Source: Yersinia alsatica (GTDB lineage Bacteria; Pseudomonadota; Gammaproteobacteria; Enterobacterales; Enterobacteriaceae). From it: 64,000 nt of DNA. The notes beneath the pieces are model-generated. The model was not told the DNA's origin and made no database searches. It saw nothing but the letters and a program-made list of their open reading frames with translations. The stretch is taken from NCBI RefSeq assembly GCF_902170305.1, contig NZ_CABHWW010000026.1, positions 62,001 to 126,000 on the forward strand, in the 5' to 3' direction. Of the stretch, positions 1-64,000 are shown in pieces. Position 1 is the stretch's first letter, and the number at the start of each line of letters is the position of its first letter. The translations under genes were made by a program, and so were the position numbers.

Positions 1-1
1 G

Positions 2-118
2 GTAGAGAAAGAAGCCCCGCTTTCAGCTCAGGAGCAGCAAAGGTTACAAAGCCTATTGGCTTCAGAGGATAAAACTCTGCTGAATCAACAAGCAAAGACT
101 AACAGGAAACAACCATAA
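2..118 (+). CDS. ccmH: Cytochrome c-type biogenesis protein CcmH, C-terminal end (partial)
   Basis: The window opens inside a reading frame that runs without a stop to a TAA overlapping the ccmI start (TAATG). Its 38 residues end in a polar, Gln-rich tail (LSAQEQQRLQSLL) like the end of the CcmH thiol-reductase subunit. CcmH, held in the inner membrane, keeps apocytochrome c thiols reduced for heme ligation. Position directly before ccmI supports the call. In E. coli the two parts are one fused protein; here they are separate. The CxxC domain lies outside the window, so identity rests on tail and context. Confidence 0.7.
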   Translation, partial: VEKEAPLSAQEQQRLQSLLASEDKTLLNQQAKTNRKQP

Positions 119-1338
119 TGGCTTTTTGGCTAGTAGTGATTATTTTACTGGTGGTTGCGGGTGCCTTGTTGGTCATTCCGGCCATGCGACAAAAGACCAA
201 CCTCCAGGCGACGACGCGTGATGAGTTGAATAAGGCTATTTATCAAGATCGTCTATCTGAATTGGCAGAAGATGAAGCGCAGGGCGTGGTCGAGCAGCGA
301 CCTGAATTGATTCAGGAGCTGCAACAGAACCTGCTAACAGATATCCCGCAGCAATCATCTGAAAATGCCAGCCCGATCAACCGTTGGGTGTTATTACCCG
401 GAGTGGTGATTCTGGTTGTGGTCTCGGTGGGGCTATATCTGAAAACCGGCGGATTATCTCAAGTGCAGGCGTGGCATCAGGTTGAAGCACAAATGCCGGA
501 ACTACGCGCGCGTGTTGCCAATGAGCGGGCAGAGCCTCTGACTATGGAGGAAGTCGCGCGTCTGGGATTGGGATTACGTACATCTTTACAGCAAGACCCC
601 GGCAACGTTAATGACTGGATGATGTTGGGCCGAGTCGGAATGGCACTCAATAATGCCACCACGGCCACCCAAGCTTTTGCTAAAGCTTACCAGCTGGCAC
701 CCGATAATGACGATGTCAGGTTTGGCTATGCTGAAGTGCTGACACGTTCCAATGATCCACAGGATAATCAGCTGGCAGCTCGGATGCTGCGCACGATGGT
801 GGGTCAGGATCACAGCAATTTGCGCGCGATGAGTTTATTAGCTTTTAATGCTTTTGAGCAGGGCGATTTTAAACAAGCCATTGGCGCGTGGGAAGTTATG
901 CTAAAATTGCTGCCTGCTGGTGATTCTCGGATAGAAGTGATAAAACGCAGTATTGCACAAGCTAAATCACAGGCAGGGCAGGAAACAGCTACACTGGGAA
1001 TAGAGGTTTCACTCTCATCTGATGCCGCCCAGAAGTTGCCGCAACAGGGAATGCTGATTATATCGGTAACTGATGGGGCAAATCCGATACCGGTTGCGGT
1101 AAAACAACTGCCGTTGAGCCGATTCCCGCTATCCGTGATGCTGGATGACAGTAATGCAATGATGTCCGAGCGGTTGCTCTCATCTTTGCAGCAGGTGAAG
1201 GTGCGCGCACGTATCTCGCTGGATGGCACCGCCAATTCGCAACCGGGTGACTGGTTTGGTGAAAGCGATGTGCAGGATTTTGGCGGGAAAGAGCCACCTC
1301 AGACTATTCATGTTCAGATAAACAAACAGATCCCTTAA
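118..1338 (+). CDS. ccmI: Cytochrome c-type biogenesis protein CcmI
   Basis: CcmI is the apocytochrome c chaperone of the Ccm system I: it binds the C-terminal helix of apocytochrome c in the periplasm and delivers it to the CcmF/CcmH heme lyase. The 406-residue protein starts with a membrane helix (residues 2-22), followed by a cytoplasmic Leu/Glu-rich loop and a second helix near residues 92-108. A periplasmic TPR region follows (about 145-290, with DWMMLGRVGMALNN and AYQLAPDNDDVRFGYAEVL) and a beta-rich C-terminal domain. Translation is coupled to ccmH through a TAATG overlap, with no independent ribosome site. Separate ccmH and ccmI are usual outside E. coli. Confidence 0.92.
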   Translation: MAFWLVVIILLVVAGALLVIPAMRQKTNLQATTRDELNKAIYQDRLSELAEDEAQGVVEQRPELIQELQQNLLTDIPQQSSENASPINRWVLLPGVVILVVVSVGLYLKTGGLSQVQAWHQVEAQMPELRARVANERAEPLTMEEVARLGLGLRTSLQQDPGNVNDWMMLGRVGMALNNATTATQAFAKAYQLAPDNDDVRFGYAEVLTRSNDPQDNQLAARMLRTMVGQDHSNLRAMSLLAFNAFEQGDFKQAIGAWEVMLKLLPAGDSRIEVIKRSIAQAKSQAGQETATLGIEVSLSSDAAQKLPQQGMLIISVTDGANPIPVAVKQLPLSRFPLSVMLDDSNAMMSERLLSSLQQVKVRARISLDGTANSQPGDWFGESDVQDFGGKEPPQTIHVQINKQIP

Positions 1339-1374
1339 ATATAAGGGACTGGAAAGAATTTCATGGAGAAAAAT

Positions 1375-2139
1375 ATGAACTACCGCCTGATTGGGCTAAC
1401 TTTTGCAACCGTACTGTTAGTAGGGTGCGCCAGTAGCTCACCGGATCACATGGAGCAGGGCCGCTCAGATCCACTGGAAGGTTTTAACCGGGCAATGTTC
1501 AATTTCAACTATGAGGTTCTTGACCCTTATATTGTGCGCCCGGTTGCGGTTGTCTGGCGCGATTACGTGCCACAGCCAGCACGTAATGGGACGAGCAACT
1601 TCTTAAGTAACCTTGAAGAGCCGGCCAGCATGCTTAACAGCTTCTTGGTGGGTGACCCGTACAATGCGATGAAGCACTTTAACCGTTTCTTCCTGAACAC
1701 GATTCTGGGGATGGGGGGGTTAATTGATGTGGCCAGCATGGCGAACCCGAAACTGGCGAAGCAAGTTCCTCATCGTTTTGGTTCTACACTTGGTCACTAT
1801 AATGTGGGCTACGGGCCATATGTGGTTCTACCTGCTTATGGCAGCTTTACGATTCGTGAAGATGGGGGTAATGCGGCTGATTACGTCTATCCAGTGTTGA
1901 GCTATCTGACCTTCTGGATGTCAGCAGGTAAATGGGTGCTTGAAGGGGTTGAAACCCGTGCACAGCTGTTGGATTCCGATGGTTTGTTACGTAACTCTTC
2001 TGACCCGTATCTGATGGTGCGCGAGGCTTACTTCCAACGTAATGACTTCCTGGCAAGCGGCGGTCAGCTGAAACCAGAAGTGAATTCCAATGCTCAAGCC
2101 ATCCAAGGCGATTTGGAAAGCATCGATTCAGCTAACTGA
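1375..2139 (+). CDS. mlaA: Outer-membrane lipid asymmetry lipoprotein MlaA (VacJ)
   Basis: MlaA removes mislocalised phospholipids from the outer leaflet of the outer membrane and passes them to MlaC and the MlaFEDB transporter. The ATG at 1375 has GGAGA about 6-9 bases upstream and gives a compact lipoprotein signal ending in the lipobox LVGC, followed by Ala-Ser-Ser. A second in-frame ATG four codons earlier (1363) overlaps that ribosome site and is less likely. The body shows the VacJ hallmarks DPLEGFNRAMFNFN, RDYVPQPARNG and FGSTLGHYNVGYGPYV over about 255 residues. It lies alone between ccmI and the convergent fadL, separated by a bidirectional terminator. Confidence 0.96.
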   Translation: MNYRLIGLTFATVLLVGCASSSPDHMEQGRSDPLEGFNRAMFNFNYEVLDPYIVRPVAVVWRDYVPQPARNGTSNFLSNLEEPASMLNSFLVGDPYNAMKHFNRFFLNTILGMGGLIDVASMANPKLAKQVPHRFGSTLGHYNVGYGPYVVLPAYGSFTIREDGGNAADYVYPVLSYLTFWMSAGKWVLEGVETRAQLLDSDGLLRNSSDPYLMVREAYFQRNDFLASGGQLKPEVNSNAQAIQGDLESIDSAN

Positions 2140-2162
2140 TAGTTGACCTCCGATAGCCATAT

Positions 2163-2189
2163 AAAAAAAGCGCCGCAAGGCGCTTTTTT
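2163..2189. terminator. Bidirectional terminator between mlaA and fadL
   Basis: Stem AGCGCC/GGCGCT with a GCAA tetraloop, flanked by a run of A on the left and of T on the right, so it can end both mlaA (+) and fadL (-). Confidence 0.9.
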
Positions 2190-2217
2190 GTGGGCAAAAG
2201 TCTTGCCAAACTGGTGA

Positions 2218-3486
2218 TTAGAACGCGTAGTTGAAGTTCACGCCGTACAGCAGTGCAGTCCCTTTAGAGTCGAACTCATAGGTCGTACCACCCAATGCTG
2301 CTGGGGTTTTTTCCGTAATATGAACGTTCTGGCCGTGCATATAGGAAATACCAACGTCAACAGAGGCATCTTTGTTGAAGGCGTAAGTGGTACCAGCACT
2401 GATCCAGAAACGGTCTTGGTCTGGGATTGAGATGGTACGGTTATCCGCAGGAACCGGGCTATCATCGAAGGCGATACCGGTACGGAATGTCCAGTTATCA
2501 TCATAATAATAGGTGGTACCCAACGCGATACGGTAAGCGTCTTTGAAGCCTTCTTGCTTCTCGAACAGTGTTTGGCCGTTGGTTCCGGTGGCTTTCAGCT
2601 CTTTAAACTGACTCCAACTGGTGTAGGCCATGCTGTAGTGAATCGCCCATTGTGGTGCCACGCGGTTGTAGCCGGACACTTCCCATACTTCTGGCAGATT
2701 CAGGGTCAACGCACCTGGAATAACTGTGCCACCGGTACCGCTTGGTGGTGGCAGTTGGCTGCTGAAGTCACCATCAAAATCAATTTTCACTTTTGAACGG
2801 TAAGTGAAGCTGTAACGGTTTTCTTTATCCACTTCATACAGGACACCGGCATTCCAACCATAGCCCCACTTGGTCCCTTCCATACGGGTGACTTCGGTGC
2901 TGTTTGGTATAACCCCACGACCGGCTTCACCGATATGTCGTATAATTTTCGCATCAGCATAAACAGCATTAAAGCCCAGACCGAAGCTGAAGTTTTCATT
3001 CAGACGATAAGCGGTGCTCAGATTCAGGTTAGCGGTTTTCAGATCAGTCTCACCACCCAAAGAACCCGCAATATAGTCGTCATTAAACTCGGTCGCCAAA
3101 CCGTAGTTTGAGGTACCAGAAGCACCAATTGCCCATTGCTCATTCAGCGGCATAATAAAGTGGATATTGGGAATCCACTCTGATGGCGCGATGTTCTTGG
3201 CACTAGTACTTCTCCCGCTAACGGGAGATGTTCCACTGATATCAACGTTTGGATCGACATAGACGAAGCCACCAGAGAAAGACGGGCGGTCGAACATAGT
3301 CATTGCGGCGGGGTTGCGGCTACCAACAGAAGCATTGTCAGCAACAGCGCCTTCACCAGAGAAAGAGCGGCCCAATGCAGCTGCTGAATATTCATTCAGC
3401 TGGAAACCGGCCGCAGAAACGTTTGATGAAATTAATGCTACTGCAGCTGCCAGAGCTGATCGGGTAAACAGGTTTTTCTGGTTCAT
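2218..3486 (-). CDS. fadL: Long-chain fatty acid outer-membrane transporter FadL
   Basis: FadL is the 14-strand beta-barrel that binds and imports long-chain fatty acids. The translated protein is about 422 residues, with a Sec signal (Leu/Ala-rich, ending [10 protein letters not shown]) and the conserved hatch-domain start [22 protein letters not shown]. It ends in an aromatic residue (NFNYAF), as outer-membrane barrels do. I use ATG at 3486 because GAGG sits 8 bases upstream. A TTG two codons earlier has almost no spacing. Upstream are two FadR-like sites, consistent with repression in the absence of fatty acids. FadL of Enterobacteriaceae also serves as a phage receptor, which may explain loop variation. 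Confidence 0.95.
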
Positions 3487-3554
3487 GACCAAAACCTCAT
3501 TGTTTTAATTAATGTTACATACCGTAACAAGAGAATGCGGGATTGTAGGGTCCG

Positions 3555-3571
3555 TTATCGGTCAGACAAAG
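3555..3571. promoter_or_regulatory. Second, weaker FadR-like operator upstream of fadL
   Basis: TTATCGGTCAGACAAAG retains the GGTCnGAC core of the FadR consensus TGGTCnGACCA but the right arm decays. E. coli fadL also has two FadR sites. Confidence 0.5.
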
Positions 3572-3588
3572 CAGACCAGTGGCTGAAG

Positions 3589-3605
3589 TATAGGTCCGAC
3601 CTGTA
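3589..3605. promoter_or_regulatory. FadR-like operator upstream of fadL
   Basis: TATAGGTCCGACCTGTA contains the near-palindrome AGGTCCGACCT (3592-3602), close to the known FadR operator core. It lies about 105 bases upstream of the fadL ATG, in the 420-base spacer separating fadL from yfcZ. Confidence 0.7.
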
Positions 3606-3906
3606 TCAGTGTTGCAAGCATGTTTTAGAAATTGTTCAGTTTTGATTGCAAAAAATAGACGCAGTTAACAAAAAACTCACAATTTAATAGCAATTGATAC
3701 AATATTGATGAGCGAACAATCAATTTGACTGTGATTTCCATCACTTAATAGGCCTTTAAACAGTAAGTTCTAGTTCCAAGTGACCGACGAGAGTAAAATA
3801 AGGGGTAGAGAAATTATTTTTGTTTTATGTCTTATTTTTGTGCTGTTTGCGCTACCAGATAGGCAATTTGCACCTATTTTGAAATATCCGTTGAGGAGAA
3901 TTGAAG

Positions 3907-4203
3907 ATGTCAGATGCAATTAATCGCTGTAGTGCTGAAGAAACTGCGGCTTGCTGTTGTGTAGATGTTGGCACCGTCATGGACAATACTGACTGCACCG
4001 CATCCTACAGTTGCGTATTCGAAAATCGTGCTGAAGCTGAAGCCATGCTGAAAATGCTGACTGAAAAAGCGCGCGCTGTTGAGTCCGAACCTTGCCTTAT
4101 CGAACATAAGCTGGAAGAAACTGAAGGCGGTGTACGCCTGACTATCGATTTCACCTTTGCTTGCCAGGCAGAGACCATGATTTTCCAGTTAGGTCTGCGT
4201 TAA
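3907..4203 (+). CDS. yfcZ: YfcZ/YiiS family small protein
   Basis: A 98-residue acidic cytosolic protein matching E. coli YfcZ along its whole length, with ETAACCCVDVGTVMDN, CTASYSCVFENRAEAEAML and the ending ACQAETMIFQLGLR. The molecular function is unknown. It is Cys-rich at the N-terminus (a CCC run) and the conserved spacing of cysteines is a family trait, though no metal role is established. AGGAG at 3894-3898 fixes the ATG at 3907; an upstream TTG at 3901 is rejected on spacing. It is a single-gene unit with its own terminator, between fadL and fadIJ as in E. coli. Confidence 0.92.
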   Translation: MSDAINRCSAEETAACCCVDVGTVMDNTDCTASYSCVFENRAEAEAMLKMLTEKARAVESEPCLIEHKLEETEGGVRLTIDFTFACQAETMIFQLGLR

Positions 4204-4248
4204 TTTGCGCCTTGCTGTTGAGTTACTCAGGTAAGCTAAATTACTATC

Positions 4249-4280
4249 AAACGCGGAGCTTTTTGCTTCGCGTTTCTTTT
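4249..4280 (+). terminator. Rho-independent terminator of yfcZ
   Basis: Stem AAACGCG/CGCGTTT, extended inside by GAG/CTT, followed by TTTCTTTT. Confidence 0.75.
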
Positions 4281-4446
4281 GGTACTATTTCCTCTGTAAA
4301 TTTATTACCTTAGATTAATCATCCCCACACCGGTTCTTCACTCTTCAACTCTGCCGCCCACTTTTTTTATTCTTAAAAGTTGCTCCTGCTCTCACTTTCC
4401 TGCTCTATAGGTTTACCAAATGTAAATGTTTGGTTAACAATCATTA

Positions 4447-4464
4447 GATCAGGTCTGACCTGTT
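4447..4464. promoter_or_regulatory. FadR-like operator upstream of fadIJ
   Basis: GATCAGGTCTGACCTGTT is a near-perfect inverted repeat (AGGTCTGACCT, 4451-4461) matching the FadR consensus. It lies about 50 bases before the fadI ATG, overlapping the expected promoter, as in E. coli fadIJ. Confidence 0.8.
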
Positions 4465-4510
4465 ATTTGTTATGCTTTAATAGAAGCCATTTTATTTATC
4501 AGGAGCGTTT

Positions 4511-5821
4511 ATGAGTAAGCCATTACCGCTAGTGACGCGTCAGGGCGATCGCATTGCAATCGTAAGCGGCCTGCGGACCCCTTTTGCCAAGCAGGCAACT
4601 GCTTATCATGGCGTGCCCGCTGTCGATTTGGGCAAAATTGTGGTCAGTGAGTTATTGGCCAGAAGTGGTGTTGCTCCTGAATTAATTGACCAACTGGTGT
4701 TTGGTCAGGTGGTACAAATGCCTGAAGCACCCAATATAGCCCGCGAAATCGTGCTGGGAACCGGCATGAGTGTGCATACCGATGCTTACAGTGTCTCCCG
4801 CGCATGTGCGACCAGCTTTCAGGCCGTAGCCAATGTCGCGGAAAGTATTATTGCCGGTTCGGTGACTGTGGCGATCGCCGGCGGCGCTGACTCTTCTTCC
4901 GTCTTGCCCATTGGCGTCAGTAAAGCACTGGCGCGAACCTTGGTTGACGTGAACAAAGCACGCACTTTATCCCAGCGATTGAAGTTATTCAGTCGGTTGA
5001 AATTGCGCGATTTACTCCCTGTTGCGCCCGCGGTAGCTGAATACTCAACCGGTCTGCGCATGGGCGATACCGCCGAGCAGATGGCAAAAACCTATGGTAT
5101 CAGCCGTGAGGATCAAGATGCTTTAGCACTGCGTTCCCATCAAATGGCGGCGCAAGCCTGGCAGCAGGGGTTATTGCAAGATGAGGTAATGACTGCCTAT
5201 ATTCCACCTTATCGTGAGACTATCGTCGAAGATAACAATATTCGTAAAGACTCCACAATGGCGCAATATGCCAAATTACGCCCCGCGTTTGATCGCAAAC
5301 ATGGCAGTGTTACGGCGGCGAACAGCACACCGCTGACTGATGGTGCCGCCGCAGTCATGATGATGAGTGAATCAAGGGCCAAAGAGTTGGGGTTATCGCC
5401 TCTGGGCTATCTGCGCAGTTTTGCATTTTCTGCCATTGATGTCTGGCAAGATATGTTGTTAGGCCCATCTTATGCCACGCCACTGGCGCTGGATCGCGCT
5501 GGAATTACCTTAGCTGACCTGACTCTTATCGATATGCATGAAGCATTTGCCGCGCAAACATTAGCTAACCTGAAAATGTTTGCCAGCGACAGTTTTGCAC
5601 GTGAAAAACTGGGCCGAAGCCAGGCAATTGGTGAAGTTGATATGAGTAAATTCAACGTATTAGGTGGCTCTATTGCTTATGGACACCCCTTTGCTGCAAC
5701 CGGGGCGCGTATGATTACTCAAACACTTAATGAATTGCGTCGCCGTGGTGGTGGACTAGGGTTAACCACGGCATGTGCGGCGGGGGGCTTGGGTGCCGCA
5801 ATGATTTTGGAGGTGGAGTAA
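4511..5821 (+). CDS. fadI: 3-ketoacyl-CoA thiolase FadI
   Basis: FadI is the thiolase subunit of the second (anaerobic) fatty acid beta-oxidation complex. It cleaves 3-ketoacyl-CoA with CoA to acetyl-CoA and a shortened acyl-CoA, working with FadJ. The 436-residue length equals the E. coli protein. The nucleophilic Cys99 is in [15 protein letters not shown], the catalytic His in [13 protein letters not shown] and the second catalytic Cys422 in [17 protein letters not shown] lies upstream of the ATG. The stop overlaps the fadJ start by one base, giving a fadIJ operon under the FadR-like site 50 bases upstream. Confidence 0.97.
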
Positions 5822-8064
5822 TGAATCAGGAGAAGGTCATCAAGAGCAGTGACGAAACAGTGATCGTGGATATGATTGCTCCAGCCCATTCGGTATTTAC
5901 CCTCAGTGTTCGGCCCGACAATATCGGCGTTATCACCATTGATGTTGTGGGCGATAAGGTGAATACCCTAAAGACTGAATTCGCAGAACAAATTGCCGAG
6001 ATACTGCAACAAGCACAGGCTTTGACCCAATTGCAGGGGCTGGTGATTATTTCTGGCAAGCCAGACTCTTTTATTGCCGGTGCTGATATCACCATGATAG
6101 CGGCTTGCCGTACTGCACAGGATGCTCGCGTTTTGGCGCAAAAAGGGCAGGCTATCTTGGCGCAAATTGCCGCATTTCCGGTGCCAGTGGTGGCGGCTAT
6201 TCATGGAGCATGTCTGGGCGGCGGTCTGGAATTGGCGCTGGCCTGTCATAGCCGCATTTGTTCTCTGGATGATAAAACTGTCCTGGGTCTGCCGGAGGTA
6301 CAGCTTGGCTTATTGCCAGGATCGGGCGGGACACAGCGCCTACCGCGTTTGGTAGGGGTGAGCAAGGCGCTGGATATGATATTGACCGGCAGGCAGGTTC
6401 GTGCGCGTCAGGCGCTCAAAATGGGGCTGGTGGACGATATCGTACCGCAGGATATCTTGTTGGATGTGGCTATCCAACGGGCAAAAGCAGGATGGCTTGA
6501 TAGGCCGACATTGCCATGGCAGGAGCGCTTACTCAGCGGCCCGCTAGGTAAGGCACTGTTGTTTAGCATTGTGCGCAAAAAAACGCTGGCGAAGACCAAA
6601 GGCCATTATCCCGCAGCTGAGCGCATTATTGACGTGGTACGCAAAGGGCTGGATCACGGCGGCCCTGCCGGTTATGAAGCCGAGGCCAGAGCTTTCGGTG
6701 AGCTGGCGATGTCTCCTCAGTCGGCGGCGTTGCGCAGTCTATTTTTTGCGACCACCTCACTGAAAAAAGAGACCGGTGGTGCCGCGCAACCTCGTGCTAT
6801 TCATCGTGTCGGGGTATTAGGCGGCGGCTTAATGGGCGGCGGCATTGCTAATGTCACCGCGACCCGTGCGGGCCTGCCTGTGCGTATCAAAGATATCAAT
6901 CCACAGGGCATTAATCAGGCACTGAAATATACCTGGGATGTTTTAGGCAAACGGGTGCGCAGTAAACGCATGCGTCCAGCTGAACAGCAGCGGCAGATGA
7001 TGTTGATTTCCGGCAGCACGGATTATTGTGGCTTCAGCAATGTTGATATTGTTGTGGAAGCGGTATTTGAAGATTTATCCCTGAAGCAACAAATGGTTGC
7101 CGATATTGAGAACTTTGCTACCGAGCACACTATTTTTGCCTCGAATACATCATCGCTGCCAATAAGTCAGATTGCGGCACAGGCACAACGGCCAGAGAAT
7201 GTTATCGGCCTGCACTATTTCAGCCCGGTGGATAAAATGCCGTTGGTTGAAGTTATCCCTCATGCCAAAACCAGTGAAGAAACCATTGCCACCACAGTTG
7301 CTTTAGCCCGTAAACAAGGGAAAACAGCTATTGTGGTAGCGGATTGCGCCGGGTTCTATGTAAACCGCATTCTAGCACCTTATATCAATGAAGCTGCGCG
7401 CTGCTTACTGGATGGTGAACCTATTGATTCTATCGATAAAGCTTTAGTAGATTTCGGCTTCCCAGTTGGCCCGATTACCTTGCTGGACGAAGTAGGAATT
7501 GACGTCGGTACCAAGATAATGCCAATTCTGGTGGAGCAGTTAGGGCCACGTTTCGCGGCACCCGCTTCATTTGATGTCATCTTGAAGGATGGGCGTAAAG
7601 GGCGTAAAAATGGCCGTGGTTTTTATTTGTATCCGGCTAAAAGTACCGGTTTTAAGTGGAAAAGAGACTCGGGTAAGCAAGTTGATACCAGTGTTTATAC
7701 CTTGCTTGGCGTCACACCCAAGGCCCACCTTCAATCAGCGGTAATCGCACAGCGCTGCACGATGATGATGTTGAATGAAGCCGCTCGCTGCCTCGATGAA
7801 TCTATTATTCGTCAACCACGAGATGGTGACATTGGCGCGGTGTTTGGCATAGGTTTTCCGCCATTCCTTGGTGGACCATTCCGCTATATGGATAGCTTGG
7901 GGGCCGAAAAAGTGGTGAAAACACTTAATTTGCTGGCGCAGAAATACGGTGAGCGTTTTGCTCCTTGCCAACGGCTGGTTACGATGGCGGAGCAACAGCA
8001 GAAATTTTACCCGCAGGAAAGCCAAGTGAACGAAGATCAGGGCAAGGATAGTGCCAGCCGCTAG
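5821..8064 (+). CDS. fadJ: Fatty acid oxidation multifunctional protein FadJ
   Basis: FadJ carries enoyl-CoA hydratase/isomerase, 3-hydroxyacyl-CoA dehydrogenase and epimerase activities and complexes with FadI. The N-terminal crotonase domain (about residues 35-225) shows [16 protein letters not shown] and [20 protein letters not shown]. The dehydrogenase domain begins with the NAD-binding motif [12 protein letters not shown], followed by SNTSSLPI and two C-terminal helical domains. The ATG at 5821 overlaps the fadI stop (TAATG). The protein is 747 residues, about 30 longer than E. coli FadJ because of an extra N-terminal stretch; an internal ATG at 5872 ([13 protein letters not shown]) would give the E. 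coli length. Confidence 0.96.
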
Positions 8065-8512
8065 AGGCACTAAAATGCTTTCAGCGTGTTTTTTCACCCA
8101 TTTTTGTGCAGGTCAACACTCTATAATTAACAGTGTGAGCAGGATCACCGCCTGCAACTCTAAGGGATAAGGTGGCTGTACAGCGGGAACAAGCCGCGCT
8201 ACCTTAAATCAGAATCACGTTAAGTGACTATTCGTGCCAGAATGAATTCATAGCCACTTATTGTGCAGGTGATAGAATTTAGATTAAGCTATTGATATGG
8301 TTAATTTGTAACCAATCAGGGGCGGCTGTTGATACCTCGGTGTAAAAAACAGCCATTTTCTTTACCTTAAGTTTCAGGCAAAATGCCCGGCCGCCATAGA
8401 GAGACGGCGCGTTATCGTTATGAAGTTTCTTTGCTCATGGGCAAAGGTTTCGGCGGTACAGCACGCAAAGCGTTTCTGTATAGCGTTATTTTGTTAACAA
8501 AAACGGTGCAAT
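8065..8512 (+). other. Structured spacer fadJ-sixA, candidate leader or small RNA
   Basis: This 448-base spacer holds no convincing gene. It has a consensus -10 hexamer TATAAT (8122-8127; the -35 is poor) and a long hairpin (8168-8206: AAGGTGGC/GCTACCTT outside, GCGG/CCGC inside, 7-base loop). A perfect 14-bp palindrome TTTTGTTAACAAAA (8489-8502) lies just before sixA. A 26-codon frame at 8420-8500 lacks a ribosome site. Confidence 0.4.
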
Positions 8513-9004
8513 ATGCAAGTTTTCATTATGCGTCACGGTGACGCGGCTCTTGATGCAGCAAGTGATGCGCAAAGGCCTCTAACTCTGTGTGGTCAGGATG
8601 AATCACGTCAGATAGCAAGCTGGCTAAATGACCAGTCAGTCGATGTTGATCAGGTTCTGGTCAGCCCTTATTTACGTGCAGGGCAAACATTGGAAGTGGT
8701 GCGCGAAGTGTTGACACTGCCGCCACAACAAGAAGTGATGCCAGAATTAACGCCCGGTGGGGATGCCGCTTTTGTCAGCTGTTATTTGCAGGCGCTGGCA
8801 AAAGAAGATTGTGCGGCGGTGCTGGTTATCTCGCACTTGCCACTGGTTGGGTATCTGGTGGCTGAACTTTGTCCGGGGCAATGCCCGCCGATGTTTGCAA
8901 CTTCGGCAATCGCCTGTGTTGATTTGAATGGCGAGACAGGCAAGGGGACTTTTGACTGGCAGGTGAGTCCAACACAGCTTCTGGCGAAGGCTTGCCACGG
9001 TTGA
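8513..9004 (+). CDS. sixA: Phosphohistidine phosphatase SixA
   Basis: SixA dephosphorylates phosphohistidine; in E. coli it acts on histidine phosphotransfer domains (ArcB) and on the nitrogen PTS protein NPr. The 163-residue protein begins with the phosphatase motif IMRHGDA (His8 as nucleophile). It keeps a second conserved segment, SPYLRAGQTLEVV, and the distal His in VISHLPLVGYLV, as in the histidine phosphatase superfamily. Length matches E. coli (161). The Shine-Dalgarno sequence is weak (acggtgcaat before the ATG). It is followed by a strong terminator. Confidence 0.94.
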   Translation: MQVFIMRHGDAALDAASDAQRPLTLCGQDESRQIASWLNDQSVDVDQVLVSPYLRAGQTLEVVREVLTLPPQQEVMPELTPGGDAAFVSCYLQALAKEDCAAVLVISHLPLVGYLVAELCPGQCPPMFATSAIACVDLNGETGKGTFDWQVSPTQLLAKACHG

Positions 9005-9030
9005 TTTATAACATATAAATATGAACCGAT

Positions 9031-9059
9031 AAGGGCGCAATTGTTATTGCGCCCTTTTT
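9031..9059. terminator. Terminator after sixA
   Basis: Perfect 11-bp stem AAGGGCGCAAT/ATTGCGCCCTT with a TGTT loop and T-run on the + strand. The convergent gene starting at 10142 also ends into it. Confidence 0.92.
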
Positions 9060-9131
9060 GATTTGCCCGTATTGAAGCAAGCTGCCATTATCAAATGTTA
9101 TTACTGAGAATCTTACGAAGTCTGATTAAGA

Positions 9132-10142
9132 CTATGCCGCCGCAATGATACCATGACCCAACGGCCTGACAGTTATTGCAGGATTGCAATGGCAGGAAGT
9201 TGGTTGTAGCTCATTTTCAGCACCGAATGATGCTATTGCATCCGGTGTGACGGGAGTAATCTCTAGGGAGTACAGAAACTCTGGTTTTATATTTTCTCTT
9301 TTTATAGCGACTTTCTCTGTCTTCGATATGTCGCCCACTGTTATCAAGATACCCTCAACCTCGATGTAGTCTAATCTAGGCCCGATTATTCGAGTTGAAA
9401 TATTCGAGATAGTAATTCGGTCACCTGTCTCGCCACCATTAATCCTGATTTCATACTTATCAAAACTATCCCCATCAATATAGGTCAACATATCTTCGGT
9501 AATACCCTTGCCAAAGACCAACGTATTCTCCCCCCCAAAACGGTCAAACTTAGTGAAGTCGATAAATTTATGACCGTCACCTTTGTTGAAGGTGAGGATA
9601 TTGTCGTCATTATCAAGCGTTTCTGTCGCCAGATTGGTTGCCTGTGGAAAGATAATGGCATCATCAGTCGCTACGGGTTGCACATTGAGTGTGAGGGTAT
9701 TGTCGCCACTATCAAGCGTTTCTGTCGCCTGATTGGTTGCCTCTGTCGGGATCTTCGGGAATACAGGTTGCTGCTGTTGGAACAGAGCTGCATGGATATC
9801 CCGCATTGACAGACTTACACCACCAACTTCTATATTTTTCAGCGAATTAAAGCCTGAGAATTTCGAGTTAAGATTTTCATTAATAATTAAGCTGTTGCTA
9901 GGGTTGGCGCCCTTAATGGTGATTTTCGTTTGAGGGATGAAACCGCCTCTAATGACTTCGAAATGCAGCATTTCTGGAGTAATGCCAGCACCCAATATTA
10001 GGGTATTATCGCGAGACCCTCGGGGGAGTTTGAGTTCTTTGTTACCATCCCCCAGATTATAAGTGTAATCATTACCACCGCGGGTGTTTGATACCGCGTC
10101 TAGATAAGTATTTTGGCTTGATATAGGGGTATTTTTCATCAT
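9132..10142 (-). CDS. Haemolysin-type calcium-binding-related (HCBP) repeat protein, function unknown
   Basis: Protein of 336 residues, not recognised as a named gene. It contains two diverged copies of the domain found beside RTX nonapeptides in secreted proteins. Copy 1 (about 22-116) runs from GGNDYTYNLGDG through DNTLILGAGITPEMLHF to IEVGGVSLSMRDI. Copy 2 (about 178-272) runs from NDDNILTFNKGDG through ENTLVFGKGITEDML to IEVEGILITVGDI. The linker holds a 33-residue direct duplication (ATNQATETLDSGDNTLTLN versus ATNLATETLDNDDNILTFN, residues 135-153 and 168-186), visible in DNA with about 99-bp period. No N-terminal signal, no classical nonapeptide run and no type I secretion genes nearby. 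AGGAG lies 8 bases before the ATG. It interrupts the sixA-smrB order of E. coli, so it is probably acquired. Confidence 0.75.
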   Translation of the reverse strand: MMKNTPISSQNTYLDAVSNTRGGNDYTYNLGDGNKELKLPRGSRDNTLILGAGITPEMLHFEVIRGGFIPQTKITIKGANPSNSLIINENLNSKFSGFNSLKNIEVGGVSLSMRDIHAALFQQQQPVFPKIPTEATNQATETLDSGDNTLTLNVQPVATDDAIIFPQATNLATETLDNDDNILTFNKGDGHKFIDFTKFDRFGGENTLVFGKGITEDMLTYIDGDSFDKYEIRINGGETGDRITISNISTRIIGPRLDYIEVEGILITVGDISKTEKVAIKRENIKPEFLYSLEITPVTPDAIASFGAENELQPTSCHCNPAITVRPLGHGIIAAA

Positions 10143-10291
10143 ATTGATAGCTCCTTAGTCAGTTTAGCAGTACGAGTAATTCCACATTCAAGCTAGATCA
10201 ATGAACAGAGATAATCGCGCAACGCTAAGCAGGACTAAGAGGCACTAACAAAATAAAGCTGTAGCCTAAAATACAAAAAAATAAATCTTAC

Positions 10292-10822
10292 TTATTCAGC
10301 TAGCTCAATTAACACGAGTAATGCAGCCGTGCCACCCCACTCTTTAGGGGCTTGATGGAATGCCAGCACATCAGGATGTTGCGCCAACCATAGCGGGGTT
10401 TGTTGTTTTAACACATGTTTGCCGTGACCATGCATGACGCAGGCACAGTGCACATGCTCACGTTTGCAGGCCGCAATTAGCGCCCCCAATTCTTGCTTGG
10501 CTTGTTTCTGCGTTAATCCGTGCAAATCCAAAAACATATCGGGCGAGTAGTCGCCACGACGCAGCTTTTTAACTTCAAAATGGTCAACGCCGGGTCGCAC
10601 ATAGCGCGTCGGGCCTTCGGTATCCAATTGCGGCTGGAATTCATCGGAAAAATAATAACTGGCATCGACCTGTTCTTGCAGCAATCGTTCTGGCGCAATT
10701 TTTTTACCCAGCTTAGGCGGCGCACGGTGAACAATCGTGTCTTGTTTCAGCTTTTTCGCCCCAGCGATCGACTCTTTAAACAGCTGTAATTCATCAGTTG
10801 TCAGGTGATATTTATTTTTCAT
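10292..10822 (-). CDS. smrB: Ribosome rescue endonuclease SmrB
   Basis: SmrB is recruited to collided ribosomes and cleaves mRNA between them, triggering tmRNA rescue. The 176-residue protein matches E. coli SmrB (183) with an N-terminal ribosome-binding stretch ([13 protein letters not shown]-like region; [21 protein letters not shown]). Its C-terminal Smr domain contains the catalytic DLHG and [11 protein letters not shown] motifs and ends in [12 protein letters not shown]. It is divergent from prmB, as in E. coli. Confidence 0.95.
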
Positions 10823-11016
10823 TGTCTATTCATCGTGCTTATTCATTTTCCCCAGTTTACCTAATGTCCCGCGTAGATTAACCACTTTAATCTGTCTTAA
10901 ATGTGTCTTTCATTATTTGGTTATCATGCAACTGATGTATTGCTGCTGATTTGTGGCGGGCTTCATGGCAAACTAGGCAGATAGATAATGATTTTACGTA
11001 CCCGCTGGAGAATATT

Positions 11017-11949
11017 TTGGACAAGATTTTCGTCGATGAAGCAGTAAATGAGCTGCACACCATTCAGGATATGCTGCGCTGGGCAGTCAGCCGTTTTAAT
11101 GCGGCCAATATTTTTTATGGTCACGGTACTGATAATCCGTGGGACGAAGCGGTGCAGTTGGTTTTCCCAAGCCTATTCTTGCCGATTGATATTCCAGAAG
11201 ATATGCGCAATGCGCGGCTGACTTCCAGTGAGCGTCACCGCATTGTTGAGCGGGTTATTCGCCGTGTTAATGAACGTATTCCAGTGGCTTATCTGACCAA
11301 TAAAGCTTGGTTCTGCGGCATGGAATATTATGTCGATGAGCGCGTGCTGGTGCCACGTTCACCGATTGGTGAGTTGATCAACAACCGCTTTGATGGCGTT
11401 ATTCGTTATCAACCTAAGCATATTTTGGACATGTGTACCGGCAGTGGCTGTATTGCGATTGCTTGCGCCTATGCCTTCCCAGAAGCCGAAGTGGATGCCG
11501 TTGATATCTCTAACGATGTGCTGGCAGTGACTGAACATAATATCCAACAGCATGGCATGGAGCATCAGGTCACGCCAATTCGTTCTGATCTGTTCCGTGA
11601 TTTACCGCCAATCAAATATGACCTGATTGTCACTAACCCGCCATATGTCGATGCTGAAGACATGGCTGACTTGCCACAAGAGTTCCGCTTTGAACCTGAG
11701 CTGGGGCTGGCTGCGGGCAGTGATGGCCTGAAGCTGGCGCGCCGAATTCTGGCTTGTGCGCCTGATTTCTTACAAGATGACGGCGTGCTGATTTGCGAAG
11801 TGGGCAACAGCATGGTGCATTTGATGGATGAGTATCCAGATGTACCCTTCACTTGGTTGGAGTTTGACAATGGTGGGGATGGCGTCTTTATGCTGACTAA
11901 ACAGCAACTTATTGACTGCTCATCACATTTCAGCATGTATCGTGATTAA
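11017..11949 (+). CDS. prmB: 50S ribosomal protein L3 glutamine methyltransferase PrmB
   Basis: PrmB N5-methylates Gln150 of ribosomal protein L3 with S-adenosylmethionine. The SAM-binding motif is [20 protein letters not shown], and the catalytic NPPY motif occurs as [12 protein letters not shown] choose the TTG start at 11017: GGAG lies 6 bases upstream and the product ([12 protein letters not shown]...) is then 310 residues, exactly the E. coli length. The frame is open for 22 codons upstream but without a homologous extension. The gene precedes aroC, as in E. coli, with an intervening hairpin. Confidence 0.95.
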
Positions 11950-11963
11950 TCATCACTTTTAAA

Positions 11964-11994
11964 ACTGCCAGCCGGTTAATATTATGCTGGCAGT
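11964..11994 (+). other. Hairpin between prmB and aroC
   Basis: Perfect 9-bp stem ACTGCCAGC/GCTGGCAGT with a 13-base loop but no T-run. It is more likely an mRNA processing or stability element in a prmB-aroC transcript than a terminator. Confidence 0.5.
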
Positions 11995-12020
11995 GAACTT
12001 AATGACTTAGAGGAACCGTG

Positions 12021-13106
12021 ATGGCTGGGAACAGTATTGGGCAGTTTTTCCGCGTCACCACTTTTGGTGAATCTCACGGCATTGCCCTGGGGTGTATTAT
12101 CGATGGCGTCCCACCGGGCATCCCTATTACTGAAGCCGATATTCAATTGGATCTCGACAGACGTCGCCCCGGCACCTCGCGCTATACCACTCAACGTCGT
12201 GAGCCGGATCAGGTGCGGATTCTATCTGGTGTTTTTGAAGGTGTGACCACCGGTACCAGTATCGGGTTGATGATTGAAAATACCGACCAGCGTTCACAAG
12301 ATTACAGCGCCATAAAAGATGTGTTTCGTCCAGGGCATGCTGATTACACCTACGAACAGAAATATGGTGTGCGTGATTACCGTGGTGGTGGCCGCTCTTC
12401 TGCCCGTGAAACCGCAATGCGGGTTGCTGCTGGTGCCATTGCTAAAAAATATCTGGCTCAGAAATTTGGCGTACAGGTGCGTGGCTATCTGGCACAAATC
12501 GGTGATATCAGCTGTGAGTTAATCGACTGGGATTTGGTTGAGCAAAACCCATTCTTCTGCCCAGATGCCAGTAAATTAGAACCACTGGATGCCTTGATGC
12601 GTGAGCTGAAAAAGGCCGGTGACTCGATTGGTGCCAAAATCACTGTGGTGGCTGAACATGTGCCAGTAGGGTTAGGTGAGCCGGTATTTGACCGTTTAGA
12701 TGCTGATTTGGCCCATGCGCTGATGAGTATCAACGCGGTGAAAGGGGTGGAAATCGGTGATGGTTTTGCGGTGATAACCAAACGGGGCAGCGAAAATCGC
12801 GATGAAATTACCCCGCAAGGTTTCCAAAGCAATCATGCCGGTGGCATCTTGGGTGGGATCAGCAGCGGGCAGCCGATTGTGGCGCATATTGCGCTAAAAC
12901 CTACCTCCAGTATTACAGTGCCAGGACAAACTATTAACCGGCAGGGCGAAGCGGTTGAGATGATTACCCGTGGCCGTCATGATCCTTGTGTTGGCATTCG
13001 TGCCGTCCCAATTGCTGAAGCCATGATGGCGATTGTATTAATGGATCACTTGCTGCGCCAACGCGCCCAGTGTGGTGATGTGGTTTCTGACGTTCCGCGT
13101 TGGTAG
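12021..13106 (+). CDS. aroC: Chorismate synthase AroC
   Basis: AroC makes chorismate from 5-enolpyruvylshikimate 3-phosphate using reduced FMN, the last step of the shikimate pathway. The 361-residue protein equals E. coli AroC in length. The family signatures are visible: GESHG near the start, [17 protein letters not shown]-type FMN region, [13 protein letters not shown] and the C-terminal [19 protein letters not shown]. The ATG at 12021 is preceded by a GTG codon, but GAGGA spacing and homology ([12 protein letters not shown]) favour ATG. mepA follows after 5 bases. Confidence 0.97.
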
Positions 13107-13111
13107 ACACA

Positions 13112-13948
13112 ATGAACAAATGGATTGCAGGGGTCATGACCTTGGCGGCACTGATTGCTGTTGGCCCGGCCGTGGCAGCGACCCCTTGGCAGCAAATTAC
13201 CCACCCGGTGACGGGTGCTCCGCAGGCCATTGGTGGTTTCGCCAATGGTTGTGTGATTGGTGCCATGCCTTTACCGCTTGAGTCAGCCGACTATCAGGTA
13301 ATGCGAGCGGATCAGCGCCGCTATTTTGGTCATCCTGATTTATTGAATTTTATTCATCGTCTCAGTGCTAAAGCCCAGCAAAATAAGTTAGGAACGGTGC
13401 TGATTGGCGATATGGCAATGCCTGCTGGCGGGCGCTTTAGTAGCGGTCATGCCAGCCATCAGTCGGGGCTGGATGTGGATATTTGGCTGCAACTGCCATC
13501 ACAGCGCTGGAGTCAGCAACAATTGCTAAAACCGCAACCGATTGATTTGGTTGCAGCCGACGGTAAACGAGTGGTTCCTGCATTGTGGCAACCGCAAGTT
13601 GAAAGTTTGATAAAACTGGCGGCAAATGATAATGAAGTGACACGCATCTTTGTCAATCCAGCGATTAAAAAGCAGCTTTGTCTGGATGCTGGCGCAGATC
13701 GCAATTGGCTGCATAAAGTGCGCCCATGGTTTGGTCATCGTGCCCATATGCATGTGCGTTTACGTTGCCCAGCAGATAGTCTGAAATGTTTGGATCAAGA
13801 TACACCGCCACCCGGTGATGGTTGTGGTGCAGAGTTAGAAAGTTGGTTCCAGCCTCATCAGCCAAGTGCTAAGCCGGGCAAAACCTTACCGCCACCATTG
13901 CCACCTTCCTGTCAGGCTTTGCTGGACAATCATTTCGCTGCGGAATAA
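13112..13948 (+). CDS. mepA: Penicillin-insensitive murein endopeptidase MepA
   Basis: MepA is a periplasmic zinc LAS-type peptidase that cuts D-Ala-meso-DAP crosslinks in peptidoglycan. The 278-residue precursor has a Sec signal ([23 protein letters not shown] cleavage region) and mature start [10 protein letters not shown]. Zinc ligands fall in [15 protein letters not shown] and in [12 protein letters not shown]. The Cys pattern with [11 protein letters not shown] and the ending [12 protein letters not shown] match the E. coli protein. The ATG at 13112 sits 5 bases after the aroC stop and lacks a strong ribosome site, so coupling to aroC is likely. Confidence 0.95.
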
Positions 13949-13951
13949 ATC

Positions 13952-14758
13952 ATGGATTGGTTTGCCCTTGGTCCTGCGGTTTTGGGGATACTGTTTTTAG
14001 TTGCTCTGCTGGCCGGTTTTATTGATTCTATTGCTGGCGGCGGCGGGTTACTGACTGTTCCGGCGCTATTGGCTGTAGGGCTCCCTCCCGCACAGGTGTT
14101 AGCCACCAATAAATTGCAATCCGTTGGCGGATCATTCTCCGCCAGCCTCTATTTTATTCGGCGCGGCGCGGTGAATCTAAAGGAGCAACGGCTAACCATT
14201 GCGCTAACCGTGGTGGGGTCGATGTTGGGGGCTATTTTGGTCCAGCATATGCGCGCGGACCTGTTACGGCAGATACTGCCGCTGCTGGTGATTGGGATCG
14301 GCGTCTATTTTCTGGTCACTCCCAAGCTCGGCGAAGTTGATCAGCAGCGGCGTTTGTCGGCTTTACCCTTTGCCTTGATTGCTGGCGGTGGTGTCGGTTT
14401 TTACGATGGTTTCTTTGGCCCAGGTGCCGGTTCATTCTATGCATTGGCTTTTGTGACGCTATGCGGCTTCAATCTGGCTAAATCCACTGCTCATGCCAAA
14501 GTGCTCAATTTCACCTCTAATTTAGGCAGCCTGATTTTCTTTATCGTTGGCGGCAAAGTGGTGTGGGGCATTGGGCTGGTGATGCTGGTGGGGCAAGTTT
14601 TAGGCGCTCGGTTGGGCGCGCATATGGTATTGACCAAAGGCCAGAAGTTAATTCGCCCAATGATTGTCGTGGTGTCATTCGTAATGAGCTGCAAGCTACT
14701 GTACGACAGCCACGGTGCCGAGATCTCCTCCTGGCTAGGATTACACGTTTTCGCATAA
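13952..14758 (+). CDS. yfcA: TSUP-family inner-membrane transporter YfcA
   Basis: A 268-residue, highly hydrophobic protein of the TauE/SafE (TSUP) family, inferred to move sulfonates or other organic anions; the substrate of YfcA is not established. About eight membrane segments, with the repeated family motif near GFIDSIAGGGGLLTVPALL and again GFYDGFFGPGAGSFYALAFV in the second half, which reflects the internal duplication. It starts 3 bases after mepA, extending the prmB-aroC-mepA-yfcA cluster known from E. coli. Confidence 0.93.
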   Translation: MDWFALGPAVLGILFLVALLAGFIDSIAGGGGLLTVPALLAVGLPPAQVLATNKLQSVGGSFSASLYFIRRGAVNLKEQRLTIALTVVGSMLGAILVQHMRADLLRQILPLLVIGIGVYFLVTPKLGEVDQQRRLSALPFALIAGGGVGFYDGFFGPGAGSFYALAFVTLCGFNLAKSTAHAKVLNFTSNLGSLIFFIVGGKVVWGIGLVMLVGQVLGARLGAHMVLTKGQKLIRPMIVVVSFVMSCKLLYDSHGAEISSWLGLHVFA

Positions 14759-14822
14759 CTTAAGGTATCTGGGGCAATAGTGAAGTTGCCTCCTTGCCGA
14801 TACCGCTCTTACGGACCCCAGC

Positions 14823-15359
14823 ATGACTCATGACTACCAGCAGTTAATCGACATTTTTAATACTTGTTTCAGTGATGAATATAATACGCGATTGGTAAAA
14901 GGTGACGACGAACCTATCTATCTGCCCGCCGACGACCAGTTTGCTTATCATCGGGTCATTTTTGCTCATGGCTATTATGCCAGCGGCATGCATGAAATTT
15001 CTCATTGGTGTATCGCTGGTGAAGAGCGGCGCAAGCTGGTGGATTTTGGTTATTGGTATTGCCCTGATGGGCGCGATGCATTAACTCAGAGCCAGTTTGA
15101 AGTTGTCGAGATAAAACCCCAGGCACTGGAGTGGATGTTTTGTGTTGCGGCCGGTTTTCCTTTCAATGTCAGTTGCGACAATTTGGAAGGCGATTGTGAA
15201 CCAGACCGGATAACCTTCCAGCGTAAAGTACGTGAACAGGTGCTGTGGCATCTGGAAAACGGAATATCCCCACGACCTGCGGGCTTTATTCAGGCGCTAC
15301 AATCGTTCTACAATACGCCGCTGCTGGCAGCCGAACTTTTCCCTTACCCGGAAGATTGA
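14823..15359 (+). CDS. epmC: Elongation factor P hydroxylase EpmC
   Basis: EpmC (YfcM) hydroxylates the beta-lysylated Lys34 of elongation factor P, completing the modification begun by EpmA and EpmB. The 178-residue protein matches E. coli (182). Conserved segments are the probable iron-binding GMHEISHWCIAGEERR, FGYWYCPDGR and the C-terminal RPAGFIQALQSFY. It follows yfcA after 64 bases and precedes yfcL, as in E. coli. Confidence 0.93.
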   Translation: MTHDYQQLIDIFNTCFSDEYNTRLVKGDDEPIYLPADDQFAYHRVIFAHGYYASGMHEISHWCIAGEERRKLVDFGYWYCPDGRDALTQSQFEVVEIKPQALEWMFCVAAGFPFNVSCDNLEGDCEPDRITFQRKVREQVLWHLENGISPRPAGFIQALQSFYNTPLLAAELFPYPED

Positions 15360-15362
15360 GTT

Positions 15363-15415
15363 TAACCCCATCCTTGGAACTTGAAGCCGCAGGGTTGCTA
15401 TCCTTCGAGAGCAAT
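15363..15415 (+). repeat. Partial ERIC left end
   Basis: ACTTGAAGCCGCAGGGTTG resembles the left arm of the units in the array at 15.86 kb, then diverges. Confidence 0.5.
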
Positions 15416-15439
15416 GGCTTCGGATGCAGAACATAGAAT

Positions 15440-15553
15440 ATATACCCGATAAATTTCAGACCACAGACAGGCGGCGAAAGAGTTTATCCCGATGAGCTTA
15501 CATATGTCAGTGATTCGGATGAGCGAAAGCAACCAATACGCTGTGGTTTGAAA
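15440..15553 (-). repeat. ERIC element, reverse orientation
   Basis: Reads as an ERIC in reverse: TATACCC terminus, ACAGGCGGCG, the core ATCCCGATGAGCTTACAT, AGTGATTCGG and a decayed Ala-rich far arm. It fills most of the epmC-yfcL spacer, ending 26 bases before yfcL, so it is in the yfcL leader. Confidence 0.8.
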
Positions 15554-15578
15554 ATTAGCGTGTTATTGAGGAAAAGTA

Positions 15579-15866
15579 ATGATCGCAGATTTCGAAACGC
15601 ATATTTTAGCGCAAATTGACGACATGGTAGAGCACGCCAGTGATGATGATCTCTTTGCGGGTGGCTATCTACGCGGCCATTTGACGCTAGCAGTGGCGGA
15701 ATCCGAAGAGCACGGTGAAACGTCCGCCGAGCAGCTACATGCACGTGTTCAGCATAGTTTGGACAAAGCCATCAAGGCGGGTGAATTGTCGCCGCCGGAT
15801 CAGGTGTTAGTTTTGGGGTTGTGGGATAGATTACTAGAACAAGCCCAAAATCCCCTTCGTCCTTGA
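15579..15866 (+). CDS. yfcL: YfcL family protein
   Basis: A 95-residue acidic, helical cytosolic protein that matches E. coli YfcL throughout ([54 protein letters not shown]). Function unknown. GAGGAAAAGTA precedes the ATG. A reverse ERIC lies immediately upstream and the tandem ERIC array immediately downstream, the array's first bases overlapping the last codons. In E. coli it is linked to epmC. Confidence 0.92.
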
Positions 15867-16412
15867 AGCCGCAGGGTTGTTAGCGGCGCTCACTTACCCG
15901 AATCACTTACTGATGTAAGCTCATCGGGATGCGTTCGCTTGCTGCCTACCTGCGACTCCAATGACTTTGGGCATTTCTTTTGTCCTTGAAACCACAGAGT
16001 TGTTAGCGGCGCTCACTTACCCGAATCACTTACTAATGTAAGCTCATCGGGATGCGTTCGCTTGCTGCCTACCTGCAACTCCAATGACTTTGGGCATTTC
16101 TTTTGTCCTTGAAACCACAGAGTTGTTAGCGGCGTTCACTTACCCGAATCACTTACTAATGTAAGCTCATCGGGATGTGTTCGCTTGCTGCCTACCTGCA
16201 ACTCCAATGACTTTGGGCATTTATTTTGTTCTTGAAGTCACAGGGTTGTTAGCGGCGTTTACTTACCCGAATCACTTACTGATGTAAGCTCATCGGGATG
16301 CGTTCGCTTGCTGCCTACCTGCAGCTCCAATGACTTTGGGCATTTCTTTTGTCCTTGAAACCGCAGGGTTGTTAGCGGCGTTCACTTACCCGAATCACTG
16401 ACTGATATTTGC
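15855..16412 (+). repeat. Tandem array of ERIC elements, 123-bp period, four full copies and a partial fifth
   Basis: The sequence CTTGAA of each unit begins at about 15861, 15984, 16107, 16230 and 16353: spacing is exactly 123 each time. Each unit contains the ERIC core CACTTACTGATGTAAGCTC with CATCGGGATGCG and the right arm GCTGCCTACCTGC..ACTCC. Copies 2 and 3 are nearly identical (CCACAGAGTTG, TTACTAATG variant), while 1, 4 and 5 differ by a few bases. The last copy breaks off inside the 3' end of mnmC, providing its stop codon. Single ERICs are known in Yersinia; a head-to-tail array with constant period implies local duplication. Confidence 0.92.
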
Positions 16413-18455
16413 CTCAGAAGCTGCCGGAGTACGATGTTGTACCGGCTTACCTTTCAGTAATTTTCGTACCCAAAAGCGGTTAGGATTGAGTGCTGCCAGT
16501 GTTGTTGCATCCAATGGTAACGGTTCGCTAAACATTTGTGCCGCCAGAATTTCAGCCACCAGTGGTGCGCTGCATAACCCGCGTGAGCCTAGTGCCCCCG
16601 CCATAAATAACTCCGGCCACACTGGGGCGAGTGCTATTTCTTCGCCTTGCTGAATTTTACGCGGCAAATCCTGATATTGCTCTAACGTAGCGGCATAGTT
16701 TGGCACCGCACCCACCATCGGTAAATGGTCGCGGATAGCACATCGCACCCCACAACGCGCCTGATTATCACTGATATCAACTTGCTGCGGCCAACTCACT
16801 TCTGGCAGGCAACGCAGCAGACGATCCCGATTCTCTTGCTGTTCTTCGGCGCGAAAATCGGTGGCGATATCGCCGCGCTGATAGCTGGCACCAATACAAT
16901 GATGCTGATTGGTAGGGTTCACTGGGGTCAGATAGCCGTCATAACACAGCACCTGACGCAACTGGCTGAGTTCTGGTGTGGTGGGGATGTGCGAAACCTG
17001 CCCACGCACCGCAGACAGCGGCAGATGGCGAGTTTGCTCCCACTCCGGCAAACGGTGGCCGGTAGCAAGCACGACAGTGGCATGCTGTTGGGCGGACAGT
17101 GGTTGCTGGAAAACTAACTGCCATCGTCCGTCAATGTGCTCTAGCTGGCGCAGCTCGTGTTGATAATGGCAGGTCATGCCATTTTGCTGTGCCAGAGCGA
17201 TGAGCGCGGTGGTGAGGTCTGATGGACAAAGCCAGCCACCCGCCGGATAGTGAATGCCGTCGTGAGCACAATCCAACCCTGCTAGTGAACTGAGTTGTTC
17301 ACGGCTCATGGCTTCGGCGAGTTGTGGTGGCCAGTCTATTTGCAGCATCTTATCAATCTTGCCGCGGCTTTTATCATCAAACGCCAATTGGCTGACGCCG
17401 CACCACTGATGGTCAAAGTGGATTCCTTGCTCAATTAACTGATCATATTGCCGGCGAGCAAAGGTAAAGGCACTGGTGAAAAAGGTTTCCAGTGCATCTT
17501 TTTTACCATTCAGCAGCGGGTAGAGTGCCCCTTGTCGGTTACCTGAAGCCCCTTGTGCCGGTTGTGTATCAGCACAATAAAGTGTCACCTTGGCACCACG
17601 GCGTAGCAGGGCCAAAGCGGTTAACGCACTGACTATTCCACCACCAATAATCGCAATGTCATTGCAATGGGCTGCAGCCGGCCGGTGATACCAAGGCGCA
17701 GATTGGGTTGCGAGACTTTGCGGTAAAATACCGGTCAGCATTTCACGTTTTTGCCCGAAACCTTTGACTTTCGCCACTTCAAATCCAGCTTGCTGCAATC
17801 CACGACGCACAAATCCGGCGGCAGTAAAGGTGGCAAATGTTCCCCCGGTTCTTGCCATGCGCGCCATGGCATTGAATAGCGTGTCATTCCACATATCCGG
17901 ATTTTTAGCCGGAGCAAAACCATCAAGGAACCAGGCATCGACTTGATGGTTCAAACTGGCATCCAACTGTGGCAGCAGAGTGTTGACATCGCCAAACCAC
18001 AAATCCAGAGTGATGGCGCCCTCGGCCAGTAAAATACGATGGCATCCCGCAAGCGGTAATGGCCACTGCGCCCGTAACTGCTCAGCAAAAGCGGCCAATT
18101 CCGGCCAGCGGTCATGGGCAGCGGCTAAATCGGCGACCTGAAGTGGGTATTTTTCAAAGCTAATATAATGTAATCGCTGAAGTTTTGCTGCTGGATGTTG
18201 TTGTCTGAAATGGGCGAAGTCACGCCATAATGTCAGGAAATTCAATCCGGTACCGAAGCCGGTTTCGGCAAAAATGCAGTTTTCGCGCGGGTGTTGAACA
18301 AAGCGCTCGGGGAAGCCATTGCCCTTAAGAAAAACGTAGTGAGTCTCTTCCAGCCCATCTTCATTGGAAAAATAGATGTCATCAAACTGTTCCGATACAG
18401 GTGTACCCTGTTCATTCCAGCTCAAGGTTGCCGTTTGGATTGGGGGATTACTCAC
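16395..18455 (-). CDS. mnmC: Bifunctional tRNA 5-methylaminomethyl-2-thiouridine biosynthesis protein MnmC
   Basis: MnmC finishes mnm5s2U34 in tRNA: the C-terminal FAD oxidase removes carboxymethyl from cmnm5U, and the N-terminal methylase adds a methyl from SAM. The methylase part (about residues 1-245) has [17 protein letters not shown] and [15 protein letters not shown]; the oxidase part begins [19 protein letters not shown] and has [15 protein letters not shown] use the GTG at 18455 ([12 protein letters not shown]...), giving 686 residues; the upstream TTG at 18476 lacks homology. The last codons (..ISQ-stop) lie in sequence derived from the ERIC array, extending the tail relative to E. 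coli. Divergent from fabB. Confidence 0.95.
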
Positions 18456-18543
18456 GTTTAAAGACTCGTATCTCAAGGGGTGGGGCGATTCTAACTATGT
18501 GACCCGCCGCGTGCAAATCGTAAAATTATCTGGGTATATTACG

Positions 18544-18559
18544 CTGATCGGACTTGTTC
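18544..18559. promoter_or_regulatory. FadR-like activator site upstream of fabB
   Basis: CTGATCGGACTTGTTC is essentially the activating FadR operator known from fabA. It overlaps a candidate -35 TTGTTC (18554-18559) and abuts the FabR palindrome. Confidence 0.75.
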
Positions 18560-18577
18560 GGCGTACAACTGTACGCT
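18560..18577. promoter_or_regulatory. FabR operator upstream of fabB
   Basis: GGCGTACAACTGTACGCT is an 18-base palindrome, one base from AGCGTACAnnTGTACGCT, the site of the unsaturated fatty acid repressor FabR. It fills the 17-base spacer between TTGTTC and TAAAGT (18577-18582), so bound FabR would block the promoter. Confidence 0.82.
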
Positions 18578-18626
18578 AAAGTGCGTTGCAAAATCCCGAA
18601 TGTAAAATAAGTGGAAGAGGTATTGA

Positions 18627-19850
18627 ATGAAGCGTGCAGTAATTACTGGCTTGGGTATTGTCTCCAGCATTGGTAATAACCAGCAGGAAGTTCTGGCATC
18701 TTTGCAGGAAGGCCGCTCTGGCATTACTTTCGCTCAGGAATTTAAAGACGCAGGTATGCGCAGCCATGTATGGGGCGATGTAAAGCTGGCGGCAGAGCCA
18801 AAAGACCTTATTGACCGCAAAGTGCTGCGTTTTATGAGCGACGCCTCAATTTATGCTTATCTTGCGATGCAAGAAGCGATTGAAGACTCTAAATTGGCTC
18901 CAGATCAAGTCTCTAATTTCCGCAGTGGGCTGGTTGTTGGTTCCGGTGGTGGTTCACCTCGCAACCAGGTTGCTGGCTCCGATGCTATGCGTACTCCGCG
19001 CGGCCTGAAAGGCGTTGGCCCTTATATGGTGACTAAAGCCATGGCATCCGGTGTATCCGCTTGTCTGGCAACACCGTTTAAAATCAAAGGTGTTAACTAC
19101 TCCATCAGCTCTGCTTGTGCCACTTCCGCACATTGTATTGGCCATGCTGTGGAACTGATCCAACTGGGCAAGCAAGACGTTGTGTTTGCAGGCGGCGGTG
19201 AAGAGCTATGCTGGGAAATGGCCTGTGAGTTTGACGCTATGGGCGCATTGTCTACCAAATACAATGAAACCCCGACTAAAGCTTCCCGTACCTACGATCA
19301 AGACCGTGATGGTTTTGTAATTGCAGGCGGTGGCGGTATGGTCGTGGTTGAAGAGCTTGAGCATGCTCTGGCTCGTGGTGCACATATCTATGCTGAGATT
19401 GTTGGCTACGGCGCGACCTCAGATGGTGCTGATATGGTGGCTCCATCAGGTGAAGGCGCAGTGCGTTGCATGCAGATGGCTATGCAGGGCGTTGATACCC
19501 CAATCGACTACATGAACGTACACGGCACTTCTACCCCGGTTGGTGATGTGAAAGAGTTGGGCGCGATTCGTGAAGTGTTTGGTAATAACACCCCAGCTAT
19601 CTCTTCAACTAAAGCTATGACCGGTCACTCTCTGGGTGCCGCAGGTGTGCACGAAGCTATCTTTAGCCTGTTAATGGTTGAACACGGCTTTATCGCACCA
19701 AGCATCAATATTGAAAAACTGGATGAGCAGGCTGAGGGGATGAATATCATCACTGAGCCAACTAAACGTGAACTGACAACTGTTATGTCTAACAGCTTCG
19801 GTTTCGGTGGGACTAACGCCACTTTGGTTATGCGTAAATACCAGAAATAA
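18627..19850 (+). CDS. fabB: 3-oxoacyl-[acyl-carrier-protein] synthase I FabB
   Basis: FabB condenses malonyl-ACP with acyl-ACP and is needed to elongate unsaturated intermediates in type II fatty acid synthesis. The 407-residue protein has the nucleophile Cys in [17 protein letters not shown] and the two catalytic histidines in [10 protein letters not shown] and [10 protein letters not shown]. The C-terminal glycine loop [13 protein letters not shown] is intact. GAGG lies upstream of the ATG. Regulation by FadR (activation) and FabR (repression) is indicated by the adjoining sites at 18544-18577. It is transcribed away from mnmC. Confidence 0.97.
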
Positions 19851-19890
19851 GATCATAAGCAGCTATTTGTGCTAGTTGATGCTTAATAAT

Positions 19891-19919
19891 AAGGCCCGCG
19901 AGTGATCGCGGGCTTTTTT
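19891..19919 (+). terminator. Terminator of fabB
   Basis: Stem GCCCGCGA/TCGCGGGC with loop GTGA and a seven-base T-run. Confidence 0.93.
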
Positions 19920-19920
19920 A

Positions 19921-20270
19921 TTCGCTATAAAATAAACACAATTGCGAAAAAATAGTGTAATCATCAGAGAATCATCTCTTTTTTGTTAATTTCATCTCTT
20001 TCTATAAAAGAGTGTTAGTTGATCACTTGTTATTCATAAAAATATCTTATACTAAATAACCCAAGTAAATAACGGCATAGAAAGTAGGTGATTGAATGCT
20101 AACGCATTAACGCAAATTCATTCTGTTTTTAATGCATTTATATTCTTTTAAAGTCAAATTTAAAGCTAAAAAAACCCTTGCCTGCCCAAAAACGTTAATT
20201 CACAATATTAAAACAATAATTAAACAAATTTATTTCTACCTTTTAATTTACTACACAGCAGGGTAGTTCA
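19921..20270. other. AT-rich spacer before the GGDEF gene
   Basis: This 350-base spacer is strongly AT-rich and holds no gene or ERIC. TATACT (20048-20053) with TTGTTA 15 bases upstream is a weak promoter candidate. A small hairpin AGAGA/TCTCT followed by T6 lies at about 19965. No other structure is seen. Confidence 0.4.
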
Positions 20271-21278
20271 ATGAGCCATAATCAAAGTGATCAGAAAATT
20301 AAGATTGCCGATTTAAACGAGCGCGTTGTTCATGAAATTCTCGAAGTGATAAGTGATGGTATCTGGGATTGGAATGCAAACACTGGATTTGTTTACCGTA
20401 ATACCGGTTGGTATGAAATGCTGGGCTATCCGGCCCATGCTTTTGAAAATACTGTACATACCTGGGAGAAAATTATCCATCCGGAGGATTTTGAAAGGGT
20501 AATGTTTCAGTTTGATGCTTATATTAGTAATCAGGCCGAGAGATACCAAACAGAATATCGTTGCCGCACCCATGACGGCAGTTATATCTGGATTGAGGAT
20601 CGTGGCAAGGTGGTCGAACGTAACCGTGATGGTTCGGTATCAAGGATGATCGGCGCTCACCGGAATATTCATGATAGAAAGCATCTTCTTGAAAAATTAG
20701 AATTAAAGAATAAATCGTTAGAGGCATTAGTCGAGGAGCGAACCGCTGAGCTACGTGAAACCAACTTTCAGCTAAAGCAGCAATTAGATATCAAAAAGAT
20801 TCTTTCAGAAACGGATGTATTAACTTCAGCCGCAAATCGTTATTTGCTGGAGAAAGTACTTAAGCATGAATATCACCGTGCTAAGCGTTTTTGTCAGCCA
20901 TTATCATTACTCTCCCTGGATTTAGATGACTTTAAATCAATTAATGACAGATACGGCCATTCTGTCGGGGATTTAGCCCTGACACATATTGTTGATGTGA
21001 TTAGGAATAATATTAGAGAGGTTGACATTTTAGGCCGCTGGGGAGGCGATGAATTTATGATTGTCTTACCAAATACGCAATTAGCTGAGGCTAAAAATAT
21101 TGCTGAGAAAATTAGGCAGCTCATTGAGATAATGCCGGTGGATGGCAATATAAATGTGACAATGAGCTTGGGCGTGGTTGAGTTAGAGGCGAATGAGGCA
21201 CAGGAGCAATTATTACTTCGTGCAGACAGAATGCTCTATAGCTCGAAAGCCGCCGGCAAGAATATTATTAGCGGCTAA
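20271..21278 (+). CDS. PAS-GGDEF diguanylate cyclase
   Basis: Predicted cytosolic diguanylate cyclase, making c-di-GMP from GTP. The 335 residues divide into a PAS domain with PAC motif (about 25-135, including IWDWNANTGFVYRNTGWYEMLGY and YRCRTHDGSYIWIEDRG) and a coiled coil (136-177). A GGDEF domain follows (181-335). The signature is intact at 258-262 (RWGGDEFMIV) and a feedback inhibitory RxxD (R249-D252) precedes it by the usual five residues, so product inhibition is expected. No signal or membrane segment, so the PAS domain senses something inside the cell (ligand unknown). It is absent from this position in E. coli. Confidence 0.92.
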   Translation: MSHNQSDQKIKIADLNERVVHEILEVISDGIWDWNANTGFVYRNTGWYEMLGYPAHAFENTVHTWEKIIHPEDFERVMFQFDAYISNQAERYQTEYRCRTHDGSYIWIEDRGKVVERNRDGSVSRMIGAHRNIHDRKHLLEKLELKNKSLEALVEERTAELRETNFQLKQQLDIKKILSETDVLTSAANRYLLEKVLKHEYHRAKRFCQPLSLLSLDLDDFKSINDRYGHSVGDLALTHIVDVIRNNIREVDILGRWGGDEFMIVLPNTQLAEAKNIAEKIRQLIEIMPVDGNINVTMSLGVVELEANEAQEQLLLRADRMLYSSKAAGKNIISG

Positions 21279-21291
21279 TATTCTTCGTTTG

Positions 21292-21320
21292 TGCCGCCAG
21301 GTTGCAGCGGCAATCATTTT
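21292..21320. terminator. Hairpin between convergent GGDEF gene and ygeA
   Basis: Stem TGCCGC/GCGGCA with a 9-base loop; ATCATTTT follows on the + strand. Weak but placed between two convergent stops. Confidence 0.45.
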
Positions 21321-21328
21321 GGACAAAG

Positions 21329-22027
21329 TTATTGGAATTTCAGTGCATATTCGGCAGCTGCTTTGGCATGTATCGCCGTGGTATCGAACACTGGCACATT
21401 GGCATCTTGCGCATTAACCAACAAGGTAATCTCGGTGCAACCGAAAATAATGCCTTGCACGCCCTGTTGCTCTAATTTACCCATAATACGGCGGTATTCC
21501 TGGCGAGAAGTTTCATTGATGATACCGAGGCAAAGCTCTTCATAAATAATACGATTAATGATTTCGCGATCAGCACTGTCTGGCGTAATCACTTCAATAT
21601 TATGTTTCTCTGTTAAGCGGCCACGGTAGAAATCTTGTTCCATGGTATAGCGGGTACCCAGCAGACCGATTTTACTGATCCCTTGCTGCTTAATTCGTGC
21701 CGCAGTAGCATCGGCAATATGCAACAAAGGTAGTCCACTGGCAGCTTCAATCTCGTCTGCCACTTTATGCATTGTATTGGTACATACCACGATAACCTCA
21801 GCCCCAGCACGTTTTAGTGACACGGCAGCATCAGACAACAGCTGTGCAGCGGTTGGCCAATCACCTTTAGCTTGCAGCTGTTCAATATCATGAAAATCGA
21901 CACTGTAGAGGATAATTTTGGCGCTGTGTAATCCCCCTAATTGCTCTTTAACCTGCTGATTAATCATTCGGTAATAAGGGATAGTTGATTCCCAGCTCAT
22001 TCCGCCAATAAGACCCAAAATTTTCAT
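21329..22027 (-). CDS. ygeA: Aspartate/glutamate-type amino acid racemase YgeA
   Basis: PLP-independent racemase of the Asp/Glu family. E. coli YgeA acts on several amino acids, notably homoserine. The 232 residues match closely: ILGLIGGMSWESTIPYYR at the start, catalytic cysteines in VVCTNTMHKVAD and IIFGCTEITLLV, and GTRYTMEQDFYRGRL. The products (D-amino acids) may go to peptidoglycan or signalling, but this is inference. It is a single gene between the GGDEF gene (convergent) and the porin (same strand). Confidence 0.93.
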   Translation of the reverse strand: MKILGLIGGMSWESTIPYYRMINQQVKEQLGGLHSAKIILYSVDFHDIEQLQAKGDWPTAAQLLSDAAVSLKRAGAEVIVVCTNTMHKVADEIEAASGLPLLHIADATAARIKQQGISKIGLLGTRYTMEQDFYRGRLTEKHNIEVITPDSADREIINRIIYEELCLGIINETSRQEYRRIMGKLEQQGVQGIIFGCTEITLLVNAQDANVPVFDTTAIHAKAAAEYALKFQ

Positions 22028-22158
22028 TATTATTCCTATCCAGTGTCGTTTGCTGATGGGCGAATTATTTCATGTGAATATCAAGATAACAGCCAGATAT
22101 GCAGTAAGACAACCAAGGCTTATAACGACTGGATAGGATTTCTTTGAGGTGATATTGC

Positions 22159-22190
22159 CTCAGGATAACCGCCGAAGCGGCTACCCTGAG
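22159..22190. other. Hairpin downstream of the porin gene
   Basis: CTCAGG/CCTGAG outer stem and CCGC/GCGG inner stem with a CGAA tetraloop, 10 bases after the porin stop. No T-run on the minus strand, so probably an mRNA 3'-end stabiliser. Confidence 0.5.
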
Positions 22191-22199
22191 CGAGCAGGA

Positions 22200-23606
22200 C
22201 TAGAACCAGGCTTCCCACATGGCCCCAATGTTGAAGGAATCCAGACGGGTATCTTCTGTGTCGGTGGTGGTGGCGGTATGTTTGTTGTCGACTTCGCCGC
22301 CAGTGACATAGAAGCGCAGCATTGGTCTGAAATCGGCACCCATATCGATAGAGATATTCTGAGATAGCGTCAGTTTCCAACCTTTGTTGTCACCGCCTGT
22401 ATCGTAATCTACCCGTTGATAACCCGCCTCAAGCCAGGTCGAGTGGACATCGTTCCAGAAGTGCATCGGACGAACAATTACGCCATAGTTGCGGCGGTTG
22501 TCTTCATTATGATTGCTTCGGTCGTAATCATGGAACGCCGCGAGATAAGTGACAGATGTCTGTGGTGTGAATTTATAGGTGCCTTCAAGGCTGGTATAAA
22601 CCGTGCGAAGGTCGCTGGTTTTGTTGTAGACGCTATTATCTGAGTTGTCTGAATAACGGGTAACCCATTTGTTTTCGATATTGGTACCCTTGTGGCTTAG
22701 CACCACAGCGGTCTGCCAGGCTTTCAGTTTTTCTTCACTCTCAATAGCTTTAGAATCAAAACCATAGTTGGTATACAGTTCAAAATCGATCGGCCCCATC
22801 TTCACGCCATGGATTTTTGATGTCAGGGCATAGTGGCCGCTATCGCCTGTTCCAGAACCGCCGGTGCAGGTAATGCGTGATGGGTTAGTTTGGTCTGCGA
22901 CCACTTGCGGGCTACAGGATTGTACTGAACCTACAGCTGCGGCATCGAGTTGCAGAACACCAAGATCCAGGTTTTTAATCCCGGCACCTTGTCCATCATG
23001 GGTCATCCAGAAGTAGTCGTTAATACCTTGCTGTGGACGCTGGTGGAAATCACGACCGGCCCATAAATAGGCATTCGGCTGAGATTCAAACAGGTTAGTG
23101 ACACCGGCATAGGCTTTTTTCAGGTTAACTTCATCACCCCAGTGGTCAAGCATGACCACCACATCCCATAGTGCGCCGTTGCTGCCTTTAAAGGCTTTGG
23201 ACAGTTGGAATTCCCCGCCATTACCTTCATTACCCAGACGACCAATGGCTGAAGAACCATTATAGGAGCCATCCACGCCAATATATTTTTGGTCGCCCGC
23301 TTGGAAATGCGCACCGTAACGGGCATAAGCATTAAATTTTAGGCCATAAGGAATTTCCGTCTCTGGCGATGGTTTGATTGCTGAGGTATCAACGATATCG
23401 ATATTTTTCTTTTTAACCAGTGCCGAGTCTATTTTTTCCTGGCGCTCTGCCAGTGCTTTTTCCACAGCCTGTGCAACAATTTTATTTAATTGTTCAGGTG
23501 TAATTAATTCCTGTGTTGTTTGTGTTGCTCCTTGAGCAAATACAGAAATAGGGCAAAGCGCGGCGATAACCGCCATTGTTAATGGAAGCTGCTTAAATAT
23601 TTTCAT
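22200..23606 (-). CDS. LamB/ScrY-family carbohydrate-specific outer-membrane porin
   Basis: Predicted sugar porin of the maltoporin family. The 468-residue precursor has a Sec signal (residues 1-24, ending SVFAQG) and then a charged helical segment (about 30-70, QAVEKALAERQEKIDSALVKK) like the coiled-coil extension of ScrY and BglH. The barrel starts YGLKFNAYARYGAHFQ and ends with aromatic NIGAMWEAWF. It is codirectional with, and 310 bases downstream of, the beta-glucoside PTS operon; an ERIC lies in the gap. Most likely it admits the aryl-beta-glucoside or cellobiose taken up by that PTS, as BglH does in E. coli. Substrate is inferred from context. Confidence 0.88.
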   Translation of the reverse strand: MKIFKQLPLTMAVIAALCPISVFAQGATQTTQELITPEQLNKIVAQAVEKALAERQEKIDSALVKKKNIDIVDTSAIKPSPETEIPYGLKFNAYARYGAHFQAGDQKYIGVDGSYNGSSAIGRLGNEGNGGEFQLSKAFKGSNGALWDVVVMLDHWGDEVNLKKAYAGVTNLFESQPNAYLWAGRDFHQRPQQGINDYFWMTHDGQGAGIKNLDLGVLQLDAAAVGSVQSCSPQVVADQTNPSRITCTGGSGTGDSGHYALTSKIHGVKMGPIDFELYTNYGFDSKAIESEEKLKAWQTAVVLSHKGTNIENKWVTRYSDNSDNSVYNKTSDLRTVYTSLEGTYKFTPQTSVTYLAAFHDYDRSNHNEDNRRNYGVIVRPMHFWNDVHSTWLEAGYQRVDYDTGGDNKGWKLTLSQNISIDMGADFRPMLRFYVTGGEVDNKHTATTTDTEDTRLDSFNIGAMWEAWF

Positions 23607-23659
23607 CGCTATCTCAATTTAATAAGGTATTATTTAGATAATAATTATCCCGTTCGAAT

Positions 23660-23785
23660 TATACCCGTCATCTTTCAAGCCGCAGGGGTATTGGCTACCA
23701 TCATTCACCCAAGTCATTGAGTTATCTCAACTCCTTGAGTTCATTCAGTTGCCGCCTACCTGCAACTCGAAATATATTGGGTACA
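23660..23785. repeat. ERIC element between PTS IIA and porin genes
   Basis: Terminal repeats ATACCCGTCATCTTTCAAG and CTCGAAATATATTGGGTA, with arms CCGCAGG and GCCGCCTACCTGCAA. The core is AAGTCATTGAGTTATCTC, differing from the CACTTAC core of the array; the copy at 54953 shares it. It can fold in RNA and may set relative levels of PTS and porin mRNA. Confidence 0.88.
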
Positions 23786-23916
23786 GACAGGATAATTATG
23801 CCATCACCAAAGTAAGGTTGTTTTTATAATGTATTTTATTGAGTGTTATTTAAATTTTTGCGTAATAATCTCTCCGTTGAAAATGGATAATATTGCTATA
23901 TTTATTTTCTCTAATA

Positions 23917-24219
23917 TTAACGCTGATAAAGATGAATAATTTCTTCCGATAATTCTCGAGCCAATAAAGATGTCATTAAATGATCCTGAGCATGCACCAT
24001 AATTAATGTCATCGGTTGTCTGGCCTCACCGGCATCTTGCTCAATCAGCTTGGTTTGCATATGGTGTGCCTGGCGGGCAAAGTCGTCAGCCTCTAACAGC
24101 AAGCCTTTGGCTCGGTCAATGTCGCCTTTGCGTGCCGCCTGAAGTGCTTCAAAACAAAGACTACGAGATTGCCCAGCATTAACAATAATTTCCATTACTG
24201 CTTCTTCTAACTCAACCAT
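23917..24219 (-). CDS. PTS lactose/cellobiose-family IIA component
   Basis: Small phosphocarrier (100 residues) of the Lac/Cel PTS family; it takes phosphate from HPr and passes it to IIB. The helical protein begins LEEAVMEIIVNAGQSRSLCFEAL and the phosphorylated His is presumably His76 in LIMVHAQDHLMTS. It is the fourth gene of the operon IIB-IIC-glucosidase-IIA, 33 bases after the glucosidase. TAGGAA precedes the ATG. Homologous to ChbA/CelC. Confidence 0.93.
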   Translation of the reverse strand: MVELEEAVMEIIVNAGQSRSLCFEALQAARKGDIDRAKGLLLEADDFARQAHHMQTKLIEQDAGEARQPMTLIMVHAQDHLMTSLLARELSEEIIHLYQR

Positions 24220-24252
24220 TATTTATTCCTACATTAATTAAAACCATTGACG

Positions 24253-25635
24253 TTAATCAAAGCCATTATTAGCCGCAGTCGTGGTAAACCATTCGCCGCT
24301 TTTCTTGATGGTACGTTTCTGGCTGGTTAAATCTAATTGAACAAAACCATAACGATTTTTATAGCCATTACACCATGACCAATTATCGATAAACGTCCAC
24401 ATATGGTAACCAAGGCAATGACAACCCTCACTAATACCTTTATGTAGCCATTTTAAATGGTCAGAAACAAAATCTATTCGATACTGATCGTTAATTATTC
24501 CATCCTGTAAAAAACGTTCTTCATTTTCAACACCCATACCATTCTCGGAAATAAAGCAGCGCGGGTTATCATAATTAAGACGTAAATTAGTGAGGATGTC
24601 GTAAATTCCTGCTTCATAAATTTCCCAGCCACGGTAAGGGTTCATTTTCCTTCCGGGCATTTCGTAAGCATCAAACAGCCATTCGGGCATAAAAGGGGCT
24701 TGTGGGTTGACTGCAGCATCACGACATTTTACTCGGCGCGGTTGATAGTAATTAATCCCCAAAAGGTCAATTTTACCTTCCGCAATCAGCGCTTTATCCC
24801 CTGGTTGGCGCACTGGCATTTGGTCGTAATCACACAATAAATCAATTAACTCTTGCGGATATTCACCGCGCAATGCCGGATCAAGGAAGCTGCGGTTAAA
24901 CAGTAAATCTGCATATTCCGCTGCCTGCAGATCCGCCGGGTTTTGCGAACGCGGGTAAGATGGTGTCAGGTTAAGCACGATACCAATCTCGCCTTTATAC
25001 CGACCCGCACGATAGGCTTTCACCGCCGTCGCATGTGCCAGCACGGTATGGTAGGCCACGGTGGCCGCGCGTCTGAAATCCACTACATTAGGATAATGGA
25101 AGTCATACAGATAACCGCCTTCTACTGGCACGATAGGCTCATTGAAGGTAAACCAATGTTCAACTCGATCGCCGAACAGTTCAAAGCACACTTCGGCATA
25201 GTGCTTCCAGGCATCGATCACTGCACGGTTTTCCCAGCCGCCAATCTCCTGCATCGCCATCGGCATATCGAAGTGGAATAGGGTAATGAATGGCGTAATA
25301 CCTTGCGCCAAAAGTTCGTCTATCACATTGTTATAAAAGCTAACAGCCTCTGGATTGACTTCACCGACCCCATTTGGGATTAACCGTGCCCAGCTTAGCG
25401 AGGTGCGAAAACTGTTGTGGTTAAGTTGCTTGAGCAACGCAATATCCTGTCGCCAGTTGCGATAGAATGTTGAGGTGTCATTCGGGCCAATCTGCTGGTG
25501 GAAGCGCGAAGGTTGGCTGGCGTACCAGGCATCCCAAGTGGTGGGGCTCTTGCCACCTTGCAGACTTTCGCCTTCGGTTTGCAGTGCCGAACTGGCACTC
25601 CCCCACCAGAAGTTTTCTGGAAATTGGTATTTCAT
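24253..25635 (-). CDS. 6-phospho-beta-glucosidase, glycoside hydrolase family 1
   Basis: Hydrolyses the beta-glucoside 6-phosphate made by the PTS to glucose 6-phosphate and aglycone or glucose. The 460-residue GH1 barrel shows acid/base Glu166 in TFNEP and nucleophile Glu364 in FISENGMG. The C-terminal SWCNGYKNRYGFV matches the phosphate-binding loop typical of 6-phospho enzymes (Ser, Lys and Tyr), which argues against an unphosphorylated substrate. It lies in the PTS operon, 21 bases after IIC. Whether the natural sugar is cellobiose, arbutin or salicin cannot be read from sequence. Confidence 0.93.
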   Translation of the reverse strand: MKYQFPENFWWGSASSALQTEGESLQGGKSPTTWDAWYASQPSRFHQQIGPNDTSTFYRNWRQDIALLKQLNHNSFRTSLSWARLIPNGVGEVNPEAVSFYNNVIDELLAQGITPFITLFHFDMPMAMQEIGGWENRAVIDAWKHYAEVCFELFGDRVEHWFTFNEPIVPVEGGYLYDFHYPNVVDFRRAATVAYHTVLAHATAVKAYRAGRYKGEIGIVLNLTPSYPRSQNPADLQAAEYADLLFNRSFLDPALRGEYPQELIDLLCDYDQMPVRQPGDKALIAEGKIDLLGINYYQPRRVKCRDAAVNPQAPFMPEWLFDAYEMPGRKMNPYRGWEIYEAGIYDILTNLRLNYDNPRCFISENGMGVENEERFLQDGIINDQYRIDFVSDHLKWLHKGISEGCHCLGYHMWTFIDNWSWCNGYKNRYGFVQLDLTSQKRTIKKSGEWFTTTAANNGFD

Positions 25636-25656
25636 TCGTTTTTTCTCTTGTCGTTA

Positions 25657-26988
25657 TCAGTTGCTACGGACGGTATCTGAAAGCGATGGGGCGTTATTGA
25701 GGCTTTTTTCCCCTTCAATTTTTAACAGGGAATGCTCATAAGCACGCAGGAATGGCAGATAGATAAGAGCGGAAACCACCATACATATCAGGCACATAAC
25801 CACCGGGCTAAAGGCCCAGTTTGCTGCCCAGGAAGCACCGATAGGTGCTGGTGTTGTCCACGGTGTTAAGGAAACCACTTGCGCCAACCAGCCAAATTTG
25901 GTGGCGGTGTAAGCCAGAATGGCATTAACCATTGGCACCGCAATAAATGGTATGAACATGATTGGGTTCATAATGATTGGTGCGCCAAACAAAATAGGTT
26001 CGTTAATGTTGAAGAAGCTCGGCACAATACCTAATTTACCGATGGTACGTAGGTGAGTAACTTTGCTCCGTAGCAGCAGGAAAGCCAGTGGCAATGTAGA
26101 ACCCACGCCGCCAATCAGCAGATAGTGATCCCAGAAACCTTGTAGATAGATATGTGGTAAGGCGGCTCCAGCAGCTAATGCTGCCTGGTTTGCTGCCAGG
26201 TTGGTCATCCAGAACGGGCTCATAATGCCAGTGACAATCATTGAACCGTGAATGCCTGAGAACCAGAAAATCTGGCACAGCAATATTGACAGTAACATCG
26301 CCGGCAGAGAGTCTGATGCAGATACCAATGGTGCCAGTAAATGCATAATGGCTTCTGGAATGATCATGCCAGTTTGTGACTCAATAAATAAATTGAGTGG
26401 ATGCAGAGTACCAATGATGACTAATACCGGGATCAGTATTTCAAAAGAGCGTGCGACACCCGTCGGAACCTCTTTCGGCAAGCGAATCGTAATATTGTGT
26501 TGTTTCAGTGCGGCATAAACACGGGTGGAATAAATCGCGGTAATCAGCGCGGTAAAGATCCCTTGACCAGAAAGATACTGGGTAGAGATTTTGCCATCAG
26601 CATAAGGCGCGGCGACAAGCATAAACGCCATGAATGCTAGTAAGCCAGTCATCACGGGATCAAGATTAAACTGTCGCCCCAGACTCGCCCCAACCCCGAC
26701 AGAAATGAATAATGTCATCACTCCCATACTCAAGTTAAAAGGCAACATCAGTTGTGCGCGGTAGGTCTGAGAGAAATCCAGCCAGGCTCGGGCGAATCCT
26801 ACGGTGGTTTCGGCCGAGAAGGGAGGGAAAATAAACACCAACATAAATGAGCCGATGATCATGAAAGGCAGTGCAGCGGTAAAACCATCACGAATAGCAA
26901 TAACGTATTTTTGCTGTCCCAGACGCCCGGCTAGCGGCGTAATTGATTGTTCAATAACAGCAACCATTGATTGATATAAAGAACTCAT
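25657..26988 (-). CDS. PTS lactose/cellobiose-family IIC permease
   Basis: Membrane permease of the Cel-type PTS, 443 residues with about ten hydrophobic segments. The family features include FWFSGIHGSMIVTGIMSPFW, SFFNINEPILFGAPIIMNP (the NEP loop thought to bind sugar) and the N-terminal LGQQKYVIAIRDGFTAALPFM. AAGG precedes the ATG by 7 bases. It starts 12 bases after IIB. Similar to ChbC/CelB. Confidence 0.93.
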   Translation of the reverse strand: MSSLYQSMVAVIEQSITPLAGRLGQQKYVIAIRDGFTAALPFMIIGSFMLVFIFPPFSAETTVGFARAWLDFSQTYRAQLMLPFNLSMGVMTLFISVGVGASLGRQFNLDPVMTGLLAFMAFMLVAAPYADGKISTQYLSGQGIFTALITAIYSTRVYAALKQHNITIRLPKEVPTGVARSFEILIPVLVIIGTLHPLNLFIESQTGMIIPEAIMHLLAPLVSASDSLPAMLLSILLCQIFWFSGIHGSMIVTGIMSPFWMTNLAANQAALAAGAALPHIYLQGFWDHYLLIGGVGSTLPLAFLLLRSKVTHLRTIGKLGIVPSFFNINEPILFGAPIIMNPIMFIPFIAVPMVNAILAYTATKFGWLAQVVSLTPWTTPAPIGASWAANWAFSPVVMCLICMVVSALIYLPFLRAYEHSLLKIEGEKSLNNAPSLSDTVRSN

Positions 26989-27000
26989 GTGAATACCTTC

Positions 27001-27315
27001 TTAGTGGGTCGCGTCAATGAGCGACAGTGCATAGTCCAGGACTTTATCGGCACGCTGCATGCCGTAGTCCATCATATCGATGGGCTGAACGGGAATACCG
27101 TGAACCGCAGCCTTCTCTGCGAGCATACCTAACATGTATTTCACCTGCGGCCCGAGCAGAACGACCTGATAGCGCGGAAACTGAATATCAAATTCAGATA
27201 CACCAAACGCATCAATCTCTACCGGTATGCCTTTTTCTTCGGCAACGGTCCGCATTTTCCTAACCAGCATGCTGGTGGACATACCGGCGGAACAACACAA
27301 CATAATCTTGAACAT
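27001..27315 (-). CDS. PTS lactose/cellobiose-family IIB component
   Basis: Phosphocarrier of 104 residues that receives phosphate from IIA on Cys8 in MLCCSAGMSTSMLV and passes it to the sugar. FPRYQVVLLGPQVKYML is typical of the family. AGGA precedes the ATG. It is the first gene of the operon, so the regulatory region between it and the LacI gene controls the whole unit. Similar to ChbB/CelA. Confidence 0.93.
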   Translation of the reverse strand: MFKIMLCCSAGMSTSMLVRKMRTVAEEKGIPVEIDAFGVSEFDIQFPRYQVVLLGPQVKYMLGMLAEKAAVHGIPVQPIDMMDYGMQRADKVLDYALSLIDATH

Positions 27316-27353
27316 CTACAACCATCCTCAGAATAAAAAAATCATGGCGAATA

Positions 27354-27387
27354 ACGTTTTGATACCTTGCTCATCACGTTTTGATAC
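27354..27387. repeat. Two direct 12-bp repeats in the PTS leader
   Basis: ACGTTTTGATAC occurs at 27354-27365 and again at 27376-27387, 22 bases apart (two helical turns), between the IIB start and the first LacI-type operator. Function unknown; it lies in the expected PTS promoter or leader. Confidence 0.6.
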
Positions 27388-27390
27388 TGT

Positions 27391-27408
27391 ACGGAAACCG
27401 TTTTCCAT
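27391..27408. promoter_or_regulatory. LacI-type operator 1
   Basis: ACGGAAACCGTTTTCCAT, palindromic GGAAA..TTTCC arms of the LacI/GalR family; identical to the copy at 27448. Confidence 0.8.
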
Positions 27409-27447
27409 TTTATCAAAGCGGCTGTTTCGGCGATTATTGGATATCAT

Positions 27448-27465
27448 ACGGAAACCGTTTTCCAT
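27448..27465. promoter_or_regulatory. LacI-type operator 2
   Basis: Same 18 bases as operator 1, placed 57 bases away; the pair could support a repression loop. Confidence 0.8.
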
Positions 27466-27479
27466 CCGTAGTGAGTGGA

Positions 27480-27499
27480 ATTGTGATAGCCATCAAAGT
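27480..27499. promoter_or_regulatory. CRP-like site 1
   Basis: TTGTGATAGCCATCAAAG keeps TGTGA and an N6 gap to TCAAA (consensus TCACA). Confidence 0.5.
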
Positions 27500-27521
27500 C
27501 CAGTATATATAGGGATTATTT

Positions 27522-27539
27522 ATTTGATGGACATCACAG
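27522..27539. promoter_or_regulatory. CRP-like site 2
   Basis: TTTGATGGACATCACA has an intact TCACA arm and a TTTGA left arm. Its centre is 41 bases from CRP site 1, consistent with activation of two divergent promoters. Confidence 0.5.
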
Positions 27540-27571
27540 GTTTGATGATTGGATAACTATTTCGGATAAGG

Positions 27572-27590
27572 ATGGAAATTCGGTTTCCAT
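27572..27590. promoter_or_regulatory. LacI-type operator 3
   Basis: ATGGAAATTCGGTTTCCAT has 7-base arms ATGGAAA/TTTCCAT. It is one base wider than operators 1 and 2. A degenerate half-site AAATGGAAACGATTA follows at 27594-27608. They lie closest to the regulator gene, fitting autoregulation. Confidence 0.65.
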
Positions 27591-27689
27591 GCCAAATGGA
27601 AACGATTATACTCAAGGAGGCTGCAATAGATGGGCCTAAGCTGTATTGAGGAACGACAGGCAAGGACTAAAGCCTGCTAGGAGAGAATC

Positions 27690-28646
27690 ATGTCTACAAT
27701 CAACGATGTATCACGTTTAGCTGGGGTTTCTAAAGCCACAGTATCACGGGTGTTGAGTGGTTCGCGCGGCGTTAAGGAAGCTAGCCGTCTTGCCGTACTA
27801 AAAGCGGTAGAAGAGCTGAATTATCGGCCAAATGTTATCGCGCAATCACTATTAAGCCAGTCAACCGGCTGTATTGGTGTTATCTGTGCACAAGAGAATA
27901 TTAACCAAACAACGGGTTATTTATATGCCCTTGAAAAGCACCTGAGCCAGCATCAAAAACATTTGTTATTGCGCTTTGCCAACAACAGAGCTGAAGTTAT
28001 GCAGGCGCTTGATGAATTAACTTGCGGGCTGTGTGATGACGTGTTGATTATTGGTGCCCGTTTTCCTCTTAATCTCGCGGACGACAGTATTATTCTGGTT
28101 GACTGTATGGACGCCGATGCCACTAACAGTATCCAGTTCGACCATGCATTTGCCGCAGAGACTGCCTGTAATTATTTGATAAAGCAGGGTAGAAGGAAAA
28201 TTGCTTTAATTAATCCTGACACCAGCGGTTATGTGGATGATGTACTGTTAGGGTATAAGCGCGCACTGGAAAATAACTTTTTGCCCTTTAACCGCGATCT
28301 GATTTTTATGGATTCATCCTCTTCGTCGGTTGCATTACAAGTTTTGCTCAATAGCAGCGCAACACTCAATTTTAATGCTCTACTGGTGGCTGATGAACAG
28401 GAAGCCCAGAGTGTTATTCCGCAGCTACAGGCATTTAATAAATCGGTTCCAGATGACATCATGGTATTCAGTCTTGCCGGTTCATTACATTATCCGGGGA
28501 TCCCGACAATTCCAGCAATTGAATATTCTATGGATGCGATGGCGGCAAAAATAGTGACGTGGCTCAATCAGAAAACCGAGAGTGTGCTAGGTTCATATGC
28601 ATTGCGCGGCGATCTGATCATTCCTGATATGCCGGGCAGAAAATAA
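27690..28646 (+). CDS. LacI-family transcriptional regulator of the beta-glucoside PTS operon
   Basis: 318-residue repressor: N-terminal helix-turn-helix (INDVSRLAGVSKATVSRVLSG) and hinge (AVEELNYRPNVIAQSLL), then a periplasmic-binding-protein-like effector domain. AGGAGAG precedes the ATG. It is transcribed away from the IIB operon across 374 bases containing LacI-type operators and two CRP-like sites, so it most likely represses that operon and itself, with the inducer a phosphorylated or free beta-glucoside. CRP sites suggest catabolite control. Confidence 0.9.
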   Translation: MSTINDVSRLAGVSKATVSRVLSGSRGVKEASRLAVLKAVEELNYRPNVIAQSLLSQSTGCIGVICAQENINQTTGYLYALEKHLSQHQKHLLLRFANNRAEVMQALDELTCGLCDDVLIIGARFPLNLADDSIILVDCMDADATNSIQFDHAFAAETACNYLIKQGRRKIALINPDTSGYVDDVLLGYKRALENNFLPFNRDLIFMDSSSSSVALQVLLNSSATLNFNALLVADEQEAQSVIPQLQAFNKSVPDDIMVFSLAGSLHYPGIPTIPAIEYSMDAMAAKIVTWLNQKTESVLGSYALRGDLIIPDMPGRK

Positions 28647-28706
28647 TCACTGAGTTGTCAGAGTTTAATTCATTGGATAAAAAATCGCTTAACAGAGAAT
28701 AGCGTT

Positions 28707-28741
28707 AGCACTGAACTTGGCACTCCACAAGAGTCAGTGCT
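28707..28741 (+). other. Hairpin in the spacer upstream of the acid phosphatase
   Basis: AGCACTGA/TCAGTGCT perfect outer stem and CTTG/CAAG inner stem, no T-run. It may end the lacI transcript or shape the agp leader. A second inverted repeat AAGTGGA/TCCACTT (28800-28826) lies closer to the gene. Confidence 0.5.
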
Positions 28742-28924
28742 GACCGGGGATAACCATCCAAATCTGCGGTAATATCAAGATTCATCTGCATAAAATAATA
28801 AGTGGAACTGTGATATGACTCCACTTTTACCTCTCCCTTGCGTCTATTATCTCTGTTGTAACAAATCTGTAGCAATCGAAAGTCTATTTACTACTTATGC
28901 CACCAACGGATGATGGAGTTTGGG

Positions 28925-30244
28925 ATGATAAAAGTAAAGACGGCCTATACCCTGACCTTATTGGCAATACTCTTACCTGCTTCGGCCAATATTGCGGCTC
29001 AAGATAAGGTAGTGGCTCAGGATAAAAGCGGCAATTATAAGCTTGAACAGGTTTTAGTGATGAGCCGGCACGGTATACGTGCACCTCTGGTGAATTATGG
29101 CGATATGCTTTCCAGTGCAACCCCGGATAAATGGCCAGAATGGAGCACTCCAGGAGGCTACTTGACGCCAAAAGGCGCGGAGCTTGAGTCGATGATGGGC
29201 GGGTATTTCCGCCAGTGGTTGGCAGAGACCAAGTTACTGAAATCAAAAGGATGCCCGGCACCGACCACCGTGTTTACTTATGCCAATAGCTTGCCAAGAA
29301 CGATTGATACCGCACAGCATTTCCTCTTCGGCGCTTTCCCAGGTTGTAATGTCCCTGTTGCTCACCAAAAAGAGATCGGCAAGATGGATCCGGTCTTTAA
29401 CCCGATTATCACCTTGGATGTGACGCCTGAATTTAAAGAAAAAGCATTGGCCTCTATTAACCAGCATGCAGGGCCGGGCGGGGTCGAGGGTTTAAATAAA
29501 CGGCTACAGCCTAATTATGATTTACTCTCTAAGATTCTGGATTATAAAAACTCACCGGCATGTCTGGTCGATAAAAAATGTGATTGGAGCACCCAGCCGA
29601 CTGAGATTGTATTAGTGCAGAATAAAGAACCGGGTATTACTGGCCCACTGAAATTGGGTACCGGTGCCTCTGATGCTTTCATGCTGCAATATTATGAAGG
29701 TTTCCCGGCAAAAGATGTGGCATGGGGGCGGATACAGTCAGCGGAAGAGTGGCGCAAATTAATTGATATCAAGAACCTCTACCATGAAACACTCTTTGGC
29801 TCCCCGGCTATTGCAGATAATGCCGCCGAGAAACTAGTGGGCTTTATCAGTTCTGCTCTTGATCCCAAAGGTGATAAAACACCCAATGAGTCAGCGGCAC
29901 AAAAAGCCAAGTTGGCGGTATTGGTTGGCCATGATTCTAATATTGCGTCCTTGTTAGCTGCGCTCAAAACCAAAGAGTACCAATTGCCAGATCAATTTGA
30001 GAGAACGCCGATCAGTGGCAAAGTGGTATTTGAACGCTGGAAAGATATTAAACAAAACAAAGATCTGATGAAGATTGAATATATCTATCTGTCGACCGAG
30101 CAAATTCGTAATAAAACACCGTTGTCACTTCAGGCTCCGCCAAAACGTGTCACGTTGGAAATAGAAGGTTGCCCGATTGATGCTAAAGGATTCTGTTCAA
30201 TGGATGACTTTAGAAAGGCAGTAAAACAAAATACCCAGATCTAG
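28925..30244 (+). CDS. agp: Periplasmic histidine acid phosphatase, glucose-1-phosphatase Agp-like
   Basis: Periplasmic phosphomonoesterase of the histidine acid phosphatase family, 439 residues, with a Sec signal in the first 25 residues. The catalytic motif is VMSRHGIRAPL (nucleophilic His) and the proton donor motif VGHDSNIASLLAALK. Overall similarity is to E. coli Agp (KWPEWSTPGGYLTPKG, YYEGFPAKDVAWG, RVTLEIEGCPIDAKGFCSMDDF). The RHG triad is phytase-like, whereas E. coli Agp has RHN; HDSN is as in Agp. Function could therefore be glucose-1-phosphatase or phytase. GGAG lies 6 bases before the chosen ATG; earlier ATGs at 28910 and 28913 lack spacing. Confidence 0.88.
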   Translation: MIKVKTAYTLTLLAILLPASANIAAQDKVVAQDKSGNYKLEQVLVMSRHGIRAPLVNYGDMLSSATPDKWPEWSTPGGYLTPKGAELESMMGGYFRQWLAETKLLKSKGCPAPTTVFTYANSLPRTIDTAQHFLFGAFPGCNVPVAHQKEIGKMDPVFNPIITLDVTPEFKEKALASINQHAGPGGVEGLNKRLQPNYDLLSKILDYKNSPACLVDKKCDWSTQPTEIVLVQNKEPGITGPLKLGTGASDAFMLQYYEGFPAKDVAWGRIQSAEEWRKLIDIKNLYHETLFGSPAIADNAAEKLVGFISSALDPKGDKTPNESAAQKAKLAVLVGHDSNIASLLAALKTKEYQLPDQFERTPISGKVVFERWKDIKQNKDLMKIEYIYLSTEQIRNKTPLSLQAPPKRVTLEIEGCPIDAKGFCSMDDFRKAVKQNTQI

Positions 30245-30281
30245 TTCGGCGCTGCTGACCTGCGGGTTTAGCAGCTAACAG

Positions 30282-30347
30282 ATAATAGGGGCTGGCATAA
30301 AACGATTGGCTGCGCTAACGTGACCTTTCTTGGTCAGCCCCGATTAT
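30282..30347 (+). other. Nested stem-loop between agp and ybiR
   Basis: GGGGCTG (30288-30294) pairs with CAGCCCC (30335-30341), extended by ATAAT/ATTAT. A local hairpin TGACC/GGTCA (30321-30336) competes for two bases of the outer stem. It could terminate agp or be a leader for ybiR, whose ATG is about 15 bases downstream. Confidence 0.45.
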
Positions 30348-30361
30348 TTGTAGATTCTCTG

Positions 30362-31495
30362 ATGACATTACTTGCTACCACTCAGCGTGCAATAAAAACG
30401 CTTTTTAGCCCTTTTCTGAAAGACCGCCTGCTACATATTTTATTGATTCTGGGGATCGGCTTAACTGCATTGATGCCAGCAAAAGTAGCTGAGTTCCCTC
30501 AGTTTATTGACTGGACTACCATTGTCACTTTATTGGGATTAATGCTACTAACGAAAGGGGTTGAGGTTAGCGGCTACTTCGATTTTATTGGCCGTAAGAT
30601 TATAAACACATTGCATACCGAGCGGCATCTGGCGTTGTTTCTTGTCTTGTCAGCGGCGGTATTATCCTCTTTTCTGACGAATGATGTGGCTCTGTTTATC
30701 ATTGTTCCACTGATCCTGACACTGAAGAAAATATCTTCTTTACCGGTTTCCCGCCTGATTATTTTCTCTGCACTGGCGGTGAATGCGGGTTCATTATTAA
30801 CGCCAATCGGTAACCCACAAAATATTCTGTTATGGAGCCGTTCTGAGCTCTCTTTTATTGGTTTTACCCGTCAGATGGCCCCCTTGGCCGCGATTATTCT
30901 ATTCACATTATTAGCGGTGACTTGGTGGCGTTTCCCCGCACGCAAAATTAATAAGCATACCTCCAGCCCCATTTATCCCTATCAGTTTCGCCTGTTACTC
31001 AGTTGCCTGACGCTGTATGTGATTTTTATTATTTGTGTAGATCTAGGTTTGGCGAATTATGGCTTACTGATTGTTTTTGCAGGGTTATTACTGTTGGCGC
31101 GACGGGTTTTACTGGCGATAGATTGGAGCCTGATCGTGGTCTTTATAGCGATGTTTATTGATGTGCGCTTACTGACGGAATTACCCGGTTTACAGTCATT
31201 GTTTGGTGAAATTAAAACCTTGTCTGCGGCAGCAGCTTATGTGTTGGGGATCGGTTTATCCCAAATGATAAGCAATGTTCCTGCCACGATTTTATTGCTT
31301 AATTATCTCCCCTCCAGTGCACTGGTCGCTTATGCCGTCAATATTGGTGGCTTTGGTTTTGCCTTGGGGTCTATGGCGAATTTAATTGCGCTCAGAATGT
31401 CCGGTGAACCGGCGATTTGGTTGAAGTTCCATGCTTACTCTTTGCCATTTTTATTCTGGAGTGCCGGGGTAGGTTGGGGATTATTAGCACTTTGA
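30362..31495 (+). CDS. ybiR: Inner-membrane anion transporter YbiR (ArsB/NhaD-like superfamily)
   Basis: Predicted anion permease of the ion transporter superfamily, about 377 residues with 9-11 membrane helices. It matches E. coli YbiR (LLTKGVEVSGYFDFIGRK, LTNDVALFIIVPLILTL, NAGSLLTPIGNPQNILLW, SNVPATILLLNYLPSSALV). The twin TNDVAL and SNVPAT motifs are the pseudo-symmetric family signatures. Substrate unknown. I take ATG 30362, matching the E. coli length; GTG at 30320 lies in the stem-loop. No strong ribosome site in either case. Convergent with flk. Confidence 0.88.
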   Translation: MTLLATTQRAIKTLFSPFLKDRLLHILLILGIGLTALMPAKVAEFPQFIDWTTIVTLLGLMLLTKGVEVSGYFDFIGRKIINTLHTERHLALFLVLSAAVLSSFLTNDVALFIIVPLILTLKKISSLPVSRLIIFSALAVNAGSLLTPIGNPQNILLWSRSELSFIGFTRQMAPLAAIILFTLLAVTWWRFPARKINKHTSSPIYPYQFRLLLSCLTLYVIFIICVDLGLANYGLLIVFAGLLLLARRVLLAIDWSLIVVFIAMFIDVRLLTELPGLQSLFGEIKTLSAAAAYVLGIGLSQMISNVPATILLLNYLPSSALVAYAVNIGGFGFALGSMANLIALRMSGEPAIWLKFHAYSLPFLFWSAGVGWGLLAL

Positions 31496-31512
31496 TATTG
31501 TTGTCGTCAGTG

Positions 31513-31546
31513 TGTTGGCTCAGGCAAAAAAAAACCTAAGCCAACA
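31513..31546. terminator. Hairpin between convergent ybiR and flk
   Basis: TGTTGGCT/AGCCAACA with AGG/CCT inside a single mismatch, loop rich in A. No good T-run outside the stem, so an intergenic hairpin of uncertain strength. Confidence 0.5.
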
Positions 31547-31565
31547 GATTATTGCGCGCTGTTGA

Positions 31566-32603
31566 TTAAAGAAAAATCGCCAATAAAAAAGCCATAACAA
31601 TAATCAGCGTAACAAATACCAATGATGGCTTTTGCAATAAAGATTGTAACGACTGTGGTAATGCAGCAATGAGTGGGTTTATCAGTGGCTGAAGGGTTTG
31701 CTGATCTTCCGCTAAGCGCTGTGCTGCATTGGCGCGGTCTAATCGGGCGGCAAAGAGAACATTAATAATGTCATTTAGCTGCGCTTGAGTCAGTGGTGTG
31801 GTCGGGCTGGCGTGAAAACGATTCTGACTGTAATCAATTAATAGCTGCTGTTCCTGCGCATCGGCAGGTTGCTTCAGTGCGGTTTGCAGATTGACCAACG
31901 TGGGGGAAGTTTGCTGGCTGAGTGCCACTTTAGTCTGCAAAAACTGACTGAGTATCTGGAAATGGCGTGCGGGCAGTGGGTCATTACTTTTCACTCCCAC
32001 CAGATCAAACAGGGCTTGCCAGATTTTAGCCGGTTGCTCACCGGTGGCGGCGCTGAGTTTCGCCACCAAAGATTGAATATTTTGATGTTCTGCAGGAAGT
32101 AATGGCCTGTCCGTAATCGTCGTCAATTGCGGCTGCGGAATATTCAAGGTACCGGATTGCAGCAAGATTAATACTTGTTGCAACTCAGCATGGGTTAACT
32201 GACTTAATACCGTATGACCAAATTGCTGGCGAATAAAATCACTGACAGCTTGTCGATTATTGCCTTGGGGCAGTAGTTCGGTCAGTTGCTGACGCAATTG
32301 GTGATTGGCATGATTTTCTTGCGCTTGTGTTAACCGGCCTTGCAGCAGTTGCTCAGCCGGTTGGAAGTGGCGAGCCAGTAAATCACTGGTGCTGCCAAGG
32401 GATAGGTCATGGCGCAGGCCAGCCCAAATCTCGGCCGATTTTATCGGACTAAGAGCCATAATCCGCACAATCAGCTTTTCCAGCGTGGTGCGTTGCGCAG
32501 GGGTAAGCGCTTGATCTTCCACTTGGCCCGGTGAGGGCAATTTAGTGGGTGCAACATTGCGATCAGTCGCAATGGGGACACCTGGGCCGTTCAAAGGTTG
32601 CAT
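31566..32603 (-). CDS. flk: Flagellar regulator Flk
   Basis: Flk is an inner-membrane protein that couples flagellar ring assembly to the rod-hook secretion switch. The 345-residue protein matches E. coli Flk in its repeated architecture: LTPAQRTTLEKLIVRIMALS, two copies of the AEIWAGLRHDL/AKIWQALFDL type segment, and a C-terminal membrane helix (LVFVTLIIVMAFLLAIFL). The start ATG at 32603 gives MQPLNGPG with AGGA upstream. The frame stays open for 62 codons before it but without homology. Divergent from scs; it forms the left border of the region before pdxB. Confidence 0.92.
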   Translation of the reverse strand: MQPLNGPGVPIATDRNVAPTKLPSPGQVEDQALTPAQRTTLEKLIVRIMALSPIKSAEIWAGLRHDLSLGSTSDLLARHFQPAEQLLQGRLTQAQENHANHQLRQQLTELLPQGNNRQAVSDFIRQQFGHTVLSQLTHAELQQVLILLQSGTLNIPQPQLTTITDRPLLPAEHQNIQSLVAKLSAATGEQPAKIWQALFDLVGVKSNDPLPARHFQILSQFLQTKVALSQQTSPTLVNLQTALKQPADAQEQQLLIDYSQNRFHASPTTPLTQAQLNDIINVLFAARLDRANAAQRLAEDQQTLQPLINPLIAALPQSLQSLLQKPSLVFVTLIIVMAFLLAIFL

Positions 32604-32676
32604 ATAACCTGTCCTTCGCAGTGGAGGAGATTTATCGGTGGCCCGGCGCGAGACGTAGGCTGCCGGTATGATACCT

Positions 32677-32690
32677 GTAAATGTGAGTAA
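32677..32690. promoter_or_regulatory. CpxR-like box between flk and scsA
   Basis: GTAAATGTGAGTAA is an exact GTAAA-N5-GTAA consensus for the envelope stress regulator CpxR. It is 74 bases upstream of the flk ATG and 255 bases upstream of scsA; Salmonella scs is Cpx-controlled, so either gene could be the target. Confidence 0.5.
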
Positions 32691-32799
32691 CCAATATATT
32701 CTTATTGGGTTTGGATGAATGCTTGGCCAAAAATGTATCGGGTTCGGGGCAGCGTGTGACCCTTTGTGGAACTCTCCGCGCTTGCGCACGTATCGCTAG

Positions 32800-32817
32800 C
32801 CCACGTCGTGGGTGGCA
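32800..32817. other. GC hairpin in the flk-scsA spacer
   Basis: GCCCACGTCGTGGGTGGC forms a GCCCAC/GTGGGT stem with a 3-base loop in a 342-base spacer that otherwise has no supported gene. Confidence 0.4.
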
Positions 32818-32881
32818 GTCACTCATCGATCTATTGCATAGAACATCATCCAAATTGACCATTGTTTACCAACCAAGCATT

Positions 32882-32900
32882 GATAATGATAATTATATCG
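32882..32900. promoter_or_regulatory. Fur-like box upstream of scsA
   Basis: GATAATGATAATTATATCG has two perfect GATAAT hexamers and 14 of 19 matches to the classical Fur box GATAATGATAATCATTATC. It is 46 bases upstream of scsA, in promoter range. Confidence 0.5.
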
Positions 32901-32945
32901 TTAAGATGAAGCGCTATAACTGAATGGGATTATTAAGTAACAAGC

Positions 32946-33299
32946 ATGTTTAAACGACAACGCGCCGCAAAGTGGTTCCTCTGTCTGGCTTGCCTGGTCA
33001 TACTGGTTTGTATGACTCAACGCATCGCCAGCTTGCACGCGTTGGAAAAAACTCTTCTATTAACATCATCATCACAGATTGTGGCCGATGGGGAAGAAGC
33101 ACCGACACCTTGTGAACTGAGCGCCAAATCCCTACTGGCGTCACCGCCCGTGCTGTTCGAATTAGCGATTTTCTCTCTGGGTCTACTGTTGCTGTTGTTG
33201 GTGCCGATAGCGCCGACCAGTATGCGGTTCCCGCCACCCAGAGCCATCTCACCCAGCGGTTTACGGGTGCATCTAAGATTGTGCATTTTCCGAGAATAG
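32946..33299 (+). CDS. scsA: Suppressor of copper sensitivity protein ScsA-like
   Basis: 117-residue membrane protein preceding scsB, the position of scsA in Salmonella. An N-terminal helix (WFLCLACLVILVCM) and a second helix (LFELAIFSLGLLLLLLVPIAP) flank a periplasmic loop with one Cys (PTPCELSAK); it ends RLHLRLCIFRE-like (HLRLCIFRE). ScsA is linked to copper and hydrogen peroxide tolerance; its biochemistry is unknown. The call rests mainly on operon context and general shape. No clear Shine-Dalgarno. Confidence 0.7.
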   Translation: MFKRQRAAKWFLCLACLVILVCMTQRIASLHALEKTLLLTSSSQIVADGEEAPTPCELSAKSLLASPPVLFELAIFSLGLLLLLLVPIAPTSMRFPPPRAISPSGLRVHLRLCIFRE

Positions 33300-33414
33300 C
33301 CAGACCCTTTGAATAACTGTATTTCATAACTCGCTGTTTTTCATAAAACTGCGTGTTGCGAATAACCATAGCGACATCATTGTTGCTGTGCTTAATTTAT
33401 TCATGGAGAGATTA

Positions 33415-35475
33415 ATGCGCAATTTAAGCAAGACAGCTTTGCTCTGTCTGTTGCTGTTTTGGATGCCAACCCTTTGGGCGGCAGACAGCGGCTGGTTGGT
33501 CAGCCCGCAAAATGACCATGCCAAAGTTCGGATTCATGCCGAGCCTTCGGTTGGCAATGAAACCCGAATGTTACTGACCGTCCAACTGGAAAAGGGGTGG
33601 AAAACGTATTGGCGTTCGCCGGGTGAAGGCGGGATTGCTCCCACCATAACCTGGGCGCCACCTCTTGAGGCGGTTAAGTGGTATTGGCCAGTTCCGCAGC
33701 GCTTTGATGTCTCTGGGATTTCGACTCAGGGATATCATGAGCAGGCGATGATACCGATAGTGATCTCCGGCAAAGTCCCCAATACATTGAGCGGAATACT
33801 GACCCTCTCGACTTGCAGCAATGTCTGCATTTTGACTGACTACCCGTTTAGCCTCGACCTTTCCTCGCCAGTCAGTGCGGAAAATCAACAGCAGTTCGAA
33901 CATGATTTTGCGCAGGCGATGGGGCAGGTGCCCATTGCCAATGCTCTGACTAAGCAGATTCAGGCCGGTTTTAATCAGAGTGAAGTGCAAATTCTCGCCC
34001 AACGTGATGAGGGCTGGCAGCGGCCAGAGCTGTTCTTCGATACGCTCGAGGATGTTGATCTCGGCAAGCCGGTGGTTGCCGTACATGGCAATCAGTTATC
34101 GGTACGAGTGCCCGCAACCGATGGTTGGGGAGAGGGCACTGCAGACCTGCGCGGCAAGCAACTTACCATGGTGATTACTGATGGCGGGCTGGCGCAAGAG
34201 GCCACCGTGACTATCGGGCAAGCACTGACTTTGCCGCAATCCACGACGACTTTTTGGTCTTGGGTATTAATGGCGCTAGCTGGCGGGTTAATTCTTAACT
34301 TGATGCCTTGTGTGCTGCCAGTATTAGCGATGAAGCTAAGTTCGATTCTGCAAACTGAACATCAAACACGCCGTCAGGTACGCTGGCAGTTTCTCGCCTC
34401 AAGTGCCGGAATAGTCACCTCATTCTGGTTACTGGCCTTGTTGATGACCGCCTTGCGTTTAGGTAACCATGCACTTGGCTGGGGGATTCAGTTCCAAAAC
34501 CCGTGGTTTATCGGCTTTATGGTGTTGGTCACCGCACTCTTCACCGCCAACCTATTTGGTCTATTCGAAATCCAGCTATCTTCATCGCTAAACTCCCGCA
34601 TTGCCGCACCACGGGTTGAAAAACCGGGCTTGCGCGGTATGGCGGGTCACTTTGGGCAGGGCGCACTGGCAACTTTATTGGCCACACCTTGCTCCGCACC
34701 ATTTCTCGGTACTGCGGTGGCTTTTGCCTTGGCGGCGCCGTTGCCAGCACTGTGGGGTATTTTTACTGCCCTCGGCGTGGGTATGAGCCTGCCTTGGCTG
34801 GCGGTTGCCGCATGGCCAAAACTGGCTCTGTGTCTGCCGCGTCCCGGTCGCTGGATGAACCATCTACGAATTGCGATGGGCGTGCTGATGTTGGTGTCCA
34901 GTCTGTGGTTGTTGAGCTTGATGATCAGCCATGTTGGCCTGCAAACCGTAATGTTGATTGCCGGAATATTATTACTGGCGCTGTTGCTGGCTATTGGCTG
35001 GCGTTATGGCATTCGCATCGCCGCTATCGTCAGCCTAATAGGTATCTTGCTGGTGGGCGGGTTGCTGTTGGTAGGGTCGTTGACGGCTGATTTATGGCGC
35101 AAGCCGCTGCATGACAATATTCCGTGGCAACCATTAAGCGAGTCAGCCATTAAAAAGGCGCTGGCTGAGCATAAAAGGGTGTTTGTTGATGTCACTGCTG
35201 ATTGGTGTGTGACCTGCAAAGTTAACAAGATACACGTGCTGATGCGTGATGATGTGCAGCAAGCCCTGCAAGCACCGGATGTGGTGGCACTACGCGGAGA
35301 TTGGACTCGTCCGTCGGCGGATATCACTGAGTTTCTACGTGAACGCGGCAGTGTCGCCATCCCGTTCAATCAAATTTATGGGCCACAACAGCCGCAGGGA
35401 ACGGTACTTTCTCCTCTGCTGGATCGTGATGTTTTATTAAAAGTGTTGGCCGACGCTAAAGGAAATGAAAAATGA
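33415..35475 (+). CDS. scsB: ScsB, DsbD-like transmembrane disulfide reductase
   Basis: ScsB carries electrons from cytoplasmic thioredoxin across the inner membrane to periplasmic ScsC. The 686-residue protein has a signal (RNLSKTALLCLLLFWMPTLWA) and a periplasmic N-domain (to about 260, Cys pair in STCSNVCILTDYPF). A multi-helix core with NLMPCVLPVLAMK and LLATPCSAPFLGTAV follows, then a thioredoxin-like C-domain with VTADWCVTCKVNK. The ATG at 33415 has GGAGAG 4-6 bases upstream; earlier Met codons (33388, 33403) overlap the ribosome site. It overlaps scsC by 4 bases. Confidence 0.93.
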   Translation: MRNLSKTALLCLLLFWMPTLWAADSGWLVSPQNDHAKVRIHAEPSVGNETRMLLTVQLEKGWKTYWRSPGEGGIAPTITWAPPLEAVKWYWPVPQRFDVSGISTQGYHEQAMIPIVISGKVPNTLSGILTLSTCSNVCILTDYPFSLDLSSPVSAENQQQFEHDFAQAMGQVPIANALTKQIQAGFNQSEVQILAQRDEGWQRPELFFDTLEDVDLGKPVVAVHGNQLSVRVPATDGWGEGTADLRGKQLTMVITDGGLAQEATVTIGQALTLPQSTTTFWSWVLMALAGGLILNLMPCVLPVLAMKLSSILQTEHQTRRQVRWQFLASSAGIVTSFWLLALLMTALRLGNHALGWGIQFQNPWFIGFMVLVTALFTANLFGLFEIQLSSSLNSRIAAPRVEKPGLRGMAGHFGQGALATLLATPCSAPFLGTAVAFALAAPLPALWGIFTALGVGMSLPWLAVAAWPKLALCLPRPGRWMNHLRIAMGVLMLVSSLWLLSLMISHVGLQTVMLIAGILLLALLLAIGWRYGIRIAAIVSLIGILLVGGLLLVGSLTADLWRKPLHDNIPWQPLSESAIKKALAEHKRVFVDVTADWCVTCKVNKIHVLMRDDVQQALQAPDVVALRGDWTRPSADITEFLRERGSVAIPFNQIYGPQQPQGTVLSPLLDRDVLLKVLADAKGNEK

Positions 35476-36197
35476 GAATCTTAACTGTGTGGTTGTTCCT
35501 GCTGTTTTCGACGCCATTGTGGGCCGCGGCTCCTTTTACGCCAGAACAAGAGGTACGTATCAAAGAACTGATCCGTGAAACGCTGATAGCGAACCCTGAT
35601 ATTTTGGAGCAGTCAGTCAATGCCTGGCAACAGCAAGCCAATGAAGCGCAAGGGCAACAACTGAGCCAGTTTATCGCCGCCAATAAGCAAGCTCTGTATC
35701 AGGACCCCGGTAGCCCACGGTTTGGTGCTACAGCCCCGCAACTGACGCTGGTGTCTTTTACCGATTACAACTGCCCATTCTGTAAAACATTTGATCCGCT
35801 GCTGGAAAAGTTAGTGAAAGAGTACCCGCAAGTGGCGGTGGTGATAAAACCTTTGCCATTTAAAGGTGAAAGTTCAGTTACCAGCGCCCGACTGGCGCTG
35901 ACACTGTGGCAACAGCATCCAGAGCAGTTCCTGGCCTTTCATCAGCGCTTAATGGCGAAAAAAGGGTTCCACGATGCCAGCAGTATTGCGGCGGCGCAAA
36001 AGAAAACCGGGGTGACGCCGGTGGAGCCCAGTGAGCAAAGCCTGAATGTATTGCGCACTAACCTGAAACTGGCTGACCAACTGGGGGTTCAGGGCACTCC
36101 CGCCACCTTGATTGGCGACCAAATGATACCGGGCGCGATTTCTTACCAACAATTGGAGGAGATAGTAAAACAGCAACTGGCGCAGGCGGGTAAATGA
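35472..36197 (+). CDS. scsC: ScsC, periplasmic DsbA-like thiol oxidoreductase
   Basis: Periplasmic thiol-disulfide protein reduced by ScsB; in Salmonella it protects against copper. The 241-residue precursor has a signal (ILTVWLFLLFSTPLWAAA), an N-terminal helical stalk (about 20-80, RIKELIRETLIANPDILEQ) like that of trimeric Proteus ScsC, and a DsbA-type fold with the active site YNCPFCKTFD. The cis-proline is in GVQGTPATLIGD. Start ATG overlaps scsB, and the stop overlaps scsD, so the operon is translationally linked. Confidence 0.93.
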   Translation: MRILTVWLFLLFSTPLWAAAPFTPEQEVRIKELIRETLIANPDILEQSVNAWQQQANEAQGQQLSQFIAANKQALYQDPGSPRFGATAPQLTLVSFTDYNCPFCKTFDPLLEKLVKEYPQVAVVIKPLPFKGESSVTSARLALTLWQQHPEQFLAFHQRLMAKKGFHDASSIAAAQKKTGVTPVEPSEQSLNVLRTNLKLADQLGVQGTPATLIGDQMIPGAISYQQLEEIVKQQLAQAGK

Positions 36198-36694
36198 GTC
36201 GCCTAAAACGCTGGGGTAAAGAGTTAGCCATTTTATTGCTCGTAGTGGCGGTGGTTTCACTGGGCATGGATTGGCTACGTAGCCCACAGGCACCGGCAGA
36301 CTGGCCGAATACGGCATTGCCGACGTTGGCAGGGACGACGGTGTCCTTGCAGGAGATGAGTCAGGAAAAACCTTTGCTTATCTATTTCTGGGCGACATGG
36401 TGTGGCGTGTGCAAATTCACCACACCCAGTGTCAATCAGTTGGTACAACAGGGTGAAAATGTTCTGACTGTCGCCTTGCGTTCTGGCGATGCTGCTCAAG
36501 TGGATCGCTGGTTAAGTAAGAAAGGCTATCAATTGCCGGTGATTAATGATCCGCAAGGCCAATTATCGGCGCAATGGCAAGTCAATGTCACCCCGACGGT
36601 GGTGATTCTCTATCAAGGAAAGATGGTGCAACACACGAGCGGCTGGACCAGTTATTGGGGCATGAAGCTGCGTTTGTGGCTAGCATCCTTGTAA
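36194..36694 (+). CDS. scsD: ScsD, membrane-anchored TlpA-like thioredoxin
   Basis: 166-residue inner-membrane-anchored thioredoxin: one N-terminal helix (ELAILLLVVAVVSLGM) and a periplasmic TlpA/ResA-type domain with active site FWATWCGVCKFTTP and cis-Pro in NVTPTVVIL. ScsD is the fourth gene of scsABCD; its substrate is not known. ATG overlaps the scsC stop by 4 bases. It ends in a terminator that overlaps the tail of the converging MocR gene. Confidence 0.92.
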   Translation: MSRLKRWGKELAILLLVVAVVSLGMDWLRSPQAPADWPNTALPTLAGTTVSLQEMSQEKPLLIYFWATWCGVCKFTTPSVNQLVQQGENVLTVALRSGDAAQVDRWLSKKGYQLPVINDPQGQLSAQWQVNVTPTVVILYQGKMVQHTSGWTSYWGMKLRLWLASL

Positions 36695-36717
36695 TATAAA
36701 GCTATTTCATTTTATAT

Positions 36718-36745
36718 GCCCGGTGTAGTTATACCGGGCTTTTTT
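36718..36745 (+). terminator. Terminator of the scs operon
   Basis: GCCCGGT/ACCGGGC stem, 8-base loop, T-run. It overlaps the last codon and stop of the minus-strand regulator gene (stop at 36729-36731). Confidence 0.9.
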
Positions 36746-38195
36746 GTGCCTGACACTGGCGAATTGCGCTACTCAAGCGCGCTATCCCTTGGGTTATCAG
36801 CTCTGGCGAATTAGCCGCAAAATTTAGGCGTAGGGTAAATTCGCCGCAGGACTCTTGTGTGTAAAATCCGCCTCCCTTTGCAAAAGTCACTCCCGCCTGC
36901 CAAGCCAGTGGCATTAGGCGCGAAACTGGCGCATTTTCAGGGAGTTGTAGCCAGATAAATAGCCCGCCATCCGGTATTTCAAACTGGCAATCGGGTGGTA
37001 AGGTTTGTGTGAGTGCGGCAGTCATCGCATCCAAATGCTGACGATACAAACGACAGGCCCGGCGCAACTGCTTGTCATAACGCCCGACCGTGACAAAGGC
37101 ATCCAGCGCCCGTTGGATCAGGTTCGAACTGGTAAAACTATCGACATGCTTCAAACGTGCCAATTGTGTGTAGTGGGGTTGGTCCGCCACCAGATAGCCA
37201 ATCCGCATGCTTGGCAACAACATTTTGGAAAAGGTGCTGACATAGATAACTTCGCCCGGAGCGGCAAGCGAACGCAGTGACGGCAACTTTTTACCGCTAT
37301 AACGCAGGTCACCGACATAGTCATCTTCCAAAATCACCACTCCCGCCGCTCGGGTCATCTGCAATAGCTGGTGGCGGCGGCTTTCACTCATACAGCGGCC
37401 AGTCGGGTTATTAAAGTTGGGGATGCAATAGATAAGTTTGGGCTGATGCTTAACCAATAGCGCCGGCAGGGTATCCAGCTTCATCCCCTGTTGGTCACTG
37501 GGAAGTGCCACGATATTCACTTTATGCAGGCGGAACAGGGCTAAGGCTTCGGCATAAGTGGGTTCTTCGACCAAAACGGTATCACCGGGTGCCAGCAGTG
37601 ATTGGCTCACCAAACTGATGGCGTGCTGCGAACCATTGGTTATCAGCAATTGCTCTGGTCGCGTCGGGATACCTTGAGCAGAAAGAATCCGGCTGAGTGT
37701 ATCGCGCAGTGGATAGTAACCGCAGTAATCACCATAGCTGAAGGCCTCTTCAGCATGACGGCGCAATATGGATTGCAGAATTTTGCGAAATTCATCCAGC
37801 GGGAAAATCTTCGGGCTGCCAATCCCAGCGGCAAAATTGATGGTGTCCGCAGGTAAGGGAATATCGGCATAACCGTCGAGCCGCGAAGTCACGGTAGTAA
37901 AACGGTCGAGTGGAAATTCGCCTTGTAATAGTGGCTGTGGCTGGCTGAGCGGTGGCGGGAGATAGCGTACATAAGCCCCGCTGCCACGGCGTTGCTGTAA
38001 CAAACCTTTCGCCGCCAACTCGGCATAGGCATTATCCACGGTCAGGCGACTCACCGATAATTCTGCCGCCAAGGTGCGGGTAGAGGGCAATTTATCGCCG
38101 TCGGCAAATACACCACTGAGAATAGCCCGGCGTAGCGCCTCTTCAATTTGCAAATACAGTGGAATGTCTTGTTGCCGGTCTAATGGAATGTGCAT
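36729..38195 (-). CDS. MocR-type (GntR) regulator with aminotransferase domain
   Basis: About 488 residues: an N-terminal GntR winged helix (IPLYLQIEEALRRAILSG, LPSTRTLAAELSVSRLTVDNAYAEL) fused to a fold-type I PLP domain (about 120-480) with the cofactor lysine in VSTFSKMLLPSMRIGYL. MocR members include PdxR, TauR and GabR; here the PLP domain presumably senses pyridoxal phosphate or an amine. It is divergent from an EamA transporter, a usual target arrangement. ATG 38195 is chosen over GTG 38219; a palindrome lies just upstream of it. Confidence 0.92.
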   Translation of the reverse strand: MHIPLDRQQDIPLYLQIEEALRRAILSGVFADGDKLPSTRTLAAELSVSRLTVDNAYAELAAKGLLQQRRGSGAYVRYLPPPLSQPQPLLQGEFPLDRFTTVTSRLDGYADIPLPADTINFAAGIGSPKIFPLDEFRKILQSILRRHAEEAFSYGDYCGYYPLRDTLSRILSAQGIPTRPEQLLITNGSQHAISLVSQSLLAPGDTVLVEEPTYAEALALFRLHKVNIVALPSDQQGMKLDTLPALLVKHQPKLIYCIPNFNNPTGRCMSESRRHQLLQMTRAAGVVILEDDYVGDLRYSGKKLPSLRSLAAPGEVIYVSTFSKMLLPSMRIGYLVADQPHYTQLARLKHVDSFTSSNLIQRALDAFVTVGRYDKQLRRACRLYRQHLDAMTAALTQTLPPDCQFEIPDGGLFIWLQLPENAPVSRLMPLAWQAGVTFAKGGGFYTQESCGEFTLRLNFAANSPELITQGIARLSSAIRQCQAQKSPV

Positions 38196-38207
38196 GTGAT
38201 TGCGCCT

Positions 38208-38222
38208 AAAGTGGCTCACTTT
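38208..38222. promoter_or_regulatory. Candidate MocR autoregulatory palindrome
   Basis: AAAGTGGCTCACTTT is a 15-base inverted repeat with arms AAAGTG/CACTTT, 13 bases upstream of the regulator's ATG. Its AAGTGGC half recurs at 38274 and 38299. Confidence 0.5.
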
Positions 38223-38273
38223 AGAAAAGAGACTTTCACTATACCCAATGTTAACAAGGCTTCAAGCAAGAAA

Positions 38274-38305
38274 AAGTGGCCTGTATTAATCAGTGGGGAA
38301 GTGGC
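38274..38305. promoter_or_regulatory. Direct AAGTGGC repeats upstream of the EamA gene
   Basis: AAGTGGC occurs at 38274-38280 and 38299-38305, 25 bases apart, beside a third copy at 38209. MocR regulators typically bind directly repeated sites. Confidence 0.5.
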
Positions 38306-38376
38306 TCTGGTCGCCCAAAAACGTCAGCGTAAAATTGCATCCCATTAATTGATGTTGTGAATCTAATGAGGCTGCT

Positions 38377-39426
38377 ATGGCAATACCGGCGGGATTACCC
38401 CCATCAACGATGGCTACGCCGCTGACCGGCGGTGTTTTTTTTACCGGTAGACGGCAAGGCTATATCTTGGCGATTATCAGTGCCATGTTATTAGGGTTTA
38501 CTGGCATTATTATTCGCATTCTGACGGCACATTATCATTTGCCAACATCGGTTTTGGCTTTTTGGCGCGCAGCATTAGTGGCGGCGGTGTTATTGCCGAT
38601 TCTATTAGTGACCAAGCCGCAGTGGGCTAAATTACGCCGCGACCAAGTGAAATTCTATCTCTCGTATGGGCTATTGCTGGCAGTATTTAATGGCTTATGG
38701 ACAGAATCTGTTGCCTTAAATGGCGCATCAATCTCCACTATTCTGGTCTATTGCTCTGTGGGTTTTACAGTTTTTCTTGGCTGGATTTTTTATCACGAAT
38801 ATATGGGCTGGCGTGAGCTGCTGGTGATTATTATCAGTCTGCTGGGCTGTTTTTTAGTCAGTGATGGGGTAAATATCACGGCGACAGACTTTAATTTTAT
38901 CGGCCTATTTATTGGTCTGGCATCGGGAGTAGGTTATAGCTTTTATACCTTAGCCGGGCGGATTGCCACCGACCGTCGTTATCCAGTGTGGAATACAATT
39001 TTATACGTGTTTGGTTTTTCTGCTGGTTATCAATTGATATTTAATCAACTGCTGCTGTGGTTCCCGGTACAGGGGTTACAGCAAATGGTGGGAAATCTAT
39101 TTTTCTTATCCATGGGGGCCGAGGGCATCCAATGGTCGGGGTGGTGGCTATTGCTGATTTTGGCCGCAGGCCCCACATTACTGGGATTTGGCCTGTTTAA
39201 TCTTAGTTTGAAAACATTGCCACTGGCGGTAGCCAGTCTATTGTTAACCCTGGAATTAGTGTTCACCGCAGTAATTGCTTATTTTCTGCTGGGGGAAGTT
39301 TTATCCGCATCACAATTGCTTGGCAGTGCATTGGTATTATTGGGGGTATTAATGTTGCACAGGAAAGATAATGCGCAATTAGGGGGCGAGATAGTGGCAG
39401 ATAATAACGCCACTATCTCATCTTGA
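38377..39426 (+). CDS. EamA-family (DMT) transporter, first copy
   Basis: 349-residue drug/metabolite transporter with ten predicted helices and two EamA repeats (ILAIISAMLLGFTGIIIRIL ... FWRAALVAAVLL; second half GEVLSASQLLGSALVLLGVL). Substrate unknown; the adjoining MocR regulator suggests an amine or vitamin-B6-related compound. Hydrophilic N-terminus of about 25 residues is longer than usual. GAGG precedes the ATG by 5-6 bases. Confidence 0.9.
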   Translation: MAIPAGLPPSTMATPLTGGVFFTGRRQGYILAIISAMLLGFTGIIIRILTAHYHLPTSVLAFWRAALVAAVLLPILLVTKPQWAKLRRDQVKFYLSYGLLLAVFNGLWTESVALNGASISTILVYCSVGFTVFLGWIFYHEYMGWRELLVIIISLLGCFLVSDGVNITATDFNFIGLFIGLASGVGYSFYTLAGRIATDRRYPVWNTILYVFGFSAGYQLIFNQLLLWFPVQGLQQMVGNLFFLSMGAEGIQWSGWWLLLILAAGPTLLGFGLFNLSLKTLPLAVASLLLTLELVFTAVIAYFLLGEVLSASQLLGSALVLLGVLMLHRKDNAQLGGEIVADNNATISS

Positions 39427-39429
39427 TAT

Positions 39430-40329
39430 TTATTGGGTTACTTTTCGTCGTAGTGGGGTGCGCAGGCGCTGAGCTAATATCACCCCAGCCAGGGTAATGC
39501 CGCCGCCAATCAGATGGTAACTGTGCAATTGCTCATGCAGGAAGCTCACGGCAATAATTGCGGTAAACACCGGGGTTAGGTTCATAAATATCGACGCAGT
39601 ATTCGCCCCTAACCGCATCACGCCATGAATCCATAAATAAGGTGCAATAATGGAGGCGGGAATACCGGCGAATAAGACCAATGGGATATTTTGCGCGGTC
39701 AGTTGCACATCTGGAGCCAATAAGAAGTTAGGCAACAACAGCACTACACCAAAGGCGATTTGCATATAAAGAGATTGCCAGTTGGGTAATTGAATCGCCC
39801 AACGTTTGGTTAATACGCCATACAGGGCATAGGATGCCGAGGCACCAAACATCATCAATTCACCCTTACCAATTCCCTGTTGCAACAGTTGTGCCGGGTT
39901 GCCTGCACTGACCAGCCATATTAATCCCCCGAGTGACAACACACTGCCCAGCGCAATGCCAACGGTAGGGGCGACGCGTAACAGGACAATACTGATCAGC
40001 ACGGTTAGCAGCGGAATCAATGAGCTAAGGATGCCCATAAATAGGGCGCTAACACTGTGGGCTGCGTAGTAAGCCAGACTTTGGTATAGCACCATGCCCA
40101 GCAGCCCCAGAATCATCAGCTTCCACCAATAGACCCGTATTGCTTGCCAGTTGCGGATGACACCCAGCAGTAAAAATGGCGTCAACGTTAGGAACGCCAA
40201 GACCCAGCGATAGAAAGAGATCGCCGCCGGATCAATAGCTGTGGCGGATATCTTGCTGACAACGGCATTGATTGACCAAATAATCACTGCGAATAAGGGG
40301 AACAACACATTCATGCGAAAAATTCTCAT
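39430..40329 (-). CDS. EamA-family (DMT) transporter, second copy
   Basis: 299 residues with ten helices and two EamA repeats (PLFAVIIWSINAVVSKISA, FYRWVLAFLTLTPFLLLG; LIGGGITLAGVILAQ). It is convergent with the first EamA gene, 3 bases apart, but clearly diverged from it. It is divergent from an AraC regulator, the likely controller. Start uncertain: ATG at 40329, or ATG at 40314 (MNVLFP), neither with a good ribosome site. Confidence 0.9.
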   Translation of the reverse strand: MRIFRMNVLFPLFAVIIWSINAVVSKISATAIDPAAISFYRWVLAFLTLTPFLLLGVIRNWQAIRVYWWKLMILGLLGMVLYQSLAYYAAHSVSALFMGILSSLIPLLTVLISIVLLRVAPTVGIALGSVLSLGGLIWLVSAGNPAQLLQQGIGKGELMMFGASASYALYGVLTKRWAIQLPNWQSLYMQIAFGVVLLLPNFLLAPDVQLTAQNIPLVLFAGIPASIIAPYLWIHGVMRLGANTASIFMNLTPVFTAIIAVSFLHEQLHSYHLIGGGITLAGVILAQRLRTPLRRKVTQ

Positions 40330-40357
40330 CCATAAACTTATGCGATGTAGTCTACAG

Positions 40358-40393
40358 TTGTCTGATTTATTCTATATACTGATAATCAGACAA
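40358..40393. promoter_or_regulatory. 10-bp inverted repeat in the divergent EamA/AraC promoter region
   Basis: TTGTCTGATT (40358-40367) and AATCAGACAA (40384-40393) are perfect inverted arms with a 16-base spacer containing TATACT. Centre spacing is 26 bases. A probable operator for the adjoining regulator. Confidence 0.65.
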
Positions 40394-40454
40394 TAATTGC
40401 TGCGATTAGGACAATTTCAGCTGGTGGATGTGTTGCCACAGAAGAGTGTTGACG

Positions 40455-41225
40455 ATGAAAAATCCCGATTTTCCGGTGGTTGCCACCACTGCGCCGCAGA
40501 ATTTATCCTTTCGCTGCGAGATTTATAATGCCAATACCGAATTTCTGCCGCACACCCATGCCTACGGGCAATTGATATGCGTTAAATCAGGTGTGCTGGC
40601 AATGAATATCGGCGGCCAGCGTTTTTTGGCACCCCCAGAGTTCAGTGTCTGGGTACCGGCTGGAGTGGAACATTCCAGTTATAACCGCAAACCGATGCAT
40701 TTTCGTGCCATTGATATCGCGCAGGCGCTTTGCGATGAGCTACCGGATTCTGCTTGCCTAATGCATATCAGCCCGATTTTTAATGCCATCGTCGAGGATT
40801 GCTTCTCGCGGGGTTTATTGATGCCGGAAAGCGAACAAGATATGCGTTTAGCTCGCGTACTGATTGATCAACTCAATAAATCGCCCGTTCAGCGCACCTA
40901 TCTGCCGACTTCACAAGACAAGCTGCTGTCACCGGTATTAACGGCACTGGAGCGCTGTCCAGCGGATAATACCTCATTGGCGCTGTGGGCCAAACGGGTC
41001 TATACCACCGAACGAACGCTATCACGCCGCTGCCAGCAAGAGTTAGGCATGGCGTTTAGTGAATGGCGGCAACGGTTACGTTTTTTACATGCTATTTCAT
41101 TGTTGGAACAAGGAAAAACCGTACAAAGCGTAGCGCTGGATGTGGGTTATAGCTCGGCTTCTGCGTTTATTGCTATGTTCCAGCAGATTTCTGGCACCAC
41201 TCCCGAACGTTTTCGTCGAGCTTGA
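40455..41225 (+). CDS. AraC-family transcriptional regulator
   Basis: 256-residue regulator with a cupin N-domain (PHTHAYGQLICVKSGVLAMNIGGQRFL, VWVPAGVEHSSYN) and a C-terminal double helix-turn-helix of the AraC family (SLALWAKRVYTTERTLSRRCQQ, VALDVGYSSASAFIAMFQQISG, TPERFRRA). Divergent from EamA transporter 2, with a 10-bp inverted repeat between them. It resembles NimR-type regulators, which control adjacent exporters. ATG at 40428 is an alternative start (MCCHRRVLTMK) with GGTGG upstream. Confidence 0.9.
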   Translation: MKNPDFPVVATTAPQNLSFRCEIYNANTEFLPHTHAYGQLICVKSGVLAMNIGGQRFLAPPEFSVWVPAGVEHSSYNRKPMHFRAIDIAQALCDELPDSACLMHISPIFNAIVEDCFSRGLLMPESEQDMRLARVLIDQLNKSPVQRTYLPTSQDKLLSPVLTALERCPADNTSLALWAKRVYTTERTLSRRCQQELGMAFSEWRQRLRFLHAISLLEQGKTVQSVALDVGYSSASAFIAMFQQISGTTPERFRRA

Positions 41226-41311
41226 GGCCGGGGAGTTAGCTGCAACGCCACATTTTTTGGGTATATACTAAGCCCCCTGTTTGGTAGGGCAGTAAGCTGC
41301 CGGAGAACAAC

Positions 41312-42439
41312 GTGAAGATTCTGGTTGATGAGAATATGCCGTACGCGGAAACACTATTCCAGCGGTTAGGCGATGTACAGGCAGTGCCGGGGCGACCTAT
41401 CCCCCTTGATGCATTGGCTGGTGCAGATGCGCTGATGGTGCGCTCGGTAACCAAAGTGAATGAGGCATTGCTGCAAGGCACCTCAATTGGCTTTGTGGGG
41501 ACGGCGACCGCCGGTACCGACCATGTCGATGATAACTGGTTACGGCAACAGGGTATTGGCTTCTCTGCCGCACCGGGTTGCAATGCTATTGCGGTGGTGG
41601 AGTACGTCTTTTCCGCCCTGATGATGATGGCTGAACGTGATGGTTTTCAACTGCGCGATAAAACCGTCGGTATTATCGGTGTCGGTAATGTGGGTTCACG
41701 GCTGAATGCCCGCTTGCAAGCTCTGGGGGTTCGCACCTTATTGTGTGATCCTCCACGTGCGGATCGTGGTGACAATGAGACTTTCTGGCCACTGGAAAAA
41801 CTGGTGCGCGAGGCGGATGTTCTCACCTTCCATACGCCACTGAATAAAACCGGAGCCTATCAAAGCCTGCATATGGCTGATGATGAGCTGCTGGCTGCTC
41901 TGCCAGATGGCCGTATTTTGATTAATGCTTGCCGTGGTGCCGTGGTAGATAACGCCGCCTTGCTCCGGGCGCTGGAAAAAGGCAAAAAACTCAATGTGGT
42001 GTTAGATGTGTGGGAGCCAGAGCCGGAGCTATCTCTGCCGCTGTTGGCCCGTGTTGATATCGGCACCCCGCATATCGCCGGATACACGTTAGAAGGCAAG
42101 GCGCGGGGCACTACTCAGGTATTTGAAGCTTTTAGTCAGCATCTGGGGCAGCCGCAATCGGTAGAGCTTGCCACACTCTTGCCACAGCCAGAATTCAGCC
42201 AATTGCAATTCAACGGCGAGCTGGATGAAGGCAAATTAAAACGATTGATACACTTAGTGTATGATGTGCGCCGCGATGATGCGCCGCTGCGGCGTGTTGC
42301 TGGCCTGCCGGGCGAATTCGATCGTCTGCGCAAGCACTATCAGGAACGCCGCGAGTGGTCATCACTTTGCGTGCAGTGCGACAATGCTGCCAGCGCCGAG
42401 CTGTTACAGAAATTAGGGTTTACCGCTCAGTTACGCTAA
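41312..42439 (+). CDS. pdxB: Erythronate-4-phosphate dehydrogenase PdxB
   Basis: PdxB oxidises 4-phosphoerythronate in pyridoxal phosphate synthesis. The 375-residue protein is a D-2-hydroxyacid dehydrogenase: [15 protein letters not shown] start, [20 protein letters not shown] fold, [14 protein letters not shown], and catalytic [11 protein letters not shown] with [14 protein letters not shown]. It uses GTG at 41312, with GGAG 6-7 bases upstream. It heads the pdxB-usg-truA-dedA-accD cluster familiar in enterobacteria. Confidence 0.96.
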
Positions 42440-42471
42440 CTCGCTATATAAATTAATCATTACTGAATATC

Positions 42472-42493
42472 AGGCGGTATTTTACCGCCTTTG
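42472..42493 (+). terminator. Weak terminator or attenuator between pdxB and usg
   Basis: GGCGGTA/TACCGCC stem, TTT loop, followed by TTTGTC. Weak T-run, so partial read-through into usg is expected. Confidence 0.6.
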
Positions 42494-42523
42494 TCTTATC
42501 AATCATTAGTGGAGAAAACCAAC

Positions 42524-43534
42524 ATGTCTGACGGCTGGAATATTGCTCTGTTAGGAGCAACGGGCGCAGTAGGTGAAGCTTTGCTGGAGCTATTAAGTGA
42601 GCGCCAGTTCCCGGTTGGTGAATTGTATCCTCTGGCTAGCGAGCGTAGCGCCGGTGCGACCGTGCGCTTCAATGGTAAAAGTTTGCTGGTCGAAAATGTC
42701 GCTGAATTTGACTGGTCTCAAGCACAGTTGGCTTTCTTTGTCGCCGGCCGTGAAGCCTCCGAACAATATGCTGAAGAGGCAGGAAATGCGGGCTGTTTAG
42801 TTATCGACAGCAGCGGCTTCTTCGCCATGGAACCAGACGTTCCGCTGGTGGTGCCGAGTGTGAACCCGCAAGTTCTGGCAGATTACCGCAATCGTAATAT
42901 TGTTGCTGTAGCCGATAGCCTGACCAGCCAGTTACTGACGGCCATTAAGCCATTGACAGAACAGGCTGGTTTATCTCGCCTGCATGTTACGGCGCTGATT
43001 TCTGCTTCTGCCCATGGCAAAGCGGCGGTGGATGATCTCGCTGGGCAAAGTGCCAAGCTGCTCAATGGTATCCCCGCCGAGCCGGGTATCTTCGCTAAGC
43101 AACTGGCCTTTAACGTGCTGCCGCTGCTGGCTGATGAAGAAGGCAGTGTGCGTGAAGAGCGCCGTCTGGTGGATCAAGTGCGTAAAGTGTTGCAAGACGA
43201 AGGTTTGCCAATCTCAGTGAGCTGCATTCAGTCACCGGTATTCTATGGTCAGGCGCAGGTGGTTCATCTGGAAGCTTTACGTCCAATCTCTGCCGATGAA
43301 GCGCGTAGCGAATTGGAAAGTTGTGAAGATATCCAACTATCTGAGGAAGATGACTATCCTACCCAGGTCAGTGATGCTTCTGGCAGCGATGTGCTGAGCA
43401 TTGGTTGCGTGCGCAATGATTATGGTATTCCTGAAGTGTTGCAGTTCTGGTCGGTTGCCGACAACATTCGTTTTGGTGGTGCATTGATGGCGATTGAAAC
43501 GGCGGAGCGCCTGTTGCAGGAGCAACTATACTGA
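42524..43534 (+). CDS. usg: Usg, aspartate-semialdehyde dehydrogenase-like protein
   Basis: 336-residue paralogue of aspartate-semialdehyde dehydrogenase with no known activity. It has the Rossmann [14 protein letters not shown] and [15 protein letters not shown], but the catalytic Cys seen in ASD is replaced in the [15 protein letters not shown] segment, so it is probably not an ASD. ATG 42524 ([14 protein letters not shown]) has GGAGA upstream; the frame is open 11 codons earlier. Its stop overlaps the truA ATG. Confidence 0.93.
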
Positions 43535-44376
43535 TGTCCGAACTTGAGTTGGCTCAGCCAGAACATCCTGTGGCTGAAGCTGCGGGTATAAAAATCGCGC
43601 TGGGTATCGAATACAATGGCAGTCGCTACTTTGGTTGGCAGCGCCAGCAAGAAGTGGCCAGTGTGCAAGCTTGTCTTGAAGCCGCGTTATCAAAAGTGGC
43701 TAATGAACCTATCGGCGTATTTTGTGCTGGGCGTACGGATGCTGGAGTGCATGCCACTGGGCAGGTGGTTCATTTTATCACCACGGCGGAGCGCAAAGAT
43801 GCGGCGTGGACTATGGGGGTCAATAGCCATTTGCCGCCAGATATTGCCGTGCGTTGGGTGAAAACAGTTGCTGATGACTTTCATGCCCGCTTTAGCGCGA
43901 CAGCTCGCCGCTACCGCTACATTATTTTTAACCATCGCTATCGCCCGGCGGTTTTGGCGCAAGGGGTAACCCATTGCTATATGCCGCTGGATGCCGAAAA
44001 AATGGAACAAGCAGCCCAATGTTTACTCGGCGAGAATGATTTTACCTCGTTTCGTGCTGTGCAGTGTCAGTCCCGCACACCCTGGCGAAATGTAAAACAT
44101 GTCAAAGTTACCCGACATGGCGCGTATATCGTGGTAGATATCAAGGCCAACGCTTTTGTTCATCATATGGTGCGTAATATTGTCGGTAGCCTGATCGAGG
44201 TGGGTTGCGGTAATCAGGACGTTACCTGGATGGCTGAGCTGTTGGCACTGAAAGACCGAACACGTGCTGCGGCGACCGCGAAAGCCGAAGGGTTGTATTT
44301 AGTTGCGGTTGACTATCCTGAACATTTTGCGTTGCCAAAAGCGCCGATGGGGCCACTTTTTTTAGCGGATGATTGA
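43534..44376 (+). CDS. truA: tRNA pseudouridine(38-40) synthase TruA
   Basis: Converts U38, U39 and U40 in the tRNA anticodon arm to pseudouridine. The 280-residue protein has the catalytic Asp69 in [30 protein letters not shown] and [18 protein letters not shown]. About ten extra N-terminal residues relative to E. coli. ATG overlaps the usg stop by one base, so translation is coupled. Confidence 0.96.
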
Positions 44377-44508
44377 TTTATAGCCTCACTTTTATCCAAT
44401 AGTTTGTGAGTTTGGCCGACAGATTACATAGGGTTAAGGAATACCTAAGGAAGTTCAGCTAAGCTCGCTCAATTAAAGATTAGGCTCGTTTACCTCTCGA
44501 GAGTATTT

Positions 44509-45171
44509 ATGGAATTTATACATTTCGTTATTGATTTTATTTTGCATATTGATGTTCATCTGGCGGAGCTGGTTGCGCAGTATGGGGTTTGGGTTTATGG
44601 CATTTTATTCCTGATTTTATTCTGTGAAACCGGCTTGGTGGTTACGCCATTCCTGCCGGGAGATTCTTTGCTATTTGTGGCCGGCGCACTGGCCTCATTG
44701 CCTTCCAATGATCTTAATGTTCACATTATGGTGGCTCTGATGGTGACGGCGGCCATTTTGGGAGATGCCATTAACTACACCATTGGCAGGGTGTTCGGTG
44801 AAAAACTATTCAGTAACCCGGACTCCAAAATTTTTCGCCGCAGTTATCTGGATAAAACCCACCAGTTTTATGAAAAACATGGCGGTAAAGCGATTATCTT
44901 GGCGCGATTTGTACCGATCATTCGTACGTTTGCACCGTTTGTCGCCGGTATGGGAAAAATGTCCTACCGTCATTTTGCCGCGTATAACGTGATTGGGGCA
45001 TTGGTATGGGTATTGTTATTCACCTATGCTGGTTACCTGTTTGGTAATGTGCCTATCGTACAGAACAATCTGAAATTGCTGATTGTCGTCATTATTGTGG
45101 TATCAATTTTGCCAGGTGTATTCGAGGTTTGGCGGCATCGGCGTGCCGCGGCACGGCAGAAAAATCAGTAA
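44509..45171 (+). CDS. dedA: DedA-family inner-membrane protein DedA
   Basis: 220-residue protein of the DedA/SNARE-associated family; members act as lipid carriers (undecaprenyl-phosphate or phosphatidylethanolamine flippases) and affect envelope potential. Motifs: [22 protein letters not shown] (the ET and FLPGD elements), [32 protein letters not shown], and C-terminal helix with RHRRAAARQ. Length as in E. coli DedA (219). Confidence 0.94.
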
Positions 45172-45280
45172 AAACGTTACCTAAGCCGAGGGTTCGACCA
45201 GTTTTTTATCTACACTGTCGAGCCAATATGGTTTAATGAGTGACATTTATGGTCTGTTCCTGCGGACAACCCGAGTATCA

Positions 45281-45324
45281 GTGCCTTAGTTACGCTGTAC
45301 CAGCGTATATCTTAGGCATTTTTT
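45281..45324 (+). terminator. Terminator of the pdxB-dedA unit
   Basis: TGCCT..AGGCA outer stem and ACGCT/AGCGT inner stem, followed by a six-base T-run. Confidence 0.8.
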
Positions 45325-45355
45325 ATTGGGTCGTTTTCGGGGAGATGGTTAAAGC

Positions 45356-45406
45356 ATGAACAGCGGACTGGCAACAGCCAGGTTCAAACAGAAAGGTCAT
45401 CGATGA
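45356..45406 (+). CDS. Short upstream reading frame overlapping the accD start
   Basis: A 16-codon frame ([16 protein letters not shown]) starting at ATG 45356 and ending in a TGA that overlaps the accD ATG as ATGA. GGGGAG lies at 45340-45345, further than usual from the ATG. It may couple translation to accD. Could be chance; no homology judged. Confidence 0.35.
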
Positions 45407-46314
45407 GCTGGATTGAACGAATTCTTAACAAAAGCAATATCACACAAACCCGTAAAGCGAGTATTCCTGAAGGGGTGTGGACGAAATGCGACAGTTGCGG
45501 TCAGGTACTTTATCGTGCCGAATTAGAGCGCAATCTGGAAGTTTGTCCTAAGTGTGATCACCACATGCGTATGTCAGCCCGTGCACGGTTGCATATGGTG
45601 CTGGATGCAGGCAGTGAAGTTGAATTGGGTAGCGAGCTGGAGCCAAAGGATATCCTGAAGTTCAGGGATTCCAAAAAGTATAAAGACCGCATTTCTGCCG
45701 CACAAAAAGATACCGGCGAGAAAGATGCTCTGGTTGCCATGAAAGGCACCTTGCAGGGTATGCCGATTGTTGCCGCTTCATTTGAATTTGCCTTTATGGG
45801 CGGTTCAATGGCGTCAGTAGTTGGTGCTCGCTTTGTTCGTGCGGTAGAACAGGCTCTGGAAGATAATTGCCCGCTGGTGTGTTTCTCCTCCAGTGGCGGT
45901 GCTCGTATGCAGGAAGCATTGATGTCTTTGATGCAGATGGCAAAAACCAGTGCGGCTTTGGCAAAAATGCAAGAGCGTGGTTTGCCGTATATCTCGGTGC
46001 TGACTGACCCAACCATGGGTGGAGTTTCTGCCAGTTTGGCGATGTTGGGCGATATTAATATTGCTGAACCAAAAGCATTGATTGGCTTTGCTGGCCCGCG
46101 GGTTATCGAACAAACCGTGCGTGAGAAACTGCCGCCAGGCTTCCAGCGCAGTGAGTTCTTGATTGAAAAAGGCGCTATCGACATGATAGTTCGCCGCCCG
46201 GTTATGCGTCAGACGCTGGCCAGTATCTTGTCTAAATTGACACATCAACCGCAACCAAGTGTGGTTGAGGCTAAGGCCGATGCTGCTACGACTGATAATC
46301 AGGCTGATGCCTGA
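45403..46314 (+). CDS. accD: Acetyl-CoA carboxylase carboxyltransferase subunit beta AccD
   Basis: AccD with AccA transfers the carboxyl group from biotin to acetyl-CoA, making malonyl-CoA for fatty acid synthesis. The 303-residue protein has the N-terminal zinc ribbon ([10 protein letters not shown] and VCPKCDHHM) and the crotonase-like core with [29 protein letters not shown] and [18 protein letters not shown]. coli AccA-AccD can bind its own mRNA through this zinc ribbon. AAAGG precedes the ATG. A terminator-like structure separates it from dedA. Confidence 0.97.
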
Positions 46315-46323
46315 TTAACCCAA

Positions 46324-46352
46324 CGGGCACTTCCCTGATAAGGTGGTGCCCG
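46324..46352 (+). terminator. Weak hairpin between accD and folC
   Basis: GGGCAC/GTGCCC with a 15-base loop and no T-run; probably partial or an mRNA processing point. Confidence 0.4.
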
Positions 46353-46425
46353 GTTATTGTGCATTATCGTAGCTTAAGCTCTCGAGCTTTAAGTCAGAAA
46401 TTAGAAAAGGCCAGTGACGGGACTC

Positions 46426-47676
46426 ATGAACAATCATCTCATTCCCCAAGCCACGTCGCCTTTGGCCGCGTGGCTTTATTATCTTGAACGTTTGCACTCT
46501 CAACCAATCGAGTTGGGTCTGGAACGTGTTAAACAGGTTGCTGAGCGTCTGGATTTGCTTAAACCTGCTCCTAAAGTATTCACCGTTGCCGGCACCAATG
46601 GCAAAGGCACCACTTGTTGTACCCTGGAATCAATTTTACTGGCGGCGGGGCTGCGAGTCGGGGTCTACAGCTCACCTCATCTTTTGCGTTATACCGAGCG
46701 TGTCCGTATTCAGGGGAAAGAGCTCTCTGAAGCAGAACACAGCCACTCTTTTGCTCAAATTGAAGCCGGGCGTGAAGGTATCTCACTGACTTACTTCGAA
46801 TTTGGTACCTTATCGGCACTGCAATTGTTTAAGCAGGCTAAGCTTGATGTGGTGATCCTCGAAGTGGGGCTGGGTGGGCGCTTGGATGCGACCAATATTG
46901 TCGATTCTGATGTTGCGGCTATCACCAGCATCGCCATAGATCATACTGACTGGCTGGGGTTTGATCGCGAGAGTATTGGCCGTGAAAAAGCCGGGGTATT
47001 CCGGGGTGGAAAACCTGCCATAGTGGGTGAGCCGGATATGCCACAGTCCATTGCTGATGTCGCCACGCAGTTAGGCGCGCAGCTGTACCAGCGTGATAAA
47101 GCCTGGCAGTTCAGTCAACACGACCAAAGCTGGGACTGGCAATGTGACGACCGCCAATGGCACAATTTGCCGCTACCGAATGTCCCGGTAGCAAATGCGG
47201 CGACGGCACTGGCGGTGCTGCATTATTCTGGATTGCCCTTGAGCGAAGACGTTATACGGCAGGGCTTACAAAGCGCCAGTTTACCCGGGCGTTTTCAGAT
47301 AGTCAGCGAACAGCCTTTGTTAATTCTGGACGTTGCTCATAATCCTCATGCTGCACGTTATTTGACTGACAAACTCGCGCAATTGCCGAAGCAGGGCAAA
47401 GTTCGGGCGGTAGTGGGGATGCTATCAGATAAAGATATTGGCGGTACGCTGGCGTGCTTATCTGAGCAAGTTGATGAATGGTACTGTGCGCCGCTGGAAG
47501 GGCCGCGTGGGGCCAGTGCGGAGCAGCTAGCCGAGCATCTCGCATCAGCACGCCAGTTCAGTGATGTAGCAACCGCCTGGCGTCAGGCGATGCAAGATGC
47601 AGGATCACGGGATGTGGTCATTGTCTGTGGATCTTTCCATACGGTTGCTCATGTGATGGCTGCATTGAATCTGTGA
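46426..47676 (+). CDS. folC: Bifunctional dihydrofolate/folylpolyglutamate synthase FolC
   Basis: FolC adds glutamate to dihydropteroate and extends folate polyglutamates. The 416-residue protein has the ATP-binding P-loop VFTVAGTNGKGTTC, SSPHLLRYTERVRIQG, VILEVGLGGRLDATNIV (omega-loop region) and the C-terminal LDVAHNPHAARYL and GSFHTVAHVM. I use ATG 46426 (MNNHLIPQ), by homology; a GTG at 46414 is open upstream. Follows accD and precedes dedD, as in E. coli. Confidence 0.95.
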   Translation: MNNHLIPQATSPLAAWLYYLERLHSQPIELGLERVKQVAERLDLLKPAPKVFTVAGTNGKGTTCCTLESILLAAGLRVGVYSSPHLLRYTERVRIQGKELSEAEHSHSFAQIEAGREGISLTYFEFGTLSALQLFKQAKLDVVILEVGLGGRLDATNIVDSDVAAITSIAIDHTDWLGFDRESIGREKAGVFRGGKPAIVGEPDMPQSIADVATQLGAQLYQRDKAWQFSQHDQSWDWQCDDRQWHNLPLPNVPVANAATALAVLHYSGLPLSEDVIRQGLQSASLPGRFQIVSEQPLLILDVAHNPHAARYLTDKLAQLPKQGKVRAVVGMLSDKDIGGTLACLSEQVDEWYCAPLEGPRGASAEQLAEHLASARQFSDVATAWRQAMQDAGSRDVVIVCGSFHTVAHVMAALNL

Positions 47677-47745
47677 CAGCATTAAGTTTGTAACGGCCGG
47701 ATTGGTAAAGGTACCGGGGTCTGTAAAGGAATTGAAGGAGTTCGA

Positions 47746-48495
47746 GTGGCAAGTAAGTTCCAGAACCGTTTAGTCGGGACCATTATTCTGGTGGCCTTGG
47801 GGGTGATTGTGCTGCCGGGGCTATTAGATGGTAAAAAGAAGCATTATGAGGATGAGTTTGCTGCCATCCCACTAGTGCCAAAACCCGGTGATAGCCAAGA
47901 AATTGATGCGGTTCCGCCGGTCAGTCAGCCTTTGCCTATTGCGCCGCCGGAAGGTGCTGCGCAAGCCGTGGATGTCCCCAAAGATGATTCCGTTTCTCAG
48001 GCTGCTAATGATGCCGGTAATCTGCCATCTGAGCCGACGATTGTGGCACCGCCAGCCATGCAAAGTAAGCCGGTTGAGGTGAAACCTGTGGAGAAGAAAC
48101 CGGTCGAAGTTAAGCCGGTAGAAAGTCGGCCAATTGAACCAAAACCGATTCCGGTCGAGAAAAAACCGCAGGAAGTTAAACCAAAACCTGAGGTGAAACC
48201 AGACGTTCAGCCGGAGAGCAAACCGGCCACTGAAGAAAAAGCACCGGTAGGGCAGGCTTATGTCGTCCAACTGGGGGCGCTGAAAAATGCAGCTAAAGTG
48301 AATGAAATTGTTGCAACGTTGCGTCTGTCAGGTCACCGGGCATTTACGGTGCCAGCGACGCCGGTTCAGGGCCAAATTACCCGGTTGTATGTCGGGCCGG
48401 ATGCGTCAAAACAGAAACTGCAATCGGCTTTGCCAGAACTTAACTCATTGAGTGGCTTGAGTGGGCAGGTTCGGCCTTATAGTACCGGGCGTTAA
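47746..48495 (+). CDS. dedD: Cell division SPOR protein DedD
   Basis: DedD is a division-ring protein that binds denuded septal glycan through its SPOR domain. The 249-residue protein has one membrane helix (LVGTIILVALGVIVLPGLL), a long Pro/Lys/Val linker (about 85-165) of VEVKPVEKKP-type repeats, and a C-terminal SPOR domain from about 172 (GQAYVVQLGALKNAAKVNE). It starts at GTG 47746, with GAAGGAG 5 bases upstream. The linker repeats are variable between species and length differences are expected. Confidence 0.93.
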   Translation: MASKFQNRLVGTIILVALGVIVLPGLLDGKKKHYEDEFAAIPLVPKPGDSQEIDAVPPVSQPLPIAPPEGAAQAVDVPKDDSVSQAANDAGNLPSEPTIVAPPAMQSKPVEVKPVEKKPVEVKPVESRPIEPKPIPVEKKPQEVKPKPEVKPDVQPESKPATEEKAPVGQAYVVQLGALKNAAKVNEIVATLRLSGHRAFTVPATPVQGQITRLYVGPDASKQKLQSALPELNSLSGLSGQVRPYSTGR

Positions 48496-48549
48496 AGTTT
48501 GACCAAGGGTTAAGATATCAGGGTGTACGGGGTTCTAGCGGCTTCGTTG

Positions 48550-48582
48550 GTGCGGCGATTGTTGTTTTTAAAATCGCCGCAC
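48550..48582 (+). terminator. Hairpin between dedD and cvpA
   Basis: Perfect 10-bp stem GTGCGGCGAT/ATCGCCGCAC, loop of 13, followed by TTTAATTT: a moderate terminator just upstream of the purine-regulated promoter. Confidence 0.65.
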
Positions 48583-48611
48583 TTTAATTTGTCGCGGGTA
48601 AGAATTCCCCT

Positions 48612-48627
48612 ACGCAAACGTTTTCTT
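48612..48627. promoter_or_regulatory. PurR operator upstream of cvpA-purF
   Basis: ACGCAAACGTTTTCTT matches the PurR consensus ACGCAAACGTTTnCnT exactly. It lies 59 bases before cvpA; TAGAAT (48635-48640) is a likely -10, so bound PurR would cover the -35 region. Confidence 0.85.
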
Positions 48628-48685
48628 TTTCTGTTAGAATTCGCCGCGAACAGGATGCAGCGGCGATTTCGTCATTGGAATAGTC

Positions 48686-49195
48686 ATGGTCTGGATTGAT
48701 TACGTCATTATAGGGATTATCGGATTTTCTGCTTTAGTCAGCTTAATCCGGGGTTTTGTCCGTGAAGCATTGTCACTTGTAACATGGGGATGTGCGTTTT
48801 TTGTTGCCAGCCATTTTTACGCTTATCTTGCTGTCTACTTCACTCGTTTCGAGGATGAAGTGGTGCGCAACGGAATTGCTATCGGCATTTTGTTCATCGC
48901 GACATTGATCGTCGGGGCTATTGTTAACTATGTGATTGGTTCACTGGTTGAACGTACTGGGTTATCAGGGACTGACAGGGTGCTGGGGATCTGTTTTGGG
49001 GCGCTGCGAGGTGTGCTGATTGTCTCTGCCATGTTGTTCTTTCTGGATACATTTACCGGTTTCTCACAGAGTGTTGACTGGAAGCAGTCACAATTAATCC
49101 CGCAGTTCAGTTATATCATCAGGTGGTTCTTTGACTACCTGCAGAGCACGTCGAGTTTCTTACCGAATCAATTACCGATTCGGAGCGGCTTATGA
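48686..49195 (+). CDS. cvpA: Colicin V production protein homolog CvpA
   Basis: 169-residue inner-membrane protein with four predicted helices ([73 protein letters not shown]). It shows the family [12 protein letters not shown] and [13 protein letters not shown]. In E. coli it is needed for colicin V export and for envelope integrity under deoxycholate. It shares the PurR-controlled promoter with purF, 12 bases downstream. Confidence 0.94.
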
Positions 49196-49207
49196 GGAAA
49201 AGACAAC

Positions 49208-50725
49208 ATGTGCGGTATTGTCGGTATCGCCGGTTTTGCACCGGTAAACCAGTCGATTTATGATGCGTTGATGGTGCTTCAGCACCGAGGCCAGGATGCT
49301 GCGGGCATCGTTACCATTGATGCCCATAATGGGTTCCGGCTGCGTAAAGCAAACGGCTTGGTGAAGGATGTATTTGAAACCCGGCATATGCTGCGCTTAC
49401 AGGGGAATATGGGGATTGGCCATGTTCGTTACCCGACAGCAGGCAGCTCCAGCGCTTCCGAGGCTCAGCCTTTCTACGTTAACTCACCGTTTGGCATCAC
49501 TCTGGCTCATAACGGTAATCTGACTAACGCTCACCAGCTGAGAAAGAAATTATTCGAAGTTTCTCGCCGTCATGTGAACACCACTTCTGACTCAGAAATT
49601 CTGCTGAATATTTTTGCCAGTGAATTGGACCGTTTCCAGCATTACCCGTTGGAATCTGACAACATTTTTGCCGCTGTTGCCGCTACTCATCAGTTAATCC
49701 GTGGGGCATATGCTTGCGTCGCGATGATTATTGGCCACGGTATGGTCGCATTCCGTGACCCTAACGGTATTCGTCCGCTGGTGATTGGTAAACGCACTTT
49801 AGCTGATGGTCGCAATGAATACATGGTGGCGTCTGAAAGTGTGGCATTGGATACCCTTGGCTTCGAATTCCTGCGCGATGTAGCGCCGGGTGAAGCGGTG
49901 TACATCACCGAAAAAGGCCAGTTGTTTACTCGCCAGTGTGCTGAAAATCCGAAATACAATCCGTGCTTGTTTGAGTATGTTTACTTTGCTCGTCCAGACT
50001 CCTTTATGGACAAAATTTCGGTTTACAGTGCGCGCGTGCGTATGGGCCAGAAATTAGGGGCAAAAATTGCCAAACAGTGGGAAGACATGGATATTGATGT
50101 GGTTATTCCTATCCCGGAGACCTCTTGCGATATCGCACTGGAAATTGCCCGAATCCTGGATAAACCCTATCGCCAAGGGTTTGTGAAAAACCGCTATGTT
50201 GGCCGTACTTTCATCATGCCGGGCCAGCAGGAACGCCGTAAATCAGTACGCCGTAAACTCAATGCCAACCGTGCAGAATTCCGCGATAAGAATGTGTTAT
50301 TGGTGGATGACTCTATTGTGCGAGGCACGACGTCGGAACAGATCGTTGAGATGGCGCGTGATGCAGGGGCGAAGAAAGTCTATTTCGCGTCAGCGGCTCC
50401 TGAAATTCGCTTCCCGAATGTGTACGGTATTGATATGCCAAGCGTCAATGAATTGATTGCTCATGGTCGTGAAGTCGATGAGATTCGTCAGTTGATCGGC
50501 GCAGATGCGCTGATTTTCCAAGATCTGACTGACTTGATTGAGGCTGTACGTGAAGATAACCCTGATATCACTCAGTTTGAGTGCTCCGTCTTTAACGGCG
50601 TTTACGTCACTAAAGATGTGGATCAGAGCTATCTGGAGTATCTGGAGTCGTTACGTAACGATGATGCTCAAGCATTACGTAATCATAACGAAGCAGAAAA
50701 TTTAGAGATGCATAACGAGGGTTAA
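49208..50725 (+). CDS. purF: Amidophosphoribosyltransferase PurF
   Basis: First committed step of purine synthesis: glutamine plus PRPP to 5-phosphoribosylamine. The 505-residue protein equals E. coli PurF. The N-terminal Ntn glutaminase begins MCGIVGIAG with nucleophile Cys2 after Met removal, followed by [19 protein letters not shown]; the PRTase domain has [21 protein letters not shown]. Allosteric inhibition by purine nucleotides is known for the family. Transcription is with cvpA under PurR. Confidence 0.97.
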
Positions 50726-50726
50726 T

Positions 50727-50766
50727 ATCTCCTTCATCTCTCAAGTTGCAGGTGTGTTGGCTGTGT
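50727..50766 (+). repeat. Partial ERIC, left end only
   Basis: TATCTCCTTCATCTCTCAAG then TTGCAGGTGTGTTGGCTG match the left arm of other ERICs, but the core and right arm are missing. It follows the purF stop. Confidence 0.6.
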
Positions 50767-50817
50767 CCTCGTTGCTAACAACCCTGCTGCGTTAAGCCCG
50801 AAGAGTATCAATGAATC

Positions 50818-50858
50818 AAAAAGGTGCAACCGACGTTCAGACGCGGTGCACCTTTTTT
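50818..50858 (+). terminator. Terminator of the cvpA-purF operon
   Basis: AAAAAGGTGCA/TGCACCTTTTT perfect outer stem and CCG/CGG inner stem, six-base T-run. Confidence 0.93.
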
Positions 50859-50973
50859 GTTATTGAGTCGGGTCGCTATTCTGGATTGCTCACCACCTAA
50901 GACAGTAAATCGGCCTGATTTCTGGTTATACTGTGGATAATTCTTTATCCATCATTTGCTTGAGGCAGTTCCC

Positions 50974-51546
50974 ATGAAACGACTTATTATCGGCATCAGT
51001 GGTGCCAGCGGTGCCATTTATGGTGTTCGGCTGTTACAGGTGCTGCAACATGTCGAGGGCGTGGAAACCCATCTTATTCTCAGTAATGCGGCCCGTCAGA
51101 CATTAGCACTTGAAACCGAGTTCAGTGTGAAAGATGTGCAGGCGTTAGCGGATGTTGTGCACGATTCTCGTGACATCGCCGCTTGCATATCATCTGGCTC
51201 ATTCAAAACCAGTGGCATGGTTATTTTACCTTGTTCAATCAAAACATTATCTGGCATTGTCCATAGCTATACCGATGGCTTACTGACCCGTGCGGCGGAT
51301 GTGATATTGAAAGAGCGCCGCCCCTTGGTGTTATGTGTGCGTGAAACTCCGCTGCATTTAGGTCACTTACGCCTGATGGTACAAGCCGCCGAGCTGGGAG
51401 CGGTCATCATGCCGCCAATGCCGGCGTTTTATCATCGGCCACAAAGTATTCAAGATATTGTCGATCAGACGGTTAACCGAATTATCGATCAATTTGATAT
51501 TGAGCTGCCTAAAGATCTGTTTATTCGCTGGCAAGGTTCAAATTAA
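50974..51546 (+). CDS. ubiX: Flavin prenyltransferase UbiX
   Basis: UbiX prenylates FMN to make the cofactor of the decarboxylase UbiD in ubiquinone synthesis. The 190-residue protein has the flavodoxin-like GISGASGAIYGVRLLQVL, PCSIKTLSGIVHSYTDGLLTRAADV (SSGSFKTSGMVILPCS), and RETPLHLGHLRLM. ATG 50974 has GAGG 8 bases upstream; the open frame six codons earlier is not supported. Same position after purF as in E. coli. Confidence 0.95.
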   Translation: MKRLIIGISGASGAIYGVRLLQVLQHVEGVETHLILSNAARQTLALETEFSVKDVQALADVVHDSRDIAACISSGSFKTSGMVILPCSIKTLSGIVHSYTDGLLTRAADVILKERRPLVLCVRETPLHLGHLRLMVQAAELGAVIMPPMPAFYHRPQSIQDIVDQTVNRIIDQFDIELPKDLFIRWQGSN

Positions 51547-51581
51547 CATTATTTCCCTTAATTGATACATTTGTGCAACAT

Positions 51582-51598
51582 CGCACTGAAATAGGGCG
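51582..51598. promoter_or_regulatory. NtrC-like enhancer site 1 upstream of hisJ
   Basis: CGCACTGAAATAGGGCG fits the NtrC pattern GCACT-N5-GGTGC with some mismatches; 22 bases (two turns) from site 2. Confidence 0.5.
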
Positions 51599-51603
51599 AA
51601 TTA

Positions 51604-51620
51604 TGCACCACAATGATGCT
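51604..51620. promoter_or_regulatory. NtrC-like enhancer site 2 upstream of hisJ
   Basis: TGCACCACAATGATGCT agrees at 14 of 17 positions with the E. coli glnA NtrC site TGCACCAACATGGTGCT. About 140 bases before the sigma-54 promoter, usual for an enhancer. Confidence 0.65.
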
Positions 51621-51744
51621 GTGTTAGGACGCATGCTGGTGCATGGCATTCGCATTCAGTTTCTGTTCATGGCCCGATGCCCGCATTTAGTAGTGATTAT
51701 GCTAAGAAATCGGTGATGGAATTTGCTTTCCCTCCCAATGATTA

Positions 51745-51761
51745 CTGGCACGATTACTGCA
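51745..51761 (+). promoter_or_regulatory. Sigma-54 promoter upstream of hisJ
   Basis: CTGGCACGATTACTGCA matches the -24/-12 consensus (YTGGCACG-N4-TTGCW) with GG and GC 12 bases apart. It is 79 bases before hisJ, so the histidine transporter is probably nitrogen-regulated. Confidence 0.75.
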
Positions 51762-51839
51762 AATTGATTTATGAACGCTCTGGGCTGTACAGAAAACTAA
51801 CGCGCTTTGTGGCATCGAAAATCAATTTGAGGGTTATGT

Positions 51840-52622
51840 ATGAATAAGAAGATTTTGGTTCTGCCTTTAGTATTAGCATTGGCTGCTGCCAGCAGTGCTT
51901 TTGCCGCCATTCCTAAAGATATCAAAATTGGTACAGATCCAACTTATGCTCCTTTCGAATCAAAAAATGCCAGTGGTGAGTTGGTCGGTTTTGATATCGA
52001 TATAGCAAAAGAATTATGCAATCGGATTGATACCAAGTGCACTTTTGTTGAGAGTGACTTTGATGCATTAATCCCGTCGCTGAAAGCTAAGAAAATTGAT
52101 GCCATTATCTCCTCGCTCTCAATTACTGAAAAACGCCAAAAAGAGATTGCCTTCACCGACAAACTCTACGCCGCCAATGCCCGTTTAATCGCCACTAAAG
52201 GCAGCACCATTGAGCCGACTTTAGTCGCCTTGAAAGGCAAACGTGTCGGGGTATTGCAAGGCTCGACTCAGGAAGCTTTTGCCAATGCTGAGTGGCAACC
52301 AAAAGGTATTGATGTCGTTGCTTACCAAAATCAGGATTTAATCTATGCCGACTTAGCCTCTGGTCGCATTGATGCGGCTTTCCAGGATGAAGTTGCCGGT
52401 AGTGAAGGTTTCTTGAAACAAGAAGTAGGTAAAGGTTATGCCTTCGCCGGTCCATCAGTGAAAAATGATCAATTCTTTGGTGTAGGTACCGGTATGGGCT
52501 TGCGTAAAGATGATGTCGAACTGAAAGCCGCGCTGGATAAAGCCTTTGCTGAAATACGCAAAGATGGCACTTACGACAAGCTCGCGAAAAAATATTTCGA
52601 CTTTGATGTTTACGGCGGTTAA
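51840..52622 (+). CDS. hisJ: Histidine ABC transporter periplasmic binding protein HisJ
   Basis: Periplasmic receptor for L-histidine (family also binds Arg and Lys), delivering to HisQMP. The 260-residue precursor has a signal ([18 protein letters not shown]) and mature start [20 protein letters not shown], with the lobe-2 [17 protein letters not shown] and C-terminal [11 protein letters not shown] of HisJ. Only one binding protein is present; E. coli and Salmonella have argT and hisJ in tandem. The frame starts in a region with sigma-54/NtrC elements. Confidence 0.93.
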
Positions 52623-52637
52623 TCCTATTTGCCGCTA

Positions 52638-52665
52638 TGGCCTCAGCCTATTCCGGCTGGGGCCA
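52638..52665 (+). other. Intergenic hairpin between hisJ and hisQ
   Basis: TGGCC/GGCCA outer stem and AGCC/GGCT inner stem separated by two-base internal loops; no T-run. Salmonella has a REP element at this very place that stabilises hisJ mRNA over hisQMP; this hairpin could play that role. Confidence 0.6.
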
Positions 52666-52715
52666 ACACAGAGCAATTAACCAGACTCCTTACTCAGTAA
52701 AACAGGATAACCCAG

Positions 52716-53402
52716 ATGCTGGATGGATATTCGAAACTGATATTTGAAGGTGCGCTGGTGACGCTGGAGTTGGCACTGTGCTCAGTGTTGCTATCAGTGA
52801 TTATCGGCTTGATTGGTGCCGGTGGAAAGTTATCATCAAACCGGTTGTTATCTGGCTTGTTTGAGTGCTACACCACGCTGATTCGCGGTGTACCTGATTT
52901 AGTTTTGATGCTGCTTATTTTTTACGGTTTGCAGATCACCTTAAACACCATTACTGAATCACTTGGCTTTGAACAAATTAATATTGACCCTCTCTCTGCT
53001 GGGATTATCACCCTCGGTTTTATCTATGGTGCCTATTTCACCGAAACTTTCCGTGGTGCTTATATGGCCGTTCCGGCTGGACAAATTGAAGCCGCAAGGG
53101 CATTTGGTTTTAATTCCAGCCAGATTTTCCGCAGAATCATGTTCCCTGCCATGATGCGCTATGCCTTGCCGGGTATTGGTAATAACTGGCAAGTCATCCT
53201 CAAAGCAACGGCATTGGTCTCTATTTTGGGACTGAATGATGTGGTCAAAGCCACACAATTGGCGGGAAAGGGCACTTATCAACCCTTCTTTTTTGCATTG
53301 GTGGCCGGTGTGGTTTATCTGGTCTTCACCACGGTCTCGAATGGTGTTTTGCTCTGGTTGGAACGGCGCTATTCCCATGGGGTGAAGAGGGCTGAACTAT
53401 GA
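52716..53402 (+). CDS. hisQ: Histidine ABC transporter permease HisQ
   Basis: One of two integral subunits of the HisQMP2 importer, 228 residues with five or so membrane helices. The family loop for the ATPase is EAARAFGFNSSQIFRRIMFPAM. Start TTLIRGVPDLVLMLLIFYG is conserved. It overlaps hisM by 4 bases (ATGA). Confidence 0.94.
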   Translation: MLDGYSKLIFEGALVTLELALCSVLLSVIIGLIGAGGKLSSNRLLSGLFECYTTLIRGVPDLVLMLLIFYGLQITLNTITESLGFEQINIDPLSAGIITLGFIYGAYFTETFRGAYMAVPAGQIEAARAFGFNSSQIFRRIMFPAMMRYALPGIGNNWQVILKATALVSILGLNDVVKATQLAGKGTYQPFFFALVAGVVYLVFTTVSNGVLLWLERRYSHGVKRAEL

Positions 53403-54115
53403 TTGATATTCTGCATCAATATTGGCAAGCCCTGCTTTGGAGTGATGGCTACCGGTTTACCGGGCTGTCCGTTACGCTGTGGTTATTAATATCCTCCGTG
53501 GTGATGGGCGGATTGTTAGCTATTCCTTTGGCTGTAGCACGAGTGGCTGAAAAGCGCTGGATTCGTTTACCCGTCTGGGTCTTTACCTATATTTTCCGTG
53601 GTACGCCGCTCTACGTGCAATTATTGGTGTTCTATTCCGGCGTGTACAGTTTGGAGATTATCCGAGGTAACGATCTGCTGAATGCATTTTTCCGTAGCGG
53701 ATTAAATTGCACTATTTTAGCGCTGACACTGAATACTTGTGCTTATACCACCGAGATTTTCGCCGGTGCTATTCGTTCGGTTCCTCATGGTGAAATAGAG
53801 GCAGCTCGCGCTTATGGTTTCTCACGTTTTAAAATGTATCGCTGCATTATTTTGCCTTCTGCACTGCGTATTGCTTTACCGGCCTACAGTAATGAAGTTA
53901 TTTTAATGCTGCATTCCACCGCGTTGGCCTTTACGGCCACGGTGCCAGATATTCTGAAGATAGCTCGTGATATTAACGCTGCGACTTATCAGCCGTTTTA
54001 TGCATTTGGTATTGCTGCCGTACTTTATCTGATTATCTCCTTTACGCTAATTAGCCTGTTCCGCCAGGCAGAGAAACGTTGGCTGGCACATATAAAACCT
54101 CAGGCATCGCATTAA
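53399..54115 (+). CDS. hisM: Histidine ABC transporter permease HisM
   Basis: Second integral subunit, 238 residues, partner of HisQ; the EAA loop is [19 protein letters not shown]. It has [20 protein letters not shown] and [20 protein letters not shown]. The ATG overlaps the hisQ stop. hisP follows after 13 bases. Confidence 0.94.
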
Positions 54116-54128
54116 GTACGGAGAGACT

Positions 54129-54947
54129 ATGACTGATACATTAAAAACTATGACTGACACATTAGAAACTAAAATAGCTGAAACCAAACTGTCTGTGACG
54201 GAGCTGCATAAGCACTATGGTGAGCATGAGGTTTTAAAAGGCGTTTCACTTTCCGCCAAAGCAGGGGATGTGATTTCTATTATTGGCTCTTCTGGCTCAG
54301 GGAAAAGTACCTTCTTACGTTGCATCAATTTCCTTGAAAAACCCAGCGAAGGGTCGATTAGCGTCAATAATCAAGATATCCGCCTGGTTCGTGATAAAGA
54401 CGGGCAATTAAAAGTTTTTGATAAAAAAGAGCTGCAATTACTGCGCACCCGGCTAACGATGGTATTCCAGCATTTCAACTTGTGGAGCCACATGACTGTG
54501 CTGGAAAATGTCATGGAAGCACCGGTTCAAGTATTGGGATTGAGTAAGGCGGTGGCCAAAGAGCGTGCTATTCGTTATTTGGATAAAGTTGGGATTGATG
54601 AGCGTGCGCGGGCTAAATATCCAGTACATCTTTCGGGTGGTCAACAGCAGCGTGTTTCTATTGCCCGGGCACTGGCTATGGAGCCGGATGTATTACTGTT
54701 TGATGAACCGACTTCGGCTCTGGACCCTGAGCTGGTGGGGGAAGTATTGCGCATTATGCAAAAGCTGGCAGAAGAGGGGAAAACCATGGTGGTTGTCACC
54801 CATGAAATGGAGTTCGCGCGCCATGTCTCCAGCCACGTTATCTTCTTGCATAAAGGCGTTATTGAAGAAGAGGGGCCGCCCGCCGAGCTTTTTGGCAACC
54901 CTAAGAGTACCCGCCTGCAGCAGTTCCTGTCTGGCGCACTGAAGTAA
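54129..54947 (+). CDS. hisP: Histidine ABC transporter ATPase HisP
   Basis: ATP-binding subunit powering histidine uptake. The 272 residues include Walker [16 protein letters not shown]-loop [13 protein letters not shown], signature [16 protein letters not shown], Walker [14 protein letters not shown] and switch His in VVVTHEME. The N-terminus has a perfect-length tandem 7-residue repeat ([14 protein letters not shown]) from a near-identical 21-bp duplication at 54129-54170, absent from E. coli HisP (257). GGAGA lies 6 bases upstream of the first ATG; the second ATG at 54150 could also be used. Confidence 0.94.
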
Positions 54948-54952
54948 CAATT

Positions 54953-55074
54953 TATACCCATCATCTTGCAAGCTGCAGTGGTGTTGGTCGCCATCATACA
55001 CCCAAGTCATTGAGTTATCTCAACTCCTTGGGTGCATTCTATTGCCGCCTAGCTGCAACTCAAAATCTATCAGG
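54953..55074. repeat. ERIC element between hisP and yfcH
   Basis: TATACCCATCATCTTGCAAG left end, CTGCAACTCAAAATC right arm. Core AAGTCATTGAGTTATCTC is shared with the copy at 23660. Lies between convergent genes, where it may serve as a transcript end. Confidence 0.88.
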
Positions 55075-55095
55075 AAGGGGGGATAGCTTACAAAT

Positions 55096-56004
55096 CTATT
55101 CCGCTGGCTTTCTCAGCACATTGCGCAAAGCTTCTTCCAGTTCGAAATAGCGGAATGCGAAGCCAGCTTCTTCCAGCCGTTTGGGTACTGCCCGCTGTCC
55201 CCCCAATACTAATGCCGCCGACTCCCCCAGTAATAAGCGAATGGCTGCCGCAGGGGTGCGAATTACGGCTGGGCGATCGAGTACTTCTGCCAGTGTGGCA
55301 ATAAATTGTTCGTTATGGACCGGATAAGGGGAAACCATATTGAATGGGCCATTCAATCCATCGGTGGTCAGTAAATAATGGATACCATGAACCATATCAT
55401 CAATATGTATCCACGGCAGGTATTGGCGGCCATCGCCGATTGGGCCACCCAGACCAAGGCGCAACAGCGGTACCATTTTGGCTAATGCACCACCATGAGG
55501 CGCTAATACAATACCGGTACGTAGCAAGCAAACCCGGGTATGGTTGCTGTAGGCTGCCAATGCCAGGCTTTCCCAGCGTGCGCATAACTGATGAGTAAAC
55601 TCATCATGTGGTGCCTCATCTTCAGTGACCAATGCTTGCCCCTGATCGCCATAAAATCCGACCGCAGACCCTGAAATAAACACTGCCGGCGGCTGACTAC
55701 TGGCTTTAATTAATGCTGTCAGTTTCTCGGTTATCTGCCAGCGGCTTTGGCATAAAATTTCTTTCTGCTGTGAAGTCCAACGTTTCTCAGCAATAGGCTC
55801 ACCCGCCAGATTAATCACCGCATCAAAATCATTGAGGTCATGCTTATCATTCAAGGTTGACCAACAGGTGACTTGCGAACCGAGTACCTTATTTGCTCGC
55901 TGTGGGTCACGGGTTAAGGCCGTTATTTGATGGGCTTGCGACAAAAGAAAAGCACTCAGACTACGCCCGATCAGTCCTGTAGCTCCAGTGATTAAAATAC
56001 GCAT
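55096..56004 (-). CDS. yfcH: TIGR01777-family SDR epimerase YfcH
   Basis: 303-residue extended short-chain dehydrogenase-like protein, E. coli YfcH homolog. Start [16 protein letters not shown] is the NAD(P) Rossmann motif; later [27 protein letters not shown] and [16 protein letters not shown] fix the family. Function unknown (possible nucleoside-diphosphate sugar epimerase). I choose ATG 56004, with GGAGA 6 bases upstream; the open frame 25 codons before is not supported. Confidence 0.92.
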
Positions 56005-56563
56005 AGCCAATCTCCGTTTATCCCTTATTGCTTTTGTGTGGTAGCGGTAATGTCTGCTTATCGGCTTCTCTTTTAGCATAGGTGATTCTGGGTGCTTCTC
56101 CTACGATGCTGAGCACATCCTGGATTAATTTTTTCATCCAGAGAGTATGCCGCTAGCAGCTCAATCACGGGTAAGAAGAATGTCCATATGTTGTCAGCGG
56201 CATCATTTGAGAAAATAAAAAAATAATAACTAAATAAATCCCGCATTCTGTCCGATTAATACAGTATTGTGCGTTCAGGTATTACCAGTTTGCAGGTGCA
56301 GTTGTGGCCTAAGTACTTTATTACTTCTGAGCGCTGACAATGGTTTTAAGGCATACGCGACGACTTTTAAAACACTGAATTGATGATTTTCTGCTAGAGT
56401 AAACATACTAATTTGAATAGAAAAGAGGCTGCCAGCCCTTTCCCCTAGTGAAGTTGGATGTTTTATAAAAAATGTTGGGTGTTTTATAAAAACTCACGGT
56501 GGCTTATAAATCCTCCGGCTGAGATCTGGTTGTGATCTCATTGTTGTTCATACACTTTTTCAG
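56005..56563. other. Long spacer with phased AT repeats before the EAL gene
   Basis: A 559-base spacer, with no convincing gene. It holds three phased AT-rich repeats: TGTTTTATAAAAA at 56459 and 56480, and the diverged TGGCTTATAAATC at 56500 (20-21 base spacing). They lie 60-110 bases before the EAL start, probably a regulator or nucleoid-protein site. E. coli has folX in this area; no trace was seen. Confidence 0.5.
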
Positions 56564-56569
56564 GTGCGC

Positions 56570-57262
56570 ATGAAGCTAAACATCGAAGTTAATTGTTCTT
56601 ATGTGTGTGAGCCTATACATAAGCAAGACGGTAGCTTATTAGCGGTTGAGCTATTAAGCCGATTTTCAGCTAAATCGGTCGATACCCCCATTGATGTCGA
56701 ACATTTTATTAAAGAATTGGATGTGGGTGGAAAGACTGATTTATTCCAAGACCAATTACGTGCGGTGAAAGCCCACAGCGATTGGTTTATCACTAACAAT
56801 GTTTTGCTTTCGATTAATATCGATTTTGACTTGGCCAGTGTGATTGTTACTGATGATTCGACTCGCCAAATGCTAGATGAAATGCCTTTCTTAAGGCTGG
56901 AAATCATGGAGACATTTTCCAATTTATCCGATGGAATGAATAATCCATTGCTACGTGAATTGGCTGAGTTGTATCCACTATGGCTCGATGATTTGGGTAG
57001 AGGTGATTCCACTTTGAATGCAGTCACTGCCAATATTTTTGAGTACGTAAAAATTGATAAGCATTTCTTCTGGCAGCATAACAAGCACACTTTCCCTATC
57101 TTAATAAATAATATTAAGAAATATTGTCTCGGGGTTATTGTCGTTGGCGTAGAAAATCAGGATGAGTCAGAACAGCTCAAGGGCAGTAATATTGATGCTA
57201 TGCAAGGGTATTTATTCAATCAGCTCACACTGGATGAACTGGTATCGCAACCTTCACTATAA
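56570..57262 (+). CDS. Stand-alone EAL-domain c-di-GMP phosphodiesterase (PdeH-like)
   Basis: 230-residue single-domain EAL protein, predicted to cut c-di-GMP to pGpG. The catalytic set looks complete: Glu27 in AVELLSRF (variant EAL), Asn83 in SINIDF, Glu111 in LRLEIMET, Asp140-Asp141 in WLDDLGRG, Lys161 in YVKIDKHFF, Glu195 in VVGVENQDE and Gln212 in AMQGYLF. It lacks a sensor or membrane segment, like E. coli PdeH, which sets motility. ATG 56570 has AGG 5 bases upstream. It may oppose the PAS-GGDEF cyclase at 20.3 kb. Confidence 0.88.
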   Translation: MKLNIEVNCSYVCEPIHKQDGSLLAVELLSRFSAKSVDTPIDVEHFIKELDVGGKTDLFQDQLRAVKAHSDWFITNNVLLSINIDFDLASVIVTDDSTRQMLDEMPFLRLEIMETFSNLSDGMNNPLLRELAELYPLWLDDLGRGDSTLNAVTANIFEYVKIDKHFFWQHNKHTFPILINNIKKYCLGVIVVGVENQDESEQLKGSNIDAMQGYLFNQLTLDELVSQPSL

Positions 57263-57281
57263 CGATTTCTCTTCACACAAT

Positions 57282-57316
57282 GCTGACATTATTCTGTAAT
57301 GTCGGCGGTGTCTTTT
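57282..57316 (+). terminator. Terminator of the EAL gene
   Basis: GCTGACATTA/TAATGTCGGC stem (one T-G pair), 5-base loop TTCTG; TCTTTTAC follows. Confidence 0.7.
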
Positions 57317-57352
57317 ACGATAAAATTTTCTTATGGCGGATAATGGCTTTTA

Positions 57353-57366
57353 TCGGATTAATCCGA
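57353..57366. promoter_or_regulatory. 14-bp palindrome upstream of yfcE
   Basis: TCGGATTAATCCGA is perfect, 103 bases upstream of the yfcE ATG. A likely regulator site of unknown protein. Confidence 0.55.
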
Positions 57367-57468
57367 CGGATTGGATGATAGAATAAAGCCACATTGAGTT
57401 CTCATTATCTACCTTGGTTGTATGCATAGCCTGATTTAATGAGATTAAACCTAAGAGACGACGATACC

Positions 57469-58023
57469 ATGAAGTTAATGTTTGCTTCTGATTTGCATGG
57501 GTCGCTACCGGCTACAGAAAAAGTTCTGGAAATTTTTGAACGTAGTCAGGCGCAATGGTTGGTGCTATTGGGTGACTTGCTCAATCATGGGCCTCGCAAT
57601 GCATTACCGGCAGGCTATCAGCCAGCGGCGGTAGCAGAATGCCTTAATCCCTATAAAAACAACATTATCGCGGTGCGTGGCAACTGCGACAGTGAAGTCG
57701 ATCAAATGTTATTGCAGTTCCCGATGATGGCGGGTTGGCAGCAGATTATTATGCCAGAAACGCGCCTATTTTTGACGCATGGTCACCTTTATCATCCCGC
57801 TGCTCTTCCTCCGTTGCGTCATGGGGACGTCTTAGTTTATGGTCATACTCATCTGCCTCAGGCACAGTGGCAGGATGAGGTGATATGCTTTAATCCTGGC
57901 TCGGTCAGTATCCCAAAAGGAGGATACCCGGCGAGTTATGGCATGTTGGATGGCGGTGTTTTACAGGTTCTGACCCTACAAAATGATGAACCTGTCGCCC
58001 AGTTGGCATTAAAAACTAAATAA
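57469..58023 (+). CDS. yfcE: Metallophosphoesterase YfcE
   Basis: 184-residue phosphodiesterase of the calcineurin-like fold; E. coli YfcE is a Mn-dependent enzyme on model phosphodiesters with unknown native substrate. Metal ligands: [43 protein letters not shown] 57469 is favoured by homology ([20 protein letters not shown]); the upstream frame is open by ten codons. Paired with yfcD 61 bases downstream as in E. coli. Confidence 0.93.
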
Positions 58024-58084
58024 ATATATATACCTCTTGATTAACAATTGCGCGGATACGCGCCCAGATAGAAGGTTTCAGAGG

Positions 58085-58633
58085 ATGGTGGAGCAAAATC
58101 CAGCAGCAGTCATCGAGTGGGTTGATATTGTTGATGAGCAAAATGAAGTTATTGCTCAATCCAGTCGTCAACAAATGCGAGCTCAACGACTACGCCACCG
58201 TGCTACCTATATTGTGGTGCACGATGGAATGGGCAAAATTCTGGTACAACGTCGTACTGAGAACAAAGATTTCTATCCCGGAAAACTGGACGCAACCGCC
58301 GGTGGAGTGGTGCAAAGTGGTGAAAACTACCTTGAATCAGCCCGTCGCGAAGCGGAAGAAGAGTTAGGGATTGCAGGGGTGCCTTTCGCTGAGCATGGTC
58401 AGTTTTACTTTGAAGAAGAGTGCTGCCGCGTGTGGGGGGCCTTGTTCAGCTGTGTCTCCCATGGGCCATTTGCATTGCAGGCAGAAGAGATAGATGAAGT
58501 TCGTTGGATGCTGCCGGAAGAAATTACCGCCCGCTGCGACGAGTTCACGCCAGACTCCCTAAAAGCCCTGTCGCTGTGGCTAACACGCAATAATGAACAG
58601 GATTACGGAAAAATCACCCCGCGAGAAAATTGA
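58085..58633 (+). CDS. yfcD: Nudix hydrolase YfcD
   Basis: 182-residue Nudix hydrolase. The Nudix box is complete ([24 protein letters not shown]-type sequence, about residues 79-101), and the region around [19 protein letters not shown] is as in isopentenyl diphosphate isomerase-like members. Substrate unknown. ATG 58085 ([16 protein letters not shown]) has AAGG about 9 bases upstream; an upstream TTG start is rejected. Confidence 0.93.
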
Positions 58634-58649
58634 TCTACATCAGCCATAA

Positions 58650-58673
58650 AAAAGCCCCTTAGCAGGGGCTTTT
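58650..58673. terminator. Bidirectional terminator between yfcD and the PTS IIC gene
   Basis: AAAAGCCCC/GGGGCTTTT 9-bp stem with loop TTAGCA; A and T flanks suit both strands. Confidence 0.92.
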
Positions 58674-58698
58674 CGCGTTATTGCCTTTCTCTTACTGA

Positions 58699-59955
58699 TT
58701 ATCGAACAATAATACCCAGCAAAATACCCAGAGCACCGAAGTCAGCATCGCTGAATGTGGTGTTGGCAAAACCGATATCGCCCAACACTGGCAGCAAGAA
58801 CACTGGCAGGAAGGTAATTAATAAGCCTTGTGCGAATGCCCCCAGAATGGCACCGCGGCGTCCGCCAGTTGCATTACCAAACACCCCGGCAGCAGCACCG
58901 ACGAAGAAGTGAGGCACGACACCTGGGATAATTACCGTCATGTTCATCAAATACAGCGCGAACATCCCGATAAGACCTGCAGCAAAGCTGCTCAAGAAGC
59001 CAACCAATACGGCATTTGGCGCGTAAGGGAAGACGACCGGGCAATCCAGCGCAGGTTTAGCATTAGGGACTAACTTGTCTGAAATCCCTTTAAACGCGGG
59101 CACTATCTCAGCAATAACCATACGCACACCTTGCAAGATGATGTACACACCTGCGGCGAAAGTAATGGATTGCATCAGTGAGAACATGAACCAGTTTTTG
59201 CCGCCACTCAGGCTTTTCACCACTTCCGGCCCGGCAAACAGGCAGGTGACGATGAAAATAATACACATGGTAAAGGAGATAGCGACCGGTGTATCACGCA
59301 AGAACAGCAGGCTTTTTGGCACATTCATGTCTTCAGTCGAATGTTCTTTATTACCAAATTTGCTGCCGATAAAACCAGCTAAGACATAAGACAGAGTAGA
59401 GAAGTGGCCAATTGCCACGTCATCAGAACCTGTCACCTTTTTCATGTAAGGGTGAGCGATCGCGGGGAAGAAGACCATGGCAACCCCAACTACCAGCGAA
59501 CCGATAACAATCAGTGTTACCCCACTGATCCCGGCAGTTGCCAGAATAACGGCCACCATCATCGACATAAACAGCGTGTGGTGCCCGGTCAGGAAGATAA
59601 ACTTCCAAGGTGTAAAGCGAGCAATCAGAATATTGATAACCATAGCGAAGAACATAATCATCGCCATTTCTTTACCAAAACTTTTTTGTGCTACTGACAC
59701 AATGGCTTCGTTATTGGGCACGACGCCCTGAATACCGAAAGCATGTTGGAAAATATTGGCGAAATCACCCAGAGATGACACTACCAAGCCAGCACCGGCA
59801 CCCAAAATCACAAAACCCATGATGGTTTTGACGGTGCCTTTGATACATTCCGTGACCGGTTTTTTCTGTGCAATCAGGCCGATTAAAGCAATCAGACCTA
59901 CCAACACCGCCGGTTCGGAGAGAACATCACTCATTAAAAAGCGAAAGAAATCCAT
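58699..59955 (-). CDS. PTS ascorbate-family IIC permease (UlaA/SgaT-like)
   Basis: 418-residue membrane permease of the SgaT/UlaA family with about 11 helices. Motifs: GTVKTIMGFVILGAGAGLVV, FTPWKFIFLTGHHTLFMS, VGAAAGVFGNATGGRRGAI. Homologs import L-ascorbate or other sugars; UlaA itself is longer (about 465), and lactate-like or polyol variants (SgcC) exist, so the substrate here is open. It is the last gene of the IIA-IIB-IIC operon, converging on yfcD. Confidence 0.9.
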   Translation of the reverse strand: MDFFRFLMSDVLSEPAVLVGLIALIGLIAQKKPVTECIKGTVKTIMGFVILGAGAGLVVSSLGDFANIFQHAFGIQGVVPNNEAIVSVAQKSFGKEMAMIMFFAMVINILIARFTPWKFIFLTGHHTLFMSMMVAVILATAGISGVTLIVIGSLVVGVAMVFFPAIAHPYMKKVTGSDDVAIGHFSTLSYVLAGFIGSKFGNKEHSTEDMNVPKSLLFLRDTPVAISFTMCIIFIVTCLFAGPEVVKSLSGGKNWFMFSLMQSITFAAGVYIILQGVRMVIAEIVPAFKGISDKLVPNAKPALDCPVVFPYAPNAVLVGFLSSFAAGLIGMFALYLMNMTVIIPGVVPHFFVGAAAGVFGNATGGRRGAILGAFAQGLLITFLPVFLLPVLGDIGFANTTFSDADFGALGILLGIIVR

Positions 59956-59967
59956 GCCAGCCTCCGG

Positions 59968-60255
59968 TTACAAAGCGCCTAATTCGGTTAAAGCCACAGA
60001 CAAACGTTCTTTCATGGCTTTCTTATCGATCATGTTATCCAACGCAACGATTTTTCCGCCGACAGCCTGAGCAACTAACTGCTCGGCAATGTCTTTGGTG
60101 CCGATGAAAATGTCACTGGGTGTCCCTTTGGCAGAGCCCAAGTCAACATGATCAACTTCAGCACTGACCGCCAATTCTTTCAGAATGTTTTTGATGCTGA
60201 TTTCCATCATCAGGCTGGTACCTAAACCGTTACCGCAAACCACTGTAATTTTCAT
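59968..60255 (-). CDS. PTS ascorbate-family IIB component
   Basis: 95-residue IIB of the UlaB/SgaB type with phospho-Cys in the P-loop-like VVCGNGLGTSLMM. ATG 60255 has AGGGGAA upstream. It follows IIC gene order with 12 bases between, and is separated from IIA by an ERIC element of about 127 bases. Confidence 0.9.
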   Translation of the reverse strand: MKITVVCGNGLGTSLMMEISIKNILKELAVSAEVDHVDLGSAKGTPSDIFIGTKDIAEQLVAQAVGGKIVALDNMIDKKAMKERLSVALTELGAL

Positions 60256-60268
60256 TTTCTTTCCCCTT

Positions 60269-60395
60269 ATTCCCGCCATCTTTCAAGCTGCACGTGCGTT
60301 GGCTATGCTCAATAACCTGAATCACTTACCACAGTAAGCTCATCGGGATTATCTCGTTTGCCGCCTTCCTGCAACTCGAATTATTTTGGGTATAG
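60269..60395. repeat. ERIC element between IIA and IIB of the second PTS operon
   Basis: CCATCTTTCAAGCTGCAC left arm, core ATCACTTACCACAGTAAGCTC with ATCGGGAT, right arm CTGCAACTCGAATT and terminal GGGTATA. Belongs to the same core subfamily as the array at 15.9 kb. It is inside an operon, between IIA and IIB. Confidence 0.88.
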
Positions 60396-60422
60396 AATTA
60401 TTATCTGAACCTAATGTGGTGC

Positions 60423-60866
60423 TTAATAACGCGCAATGACTGACAAAATATCCTGCTGCGTTTTGGCATTAAGTAAGGTGGTCACATCGTTATCGTTATC
60501 GAACAACTGAGCGAGTTGAGAAATAGCCTCGATATGGCTAGTGCTGTCTGTCGCGCTTAACACTATGAGCAGTTTTACCGGGTCATTACCTTCAGCATTG
60601 AAAGTGACGCCCTCGGTGATGACGGTTAATGCCAAAGAGAGTTTATTCGCCCCTTCTTCCGGGCGGGCATGCGGCATAGCAATCCCCGGTCCGACCACGT
60701 AGTAAGGGCCAATGGCCTCATGGGAGCGATAAATCGCCTCGACATAACGAGGTTCAATGGAGCCATTATCAATTAACGGCTGGCATGAAATCGCGATGGC
60801 ATCGCGCCAATCTTTTGCGTGGCTGACCACCTGAATGACGTCTGGCGTTAACAGTGTTTTTAACAT
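60423..60866 (-). CDS. PTS fructose/ascorbate-family IIA component
   Basis: 148-residue IIA of the PTS EIIA-2 (mannitol/fructose/UlaC) fold. The phosphorylated His66 lies in PGIAMPHARPEEGANKLS. ATG 60866 (MLKTLLTPDV) is used; an in-frame TTG six codons upstream is possible, as GGGAG fits neither perfectly. First gene of the operon, facing the LacI regulator across three palindromic operators. Confidence 0.9.
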   Translation of the reverse strand: MLKTLLTPDVIQVVSHAKDWRDAIAISCQPLIDNGSIEPRYVEAIYRSHEAIGPYYVVGPGIAMPHARPEEGANKLSLALTVITEGVTFNAEGNDPVKLLIVLSATDSTSHIEAISQLAQLFDNDNDVTTLLNAKTQQDILSVIARY

Positions 60867-60925
60867 GATATTTATGACTCCCAATGACTGTTAACAGGAG
60901 AGTAGATAGTTATCACTGCTATTAA

Positions 60926-60941
60926 TGTGATGAATATCTCA
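60926..60941. promoter_or_regulatory. CRP-like site upstream of the second PTS operon
   Basis: TGTGATGAATATCTCA has TGTGA-N6-TCTCA; three bases from the first palindrome. Consistent with catabolite activation of the IIA-IIB-IIC operon. Confidence 0.5.
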
Positions 60942-60943
60942 AA

Positions 60944-60957
60944 TGATAGCGCTACCT
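60944..60957. promoter_or_regulatory. Operator O1 (imperfect) of the second PTS operon
   Basis: TGATAGCGCTACCT shares 11 of 14 bases with the perfect palindromes O2 and O3 and overlaps O2 by one base. Confidence 0.6.
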
Positions 60958-60970
60958 GATAGCGCTATCA
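60957..60970. promoter_or_regulatory. Operator O2 of the second PTS operon
   Basis: Perfect 14-bp palindrome TGATAGCGCTATCA. Confidence 0.85.
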
Positions 60971-60977
60971 AAATTTG

Positions 60978-60991
60978 TGATAGCGCTATCA
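60978..60991. promoter_or_regulatory. Operator O3 of the second PTS operon
   Basis: Second perfect TGATAGCGCTATCA, 21 bases (two turns) from O2. The three sites lie between the divergent IIA and LacI genes. Confidence 0.85.
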
Positions 60992-61115
60992 TTTGCCGCA
61001 CCCTGGGCTTTGGCTATCTAGGAATAAGCCATATACAATGCAATGTATTGTCGGGGCCAATGCGGAATGGCTGGTTGCTATAAGGCAAGAAATTTTAATC
61101 AGGCAGGAAATCAGC

Positions 61116-62147
61116 ATGGAAAAAACGCGCAAGCGCCGTAATACCGGGCGGGTCACTCTATCGGATGTGGCGAATTACGCCGGGGTAGGGTCGATGACTG
61201 TTTCCAGAGCGCTGCGAACGCCGGAGCAGGTTTCAGATAAGTTACGTGAGAAAATAGAACAAGCGGTTGAAACACTGGGCTATATTCCTAACCGTGCGGC
61301 TGGGGCATTAGCATCCGGCCACAGTGATACCATCGCCGTTTTAATACCGTCATTGACGGATAAAGCCAGCTCCCGATTTATGCAGGCGCTGCAACAGATT
61401 CTGAATAAAAATGAGTTTCAGTTATTACTTGGTTGCCATGAATATAATCAGCGCAAAGAAGCTGAAATACTGATGACCTTGTTACAGAGCAATCCGGCCG
61501 CCGTGGTGATATTTGGCTCACAATTAGCGGATAAAACTTATCAGCTGCTTGAGCGGGCGAATATTCCAACAGTTAACGTGGTTGGGTCTTATTTCAAAGC
61601 GGCGAAGATTACCCTTGAGGCGGCTTTCTTTGAGTCAGCCTATGAATTGAGCCGTCATTTGTTGGAGCGGGGTTACCATAATATTGGCTTTATTGGCGCT
61701 CATATGGATAACCGCTTGCAGCGCCAGCAACTGAATGGCTGGCATAAAGCGATGTTAGAGCATTACAAGAATGGCGATCAAACCGTCACTACGCCGGAGA
61801 GTGCCAGTTTACAGTTTGGTCGTTATGCCCTGACAGAAATACTCCAGCGCCAACCTGAATTGGATGCAGTGATATGTAGCCATGAAGATATTGCTCTTGG
61901 TGTGTTATTTGAGTGCCAACGGCGGCTGTTGAAAATACCTAGCGGAATTGCAGTGGCCTGTTTAGACGGTTCTGACAGTTGCGACCAAACCCATCCCACC
62001 CTGACATCAATGCGCATTGATTATAAAAAAATGGGGAAAGAAGCCGGTAAGATGCTGATTAATATGCTAGATAATGACGACGACGAGGAAGATGAACCTC
62101 TTAGTCAGAGTTTTAGCTATAAGTTCGAACCAAGGCAAAGTACCTGA
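61116..62147 (+). CDS. LacI/GntR-type regulator of the second PTS operon
   Basis: 343-residue regulator, GntR/IdnR-like member of the LacI family. Helix-turn-helix VTLSDVANYAGVGSMTVSRAL, hinge TLGYIPNRAAGALAS, then an effector domain. The acidic C-terminal stretch (DNDDDEEDEPL) is unusual. ATG 61116 has AGGA about 8 bases upstream; the frame is open 41 codons before but the initial residues have no DNA-binding similarity. It probably binds the TGATAGCGCTATCA palindromes at 60944-60991. Confidence 0.9.
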   Translation: MEKTRKRRNTGRVTLSDVANYAGVGSMTVSRALRTPEQVSDKLREKIEQAVETLGYIPNRAAGALASGHSDTIAVLIPSLTDKASSRFMQALQQILNKNEFQLLLGCHEYNQRKEAEILMTLLQSNPAAVVIFGSQLADKTYQLLERANIPTVNVVGSYFKAAKITLEAAFFESAYELSRHLLERGYHNIGFIGAHMDNRLQRQQLNGWHKAMLEHYKNGDQTVTTPESASLQFGRYALTEILQRQPELDAVICSHEDIALGVLFECQRRLLKIPSGIAVACLDGSDSCDQTHPTLTSMRIDYKKMGKEAGKMLINMLDNDDDEEDEPLSQSFSYKFEPRQST

Positions 62148-62178
62148 CAGCATCAGTCAAGGGTATAAATAACCCAAC

Positions 62179-62205
62179 AAAAACGCCAGCACGAGGCTGG
62201 CGTTT
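62179..62205. terminator. Bidirectional terminator between the LacI gene and pta
   Basis: AAACGCCAGC/GCTGGCGTTT stem with loop ACGAG; T-rich flank serves the minus-strand pta, AT flank the plus-strand gene. Confidence 0.9.
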
Positions 62206-62226
62206 GTATACGGCTTAACTGGAAGA

Positions 62227-64000
62227 TTAAGACGCGTCAGCTTGTGCTGACTGAATTGCTGTCAGTGCTACGGTATAGACGATATCGTCAACCAGCGCAC
62301 CACGGGACAAGTCGTTAACTGGCTTGCGCATGCCTTGCAGCATCGGCCCGATAGAGATCAGGTCGGCAGAACGCTGTACCGCTTTATAGGTGGTGTTACC
62401 GGTGTTCAAGTCAGGGAAGATGAACACGGTCGCTTTACCGGCAACTGGCGAGTTAGGCGCTTTGGATTTCGCTACATCAGCCATGATTGCCGCATCATAC
62501 TGCAATGGACCATCGATGATCAGATCTGGGCGTTTTTCCTGAGCCAAACGAGTTGCTTCGCGAACTTTTTCTACATCGCTACCAGCACCAGAATTACCGG
62601 TGGAGTAAGAGATCATCGCCACACGCGGTTCAATACCGAATGCTGCAGCAGAATCAGCAGACTGGATAGCAATTTCTGACAGTTGTTCAGCCGTTGGATC
62701 TGGGTTAATCGCGCAGTCACCATAAACCAGAACCTGGTCAGGCAACAGCATGAAGAACACCGAAGAAACCAGTGAACTGCCCGGTGCGGTTTTGATCAAC
62801 TGCAACGGTGGGCGGATAGTGTTGGCGGTGGTATGAACGGCACCAGAGACCAGACCGTCAACTTCGCCTTTCTCCAGCATCAAAGTGCCGAGAACCACGT
62901 TATCTTCCAACTGCTCACGCGCAACCACTTCGGTCATGCCTTTGCTCTTACGCAGCTCAACCAGACGCGGAACATATTGCTCGCGCACAGCAACCGGGTC
63001 AATGATTTCAACGCCTTTACCCAGCTCAACACCTTGAGCCGCAGCAACACGTTGGATCTCTTCTGGGTTACCTAATAGCACACAAGTCGCGATGCCGCGT
63101 TCAGCACAGATAGAGGCTGCTTTCACGGTACGTGGCTCGTCGCCTTCTGGCAGCACGATACGTTTGCCCGCTTTACGTGCCAGCTCAGTCAGTTCATAAC
63201 GGAATGCTGGTGGAGACAGGCGGCGTGAGCGCTCAGATGTTGCAGTCAGAGAATCAATCCACTCGCTGCTGATATGGCTGGCAACGTAGTTTTGCAGCTT
63301 CTCAACACGTTCGTGGTCATCTGCCGGGACTTCCAGGTTGAAGCTTTGCAGGCTCAGAGAGGTCTGCCAAGTGTTGGTATCAACCATAAAGACGGGCAGG
63401 CCAGTTTGGAAGGCGCGTTCACACAGACGTTTGATTGGCTCGTCGATGGCATAGCCGCCGGTCAGCAGGATAGCGCCGATTTCAACACCATTCATGGCTG
63501 CCAGACAAGCAGAAACCAACACATCTGGGCGGTCAGCAGAAGTCACTAACAGAGAACCCGGACGGAAGTGTTCCAGCATGTGTGGGATACTACGGGCACA
63601 GAAAGTCACCGATTTAACGCGGCGAGTGTTGATGTCACCTTCGTTAATAATGCGCGCATTCAGGTGCTTACACATGTCGATTGCACGGGTGGCAATCAGC
63701 TCGAAGCTCCAAGGCACACAGCCCAGAACCGGCAGCGGGCTGTTGGCAAACAGCTGTTTTGGATCGATTTTAGCAACGCTGGCCTTGGTTGAATCATCAA
63801 AGATTTCAGACAGGTCAGGGCGGGTACGGCCTTGCTCATCAACCGGGGCATTCAGTTTGTTAATGATAACGCCGGTGATGTTTTTGTTTTTGCTGCCACC
63901 GAAGCTGGAACGAGCCAGTTCGATACGCTCTTTCAATTGATCCGGTGAATCATTACCCAGTGAAATCACAAACACGATTTCAGCATTCAGGGTTTTAGCG
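62227..64000 (-). CDS. pta: Phosphate acetyltransferase Pta (N-terminus outside window)
   Basis: Pta converts acetyl-CoA and phosphate to acetyl phosphate, the first half of the Pta-AckA overflow pathway. The visible C-terminal part (about 590 residues) has the regulatory DRTGG-type region ([28 protein letters not shown]) and a PTA_PTB catalytic domain from about [21 protein letters not shown] to [15 protein letters not shown], with [16 protein letters not shown]. The frame remains open to the right edge (preceding residues [15 protein letters not shown]), so an internal Met near 63975 is not the real start. Gene order yfcD to pta is as in E. coli. Confidence 0.96.

Follow-up and report, generated by a model that had tools for sequence, protein, structure and literature searches.

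Between the convergent genes yfcL and mnmC of a Yersinia alsatica genome (coded G000), an ERIC element is repeated head to tail at constant spacing, which raises the question of how such an array arises. ERICs have been in use for strain typing for more than 30 years. The ERIC (IRU, RU-1) elements of Enterobacteriaceae were reportedly described by Hulton in 1991 and those of Yersinia by De Gregorio in 2005, the latter reportedly describing a duplication of TA by ERIC. The locus lies in a stretch of 64,000 nucleotides analyzed as a whole (the window; contig NZ_CABHWW010000026.1, positions 62,001–126,000), to which the coordinates of the array refer.

Structure and identity of the array

Analysis with Tandem Repeats Finder (TRF) revealed a head-to-tail ERIC array at 15859–16406, with a period of 123, 4.5 copies, 94% matches and 0% indels. 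Its copies start at 15859 + 123n, in the same register as the 15861 + 123n of a preceding sequence-only reading, whose exact 123-bp period without indels was reproduced. Copy 1 (15849–15975, + strand) is 127 bp long, runs from one TATA-like end to the other with a canonical left end, aligns without gaps to 127 positions of RU-1 and was recognized by nhmmer (2–125, 138 bits). Copies 2 (15972–16098, +; 4 bp in common with copy 1), 3 (16095–16221, +) and 4 (16218–16344, +) were found by both TRF and nhmmer. The fifth copy (16341–16408, +; nhmmer model 3–67) is a truncated left part, which is cut just beyond the hairpin apex and ends near 16406–16408. With L and R denoting the ERIC halves, L′ the truncated left part (stub) and n the number of full copies, the array has the form (LR)4 L′.

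Since neighboring 127-bp ERICs have one terminal TATA in common (127−4=123), the period does not reflect bases lost at the junction, as had been supposed; the window junction GGGCATTTCTTTTGTCC is the counterpart of GGG-TATA-CCCTTCGTCC. The full copies differ pairwise at 3–9 of 123 positions, with 3 differences between copies 2 and 3, whose near identity had been remarked on. Because the copies are only about 92–98% identical, the array is not very recent. The earlier concern that it might be an assembly artefact or collapse seems unfounded, as the copies share exact repeats of at most 62 bp and arrays of like form are present in single-contig genomes.

Unit 1 aligns with the published E. coli ERIC/RU-1 consensus (PMC2759123) over 127 positions, with no gap and 72% identity (score 149, shuffle maximum 62). 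The Yersinia subfamily iii consensus likewise gives a gapless alignment of 127 positions with 78% identity (score 167, shuffle maximum 61). The gapless alignment bears out the proposed ERIC identity of the tandem units: the window unit is an ERIC of Yersinia subfamily “iii”, one of three subfamilies separable by their ends and the one to which nearly all arrays belong. The array shares with ERIC/IRU/RU-1 elements the 127-bp length, TATA-like ends, central core, long hairpin and proximity to stop codons, but differs in the distinct ends of subfamily iii, the long head-to-tail arrays and the stub at the right end. A search of the array against Rfam returned nothing at the gathering score, and no intrinsic terminators were found within it.

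The Y. alsatica genome contains at least 72 ERIC matches, dispersed and intergenic. Most single copies have TA-like ends, and several begin 1–4 bp past a stop codon. Four other single ERICs are located in the window. A degenerate copy at 15460–15551 (−), in the opposite, anti-fork orientation, lies upstream of yfcL, between this gene and that at 14823–15359; those at 23663–23783, 54960–55064 and 60277–60393 (all +) follow the replication fork and belong to subfamily ii or are classical-like. Mid-element insertions were observed in other ERICs: about 70–80 bp in G002 (sampled stretch 257866–258165) and about 20 bp in the yfcL-mnmC segment of Y. similis. Among the de novo repeats in Table 3 of the Yersinia genus paper PMC2847712, the lengths of Kristensenii39 (142 bp) and Aldovae3 (154 bp) would fit a subfamily-iii unit plus stub.

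The predicted ORFs confirm that yfcL (15579–15866, +) and mnmC (16395–18476, −) converge on the array, and the stop codons of both lie inside ERIC sequence. The last residues of YfcL, NPLRP, and its TGA stop codon come from the left end of copy 1; the mnmC stop codon (16395–16397) and last residues lie within the truncated fifth copy. The YfcL C-terminus is AQLPH* or similar in species without ERIC and AQNPLRP* in most species with it.

One insertion site and local amplification

The yfcL-mnmC segment was compared in about 20 Yersinia species. Many of them share the left junction GCCCAAAAT-CCCCTTCG, and the number of full copies at the site differs between species: 4 in the window array, 3 in genomes G019 and G012, and a single one in Y. 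vastinensis, Y. thracica and others; Y. frederiksenii has 0 and retains the left half alone. This comparison of copy number, proposed by the sequence-only reading, thus identifies the site as a variable-number tandem repeat between species. The same reading had allowed that other Yersinia might carry unrelated sequence here without an array. Many share the left junction with an ERIC, whereas no recognizable ERIC was found between yfcL and mnmC in five species (Y. artesiana, Y. proxima, Y. pekkanenii, Y. ruckeri and Y. nurmii). Since the left junction is shared by sites with 4, 3, 1 or 0 full copies, the array derives from one old insertion that has grown and shrunk in place. The breakpoint of L′ is identical in the window array, Y. 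frederiksenii and Y. vastinensis. At another site, orthologous arrays of G004 and G019 contain 3 and 16 full copies, respectively, and their L′ terminate at 59 and 61.

The distribution of arrays was examined by an ERIC profile scan of 2.79 Mb, sampled as contiguous 20-kb stretches from five Yersinia genomes. Thirty-nine arrays of at least two units, with a maximum of 17, were detected; as the stretches were picked to include some known arrays, this density is not an unbiased genome-wide value, while strand and stub counts were not selected for. The view that ERICs are normally single elements therefore does not apply here: ERIC arrays are not exceptional in Yersinia. In the near-complete genome G019 (3.5–3.9 Mb), two arrays of 16–17 near-identical units span about 2 kb each (sampled positions 118311–120400 and 328202–330245). 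Evenly spaced ERIC-like copies were also observed outside Yersinia, at G038:C1:3679970–3680341 (123 bp), G145:C49:215013–215219 (122 bp) and G138:C1:5127716–5128092 (134 bp).

The general form of the arrays is (LR)n L′. According to the profile, 29 of the 39 close on the right with a partial left part and one opens on the left with a partial copy. Direct alignment revealed a left-part stub after the last full unit at 32 of 89 loci and a right-part stub before the first at one. By subfamily, the stub was present at 29/65 loci of iii, 3/13 of ii and 0/11 of classical ERIC; in subfamily iii, no stub was detectable at about half of the loci. In a few cases, the terminal copy may be a unit with an internal deletion and a preserved right end.

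Units of the same array are monophyletic in 21 of 24 arrays, with an identity of 0.989 within arrays versus 0.740 between them, and 29 of the 32 L′ stubs are nearest to the L of the same locus. The stub is therefore a local copy rather than a separately arrived neighbor. The units of the window array form one clade with two other arrays, which are nested with it in the tree; with 92–98% identity between its units, the array is older than most.

These data bear on the possibility that separate ERICs inserted successively into the TATA end of one already in place. Such events do occur, as shown by two dimers of other subfamilies (G000 C26:126401 and G019:10178) whose units are not monophyletic, and the nested position of the window array is not decisive taken alone. 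For most subfamily-iii arrays, however, both the monophyly and the origin of L′ contradict this explanation, which we consider highly improbable.

The sequence-only reading had proposed recent unequal crossing over or slippage. Local amplification is supported by the monophyly of the arrays; recency is not, given the divergence of the window copies. As a complete explanation, ordinary slippage or unequal crossing over of an ERIC already in place, unconnected to replication direction, appears quite unlikely. It agrees with the clear local amplification and in situ changes of copy number, but it predicts neither the excess of right-end stubs (32 to 1), nor the orientation with the fork described below, nor the junctions with a shared TATA at many unrelated sites. 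The periods of arrays at such sites are mostly 120–127 (outliers 140 and 145), and end-to-end junctions therefore recur at independent sites.

Orientation with replication and the hairpin

Fork direction in the sampled stretches was determined from GC skew and KOPS; in seven genomes oriC was placed by mnmG, and dif was found in six of these. ERIC loci run L to R along the replication fork at 79 of the 89 sampled loci (i, 9/11; ii, 13/13; iii, 57/65). In the seven genomes, 134 of 146 subfamily-iii loci follow the fork; orthologous insertions across species are not independent, so that within-genome counts, such as 38/40 in G002 alone, carry the weight. The window strand has a positive GC skew throughout, and the window array therefore follows the same rule. 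When the classical consensus served as query, with matches mostly in other genera, the bias was weaker and uneven (96/145). The orientation of IS200, used as a positive control, gave a mixed result (9/9 in G004, 14/20 overall).

The strand of the genes was rejected as the cause of this orientation, since 1133 of 1973 genes (57%) are co-directional with the fork and subfamily-iii elements share the direction of the gene upstream at only 32 of 65 loci. In the sampled stretches, solitary (26/30) and tandem (31/35) copies are oriented with the fork to a similar degree; for the latter, 31/35 is the figure to trust, as a count of 74/75 among the best-scoring matches omitted at least one anti-fork array, located in G004 near 1,175,586.

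It might be argued that the orientation results from retention or selection, based on a polar signal of the chromosome, a hairpin stability that depends on orientation or a role at the RNA level, rather than from entry or multiplication. Many subfamily-iii elements do lie within 40 bp of stop codons, and the effects of ERIC RNA in Yersinia are orientation-dependent according to PMC2229807. Against this stand the counts for upstream genes, which leave gene direction without explanatory value, and the similar bias of solitary and tandem copies; moreover, inspection of the unit by reading identified no KOPS. Such an origin of the orientation is, in our opinion, unlikely.

Three anti-fork loci possess a stub, which is still on the right of the element. 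Stub polarity is therefore intrinsic to the element, and these loci rule out that it is a by-product of fork direction. Purely fork-driven slippage is thus insufficient to explain the polarity, and some asymmetry of the element is needed.

In silico folding gave an energy of −40.6 kcal/mol (z −2.1) for one unit, and for the whole array −179.5 (z −3.9) on the + strand and −198.7 (z −7.5) on the − strand. The ERIC palindrome forms one long hairpin of 30 pairs, with 97.9% of cells paired in 43 units. In these units, 14 pairs show double changes, and cells with double changes number 100 versus 9 with single changes; no shuffle out of 500 gave arm covariation as high, with the qualification that cells are not independent events. 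G-U intermediates between the hairpin arms are nearly absent, which suggests that their matching is maintained in the DNA, as by template switching within the palindrome, rather than solely by selection on RNA. The pairs at alignment columns 25/100 and 58/68 flip between two states (GC/CG, 22 to 18, and UA/GC, 25 to 17, respectively), with almost no intermediates.

A possible origin of the arrays and related elements

The explanation that we prefer, and hold to be somewhat more probable than its negation, is that one old insertion over the end of yfcL was multiplied in place, with a founding L R L′ generated by re-copying of the hairpin at the fork. In this scheme, (i) a subfamily-iii ERIC inserted long ago across the end of yfcL, (ii) a replication fork would have encountered the extruded ERIC hairpin, (iii) synthesis arriving at one TATA end would have resumed at the other, brought alongside by the hairpin, and (iv) part of the element would have been copied again before synthesis proceeded, giving L R L′. 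The direct repeat L...L′ could then have allowed slippage or recombination to raise or lower the copy number, down to the lone half in Y. frederiksenii. As far as sequences can tell, comparison among genomes establishes the single insertion site, local multiplication, a fixed L′ with varying copy number, the polarity of the element and its fork orientation. We infer the fork-coupled re-copying step, including the meeting of the fork with an extruded hairpin, the passage from TATA to TATA and the appearance of L R L′ first. Stub polarity, fork orientation and covariation favor such fork-coupled copying over generic unequal crossing over.

Single-strand transposition offers a possible, though doubtful, alternative: a fork-targeted enzyme would put ERIC into the lagging-strand template with a precise left and a leaky right end, so that (LR)nL′ would arise in a single step; the inserted DNA would sometimes be a multi-turn copy of a 123-bp circle. 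It would explain the element-intrinsic polarity of L′ better than fork re-copying does, and it fits the derivation of L′ from its own L as well as the hairpin structure. The fork orientation also resembles that of the IS200/IS605 family (IS608, ISDra2), whose members have hairpin ends and are oriented with replication through the lagging-strand template (PMC5371812, PMC6006769). These elements, however, encode or need a Y1 (IS200-type) transposase, which the Y. alsatica genome and 18 of 25 Yersinia genomes lack; despite its orientation, the array is therefore not classed with IS200/IS605. Furthermore, insertion by itself cannot account for the variation in copy number at fixed sites. The duplication of TA reported for ERIC is also unlike IS200/IS605. 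A more general proposal, which we put forward tentatively and regard as rather unlikely, is that a putative activity, precise at the left end and leaky at the right, copies or moves ERICs at the fork in the form of single-stranded hairpins, with the stub arrays as its signature.

Other elements, IS200/IS605 among them, are already known to be oriented with replication (PMC5371812, PMC6006769). In the literature searched, which did not extend to De Gregorio 2005, we found no description of ERIC arrays with a stub at the right end or of ERICs oriented with replication. The REP/REPIN arrays of Pseudomonas fluorescens SBW25 (PMC3116915) are likewise ordered tandem repeats of small hairpins, which run forward on one side of the chromosome and in reverse on the opposite side; they differ in their unrelated sequence, a unit consisting of an inverted REP pair and a RAYT transposase, and the available part of that paper does not mention stub polarity. 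Pneumococcal BOX elements (PMC3049150), also mobile repeats of small size, have a variable tandem part and are enriched between convergent genes, but only their inner module boxB varies, and their strand bias mirrors that of genes (about 61%), versus 89% for ERIC here.

The effect of the array on the cell is probably limited to the 3′ ends of the two convergent genes, i.e. new stop codons, C-termini and stable hairpins. In Yersinia, ERIC RNA can destabilize upstream mRNA in an orientation-dependent manner (De Gregorio 2005, as summarized in PMC2229807), so that an effect of the array on yfcL is possible; the RNA stems may also act jointly on the yfcL and mnmC transcripts, as the sequence-only reading had suggested. 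The ready change of ERIC copy number at a site in Yersinia is relevant to ERIC-PCR typing and to the 3′ ends of genes. Fork orientation, the one-sided partial copy and double-change covariation are clues that can be counted, and the ERIC mechanism can be tested in laboratory strains; the polarity of the arrays and their orientation with the fork hint at how ERICs spread.
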